22,590 nucleotides of DNA from Alphaproteobacteria bacterium. GTDB taxonomy: Bacteria; Pseudomonadota; Alphaproteobacteria; Sphingomonadales; Sphingomonadaceae. The notes beneath the pieces were generated by a model. That model saw only the letters and a program-made list of their open reading frames with translations, had not been told where the DNA came from and ran no database searches. The stretch spans positions 1 through 22,590 of the forward strand of contig JAQGLD010000020.1 of NCBI GenBank assembly GCA_028293055.1. Direction: 5' to 3'. Below are positions 1 through 22,590 of the stretch, in pieces. Each line of letters opens with the position of its first letter. Position 1 is the stretch's first letter. The position numbers were made by a program, and so were the translations under genes.

Positions 1-1170
1 TATCCGCCCGATCGGGGGGACAAGATCCGGTCGTGGCATCTGCTCAAGCATCTCGCGGCGCGAGGGAGGGTCCATCTCGCCTGTTTCGCCGACGACGAAG
101 CGGACTTGGCCCATCTTCCCGCCTTGCGCGAAGCTCTCGGCGGGCGCCTCGGTGAGGCCTGTGTCGAGATCCGCCGGACGAGCAGGCCCGCGGCAGGCTT
201 GCGCGCCCTGATCGAGCGCAAGCCGGTCTCCCTGACCCTTTTCGACAGCTCCGAGCTGCGCCGGTTCGTGAACGCCATCGTGGCGAAGCCGGAGGTCGAC
301 ACGATCTTCGCTTTCTCCGGCCAGATGGCGCAATTCGTTCCAGACGGCGCGCGCCAGCGCTTCCTCATGGACTTCGGGGATGTCGATTCGGCCAAATTCG
401 CCGATTATGCGTCACGGGGCGGGCCGCTCGCCTGGGTGCATCGCCGCGAGGCCGCCATGCTCGCCGCGTTCGAAAGGGCGACTGCGGCGCGGGCCGACTT
501 CAGCCTGTTCGTCAGCGAAGCGGAGGCCGGCCTGTTTCGCACGCGGGTCGCGCCGCCGGATGCCGATGTCCGGTCGATCCAGAACGGAGTCGATCTCCGC
601 TTTTACGATCCGGCCGCCAGGGTTGAAAAAGCGGACGCGCCGCATCCTCTGATCGTGTTCACCGGCCAGATGGATTATGCGCCCAATATCGATGCGGTCG
701 ACTGGTTCGCCCGCGAGGTGATGCCCTTGATCCCCGCCGCGACCTTCGCGATCGTAGGGCGAAAGCCGCCGAAGGCAGTGCGAAGGCTCGCGAGCGACCG
801 GGTCATCGTCACAGGAGCGGTCGAGGATGTGCGTTCGTGGCTGCTCGCCGCCGATATCGTCGTGGCGCCCTTGCGCATCGCCCGCGGGATCCAGAACAAG
901 GTGCTGGAGGCCATGGCGATGGGCCGGCCCGTTGTCGCCTCTCCGGCGGCCTATGAGGGCGTAGATGCGGTAGTCGGTCGCGACCTCCTCGTCGCCGAAA
1001 GTCCGGTCGCGCAGGCCGAGGCGATTTTGAATCTTCTCGAAGACAAGGAGGCGGCAGCTGCGATGGGCGCCGCCGCCCGCTGCAGGGTAGAGGATGTCTA
1101 TCCCTGGGACGCGCGGCTGGCGCCGCTCGACACCCTGCTCGGGCTTGCTCGCTATGGAGAGGCGGCATGA
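1..1170 (+). CDS. XrtA/PEP-CTERM-associated glycosyltransferase, 5'-truncated
   Basis: The frame is open from base 1, and its first visible residues (YPPDRGDKIRSWHLL) match the N-terminal region I know from the TIGR03087 sugar transferases of exosortase A loci. Probably only a dozen or so residues lie outside the window. An internal ATG at 106 is not the true start, because conserved sequence lies before it. The protein is a cytoplasmic GT-B-fold glycosyltransferase expected to add a sugar to a lipid-linked exopolysaccharide repeat unit. The C-terminal half carries the nucleotide-sugar binding region, with NKVLEAMAMGRPVVAS near base 895-945. The stop overlaps the xrtA ATG by four bases (ATGA), indicating translational coupling. 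Donor and acceptor sugars cannot be read from the sequence. The family assignment rests on motif memory and on the adjacent xrtA. Confidence 0.88.
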   Translation, partial: YPPDRGDKIRSWHLLKHLAARGRVHLACFADDEADLAHLPALREALGGRLGEACVEIRRTSRPAAGLRALIERKPVSLTLFDSSELRRFVNAIVAKPEVDTIFAFSGQMAQFVPDGARQRFLMDFGDVDSAKFADYASRGGPLAWVHRREAAMLAAFERATAARADFSLFVSEAEAGLFRTRVAPPDADVRSIQNGVDLRFYDPAARVEKADAPHPLIVFTGQMDYAPNIDAVDWFAREVMPLIPAATFAIVGRKPPKAVRRLASDRVIVTGAVEDVRSWLLAADIVVAPLRIARGIQNKVLEAMAMGRPVVASPAAYEGVDAVVGRDLLVAESPVAQAEAILNLLEDKEAAAAMGAAARCRVEDVYPWDARLAPLDTLLGLARYGEAA

Positions 1171-2717
1171 CGGCAGCCGCCATGCCGCTGGCGGATCGCG
1201 CCTCGATGCCGGTCGGGTGGCGACGGCATCTCTGCGCGCTGGCTGCCGTTTGGGCGGCGATCTTGATCCTGTTCTGGCGCGACGCCGCGAAGATCGTTTC
1301 GATCTGGCTGGAAAGCTCGACCTTCAATCATTGCCTGCTGATCCTGCCCTTGATCTTCTGGCTGGCCTGGCAGCGGCAGGCCGAGCTGCGCCGCCTGGCG
1401 CCGACGGCCTGGGCCCCGGGCCTGCTGCTGGTCGCTGCGGGCGCTGTCGCCTGGCTGCTCGGCGACGCCGGCGGTCTTGGGCTAGCCCGGCATGCCGGAC
1501 TGGTGCTGATGCTCCAGGGCGCGGTCGTCACCTGCCTTGGCAAGGCGGTGTCACGCGGTCTCGCTTTCCCGATCTTCTACGCCCTGTTCCTGATCCCCGC
1601 CGGCGAGGAAGCCGTGCCGGTGATGCAGACGATCACTGCCGACATCTCGATGGTGCTGCTCGGGCTGAGCGGAGTCCCAGCCCATATCGAAGGAGTCTTC
1701 ATTTCGACTCCCAATGGCTTCTTCGAGGTCGCCGAGGCCTGCTCGGGCGTAAAGTTCCTGGTCGCGATGGTCGCACTCGCCGCTCTCGTCGCAAATCTCT
1801 GCTTCAGGTCGTGGAGCCGCCGAATCCTCTTCATCGCCGCCTCGATCGTCATTCCGGTGCTCGCCAATGGGGTCCGCGCCTGGGGGACGATCTACATAGC
1901 CTACCGCAGCGGCTCGAACGCCTTCGCCGAGGGGTTCGACCATATCTTCTATGGCTGGATATTCTTTGCGATCGTCATCGCGCTGACCCTCGGTGCCGGC
2001 TGGCCCTTCTTCGACCGCAAGCCGGCCGATCCCTGGTTCGATCCGAGGGCTATGCAGCCCGAGGATTCCGAGCCCGGCAGCCTGCGGCGCCTCATGCGCA
2101 CCGCCGCTGCCGCCGTGGCGATCGCAGCCCTGCCGCCGCTCTGGTCCGCCGCATTGGCTTCGACCGCCGCGCCGCCGCCCGCCGAGATCACTCTGCCCGA
2201 AATCGCCGGCTGGCAACGCGTGCCGCGCGGCGCAGGGCGGCCGTGGTACCCGCGCTTCGCGGGCGCCGACCTGCTCCGACTCGCCCATTATCGCAATTCC
2301 GCCGGCCAGGAGGTCGACCTCGCCATCGCCGTCTTCGCCCGCCAGGCGGAAGGCAGGAAGCTGGTCGCCTACGGTCAGGGCGCTGCGGCGCCGGGCGGAC
2401 CCTGGGCCTGGACCGCGGACGATGTCGCGCCGGCTTCCGGAAAGGCCGAGATCCTCTTCTCGCACGGCAGCCTGCGCGAGGTGTTGAGCTTCTATCGGGT
2501 CGGATCCATCCTGACCGGAAGCCCGGCGGCGGTGAAGATCGAGACGATGAAGGTGCGGCTGCTCGGCGGTCCCCAGCGCGCGGTGGCGATACTGGTCTCG
2601 TCCGAGGCTCCCGCGGCGAGCGCAAGCGCCCGTCCGGCGATCAATGCCTTCCTTTCGGCGCTCGGGCCCGTGGCGCCGCTTGCCGACCGGGCGGCCGGCC
2701 TGCCAGAGGCGCGCTGA
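1167..2717 (+). CDS. xrtA: Exosortase A fused to an EpsI domain
   Basis: A 516-residue inner-membrane cysteine transpeptidase-like protein. Residues about 20-280 form the polytopic exosortase core. The three expected catalytic residues are visible: Cys192 in ACSG, Arg237 in NGVR and His259 in DHIFYGW. Exosortases process proteins with PEP-CTERM tails at the membrane. Another membrane segment lies at about 311-332, followed by a region to about 485 (IAGWQRV onward) that looks like the EpsI/DUF3485 domain, which is a separate gene in some genomes and fused in others. The gene overlaps the upstream glycosyltransferase by four bases (ATGA). Its stop shares one base with the next ATG (TGATG), so the three genes should be co-translated. 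No PEP-CTERM substrate gene is visible in this window. The family is certain; the EpsI boundary is approximate. Confidence 0.93.
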   Translation: MTAAAMPLADRASMPVGWRRHLCALAAVWAAILILFWRDAAKIVSIWLESSTFNHCLLILPLIFWLAWQRQAELRRLAPTAWAPGLLLVAAGAVAWLLGDAGGLGLARHAGLVLMLQGAVVTCLGKAVSRGLAFPIFYALFLIPAGEEAVPVMQTITADISMVLLGLSGVPAHIEGVFISTPNGFFEVAEACSGVKFLVAMVALAALVANLCFRSWSRRILFIAASIVIPVLANGVRAWGTIYIAYRSGSNAFAEGFDHIFYGWIFFAIVIALTLGAGWPFFDRKPADPWFDPRAMQPEDSEPGSLRRLMRTAAAAVAIAALPPLWSAALASTAAPPPAEITLPEIAGWQRVPRGAGRPWYPRFAGADLLRLAHYRNSAGQEVDLAIAVFARQAEGRKLVAYGQGAAAPGGPWAWTADDVAPASGKAEILFSHGSLREVLSFYRVGSILTGSPAAVKIETMKVRLLGGPQRAVAILVSSEAPAASASARPAINAFLSALGPVAPLADRAAGLPEAR

Positions 2718-4645
2718 TGTGCGGCATAGCAGGTATCTTCCACCCCGATATTCCAAAGCCGGTCGATGCGCGGCGCGTGAAGGCGATGGCGGATTCGCTC
2801 GCCCATCGCGGGCCGGACGGTAGCGGGGTTTGGACCGCCGCCGGCGTCGGCCTAGGCCACCGGCGGCTATCGATCATCGATCTGGAGGGCGGGGGGCAGC
2901 CGATGCTGAGCCCCGATGGCCGCCTCGCGCTCAGCTACAACGGCGAAATCTACAATTTCTGCGAGGTGCGGCGAGAGCTCGAGGCCATGGGCCACGTTTT
3001 CGCGACCCACAGCGACACGGAAGTGATTCTTGCAGGCTGGCGGCAATGGGGTCCGGCCTGCCTGTCGCGGTTCAACGGCATGTTCGCCTTCGCACTCTAC
3101 GATGCTGCCGAGGACTGCCTGTTCCTGGCTCGCGACCGGCTTGGCGTGAAGCCGCTTCACTGGGCCATCCTGCCCGACGGCGCGTTGATCTTCGCTTCCG
3201 AGCTCAAGGGCTTGCTTGCCCATCCTCTGCTTCGTCGCGAACCCGATCCGCGGGCGGTCGAGGATTATCTCGCACTCGGCTATGTCCCGGACGATGCCTC
3301 GATCGTCGCCGGAGTGCGCAAGCTCCCGGCCGGCCATTACCTGCTGGTCCGGCGTGGACGCGCGGTGCCGCCGCCGACCCTATGGTGGGATGTGGATTTC
3401 ACCAGCCCTAGCTCCGCGCGTGCCGCCGATCTCGAGGAGGAGATGGTCGAGCGGCTTCGCCAGGCAGTACGCTCGCGTATGGTCGCCGATGTTCCGCTCG
3501 GCGCCTTCCTGTCCGGCGGAGTGGACAGTTCCGCGGTCGTCGCGTTGATGGCGGAGGCGAGCCGCGCCGCGGTCGAGACCTGCTCGATCGGATTCGACTC
3601 GGCAGACCATGACGAGACCCGATATGCCGCGATGGTCGCCGAGCGCTTTGCCACCAACCATCGCACCCGCATGGTGGCCGCCGACGATTTCAGCCTGATT
3701 GACACCCTGGTCGAGGCGTTCGACGAGCCCTTCGCCGATGCGTCCGCCTTCGGCACCTACCGGGTCTCGCAGCTCGCCCGCGAGAAGGTGAAGGTGGCGC
3801 TGTCCGGCGACGGCGCGGACGAGGCCCTTGCCGGCTACCGCCGCTACCGGCTGTTCGTCAATGAGGAGAAAGTGCGCGGCCGCCTACCCGCCGGAGCGCG
3901 CAGCCTGCTGGGCTCGCTCGGCACGGCCTATCCCAAGCTCGACTGGGCGCCGCAATTCCTTCGCGCCAAGACCACCCTCATCGCCCTCGGCCAGTCCAGC
4001 GGCCAGGCCTATGCCGACGCCGTTTCGGCAACTTCCTTTGGCGTCAGATCGAGGATCTACAGCAAGCGATTGAAGGACAGCCTGCAGGGTCATCGCGCGG
4101 AAAGCCGCTATGTCGATGCGATGCGCGATGCGCCGGCGAACGATCCGCTGTCGCGCGCGCAATATGCCGACCTCAAGATCTGGCTGCCCGGGGACATACT
4201 GACCAAGGTCGACCGGACCAGCATGGCGGTGAGCCTGGAGGCGCGCGAGCCTTTGCTCGATCATCGTCTGGTCGAATTCGCCGCGAGGCTTCCGGCGAAA
4301 ATGCGCTTGCGCGGCGGCAGCGGCAAATGGCTGATGAAGAAGGCGCTCGGCCGCTACTTGCCCGAGGAGATCCTCCACCGCCGCAAGATGGGGTTCGTCA
4401 CTCCGATCAGCGCGTGGTTCCGCGGCCCGCTCGCCGATACAGCCGCCGCAGTCGCGCGAAGCCCGGTCTTCGCCGAGCTCGGCTGGTTCGACGAAGCCGC
4501 GATCGCGCGAATTGCCGCGGATCACCGGGCCGGCCGCTCGGAGCATGGCCGGCTGCTGTGGCAGCTGCTGATGCTCGAAAAGTCGCTTCAGTCGCTGTTC
4601 GGCCTGGGACTGCCCTCGTCCGGGTACGAGGCGGCCGCGAAATAG
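2717..4645 (+). CDS. XrtA-associated amidotransferase (asparagine synthase-like)
   Basis: A 642-residue two-domain enzyme of the glutamine-hydrolysing asparagine synthetase fold. The start is fixed by the nucleophile: Met1 is followed by Cys2 (MCGIAGIF), which must be exposed for class II glutaminase activity. HRGPDGSG and YNGEIYNF complete the glutaminase pocket. The synthetase half has the ATP-pyrophosphatase loop SGGVDSS at 266-272 and SGDGADE at 363-369, so both active sites look intact. In exosortase A loci this family (TIGR03108-like) is thought to amidate a sugar or acid of the exported polysaccharide rather than make asparagine; that role is inferred from context. Its ATG shares a base with the xrtA stop. 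The last 58 bases overlap the end of truA on the other strand. Plain AsnB remains possible, but the locus argues against it. Confidence 0.9.
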
Positions 4646-5358
4646 AGCCCGTCGGGCGGTGCATTGAGTCCGAGCGCGGCTCGGTCGCGCGCCTCCAGTG
4701 CCGCTTCGAGATCGCCGGCGGTCCATTTGCCGCGGCCGACCAGATAAAGGCAGCCGACCATCGACCGCACCTGGTGGTGGAGGAAGGAGCGGGCGGCGGC
4801 TTCGATCTCGATCCGCTCGCCGTGACGTCGCACGTCGAGGCGGTCGAGCGTCTTCACCGGGCTCGCCGATTGGCAATGGGCGGATCGGAACGTCGTGAAA
4901 TCGTGTAGCCCGACCAGGCGTTGCGCAGCCTCGTCCATCGCCTGTGCGTCGAGAGGGACGACCACCTGCCAGGCGCGTCCGGCATCGAGCGTGACCGGGG
5001 CGCGGCGATTGACGATCCGATAGACATAGCGCCGGCCGATGCAGCTGAAACGGGCATGCCAGTCGTCGGCGACGGCATCGGCCGCGAGGATCGCTACCGG
5101 GAGCGGGCGCAACAGAGCGTTCAGACCCTCGGAAAGGCGAAATGCGGTGATTGTCTTTGCGATGTCGACATGGGCGGCCATGGCGAGCGCATGGACCCCT
5201 GTATCGGTCCTGCCCGCCGCATGGACCACGGCTCGCTCGCCGGTGATCGCCTCGACGGCTTCCTCGATCGTCTGCTGGACCGATGCGCCGTGCGGCTGGC
5301 GCTGCCAGCCGATGAACGGGCTGCCGTCATATTCGACGATCAGCCGGAAGCGAGTCAC
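4588..5358 (-). CDS. truA: tRNA pseudouridine(38-40) synthase TruA
   Basis: A 256-residue cytoplasmic enzyme that converts uridines 38-40 of the tRNA anticodon arm to pseudouridine. The signature [10 protein letters not shown] holds the catalytic Asp52. The N-terminal [13 protein letters not shown] and C-terminal HHQVRSMVG motifs are typical of TruA, and the length is normal. The start codon is GTG, chosen because TruA begins immediately there and because it overlaps the fmt stop by four bases (GTGA), giving translational coupling. The family normally ends near the YFAAASYP motif; here about eight further residues run into the convergent amidotransferase gene on the other strand, giving a 58-base antisense overlap. 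Confidence 0.96.
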
Positions 5359-6260
5359 CGCAGGCAGGTTCCGGTCGGGATAGGAAAGCCGCGCAGCAAC
5401 TCGGCGGGAACCATCGGACCGCGCCCGGCTCTCTGCACGAGAGTAGGGATGATCGCGCCCTCGCCGCAGGCAATGGTCAACGCCTCGTCGAGGACTGAAC
5501 CCGCATTTCCCGTCCGGTTCGAAATCATGGCGGAGTGGATCTTGATCCGCTCGCCCTGGTGCTCGAAATAGGCGCCTGGAATCGGATTGAAGGCGCGGAT
5601 GCGGCGCTCGACCTCGATCGCAGCCAGCGCAAAGTCGAGCCTGGCCTCCGCCTTGTCGATCTTGGCGGCATAGGTGATCCCTTCCTCGGGCTGCGGCTCG
5701 GCTTCGAGGCCGGCCAGGGTCTCCAGCACATCGGACATCAGATTGGCGCCGATCACGGCGAGCTCTTCGGTGAGCTCGCCGGCAGTCTTTCCGTCGATCG
5801 GGGTTTCGGCGACCGCAAGCATCGGGCCGGTATCGAGCCCGCGCTCCATCTGCATGATCGTGACTCCGGTCGTCGGGTCGCCGGCGAGGATCGCGCGCTG
5901 GATCGGAGCCGCGCCGCGCCAGCGCGGCAGCAGCGAGGCGTGAACGTTGAGGCAGCCGAGGCGCGGCGCATCGAGGATCGCCTGCGGCAGGATCAGCCCG
6001 TAGGCCGCGACCACGGTGGCATCGAGATCGAGCGATGCGAAGGCCGCCTGCGCCTCGGCATCGCGCAGGGTGAGGGGGGTGCGAACCGCAATTCCCGCCG
6101 CCTCAGCCGCCTGCTGCACCGGCGAGGGGCGCAGCCTCTTGCCGCGGTCGGCAGGGCGCGGCGGCTGCGAATAGACCGCGACGATTTCGTGGCCTGCCGC
6201 GACAAGGGCGTCGAGCGTCGGGACCGCGAAGTCCGGCGTACCCATGAAGGCGAGGCGCAT
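5355..6260 (-). CDS. fmt: Methionyl-tRNA formyltransferase
   Basis: A 301-residue enzyme that transfers a formyl group from 10-formyl-tetrahydrofolate to Met-tRNA(fMet), making the bacterial initiator tRNA. Catalytic residues are visible: Asn105 and His107 in LNVHASLLP, and Asp143 in GLDTGPML. The substrate loop [11 protein letters not shown] is also present. The N-terminus [14 protein letters not shown] is canonical and fixes the ATG. A C-terminal OB-like domain follows from about residue 205. The gene is upstream of truA with a four-base overlap and divergent from recR. Def, which removes the formyl group, is encoded nearby on the other strand. The upstream region carries a weak promoter that would place transcription at the ATG. 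Confidence 0.97.
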
Positions 6261-6266
6261 TGCGCG

Positions 6267-6295
6267 CTGTTAGCGAGGCCGCGGCTTCCAGTCAT
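6267..6295 (-). promoter_or_regulatory. Possible fmt promoter (weak)
   Basis: Read on the minus strand, ATGACT (6290-6295) and TAACAG (6267-6272) are separated by 17 bases and resemble -35 and -10 boxes. Only six bases lie between the -10 and the fmt ATG, so the transcript would be leaderless. The matches are poor. A six-base inverted repeat (ATCCTC at 6294-6299, GAGGAT at 6311-6316) overlaps the -35 box. This is inference from spacing only. Confidence 0.25.
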
Positions 6296-6350
6296 CCTCC
6301 CCGCAACAGCGAGGATTTACGACGGCACCTCGCCACCCTACCTACCCTCC

Positions 6351-6947
6351 ATGGCCTCTCCCGAAATCGATGCGCTGACCCAGGCGCTGGCGCGCCTGCC
6401 CGGGCTCGGGCCACGCTCCGCGCGCCGGGCGGTGCTCCATCTGCTCAAGAAGCGCGATGCTGCCATGGTTCCCCTGCTGCGCGCGCTCGAGCGCGTCAGC
6501 GAGCGGCTCTCGATCTGCTCGGTCTGCGGCAATGTCGACACGATCGATCCGTGCACGATCTGCTCGGACGCGCGTCGCGACGATCGCCTGCTCTGTGTCG
6601 TCGAGGAGGTTTCGGACCTCTGGGCGCTCGACCGCTCGCGGCTCTTCCCGGGGCGCTTCCATGTCCTCGGCGGCCGACTGTCGGCACTCGAAGGGATCAG
6701 GCCCGAGGATCTCGGCATCGACACCTTGATCGGCCGGGTGTCGCGCGGCGGGATCGACGAAGTGGTTCTCGCGATGAATGCGACGCTCGAGGGCCAGACC
6801 ACCGCCCATTATCTCGCCGAGCGGCTCGAAGGGTTCCCGGTGCGCATCACCCAGCTCGCCCATGGCCTGCCGGTCGGAGGCGAACTCGACTATCTCGACG
6901 AGGGCACGCTTGCCCAGGCGCTCAGGGCTAGAAGGCCAGTGGAATAG
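6351..6947 (+). CDS. recR: Recombination mediator protein RecR
   Basis: A 198-residue protein of the RecFOR pathway, which helps load RecA at single-strand gaps. It has an N-terminal helix-hairpin-helix ([17 protein letters not shown], about 16-32). A zinc finger follows with Cys56, Cys59, Cys68 and Cys71. The Toprim domain contains [13 protein letters not shown] and DTLIGRVS, with [15 protein letters not shown] near the end. The frame stays open far upstream, but ATG 6351 gives the normal family length and start, and earlier sequence overlaps fmt antisense. No Shine-Dalgarno is visible (CTACCCTCC precedes the ATG). The neighbour def follows after 57 bases with its own promoter. Confidence 0.96.
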
Positions 6948-6969
6948 CATTGAAAGGATCGAGCTCGTC

Positions 6970-6998
6970 TTGACCCAATCGCCCCGAATTCCTACATT
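6970..6998 (+). promoter_or_regulatory. Probable def promoter (leaderless geometry)
   Basis: TTGACC (6970-6975, five of six to the sigma-70 -35 consensus) is followed after exactly 17 bases by TACATT (6993-6998, four of six). Six bases then separate the -10 from the def ATG at 7005, so the predicted start of transcription falls on or next to the ATG. No Shine-Dalgarno precedes the ATG (TTTTCGCC), consistent with a leaderless message. Confidence 0.5.
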
Positions 6999-7004
6999 TT
7001 CGCC

Positions 7005-7532
7005 ATGTCCCTATTGCCCATCCTGGAAACTCCCGACCCGCTGCTGCGGCGAATATCCACGCCTGTGGAGCAGGTTACCGACGAGCTGCGCGCGCTGATC
7101 GACGACATGTTCGAGACGATGTACGCGGCCCCCGGAATCGGCCTCGCTGCCGTCCAGGTCGGGGTTCCGAAGCGGATTCTGGTAATCGACCTCCAGGAGC
7201 CCGAGGAAGAGGAGGGGCCGCCGGTCCGGCGGCCGCTCGTGTTCATCAACCCGGAGATCCTCAGCGAGTCCGAGGAGCTTCAGGTCTACAATGAGGGCTG
7301 CCTGTCGCTCCCCGAAATGTATGCCGAGGTCGAGCGCCCCGCCAAGGTCCGGGCCCGCTGGCTCGATCGCGACGGAGCGCTGCACGAGGAAGACCTCGAC
7401 GGCATGCTTGCCATCTGCCTCCAGCACGAGATGGACCATCTCGAAGGCATACTCTTCATCGATCACCTCTCTCGCCTGAAGCGAGACATGATCCTCAAGA
7501 AGCTGGCCAAGCAGAAGAAACTGGCGGCCTGA
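7005..7532 (+). CDS. def: Peptide deformylase
   Basis: A 175-residue metalloenzyme that removes the N-formyl group from nascent proteins at the ribosome exit. The three family motifs are intact: GIGLAAVQ (44-51), EGCLSLP (97-103, with metal ligand Cys99) and HEMDH (141-145, two His ligands and the catalytic Glu142). An acidic insert EPEEEEGPP (65-73) lies between the first two motifs. The ATG matches the usual [12 protein letters not shown] start. Fmt, the enzyme with the opposite activity, is 0.7 kb away on the other strand. It appears to be transcribed from its own promoter in the recR-def gap. Confidence 0.97.
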
Positions 7533-7547
7533 GTTTCTCCGCGCGGG

Positions 7548-7655
7548 TCCTTCGATACGCCGTCTCGACAAGCTCGACGGCTACTTAGGGTGAGCTGTCT
7601 GAACTGGATCCAGTGCCTCTAATCGCTCATCCTGAGCAGGAACTGAGCGTGTGCG
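7548..7655. repeat. Degenerate intergenic repeat between convergent def and SDR genes
   Basis: The stretch begins TCCTTCGATACGCCG, continues to CGGCTACTTAGGGTGAGC, and ends with CATCCTGAGCAGGAACTGAGC. This pattern resembles a dispersed intergenic element I recall from sphingomonad genomes; that recollection is unverified and only one copy is in the window. Two small inverted repeats are visible: GCCGTC/GACGGC (7559-7564 and 7576-7581), and GCTCA/TGAGC (7625-7629 and 7633-7637). Neither has a T-run. It may act as a bidirectional transcript end. No gene is seen in 7533-7667. Confidence 0.45.
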
Positions 7656-7667
7656 AACCAACCCGCC

Positions 7668-8378
7668 TTAGCGCGGAAGCTCGAGCCGGTATCCGTTCTC
7701 GAAATCCGAGCCGAGCATGGCCAGCACCGCATCCGCCACCGCGGTCGGCGGCTTGAGCGTGGCCGAATCCTCACCAGGATAGGCCCGAGCCCGCATTTCC
7801 GTCGCCGTAGCGCCGGGGTCGACGATCCCGACGCGAAGCGGAGCCAGGTTCTTCACTTCCTCGCCATAAGCGAGAACCAGGGTCTCCAGAGCCGCCTTGG
7901 AGGCGCCATAGGCGCCCCAATAGGCCCGGGGATGGCGCCCCACGCTCGACGTCATCGCGATCAGCCGTCCCGCCTCGCTCTTGCGGAGCAATGGGTCGAA
8001 GCCGGCGATCAGCGCCTGGCTGGCGAGGACGTTGAGGGTCAGGACCCGGTTGAATTCCTTGCCGTCGATCTGCGCGGTGGGCGTGAGGCTGCCCAGCGTC
8101 GCCGCGTTGAGCACCATGACGTCCAGCGCCTGCCACCTTTCGGCGACCGCGGCGGCGAGGCGAGCGATGCTGTCGCTTTCGATCAAGTCGAGCGGTGCGA
8201 TGGTCGCGCTGCCGCCCGAGGCGTGAATGCGTTCCTCCACCGCCTCGAGTCCTTCCGAGGTCCGGGCAGTGATCACGACATGCGCGCCCTCACGCCCCAA
8301 TGCCTCGGCGATCGCTGCGCCGATCCCCCGGCTCGCGCCTGTGACCAGCGCGACCTTCCCTTCGAGAATTTTCGTCAT
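7668..8378 (-). CDS. SDR-family NAD(P)-dependent oxidoreductase
   Basis: A 236-residue classical short-chain dehydrogenase/reductase. The Rossmann glycine motif TGASRGIG is at 13-20 and NAAT at 91-94. The catalytic Ser144 and the Tyr157/Lys161 pair (YGASK) are all present, so it should be active. An Arg in TART (about 39) after the second strand hints at NADP(H), but this is a weak clue. It lies 12 bases downstream of purF on the same strand and is probably co-transcribed with it. No purine role is evident, so the substrate cannot be assigned. The C-terminus is short (DFENGYRLELPR), as in the YciK-like members with which it may group. Confidence 0.88.
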   Translation of the reverse strand: MTKILEGKVALVTGASRGIGAAIAEALGREGAHVVITARTSEGLEAVEERIHASGGSATIAPLDLIESDSIARLAAAVAERWQALDVMVLNAATLGSLTPTAQIDGKEFNRVLTLNVLASQALIAGFDPLLRKSEAGRLIAMTSSVGRHPRAYWGAYGASKAALETLVLAYGEEVKNLAPLRVGIVDPGATATEMRARAYPGEDSATLKPPTAVADAVLAMLGSDFENGYRLELPR

Positions 8379-8390
8379 TCCAGCCTTCCG

Positions 8391-9848
8391 TCAGGCGTAG
8401 CGCTCGGCGAGCAAGGCGAGCTGGTCCGCGGGCTCGAGATCTTCCTGATCGGTGAGCCGGGTGGGGTAGGAGCCGGTGAAGCAGGCGTCGCAATATTGCG
8501 GCTCGCCTTCGTCGCGCATGTCCTCGCCGACGGCGCGGTAGAGACCGTCGATCGAGACGAAGGCCAGGCTGTCGGCGTTGATATAATCGGCCATCTCGGC
8601 GACATTCATCTGCGCTGCGAGCAGCTTGGCGCGCTCCGGCGTGTCGACTCCGTAGAAGCAGCTGTGGCGGGTCGGCGGGCTGGCGATCCGCATATGGATC
8701 TCTCGCGCCCCGGAATCACGCAGCATCTGGACGATCTTGAGGCTGGTGGTGCCGCGGACGATCGAATCGTCGATCAGCACCAGCTTCTTGTCGCGGATAA
8801 GGGCGCTGTTGGCGTTGTGCTTGAGCTTGACCCCGAGGTGGCGGACCGAATCGCCCGGCTGGATGAAGGTGCGCCCGACATAATGCGAGCGGATGATGCC
8901 GAGCTCGAACGGGATCCCCGATTGCTGGGCATAGCCAATCGCCGCGGGTACGCCCGAATCGGGCACCGGCACGACGAAGTCGGCATCGACCGGATTCTCG
9001 ATCGCAAGCTCGGCGCCGATCCGCTTGCGGACCGAATAGACCGACGAGCCGTCGACGATGCTGTCTGGCCGCGAGAAATAGACATGTTCGAAGATGCATG
9101 GGCGGGGGCGCACCGAAGCGAACGGGCGATGCGAGCGAAGGCCGCGCTCCGAGACGATGATCAGCTCGCCCGGCTCTACCGAGCGGATGTAGGTCGCTCC
9201 GACCACGTCGAGCGCCACGGTCTCGGACGCGAAAATATACGAATCGCCGAGCTTGCCCATCACCAGCGGGCGGATGCCGAGCGGATCGCGGCAGGCGATC
9301 ATCCCCTCGGCAGTGAGACAGATGAGCGAATAGGCACCCTCGACATGCTTCAAGGCGTCGATGAACCGGTCGAGCAGGGTGCGGTAGGTCGAGGTCGCGA
9401 CAAGGTGGATGATCACTTCGGTGTCGGAGGTCGACTGGAAGATCGAGCCGCGGCGGTTGAGTTCGCGGCGCAGCTTGGTTGCATTGGAGATGTTGCCGTT
9501 GTGCGCAACCGCGAATCCGCCCGAGGCCAGCTCCGCGAACAAGGGCTGGACATTGCGCAGGGCGGTCTCGCCGGTCGTCGAGTAGCGGACATGGCCGACC
9601 GCGGCGGTGCCGGCGAGCCGGCGGATGATGTCGTCCTTGTCGAAATTGCCGGCGACATGGCCCATCGCGCGATGCGAGTGGAAGGTGCGGCCGTCATAGG
9701 AGGTGATTCCCGCGGCTTCCTGGCCGCGATGCTGCAAGGCATGGAGGCCGAGCGCGGCCACCGCGGATGCGGTCTCGGCGTCCCAGATGCCGAATACCCC
9801 GCACTCCTCGCGCAGCTTGTCGTCTTCGAAAGGATGGGTGGTCAGCAT
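8391..9848 (-). CDS. purF: Amidophosphoribosyltransferase PurF
   Basis: A 485-residue enzyme for the first committed step of purine synthesis: PRPP plus glutamine gives phosphoribosylamine. Fifteen residues precede Cys16 (REECGVFG), so this is the Bacillus-type precursor whose propeptide is removed to expose the nucleophile. Four cysteines, Cys251, Cys397, Cys453 and Cys456, fit the 4Fe-4S ligand set of that type, which makes the enzyme oxygen-sensitive. HNGNISN (116-122) belongs to the glutaminase pocket. VLIDDSIVRGTTS (357-369) is the PRPP-binding motif. The ATG is preceded by GAGG at good spacing. An SDR gene follows after 12 bases. There are no other purine genes in the window. Confidence 0.98.
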   Translation of the reverse strand: MLTTHPFEDDKLREECGVFGIWDAETASAVAALGLHALQHRGQEAAGITSYDGRTFHSHRAMGHVAGNFDKDDIIRRLAGTAAVGHVRYSTTGETALRNVQPLFAELASGGFAVAHNGNISNATKLRRELNRRGSIFQSTSDTEVIIHLVATSTYRTLLDRFIDALKHVEGAYSLICLTAEGMIACRDPLGIRPLVMGKLGDSYIFASETVALDVVGATYIRSVEPGELIIVSERGLRSHRPFASVRPRPCIFEHVYFSRPDSIVDGSSVYSVRKRIGAELAIENPVDADFVVPVPDSGVPAAIGYAQQSGIPFELGIIRSHYVGRTFIQPGDSVRHLGVKLKHNANSALIRDKKLVLIDDSIVRGTTSLKIVQMLRDSGAREIHMRIASPPTRHSCFYGVDTPERAKLLAAQMNVAEMADYINADSLAFVSIDGLYRAVGEDMRDEGEPQYCDACFTGSYPTRLTDQEDLEPADQLALLAERYA

Positions 9849-9876
9849 TCGCCCTCGCCCTTGATGGCTGGGCGCT

Positions 9877-9905
9877 CATATAGGCAGGAAGCCCGGCCTT
9901 GTCGC
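9877..9905 (-). promoter_or_regulatory. Possible purF promoter
   Basis: On the minus strand GCGACA (9900-9905, four of six to the -35) and TATATG (9877-9882, four of six to the -10) are 17 bases apart. Transcription would begin near 9870 and leave a leader of about 20 bases that includes GAGG just before the purF ATG. No PurR-type operator or riboswitch fold is recognised in 9849-9994. Confidence 0.3.
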
Positions 9906-9994
9906 CCCATCCCACGGTTTTTCATGACGATTGCGTGTCGCCCGGTCGGATCGACTGGCTTGCCGAGGCATCGCTTCGGTGCAAAACGCGTTTC

Positions 9995-10513
9995 ATGGCC
10001 GAAATGAAGAAATATCTCATCCTGCTTGCCCTCGTCAGCGGTTGCAGCGCCTCCGACAACGGAAACCTCCCCACCGCCAACTCCGCCAAAGAACCTGTTG
10101 CGGCGATACAGACGACCGCGGCGCCGGCGACTCCCCAGGCGGCGCTGACCGGCCTCTACGAAGGCGGCCATGCCGATGCGCCCAGCCAGCTCTGCGTCGT
10201 CGAGAAGAAGAGCGAGACTCGTTTCGGGCTGGTGGTCTGGGGAGCGAATCTGTCTGCCTGCGGGGGCGCAGGAACGATCGAGCGCGACGGCGACCGACTC
10301 CGCTTCAGGATGAGCGGCGACCAAGCCTGCACCGTCGAGGGCCGGATCGATAACGGTACGATACGCTTTTCCGGCCCGGTCCCGTCGGGCTGCTCCTATT
10401 ATTGCGGCGCGCATGTCGGGTTCGAGGGCGTCAGCCTCGCCCGCAAGGGCGGCACGATCGGCGACGCCATGAAGGCGAAAGACCCGGCCGGCGACCCGCT
10501 CTGTGCGGGATGA
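9995..10513 (+). CDS. Small cysteine-rich lipoprotein, function unknown
   Basis: A 172-residue predicted lipoprotein. The N-terminus [17 protein letters not shown] has a positive start, a hydrophobic core and a lipobox ending at Cys17, which would be lipidated and anchor the protein in the cell envelope. A Thr/Ala/Pro-rich linker (about 20-50) follows, then a compact domain beginning LTGLYEGG. That domain contains six cysteines (67, 89, 112, 133, 137, 170) that could form three disulfides. ATG 9995 is chosen because the signal peptide begins there; ATG 10004 (MKKYLI) is equally possible. The frame is open to 9899, but the added residues would spoil the signal peptide. I do not recognise the family. 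It is divergent from purF and upstream of the merR operon, with its own stop 53 bases before merR. Confidence 0.72.
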
Positions 10514-10530
10514 TCGCCCCCCTCGGCTCC

Positions 10531-10560
10531 CTTGACGTTGACGTGAACGTTAAGTACCTT
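10531..10560 (+). promoter_or_regulatory. ACGT-repeat palindromic operator overlapping the merR promoter
   Basis: Bases 10531-10554 form a 24-bp palindrome with 20 of 24 positions symmetric; the left half is CTTGACGTTGAC and the right half GTGAACGTTAAG. Three ACGT boxes sit exactly 6 bp apart (10535, 10541, 10547). TTGACG (10532-10537) fits a -35 box, and TACCTT (10555-10560) lies 17 bases further as a weak -10. The palindrome therefore fills the -35 and spacer, the usual place for MerR-family binding. ACGT-rich palindromes are, from memory, typical of LiuR-type MerR regulators of acyl-CoA catabolism. The predicted transcript would begin at the merR ATG. Confidence 0.65.
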
Positions 10561-10566
10561 TGCGAG

Positions 10567-11001
10567 ATGCCGCAGACCGCGCTCCACGCCGATTTCGAAT
10601 CGCCCGAATCCGGCGGCAAGTCTTACGGGATCACCGATCTGTGCGACGAGTTCGAGGTCACGCCCCGGGCATTGCGCTTCTACGAGGATGAGGGCCTGAT
10701 CGCGCCGGAGCGGCAAGGCCTGGTTCGCATCTACAGCTGGCGCGACCGAGCTCGCCTCGCCTGGATCCTCCGCGGCAAGCGAGTCGGTTTCAGCCTGGCC
10801 GAGATACGCGAGATGATCGACCTCTACGATCTCGACGACAATCGCGCCGCGCAACGCCGGGTGACGATGGAGAAATGCCGCGCGCGGGTGGGCCTGCTCG
10901 CCAAGCAGAGGCTCGACATCGATGCGACCATCGCGGAGCTCGAACAATTCATCTTCATGGTCGAGGAAGCCGACGCGGCGACCCGTTCGCGGGGCGAGTG
11001 A
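10567..11001 (+). CDS. MerR-family transcriptional regulator
   Basis: A 144-residue DNA-binding regulator. The winged helix-turn-helix spans about 20-88 ([10 protein letters not shown], then [16 protein letters not shown], then [15 protein letters not shown]). A helical dimerisation segment (about 92-135) follows. It lacks the cysteine pattern of metal- or redox-sensing MerR proteins, having only Cys26 and Cys104. ATG 10567 is chosen because the conserved domain starts soon after and the promoter/operator lies immediately upstream; the frame is open earlier but runs antisense-like through the lipoprotein gene. It is the first gene of an operon with the methyltransferase (7-base gap) and the acyl-CoA dehydrogenase. 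By analogy with LiuR-type regulators it probably controls its own operon in response to an acyl-CoA. The ligand is not shown by the sequence. Confidence 0.88.
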
Positions 11002-11008
11002 GGCCGGC

Positions 11009-11968
11009 ATGGCTAGCCGCGCCATGCCCCCGGAGCCGGCCGCCGATTCGCTTCGGCTGATCCTCGGCGACTGCCGCGAAAGGATGCGCGAGCTCGCCGA
11101 CGACAGCATACATCTGATCCTCACCGACCCGCCTTATTTCCTCGACGGCCTCGATAGCGCCTGGCGCAAAGGCAAAGGCGACACGCCGCGGGCGACCGGC
11201 ACGGTCGGCGCTCTCCCGGTCGGAATGCGCTTCGATCCTAAGCAGGGGCCGGCGCTCCAGGCCTTCATGCGCGACGTGGCCGCGGAATGGATGCGGGTGC
11301 TCGCGCCGGGCGGGTTCGCCCTCGTCTTCAGCCAGCCGCGCCTCTCGCACCGCATGGCGGTCGGGATCGAGGATGCAGGCTTCGAGATACGCGACCTGCT
11401 CGCCTGGCGGTTCACCCGAAAGGCGCAGTTCAAGGCCTTCTCCCAAGATCATTTCGTCCGCAAGATGCCGCTCGACGAGGATGGCAAGGCGGCCCTGATC
11501 CGGTCGCTCGAGGGGCGGAAGACTCCGCAGCTGCGCCCGCAATTCGAAGCGGTCGTTCTCGCCCAGAAGCCGCGCGAGGGCACGTTCGTCGCCAATTGGC
11601 AGACCTGGCGGACCGGGCTGATCGATGCCGGATGCAGTCTCGACGGCGGCGCGCCTTCCACCGTGATGACCGTCGAGAAGCCCGATTCGGTGGAGAAGGG
11701 GCCGGCCGGAGGCCATCTGACGCCCAAGCCCGTCGATTTGCTCGCCCACCTCATCCGCCTGTTCAGCGAAGAGGGCCAGATGGTGCTCGACCCGTTCATG
11801 GGATCCGGATCGACCGGAGTCGCAGCCTTGCGCACCGGGCGCCGATGCATCGGCATCGACAAGGAAGAGGCCTATCTAGAGATCAGCCGCCGCCGCGCGG
11901 CCGAGGAAGCGGAACGCGCCGCCGCTGCCCCGCCACCCGATTCCGCGCCCACCGACAGGAAAGCCTGA
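11009..11968 (+). CDS. Orphan beta-class DNA methyltransferase (probable N6-adenine)
   Basis: A 319-residue S-adenosylmethionine-dependent DNA methyltransferase of the N6/N4 family (PF01555-like). Motif order is catalytic DPPY (40-43) first, then a central variable region (about 110-235) that should hold target recognition. [10 protein letters not shown] (236-245) and the SAM-binding [10 protein letters not shown] (261-270) follow, an order that defines the beta class. DPPY favours adenine-N6 methylation. ATG 11009 has GAGG five bases upstream; ATG 11024 is an alternative. The Ala/Glu-rich tail (about 296-319) looks disordered. No restriction endonuclease is nearby, so it is an orphan. It lacks the long C-terminal domain of CcrM, so it is unlikely to be that cell-cycle enzyme. 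It sits 7 bases after merR and one base before the acyl-CoA dehydrogenase, sharing their transcript. Target sequence unknown. Confidence 0.87.
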
Positions 11969-11969
11969 G

Positions 11970-13769
11970 ATGCCGACTTACACCGCTCCGGTCCGCGAGA
12001 CCCGCTATGTGCTCGATCACGTCCTCGGGCTCGATCGATACTCGAACCTTCCCGGCTTCGAGAATGCGACTCCGGATCTTGTCGAGGCGATCCTCATCGA
12101 GGGCGGGCGGTTCGCCTCCGAGGTGTTGGCGCCGCTCAATCGGGTCGGGGACGAGAAGGGCTGCGTCCGCCACGATGACGGCTCGGTGTCGACCCCTCCC
12201 GGGTTCAAGCACGCCTGGGATCAGTTCGTCGCCGGCGGCTGGACGACCCTCTCGGCGCCCGAGGAATATGGCGGCCAGGGGCTGCCCCAGGTGATCGGAA
12301 CCGCGGTCAGCGAATATCTGCTCTCGGCCAACCAGGCGTTCGAAATGTATCACGGCCTCACCCAGGGCGCGGTCGCCTCGATCCTGGTCAAGGGTTCGGA
12401 CGCGCAAAAGGCGACCTACATTCCCAAGATGGTGTCGGGGGAATGGACGGGTACGATGAACCTGACCGAGCCGCATTGCGGCACCGATCTCGGCCTGCTC
12501 AAGACCCGGGCGGATCCGCAGGCCGATGGCAGCTACAGGATCAGCGGCACGAAGATCTTCATCTCGTCGGGAGAGCACGATCTCTCCGCGAACATCATCC
12601 ACCTCGTCCTCGCCAAGATCGCCGGCGCTCCGGACAGCGTCAAAGGCATTTCCCTGTTCATCGTCCCCAAGTTCCTGGTCAACGACGACGGGACCTTGGG
12701 CGATCGCAATGGCGTGGTCTGCGGTTCGATCGAGGAGAAAATGGGCATTCACGGCAATTCGACCTGCCTGCTCAACTATGACGGGGCAACCGGCTATCTG
12801 GTCGGCGAGTCCGAAAAGGGCCTCGCCGCGATGTTCATCATGATGAATGCTGCTCGGCTCGGAGTCGGGCTCCAGGGCCTCGCCCAGGGCGAAGTCGCCT
12901 ATCAGAATGCGGTCATCTACGCGAAGGACCGCAGGCAGGGCCGGGCGCTGGTCCCGGACCAGCGCGATCCCGACGCCAAGGCCGATCCGATCATCGTCCA
13001 CCCCGATGTCCGGCGCATGCTGATGGAGATGAAGGCGTTCAACGAAGCGGCGCGGGCGCTCGTCCTGTGGGGCGCGCTGCAGGTCGATATCGGCCGCCGC
13101 GCCCAGACCGAGGAAGAGAAGGAGGCGGCTTCGGACCTGCTCGGCCTGCTCACTCCGGTTATAAAGGGCTATCTCACCGACCAGGGCTTCAAGACCGCGG
13201 TCGACGCCCAGCAAATCTATGGGGGCCACGGCTACATCCGCGCATGGGGCATGGAGCAGTTCGTCCGTGACGCGCGCATCGCGCAGATCTACGAGGGTAC
13301 CAATGGAATCCAGGCGCTCGACCTGGTCGGCCGCAAGCTCGGTGCCAATGGCGGCCGCGCGATCCAGGCCTTGTTCAAGCTGATCGGCGAGGAGGTCGCA
13401 GCCGCGAAGGTCGGCGACGGCGAATCGGCGAAGCTCGCGAGCGCGCTCGAAAAGGCTAATGGTGACCTCCAGACCGCGACGATGTGGCTGATGCAGAACG
13501 GCCTCACCAATCCGAATAATGCCGGAGCGGCGGCTTATCCCTATATGACCCTGATGGGGATCGTGAGCCTGGGCCTGATGTGGCTGCGCATGGCGAAGGC
13601 GAGCAGTGCAGCGCTCGCCGACGGCGTGGAGGATGCGGATTTCCACAAGGCGAAGCTGGTCACCGCGCACTTCTTCGCCGAGCGGGTGATGTCGGAAACG
13701 GGATCGCTACGCCGCAAGATCGAAGCGGGTGCGGAGAGCTTGATGGCGCTGCCGGCGGAAGCGTTCTGA
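11970..13769 (+). CDS. Large acyl-CoA dehydrogenase (DmdC-like length class)
   Basis: A 599-residue flavoprotein that introduces a trans-2 double bond into an acyl-CoA thioester and passes electrons to an electron-transfer flavoprotein. An N-terminal helical domain is followed by the FAD-binding stretch [17 protein letters not shown] and by [24 protein letters not shown]. The likely catalytic base is Glu442 in IYEGTNGIQ. About 120 extra C-terminal residues (from 475) place it in the roughly 600-residue class that includes 3-methylmercaptopropionyl-CoA dehydrogenase (DmdC) and long-chain enzymes; the chain specificity cannot be told. It is the last gene of the merR operon, starting one base after the methyltransferase stop, and is followed by a strong terminator. 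The length and motifs appear complete. Confidence 0.93.
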
Positions 13770-13775
13770 TTTAGG

Positions 13776-13801
13776 TCCTCCCCGTACCGGGGAGGATTTT
13801 T
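13776..13801 (+). terminator. Rho-independent terminator of the merR operon
   Basis: A perfect 9-bp stem, TCCTCCCCG (13776-13784) with CGGGGAGGA (13788-13796), closes a three-base loop and is followed by five T. It lies seven bases after the acyl-CoA dehydrogenase stop. An outer inverted repeat TTAGGT/ACCTAA (13771-13776 and 13802-13807) flanks it, and the prfC stop codon lies inside the right arm. The element may therefore serve both convergent genes, though there is no T-run on the minus strand. Confidence 0.85.
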
Positions 13802-13803
13802 AC

Positions 13804-15408
13804 CTAATGCCGCTCCCTGATGTTGGCGAACTTCACCTTGGGCCATTCCTGCTGGAATCGGCCGAGCTCCCAGTCGTTGCGGATCAGCAGCACCGCGGCG
13901 CCGTCGGCATCCTCGGCGGCGGCGCCGCGATTGGCGGCGAGGATCTTCTTGAGCTGGTCCGGCTCGTCCGATGTCACCCAGCGGGCAATATCCCAGGGCG
14001 AGGGTTCGAAGCCGAGCTTGAGGCCATATTCGGCCTCCATACGAGTCCCGAGCACATCGAGCTGCAGCGCTCCGACGACACCGACGATCCAGTTCGATCC
14101 GATCGCGGGCTTGAAGATCCGGATGACACCTTCCTCGGCGAGATCTTCGAGGCCCTTGCGCATCTGCTTGGATTTCATCGGATCGTCGAGGCGGATGCGG
14201 CGAAGGATTTCGGGGGCGAAATCGGGCAGCCCGGTGAAGGCGATGTCGCCGCGCTCGCTCAACGTGTCGCCGACCCTCAGCGTCCCGTGGTTGGGAATGC
14301 CGATGATGTCGCCGGCGCGGGCGAGCTCGGCGAGCTCGCGGTCGCGGGCGTAGAAGGTGATCGGGTTCTGGACCGAGAGCGACTTGCCGAGCCGCGAATT
14401 GGTCAGTTTCATGCCGCGCTTGAGGCTGCCCGAGCAGATCCGCATGAAGGCGATGCGGTCGCGATGATTGGGGTCCATGTTCGCCTGGACCTTGAAGATG
14501 AAGCCGGAGACAAGCGGCTCGTCGGGCCCGACCGGACCGCCGCGGGCGGGTTGCGGACCCGGCGGCGGCGCGAAATCGGACAGGCCTTCGAGCAGCTCGT
14601 TGATTCCGAACTGACGCAGCGCGCTGCCGAAGAAGACGGGCGTGAGGTCACCGTTGAGGAAGGCCGCGAGGTCGAATTCGGGGTAGGCGGCCTGTGCCAG
14701 GCCGGCTTCCTCGCGCAGATGCGTCGCGACATCGGCGGGAAGCTCGCGGTCGATCGTCGGGTCATCGAGGCCGGTGCATTTGACGACCCGTCCAGGAACC
14801 GTGCCCTCGCTGCGATCCGCGAGCAGCAGCTGGTCGCCCGCCAGATCGTAGAGGCCATGAAACAGCCCGCCCATGCCGACCGGCCAGTTGCGCGGGCTGA
14901 CATCGAGCTGGAGAGTCTCGGCGACCTCGTCGAGCAAGGCGAAGGGCGACAGGCCCTCGCGATCGACCTTGTTGATGAAGGTGATGATCGGGATGTTGCG
15001 AAGCCGGCAGACCTCGAAAAGCTTGCGGGTCTGCGCCTCGATGCCCTTGGCTGCGTCGATCACCATGATCGCGCTGTCGACCGCGGTCAGCGTCCGGTAC
15101 GTATCCTCGGAGAAGTCCTGGTGACCCGGGGTGTCGAGCAAATTGAAAAGGATATTGTCCTTTTCGAACGTCATCACCGAGCTGGTCACCGAGATTCCGC
15201 GCTGCTGCTCGATCGCCATCCAGTCGGACCGCGCCCGACGGCGGTCGCCGCGCGCGCGGACCTCGCCGGCTTCGTGGATCGCGCCCGCCGAAAAAAGCAA
15301 TTTCTCGGTCAAGGTCGTCTTGCCGGCGTCCGGGTGCGAGATGATCGCGAATGTCCGCCGTTCGGCCACGCCCGCGTCGGCGACCATCGCCGCTATCGCT
15401 TCACTCAC
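13804..15408 (-). CDS. prfC: Peptide chain release factor 3
   Basis: A 534-residue translational GTPase that recycles RF1/RF2 from the ribosome after termination. GTPase motifs are intact: SHPDAGKT (24-31), DTPGHQDF (92-99) and NKVDR (146-150). Switch I EQQRGISVTSSV is typical of RF3. Domains II and III follow (FKVQANMDPNHRDR, VGVVGALQLDV). The start is GTG at 15408, supported by GGGAG six bases upstream and by the normal position of the N-terminus. It converges on the acyl-CoA dehydrogenase, and its stop lies within the flanking repeat of the terminator. In the 113 bases upstream I see no convincing promoter and no small gene. Confidence 0.97.
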   Translation of the reverse strand: MSEAIAAMVADAGVAERRTFAIISHPDAGKTTLTEKLLFSAGAIHEAGEVRARGDRRRARSDWMAIEQQRGISVTSSVMTFEKDNILFNLLDTPGHQDFSEDTYRTLTAVDSAIMVIDAAKGIEAQTRKLFEVCRLRNIPIITFINKVDREGLSPFALLDEVAETLQLDVSPRNWPVGMGGLFHGLYDLAGDQLLLADRSEGTVPGRVVKCTGLDDPTIDRELPADVATHLREEAGLAQAAYPEFDLAAFLNGDLTPVFFGSALRQFGINELLEGLSDFAPPPGPQPARGGPVGPDEPLVSGFIFKVQANMDPNHRDRIAFMRICSGSLKRGMKLTNSRLGKSLSVQNPITFYARDRELAELARAGDIIGIPNHGTLRVGDTLSERGDIAFTGLPDFAPEILRRIRLDDPMKSKQMRKGLEDLAEEGVIRIFKPAIGSNWIVGVVGALQLDVLGTRMEAEYGLKLGFEPSPWDIARWVTSDEPDQLKKILAANRGAAAEDADGAAVLLIRNDWELGRFQQEWPKVKFANIRERH

Positions 15409-15414
15409 GAATAT

Positions 15415-15419
15415 CTCCC
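15415..15419 (-). promoter_or_regulatory. Shine-Dalgarno deciding the prfC GTG start
   Basis: On the minus strand GGGAG is followed by ATATTC and then the GTG start of prfC at 15408. Spacing is six bases, close to ideal. No ATG lies nearby in the frame that would leave the GTPase domain complete. Confidence 0.7.
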
Positions 15420-15521
15420 GGCGCGGCCTCGGCGGCGCTCAAACTGTCTCTGCTCGGAATGACGGACGAACCGTCTGGCCAGCGCGACATAATGGAGCGC
15501 AGGCACTTTTGGTAGGGGCGC

Positions 15522-16313
15522 TCAGCCGACTTCGCGCAGCGCCGCCGGAGCCTGTGGCCTGGCCGCGATTGCCGGCAGCGATTCGATCTCGGGCCGAGCG
15601 AGCAGGAATCCCTGTATGTAGCGTATTCCCAGCCGGGTCAGCGCGTCGAGCTCCGCCTCGGTCTCGACGCCTTCGCCGATGAGAGTGATTCCCATCTCGC
15701 GGGCCATCCGGACGACGCCTTCGATGATGATCCGGCGCGGCAGGCTGGATTCGACGCCGCGGATGAGCTCCATGTCGAGCTTGATGATGTCCGGCTGGAA
15801 GCGAGCGAGCAGGCCGAGCCCGGCATGGCCTGCACCGAAATCGTCGAGCGCGGTGCCGAAGCCCATTTCCTGATAGGTTTTGACGATGTTGGCGACATGA
15901 TCGACATCGACCATCCGCTCATTCTCGGTGAATTCGAAGATAAGCCGTTCGAGCGGCAGGCCGGTTGCCGCGGCGGTCTTCAGCGTCAGCTGGATGCAGG
16001 CGCGCGGCGAGTAGACCGCGTTGGGTAGGAAGTTGATCGACAGTTTTGCCGGCGTGTCGAGAATGCCGGCGCGCACCGCCACTTCGATCGCCTTGACGCG
16101 GCATTGCTGGTCGAACGCATATTTGGTCTCGGGAGTGACCCGTCCAAGCAGCTCGCTGGGTGTTTCCCCGTGCCTGCCGCGGATCAGCGCTTCATAGGCG
16201 AAGGGGAGGCCGGTCTCCATGTCGACGATCGGCTGAAGCGCCATCGTGAAATCGAAGTCGATCGCGGAACCGTCCCGACATCCTGAGCAACCAACAAGCG
16301 CGGGCATCTTCAA
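15522..16313 (-). CDS. Stand-alone EAL-domain c-di-GMP phosphodiesterase
   Basis: A 263-residue cytoplasmic protein made of one EAL domain with no GGDEF, PAS or membrane part. The residues expected for metal binding and catalysis are present: Glu41 (EALIR), Asn94 (SINFLPN), Glu127 (FEFTE), Asp157-Asp158 (DDFGAGHAG), Lys178 (IKLD), Glu214 (EGVE) and Gln234 (YIQGF). It should therefore hydrolyse c-di-GMP, lowering biofilm and polysaccharide output. A CxxC pair (Cys9, Cys12) in a short leader could bind a metal or sense redox state; that is inference. TTG 16313 is chosen over ATG 16307 because AGGAAG lies five bases before the TTG, while the ATG has no spaced ribosome site. It follows pcm after about 100 bases with no obvious terminator. 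Confidence 0.88.
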   Translation of the reverse strand: MKMPALVGCSGCRDGSAIDFDFTMALQPIVDMETGLPFAYEALIRGRHGETPSELLGRVTPETKYAFDQQCRVKAIEVAVRAGILDTPAKLSINFLPNAVYSPRACIQLTLKTAAATGLPLERLIFEFTENERMVDVDHVANIVKTYQEMGFGTALDDFGAGHAGLGLLARFQPDIIKLDMELIRGVESSLPRRIIIEGVVRMAREMGITLIGEGVETEAELDALTRLGIRYIQGFLLARPEIESLPAIAARPQAPAALREVG

Positions 16314-16318
16314 ATCGG

Positions 16319-16324
16319 CTTCCT
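16319..16324 (-). promoter_or_regulatory. Shine-Dalgarno supporting a TTG start for the EAL gene
   Basis: AGGAAG on the minus strand is separated by CCGAT from the TTG at 16313-16311. The ATG two codons later would be 11 bases from the same site, and GAAG abuts it without a spacer. The TTG is thus better supported, giving two additional residues (Met-Lys). Confidence 0.5.
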
Positions 16325-16414
16325 GTTCAGGTCTCCGGATCGTCTTCGCCGGCCAAGCTTAACAAGCCGTTCACAACATGCGATTTCCGCGCGACTGCGA
16401 TACACCTCAGGTGG

Positions 16415-17089
16415 CTAGACCATCGTCTCGAGACGCGTGAAACGCACGGCCATGATCTCGCTTGTGGACACCTCGCCGTCATAGTCCTTCTCGACGACGC
16501 TGAGCTTCTGGACTTCGTCGCCGCCGAGCGGAATCACCATGCGGCCGCCTGGAGCCAATTGGTCGACCAGCGCCTGGGGCGGCGCGGAGGCGGCAGCGGT
16601 GACCAGGATTCGATCAAAAGGTGCGTGCTCGACCCAACCGCGGGAGCCGTCGCCGACTCGGATTTCAACCTCATGGCCGAGCGAGCCGAGCCGCATCTTC
16701 GCGCCTTCGGCGAATTCCTCGACGATCTCGACGCTCCAGATCCTGGCGCCGAGCTCGGCCACGACGGCGGCCTGGTAGCCAAGGCCGGTGCCAATCTCGA
16801 GCACGCGCTGACCGGGCTCGATCGCGAGCAGATCGAGCATAAGAGCGGCAATGAAGGGCTGGGAGATGGTCTTGTCGAAGCCGATCGGCAGTGGAGTGTC
16901 CTGATAGGCGACGGCCGCGAGCTGAGGCGGGACGAACAGGTGCCGGGGCACCTGGAGCAGGGCGTCGCGCAACTGGCCGTCGACGAGGTCGGTGCCGATC
17001 TCGTCGCTTGCCAGGTCGAAATGCATGTCGATCAGCTCGACCATATGGCGTCGGAGGATCGCGAGATGCTGCTCGGTCATCGGCTTCAT
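16415..17089 (-). CDS. pcm: Protein-L-isoaspartate O-methyltransferase
   Basis: A 224-residue cytosolic SAM-dependent enzyme that methylates damaged L-isoaspartyl residues so they can be repaired. TISQPFI (74-80) is the family signature. VLEIGTGLGYQ (96-106) and GDGSRGW (146-152) form the SAM fold. ATG 17089 gives MKPMTEQHLAILRRHMVEL, with ATG 17080 as an alternative. The frame is open to a GTG at 17167, but the extra residues are low-complexity and coincide with a hairpin, so they are not included. No clear Shine-Dalgarno is visible. The EAL gene follows about 100 bases downstream. Some relatives are called PimT; the activity prediction is the same. Confidence 0.9.
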   Translation of the reverse strand: MKPMTEQHLAILRRHMVELIDMHFDLASDEIGTDLVDGQLRDALLQVPRHLFVPPQLAAVAYQDTPLPIGFDKTISQPFIAALMLDLLAIEPGQRVLEIGTGLGYQAAVVAELGARIWSVEIVEEFAEGAKMRLGSLGHEVEIRVGDGSRGWVEHAPFDRILVTAAASAPPQALVDQLAPGGRMVIPLGGDEVQKLSVVEKDYDGEVSTSEIMAVRFTRLETMV

Positions 17090-17135
17090 TACCGCAATTT
17101 CGGGAGCCGGTGCGCCTCGCGCAAGGGGAATGTCA

Positions 17136-17165
17136 GGGGCCGACGCCCGGTTGGGCGCCGACCCC
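17136..17165. repeat. Imperfect palindrome upstream of pcm
   Basis: Bases 17136-17148 pair with 17153-17165 around a GGTT loop: 11 of 13 pairs match, with the core CGCCC/GGGCG. It lies 47 bases before the pcm ATG on the minus strand and after the LysE gene. There is no T-run on either strand, so it is not a classical terminator. It may be a REP-like element or part of the pcm leader. Confidence 0.5.
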
Positions 17166-17188
17166 ACCCCCGTTACGCGACTCGAGGG

Positions 17189-17205
17189 GCCGGCGCTAAG
17201 CCGGC
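17189..17205. repeat. Short perfect inverted repeat between LysE gene and pcm
   Basis: GCCGGC (17189-17194) and GCCGGC (17200-17205) are self-complementary arms around GCTAA. No T-run follows on either strand. Together with the larger palindrome at 17136 it makes the 196-base LysE-pcm gap unusually structured. No gene or clear promoter is seen in this gap. Confidence 0.4.
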
Positions 17206-17285
17206 ACCGAAGCTAATGCCTTGATTCGGTTGAGACTCGGCTGAATGGACCTGTCAGCCGCGGTTCAGCCACTGAAGCCGTTTCA

Positions 17286-17906
17286 TCAGGTCCGGCTCAG
17301 CGCGAGCTTCACGCCGAACAGCAGAAACACCCCGCCGGTAAGTCGGTCCAGCGCCCGGATCGTGCCCGGCCGCCTCAGCGCCCGCCCAAGCGGTGCCGTA
17401 GCGCCGATCAGCAGCGCGAACCAGGCCAGCCCCAGCATCACATGGATGGTCGCCAGCAGCAGGGTCATCGCGCGAACGTCCACCCCGGCGGGGATGAATT
17501 GCGGCAGGAAGGATATGTAGAAGATACCGACCTTGGGGTTGAGCAGGTTGGTGAGCAGCCCGCGCTGGAGCCAGACCGACGCTTCGCCTGCCCGCACCGT
17601 GTCGGGTTGGTCGAGCTCGGTCCGCTGCGTGCGGATCAGCTGCACACCGAGCCAGACGAGATAGGCGGCGCCGATCCATTTCAACGCGCGATAGGCCAGC
17701 GTCGAGGCCTGGAGCAACGCACCGAGGCCGAATGCCACGATCGTACCCCAGGCCAGGCAGCCGAGGCCGATGCCCAGTGCCGCGGCGAAGGCCTTGCGCT
17801 TGCCCTCCGCCGCGGCCGTCCTGAGGACTAGGGCGGTATCGAGGCCTGGAGTGATGGTCAGCAGGGTCGCCGCCGCGGTGAACGCGATCAACGATCCCGC
17901 CGGCAT
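17286..17906 (-). CDS. LysE/RhtB-family amino-acid exporter
   Basis: A 206-residue inner-membrane protein with about six hydrophobic segments. ITPGLDTALVLR (18-29) is the family's conserved first-helix loop, and LLNPKVGIFYISFLPQF (120-136) its second signature. The family exports amino acids and related metabolites such as lysine, threonine, homoserine, cysteine or O-acetylserine using the proton gradient. The ATG overlaps the cysK stop by one base (TGATG), so it is translationally coupled to a cysteine-forming enzyme. By analogy with E. coli EamB (YfiK), cysteine or O-acetylserine is a reasonable guess for the substrate. The frame is intact. Confidence 0.9.
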   Translation of the reverse strand: MPAGSLIAFTAAATLLTITPGLDTALVLRTAAAEGKRKAFAAALGIGLGCLAWGTIVAFGLGALLQASTLAYRALKWIGAAYLVWLGVQLIRTQRTELDQPDTVRAGEASVWLQRGLLTNLLNPKVGIFYISFLPQFIPAGVDVRAMTLLLATIHVMLGLAWFALLIGATAPLGRALRRPGTIRALDRLTGGVFLLFGVKLALSRT

Positions 17907-18829
17907 CAGCCCTGCTCGGGCAGGAAGTCGGGCACCGAGAGGTAGCGCTCACCGGTGTCGTAGTTGAACGTGAGGATGCGGCTGCCGGCGGGAAGCTCCT
18001 CGAGCTTCTGGCGGACTGCGGCGAGGCTCGCGCCCGAACTGATCCCGACGAGCACCCCTTCCTCGCGGGCGCAGCGCCGCGCCATCTCCTTGGCGTCGGC
18101 AGGGTCGACCAGGATGGTGCCGTCGAGGACGCTGGTGTGGAGATTGGCCGGGATGAAGCCGGCGCCGATGCCCTGGATCGGGTGCGGGCCTGGCTGTCCG
18201 CCCGAGATGACCGGGGACAAAGTCGGCTCGACCGCGAACACCTTGAGGCCTGGCCATTCCTTCTTGAGCACTTCGGCGCAAGCGGTGATATGGCCGCCGG
18301 TGCCGACCCCGGTGATCAGAACATCGATCGGGCTGTCGCGGAAATCCTCGAGTATCTCCTGCGCCGTGGTGCGGACATGGACATCGATATTGGCCGGGTT
18401 CTCGAACTGCTGAGGCATCCAGCTGCCCTCGATCTCTCCGAGTAGCTCCTTGGCGCGCTCGATCGCACCCTTCATGCCCTTTTCCTTGGGGGTGAGGTCG
18501 AAGGTCGCGCCGTAAGCGAGCATCAGCCGGCGCCGCTCCAGGCTCATGCTCTCGGGCATGACCAGGATGATCTTGTATCCCTTGACCGCCGCGACCATCG
18601 CAAGGCCGATGCCGGTATTGCCGCTGGTCGGCTCGATGATCGTACCGCCCGCCTTGAGCGCGCCGGTGCGCTCGGCATCCTCCACCATCGACAGGCCGAT
18701 GCGGTCCTTGATCGATCCGCCCGGATTGGAGCGCTCGGATTTCACCCAGACCTCGGCATCGCCGAACAGGCGGTTGATTCGGATATGCGGGGTGTTGCCG
18801 ATCGTCTCGAGAATGTTGGCAGCTCTCAT
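17906..18829 (-). CDS. cysK: Cysteine synthase A (O-acetylserine sulfhydrylase)
   Basis: A 307-residue PLP enzyme that makes cysteine from O-acetylserine and sulfide. Lys41 in [10 protein letters not shown] is the Schiff-base lysine. TSGNTG (68-73) binds the substrate carboxylate. GVGTGGH (174-180) holds the cofactor phosphate, and GISSGA (262-267) and DTGERYLS (291-298) complete the fold. The frame is open far upstream, but ATG 18829 gives the canonical start [14 protein letters not shown]. It also overlaps the upstream MFS stop by four bases (ATGA). The LysE-type exporter gene begins within its stop. This is CysK rather than CysM or a cystathionine beta-synthase because there is no extra domain; the A/B distinction is from overall similarity only. 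Confidence 0.96.
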
Positions 18830-20124
18830 GTCTTCAACTCCCTTGCCTCGTCCGAGGCGTTGATAATGGGTGCTTCGCCCGCCTTTTTGGGCACATCGAA
18901 GCTCCGCGCAAGCCGCAGCTCGGGGAAGATGCGCGCCCACAACAGGGTGATCGCGACCGCTCCGATCCCACCTGCGATCACTGCCGTCACTGGACCGATC
19001 AGAGCCGCGAGGAAACCCGATTCGGCTTCGCCGAGCTCGTTCGACGCCGAAATGAACAGGGTGGACGCCGCCCCGACCCGGCCGCGCATCTCGTTGGGGG
19101 TGTGGAGCTGGATCAGCGACTGGCGGACATAGACGGAGAGCATGTCTGCGGCGCCGAGCAGAGCGAGACAGGCCAGCGACAACGGCATCCAGCGCGAAAG
19201 GCCGAAGCCGATCGTAGCCCCGCCGAAGACTCCGACCGCGACCAGCATCTTGACCCCGACATCGTGCTTCAGCGGCCGGTAGGAGAACAAGATCGCAGTG
19301 AGGGTGGCGCCGATCGCGGGCGCGGCGCGGAGATGTCCCAAACCCTCGGGGCCCGCATGAAGGATGTCTCGGGCGAAGACGGGCAGCATCGCGGTGGCGC
19401 CACCGAGAAGGACGGCGAACAGGTCGAGCGAGATCGCGCCGAGCACCAGCCGGTTCTGCCGGACATAATGGAGTCCGTCGACCATTTGCTGCCATGGGTT
19501 GCGTGTGCGATCGATCTCGGTCCGCTCGATCGGCCGGATCATGAACATGCAGATCAACGAGATCAGGCACAGTCCGCCGCTGACCGCATAGGGCATATGC
19601 GGCGCCCAGGCATAGAGATAGCCGCCGAGCGCGGGTCCGGCGATCGCTCCCGACTGCCAGGCAATCGAGCTCATCGCGATCGCGCGCGGCAGTATCTCGC
19701 GCGGGACGAGGTTGGGCGCGAGCGCGCCAAGGGCCGGGCCGGCAAAGGCGCGGGCGACTCCGAGCAACCCGGCGACGGCAAAGAGATCCGCCAAGGTGGT
19801 CGTCCCAGCCCAGGCGAGCCAGCCGAGGATCGCAGCGCAGATCAGTTCGAGCCCGATCGCGGCGCGGGCGATGACCCGCCGGTCGATGCGATCGGCGGTC
19901 CAGCCGGTCACGAGGGTGAGAAGAAACAGCGGGACGAACTGGACCAGACCGATAAGGCCGAGCTGCAGCGCCGCCTCGTGGGTATCCATGGTCCGGCGCG
20001 CGATATCGTAAACCTGCCAGCCGATCACGATGACCATGCTCATCTGGGCGATGGTCGAGGCGAGCCGGGCGGTCCAGTAGTAGCGGAAGTCGCGGATCGC
20101 GAAAGGATGGCGGGAGGGAGCCAT
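18826..20124 (-). CDS. MFS transporter, EntS/MFS_3-like
   Basis: A 432-residue inner-membrane protein with about 12 hydrophobic segments. Its start, [21 protein letters not shown], is typical of the MFS_3 group that includes the enterobactin exporter EntS. The loop [10 protein letters not shown] (about 75-84) is the MFS motif A, and RPIERTE marks the central cytoplasmic loop. Substrate unknown. ATG 20124 is preceded by no clear Shine-Dalgarno; a GTG ten codons upstream is an alternative start. The stop overlaps cysK by four bases. The coupling suggests a link with sulfur or amino-acid efflux, but the family alone does not show it. Confidence 0.88.
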
Positions 20125-20180
20125 GGCCGGCGGCTTAGGGGGGCGTTGCACATGCTGCAACTGCGAACTGGAGGGCCCGG

Positions 20181-21572
20181 TCAATTGAGCTGCTGCGCGG
20201 GCTGATGCTCGCGGATTTCGATCACTTTCGGGTCCCGCAGCGCGGGGTTGAGGCGCGCAACGCTGCACAGGCCGGCCACGATGGCGAGGGCGGCCGACAC
20301 AAGCGGCGGCGTCATTCCGCCCCCGAGACCAAAGGCGAGCAGCGCGGCCACGACGGTCGCTCCGAGCGTTTGCCCGGTCATCCGGGTGGTGGCGATCAGG
20401 CCCCCGGCCGACGCGGCGCGCTCGCGCGGCGCCGATCCGATGATCAGCCGCGCATTCGGCGACAGGAACAGGCCGAAGCCCGCGCCGCACAGCGCCATTC
20501 GCCAGGCCACCTCGAAATAATGAGGCTGCGCGGGCAGCCAGGCAATGAGCAGCAGAGCCGTCGTTGCGATCGCCATGCCGATGCCACCGAGTATTCCCGC
20601 AGGCACTCGGTCCGACAGCGCGCCCGCGGCAGGCGCGACGAACATAGTAGTGAGCGGCCACGGCGCTAGCATCGCCCCTACCTGGCCCGGGGTGAATCCG
20701 AAATGTTCGAGTCGGAAAGGCATGGATAGGATCAGGGTCATGGTGGCGATGAACGCGGTGAAGGCGCCCAGCGTCGACAGGGCGAAGACCGGACGGGCGA
20801 GCAGGTCGACCGGCATGATCGGCCTTTCCTCCTGCCTTTCGCGGCGGACAAAGATCGATCCGACAATCAGCCCGGCGCCGACGATCGCTGTGGAGACGAC
20901 CGGGCTGTCGCCGTGCACGCCGCTTTCGAGGCCCGAGATGATCAGGCCGAAGGTGGCGGCGCAGAGCACCGCGCCGAGGAGGTCGAAGGGTTCGGCGCGC
21001 GGTTCGGGATCGGGCAGCCATCGCCCGAGCAGAAGCGAAACCAGGGCAAAGGGCGCGGCGGCTGCGAAGACCCAGGGCCAGCTGCCGAAGCCGAGGATGA
21101 GTCCGCCCATGGTCGGAGCGAGCGCCGATGCGCTGGACACGACGACGCTGTTGATGCCGAGCCCGCGGCCGAGCTGGTCGGAGGGATAGATTGAGCGCAC
21201 CAGCGCCGACGAGACACTGAGGGCAGCGCCAGCGCCGAGCGCTTGCACCGCTCGGACCACGAGCAGAAAGGGCAGGCTGTTGGCGAAGAAGCACAGGATC
21301 GTCGCCGCGGTGAAGACGATCTGTCCGACCTGGTAGAGCCTTCGATGGCCGAGGCGGTCGCCGAGCGCCGAGAAAGGCAGAAGGGTCATGACCAGGACAA
21401 GCTGGTAGATCGTCACCACCAGCACCGCGGCCGAGCTGTCGACGCGAAGATCGCGGGCAATCGTGGGCAAGGCCACCGACGGGATCGCTCCGTCGATCAC
21501 AACCAGAGCGGTACCGAACGAAATCGCTGCGATCGCCAGGTAACGGCGCGGGGTGGGCAGTCCCTCGGTCAT
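20181..21572 (-). CDS. MFS transporter, DHA2 (14-helix) type
   Basis: A 463-residue inner-membrane drug:proton antiporter-like protein. VVIDGAIPSVALPTIARDL in the first helix matches the DHA2 motif with an acidic residue. GDRLGHRR is motif A, and RAVQALGAGAAL resembles the motif B region with its conserved Arg. The number of hydrophobic stretches fits 13-14 helices. It lies 45 bases downstream of the helicase gene and 56 bases upstream of the second MFS gene, all on one strand. It belongs to a different MFS family from its neighbour, so the two are not a recent tandem duplication. No TetR- or MarR-type regulator is nearby. Substrate unknown. Confidence 0.9.
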   Translation of the reverse strand: MTEGLPTPRRYLAIAAISFGTALVVIDGAIPSVALPTIARDLRVDSSAAVLVVTIYQLVLVMTLLPFSALGDRLGHRRLYQVGQIVFTAATILCFFANSLPFLLVVRAVQALGAGAALSVSSALVRSIYPSDQLGRGLGINSVVVSSASALAPTMGGLILGFGSWPWVFAAAAPFALVSLLLGRWLPDPEPRAEPFDLLGAVLCAATFGLIISGLESGVHGDSPVVSTAIVGAGLIVGSIFVRRERQEERPIMPVDLLARPVFALSTLGAFTAFIATMTLILSMPFRLEHFGFTPGQVGAMLAPWPLTTMFVAPAAGALSDRVPAGILGGIGMAIATTALLLIAWLPAQPHYFEVAWRMALCGAGFGLFLSPNARLIIGSAPRERAASAGGLIATTRMTGQTLGATVVAALLAFGLGGGMTPPLVSAALAIVAGLCSVARLNPALRDPKVIEIREHQPAQQLN

Positions 21573-21617
21573 TTGTCCCCGTTGCGGGTTGAGGCGCCCC
21601 GGGAGCGGGGGTGCCGG

Positions 21618-22590
21618 TCAGGCAAGCGTAACGAAGCTGTCGAGAACCCGTTTCCTGCCGCTATGCTCGAATTCGATCTCCAGCTTGTTGCCCTCGATCT
21701 CGGCGACCGCCCCATAGCCGAACTTGCTGTGGAAGACCCGCTGGCCGAGGCTGATGTCGGTGCGTCCGGGGTTGCCGAGGCTGACCGCGCTCGCCCGGAC
21801 CTCGATCACCCGGGGCGGCACCCGCTCGAAACCGCCGCTGACCGCGCGCTGCCAGCCCGGGCCTCGGCCCGTGCCGCGCGCCACGTCGGAGAAGGGATCT
21901 GCGCGCTCCGACCAGTTGGCGCGCCACAGGCTCTCGCCGCCGCTCATGCTGTTTTCGCTCTCGATATTGGCGTCGGGCAGCTCGGCGACGAATCGCGACG
22001 GGATGGATGAGGTCCACTGGCCGTAGATCCGCCGGTTGGCAGCGTGGAATATGAAGCACTTGCGGCGTGCCCTTGTGATCGCGACATAGGCGAGGCGCCG
22101 TTCTTCCTCGAGGCTGGCATTGCCGCCTTCGTCGAGCGAACGCTGCGAGGGAAACACGCCTTCCTCCCAGCCGGCGAGGAAGACGGTCCCGAATTCGAGA
22201 CCCTTGGCGGCGTGGATGGTCATGATCGTGACCTTCTCGCGATCGCCCGATTCGTCATTCTCCATGACCAGCGAGACATGTTCGAGAAAGGCGCCGAGCG
22301 TCTCATAATCCTCCATCGCCCGGGTCAGCTCGGTCAGATTCTCGAGCCTGCCCGCGCTCTCGGCCGAACGATCCGCCTGGAGCATCGCGGTGTAGCCCGA
22401 TTCGTCGAGGACGAGCCGGGCGAGCTCGGCGTGGGGGAGAGCTTCGAGCCGGCCGCGCCAGCGCGCGAAATCGCCGACCAGATTGCCGAGCGCGCGGCGG
22501 GCGGCGCCGGTCAGCTCCTCGCTGTCGAGGATCCGGGCGGCGGCATGGCTAAGCGGAATTCCCTCGGCGCGGGCGAGCTGATGCAGCTTG
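21618..22590 (-). CDS. uvrD: UvrD/PcrA-type DNA helicase, 3' part (5' end outside window)
   Basis: The visible part is the last 323 or so residues of a superfamily 1A 3'-to-5' helicase used in nucleotide-excision and mismatch repair and in clearing RecA or stalled RNA polymerase. Motif V (VTIMTIHAAKGLEF, bases about 22191-22232) and motif VI (EEERRLAYVAITRAR, about 22065-22109) are intact. The end, GQRVFHSKFGYGAVAEI onward, is the small Tudor-like C-terminal domain that in PcrA/UvrD contacts RNA polymerase. The linker between (about bases 21830-22000) is Ser/Gly/Arg-rich and probably disordered. The frame stays open to base 22590 and the true start is off the window. RecB or Rep is unlikely because of the C-terminal domain. 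Confidence 0.94.
   Translation of the reverse strand, partial: KLHQLARAEGIPLSHAAARILDSEELTGAARRALGNLVGDFARWRGRLEALPHAELARLVLDESGYTAMLQADRSAESAGRLENLTELTRAMEDYETLGAFLEHVSLVMENDESGDREKVTIMTIHAAKGLEFGTVFLAGWEEGVFPSQRSLDEGGNASLEEERRLAYVAITRARRKCFIFHAANRRIYGQWTSSIPSRFVAELPDANIESENSMSGGESLWRANWSERADPFSDVARGTGRGPGWQRAVSGGFERVPPRVIEVRASAVSLGNPGRTDISLGQRVFHSKFGYGAVAEIEGNKLEIEFEHSGRKRVLDSFVTLA

Follow-up and report, generated by a model that had tools for sequence, protein, structure and literature searches.

Three genes follow one another on the forward strand of the 22,590-nucleotide stretch of sphingomonad DNA analysed here (the window). The first encodes a MerR-family regulator of 144 residues (10567..11001; ATG at 10567, stop at 10999–11001; Pfam MerR_1 and MerR-DNA-bind), the second a solitary β-type N6/N4 DNA methyltransferase of 319 residues (11009..11968; ATG at 11009, stop at 11966–11968), and the third an acyl-CoA dehydrogenase (ACAD) of 599 residues (11970..13769; ATG at 11970, stop at 13767–13769; Pfam Acyl-CoA_dh N, M, 1 and C). 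The reading frames leave 7 bases between merR and the methyltransferase gene and a single base between the latter and the ACAD gene, which is the spacing given in a preliminary description of this DNA.

That description had also placed one operator in front of the genes and one terminator behind them, and the sequence statistics agree with both. The operator-like near-palindrome TTGACGTTGACGTGAACGTTAA (10532..10553, forward strand) lies 5′ of merR and has 3 mismatches to its own complement; the pattern, at up to 3 mismatches, gave 0 matches in 100 shuffles. The site is kept 5′ of merR in congeners, being identical to the common sequence at 9 of 20 loci and differing from it by at most 5 of 22 bases at all 20. 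An intrinsic-terminator hairpin with a T run (13773..13801, forward strand) lies between the ACAD gene and the convergent RF3 gene. The hairpin (about 13773–13799) folds at −19.6 kcal/mol (z −3.61) and none of 200 shuffles was as good, while a simple terminator consensus scan, with 1 hit against the 2.2 expected from shuffling, gave no excess over chance. It is likely that merR, the methyltransferase gene and the ACAD gene are co-transcribed. A promoter scan detected none for the methyltransferase gene, nor for the operon itself; since the scan was blank even for the operon, the methyltransferase gene may still have a separate promoter.

The solved structure nearest to the ACAD is 6ijc (751.5 bits). 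We take the nearest solved ACAD structures to be 6ijc and the Pseudomonas-type long ACADs, not isovaleryl-CoA dehydrogenase, and in this the locus differs from the LiuR system. It is similar to that system in its MerR-family regulator, near-palindromic site and ACAD neighbour, the three features on which the name LiuR-like is based. The accessible part of PMC5343134 presents LiuR as a member of the MerR family that regulates the use of branched-chain amino acids. One homologue of the window MerR (P0219) is identical to another (P0127) in its second half, save for one residue, and very different in its first half, as a recombinant or chimera might be.

The methyltransferase protein

The methyltransferase matches the Pfam N6_N4_Mtase family with 109.7 bits (cut-off 26.7) over profile positions 1–219 of 221. 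Its motifs stand in the β-type order, with motif IV (DPPY, residues 40–43) before motif I (DPFxGSG, residues 261–267) and a ten-residue motif I segment at residues 261–270. The DPPY and DPFxGSG columns are invariant, or almost so, in an alignment of relatives. The motifs are intact, and the enzyme is presumably active. The stretch between the motifs, where the recognition part is expected, varies little among the aligned relatives, which suggests that they have a common target site. An AlphaFold2 model built from 40 aligned sequences has a mean pLDDT of 82.8, with low values at residues 46–69. The closest fold in the PDB is that of CcrM (6pbd, Foldseek TM 0.59), and N4-cytosine enzymes of the same fold are among the Foldseek matches. 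In β-class methyltransferases, DPPY makes N6-adenine the likelier product, and for the window enzyme N6-adenine is more likely than N4-cytosine as the target base.

We compared the protein with CcrM, its top match both by sequence and by Foldseek. The two share the motif order and DPPY, but the identity in the Foldseek alignment is only 26%. Identity with CcrM was rejected, since the window protein scores 72.1 bits against an NCBIfam CcrM equivalog cut-off of 830. A recent alien gene was likewise ruled out by composition: the GC3 of the methyltransferase gene is 0.834, within the range of 0.788–0.865 for 20 other window genes, and its codon usage is host-like.

Distribution, empty sites and further copies

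We surveyed overlapping genome samples of the genus, family, order, class and phylum. Of 26 genus genomes, 1 has a close methyltransferase. In the family sample, 248 of 249 genomes gave at least one match at E ≤ 0.001, mostly to the C-terminal third; beyond the window's own protein, only those in G002 (37%) and G053 (36% identity, encoded elsewhere on its chromosome) exceed 62 bits. These same three genomes are the only ones among 396 in the order sample with a match at E ≤ 1e-30. The close form occurs in 1 of the 396, unlike CcrM, which the accessible part of PMC11514494 describes as kept by most Alphaproteobacteria. Six of 385 genomes in the class sample have a match at E ≤ 1e-40, the window's own included and the other five at 49–60% identity, and the phylum sample gave a match in 1 of 398. 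The nearest relatives in named genome contigs, one Spirochaetes and one gammaproteobacterial record, are about 50% identical. In these samples the distribution of the methyltransferase family is patchy.

Of 60 relatives searched with the ACAD, 57 gave a match, and 30 loci were fetched, one of them the window. The methyltransferase match is absent from all 29 others, 20 of which are congeners. An upstream merR adjoins the ACAD gene in 28 of the 29, the exception being L063, and purF is nearby in 18 of the 20 same-genus loci, as it is in the window. The gap between merR and the ACAD gene measures 11–172 bp in the 20 same-genus loci versus 968 bp in the window. Five further genus genomes lack such a locus, three having no ACAD match and two a partial one. 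Thus, the pairing of MerR and ACAD pointed out in the preliminary description is a conserved unit, adjacent in all 20 congener loci, while the three-gene order that it had proposed to look for among sphingomonads is found in none of the 20; a three-gene operon conserved across sphingomonads is ruled out by these empty sites. By this comparison, the methyltransferase is outside the ancestral merR–ACAD unit, and its absence from every congener locus with the same pair indicates that the regulator and the ACAD do not need it.

Further copies were found by protein search. Among the best 120 homologues listed, one is 99% identical (P0002) and seven are 78–86% identical (P0003–P0009). P0002 lies on a 118,455-bp contig with a MerR identical to that of the window (P0121), the two being matched by equal contig size; the ACAD is not linked there. 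A 3,796-bp metagenome contig apparently carries a methyltransferase (P0004), a MerR (P0124) and an ACAD (P0259) together, an indirect grouping that relies on the same contig size recurring in three best-120 lists. Identities to the window are 87.6% for the methyltransferase (residues 16–297), 87.5% for MerR and 87.0% for the ACAD; over its whole length P0004 is 83.7% identical, both ends being variable. The near-equal divergence of the three genes, about 12–13%, fits the prediction of joint inheritance. The window MerR and P0124 both end in GE after an EEAD motif, an ending found in none of the 20 empty-site congeners. A MerR tree (125 columns) did not resolve this methyltransferase-linked tail as one clade; the tail took 4 changes in the group table and 5 with all rows. 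The remaining copies (P0003 and P0005–P0009) had no same-size contig match with the listed MerR or ACAD proteins. The preliminary description had counted confinement to one strain, with atypical composition, against its own idea; we found instead a 99% copy elsewhere, the three genes apparently on a second contig, and host-like GC3.

Partners, fusions and nesting in the methyltransferase family

A quick tree of 83 selected sequences unites the window methyltransferase and P0002–P0009 in a nine-member group that has support. We searched 34 family loci for partner genes, a set in which two viral contigs are counted twice and some members are distant. An HNH-type gene lies beside the methyltransferase relative in four of the 34 (L033, L078, L086 and L098), and the same holds for two Thermus plasmids. 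Five of the six HNH-type partner proteins (L033:3323-4180, L078:5025-5702, L086:5857-6534, L098:4445-4963, L101:3557-4375 and L102:2680-3528) align, with conserved CxxCGAxEG, GH and GNxIPQCxxCN motifs. In PHROGs, the L033 protein has a weak likeness (E 1.6e-4) to endonuclease VII. Neither Pfam nor PADLOC gave a match for the four partner proteins tested, and the proteins tested against NCBIfam belong to none of its families. They are possibly restriction enzymes, perhaps of an undescribed kind. Seven viral contigs, among them two pairs with near-identical scores, have another unnamed protein, of the L066 type, in the neighbourhood of the methyltransferase. On the viral L066 contig itself, an ORF resembling a cytosine-5 DNA methyltransferase (L066:3959-5986) lies directly 5′ of the methyltransferase relative and, by eye, has an apparent intein-like insert. 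P0099, a 64% relative named Allosphingosinicella sp., groups in the tree with the viral-contig member L100, and this grouping suggests that the same genus, or one close to it, received a second lineage of the family, with phage as a possible carrier.

Five of the best 120 homologues listed (P0070, P0078, P0082, P0085 and P0119) carry an in-frame N-terminal piece of an IS1595-type transposase. The piece is a zinc ribbon ahead of the methyltransferase domain, joined in P0070 by the start of a DDE domain. In the tree the fusions are spread over four distinct groups, P0085 and P0119 being together in one of six rows. P0025, judged by eye, seems to retain no more of such a transposase than its first residues, for which Pfam gives no match. 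We found no report of a methyltransferase fused to an IS1595 transposase in the open-access literature, including the accessible part of PMC5704250. The window gene was also considered as a passenger gene of the IS1595 family and rejected, with no transposase and no terminal repeats around it.

The HNH-type neighbours and transposase fusions of these relatives would be expected if the window gene were the remnant of a local restriction-modification (R-M) system, or of a mobile element (an IS1595-type one, for example), that had shed its other parts. However, the 7- and 1-base junctions leave no room for such parts, and the two ends of the gene have no matching repeats. The zinc ribbon has no match in the window's own genome, in a search whose control was positive in 6 of 14 genomes and above the cut-off in 2, and neither partner type of the relatives matched in that genome, which is 82% complete, in searches run without a positive control. 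We therefore consider a remnant of this sort unlikely. The earlier statement that no restriction partner is present holds for the adjacent genes, MerR and ACAD; for the whole genome it may hold, the searches there covering these two partner types.

The window is not the only case of nesting. In G523, which belongs to another lineage, a 60% relative (L076:4040-7968) is flanked by two transporter genes of its own strand, for a binding protein and a permease, with spacers of 22 and 52 bases. The three loci where both transporter genes are seen together (L104, L105 and L109) have no methyltransferase between them; L106, L107 and L108 show no permease within the available stretch and were left outside this count. 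Two more relatives follow a gene of the same strand, one starting 23 bases after purH and the other about 280 bases after purC; these placements are raw, unadjusted for operon density. The G523 relative inside a transporter operon indicates that operon capture occurred at least twice in the family, but nesting is not a rule because other members stand alone or with a partner. One could imagine that the subfamily is an operon hitchhiker, landing repeatedly and almost base-exactly between co-directional genes under the operon's signal, which here would give a metabolite-gated methylome kept across species. We regard this as doubtful; a literature search on gene insertion into operons returned nothing on point.

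Origin and working of the nested gene

We propose, as the probable course of events, that one lineage of this sphingomonad genus gained a solitary β-class methyltransferase in the space between merR and the ACAD gene, and that the gene has since been inherited with the operon. The source would be an R-M-related family, some members of which adjoin endonuclease-like genes. The operon, itself conserved, would have received the gene ahead of a species split and carried it through at least one. It would be translated from the operon's own mRNA, the orphan enzyme would methylate the chromosome at some site, and any tie between methylation and acyl-CoA status would be a consequence of where the gene landed. 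Both the horizontal origin and the single acquisition are inferred. According to the accessible part of PMC4176335, the usual source of solitary methyltransferases is the transfer of genes that are already solitary, more than the decay of R-M systems. The window gene is similar to the transferred solitary genes described there in its R-M homology, lack of an adjacent partner, patchiness and viral-contig relatives, but differs in its setting, a conserved operon of the chromosome without any surrounding mobile element.

The preliminary description had offered two options, and an accidental but stable insertion fits best given the empty sites and the apparent retention. Alternatively, methylation may be gated by metabolism: MerR would sense acyl-CoA or a related metabolite and control both the methyltransferase and the ACAD, the methylome would mirror the status of fatty or branched-chain acids, and selection would have kept the arrangement for that. 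The tight packing behind one conserved operator-like site and the apparent joint retention of the three genes on a second contig are in keeping with this. However, the same pair lacks the methyltransferase at all 20 congener loci, and retention by itself would also be expected of an orphan enzyme that is neutral or of general use; gating of this kind seems improbable to us. It is formally possible that the methyltransferase was ancestral at the locus and was then lost many times, and its composition, which bears no foreign sign, and the lack of insertion marks around it (no element ends, no target duplication) would agree with that history. An assembly chimera or contamination, with the methyltransferase foreign to the operon, is very improbable: the assembly is fragmented, 82% complete and 4.4% contaminated, and the gene is absent from this locus in every other genus genome searched, but the flanking genes are intact with gaps of 7 and 1 bases, the 99% copy accompanies an identical MerR on the 118,455-bp contig, the three genes apparently recur on the 3,796-bp contig, and the codon usage of the gene is host-like.

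With a solitary methyltransferase acquired once and inherited with the operon, as we propose, the locus would be a clean example, provided by nature, of an orphan methyltransferase under a metabolic promoter, for which the 20 empty sites in congeners are ready controls. It lets one ask whether gene placement alone yields regulated methylation. The methyltransferase family, in turn, points to HNH-type partners without a name and to repeated fusions with a piece of a transposase.
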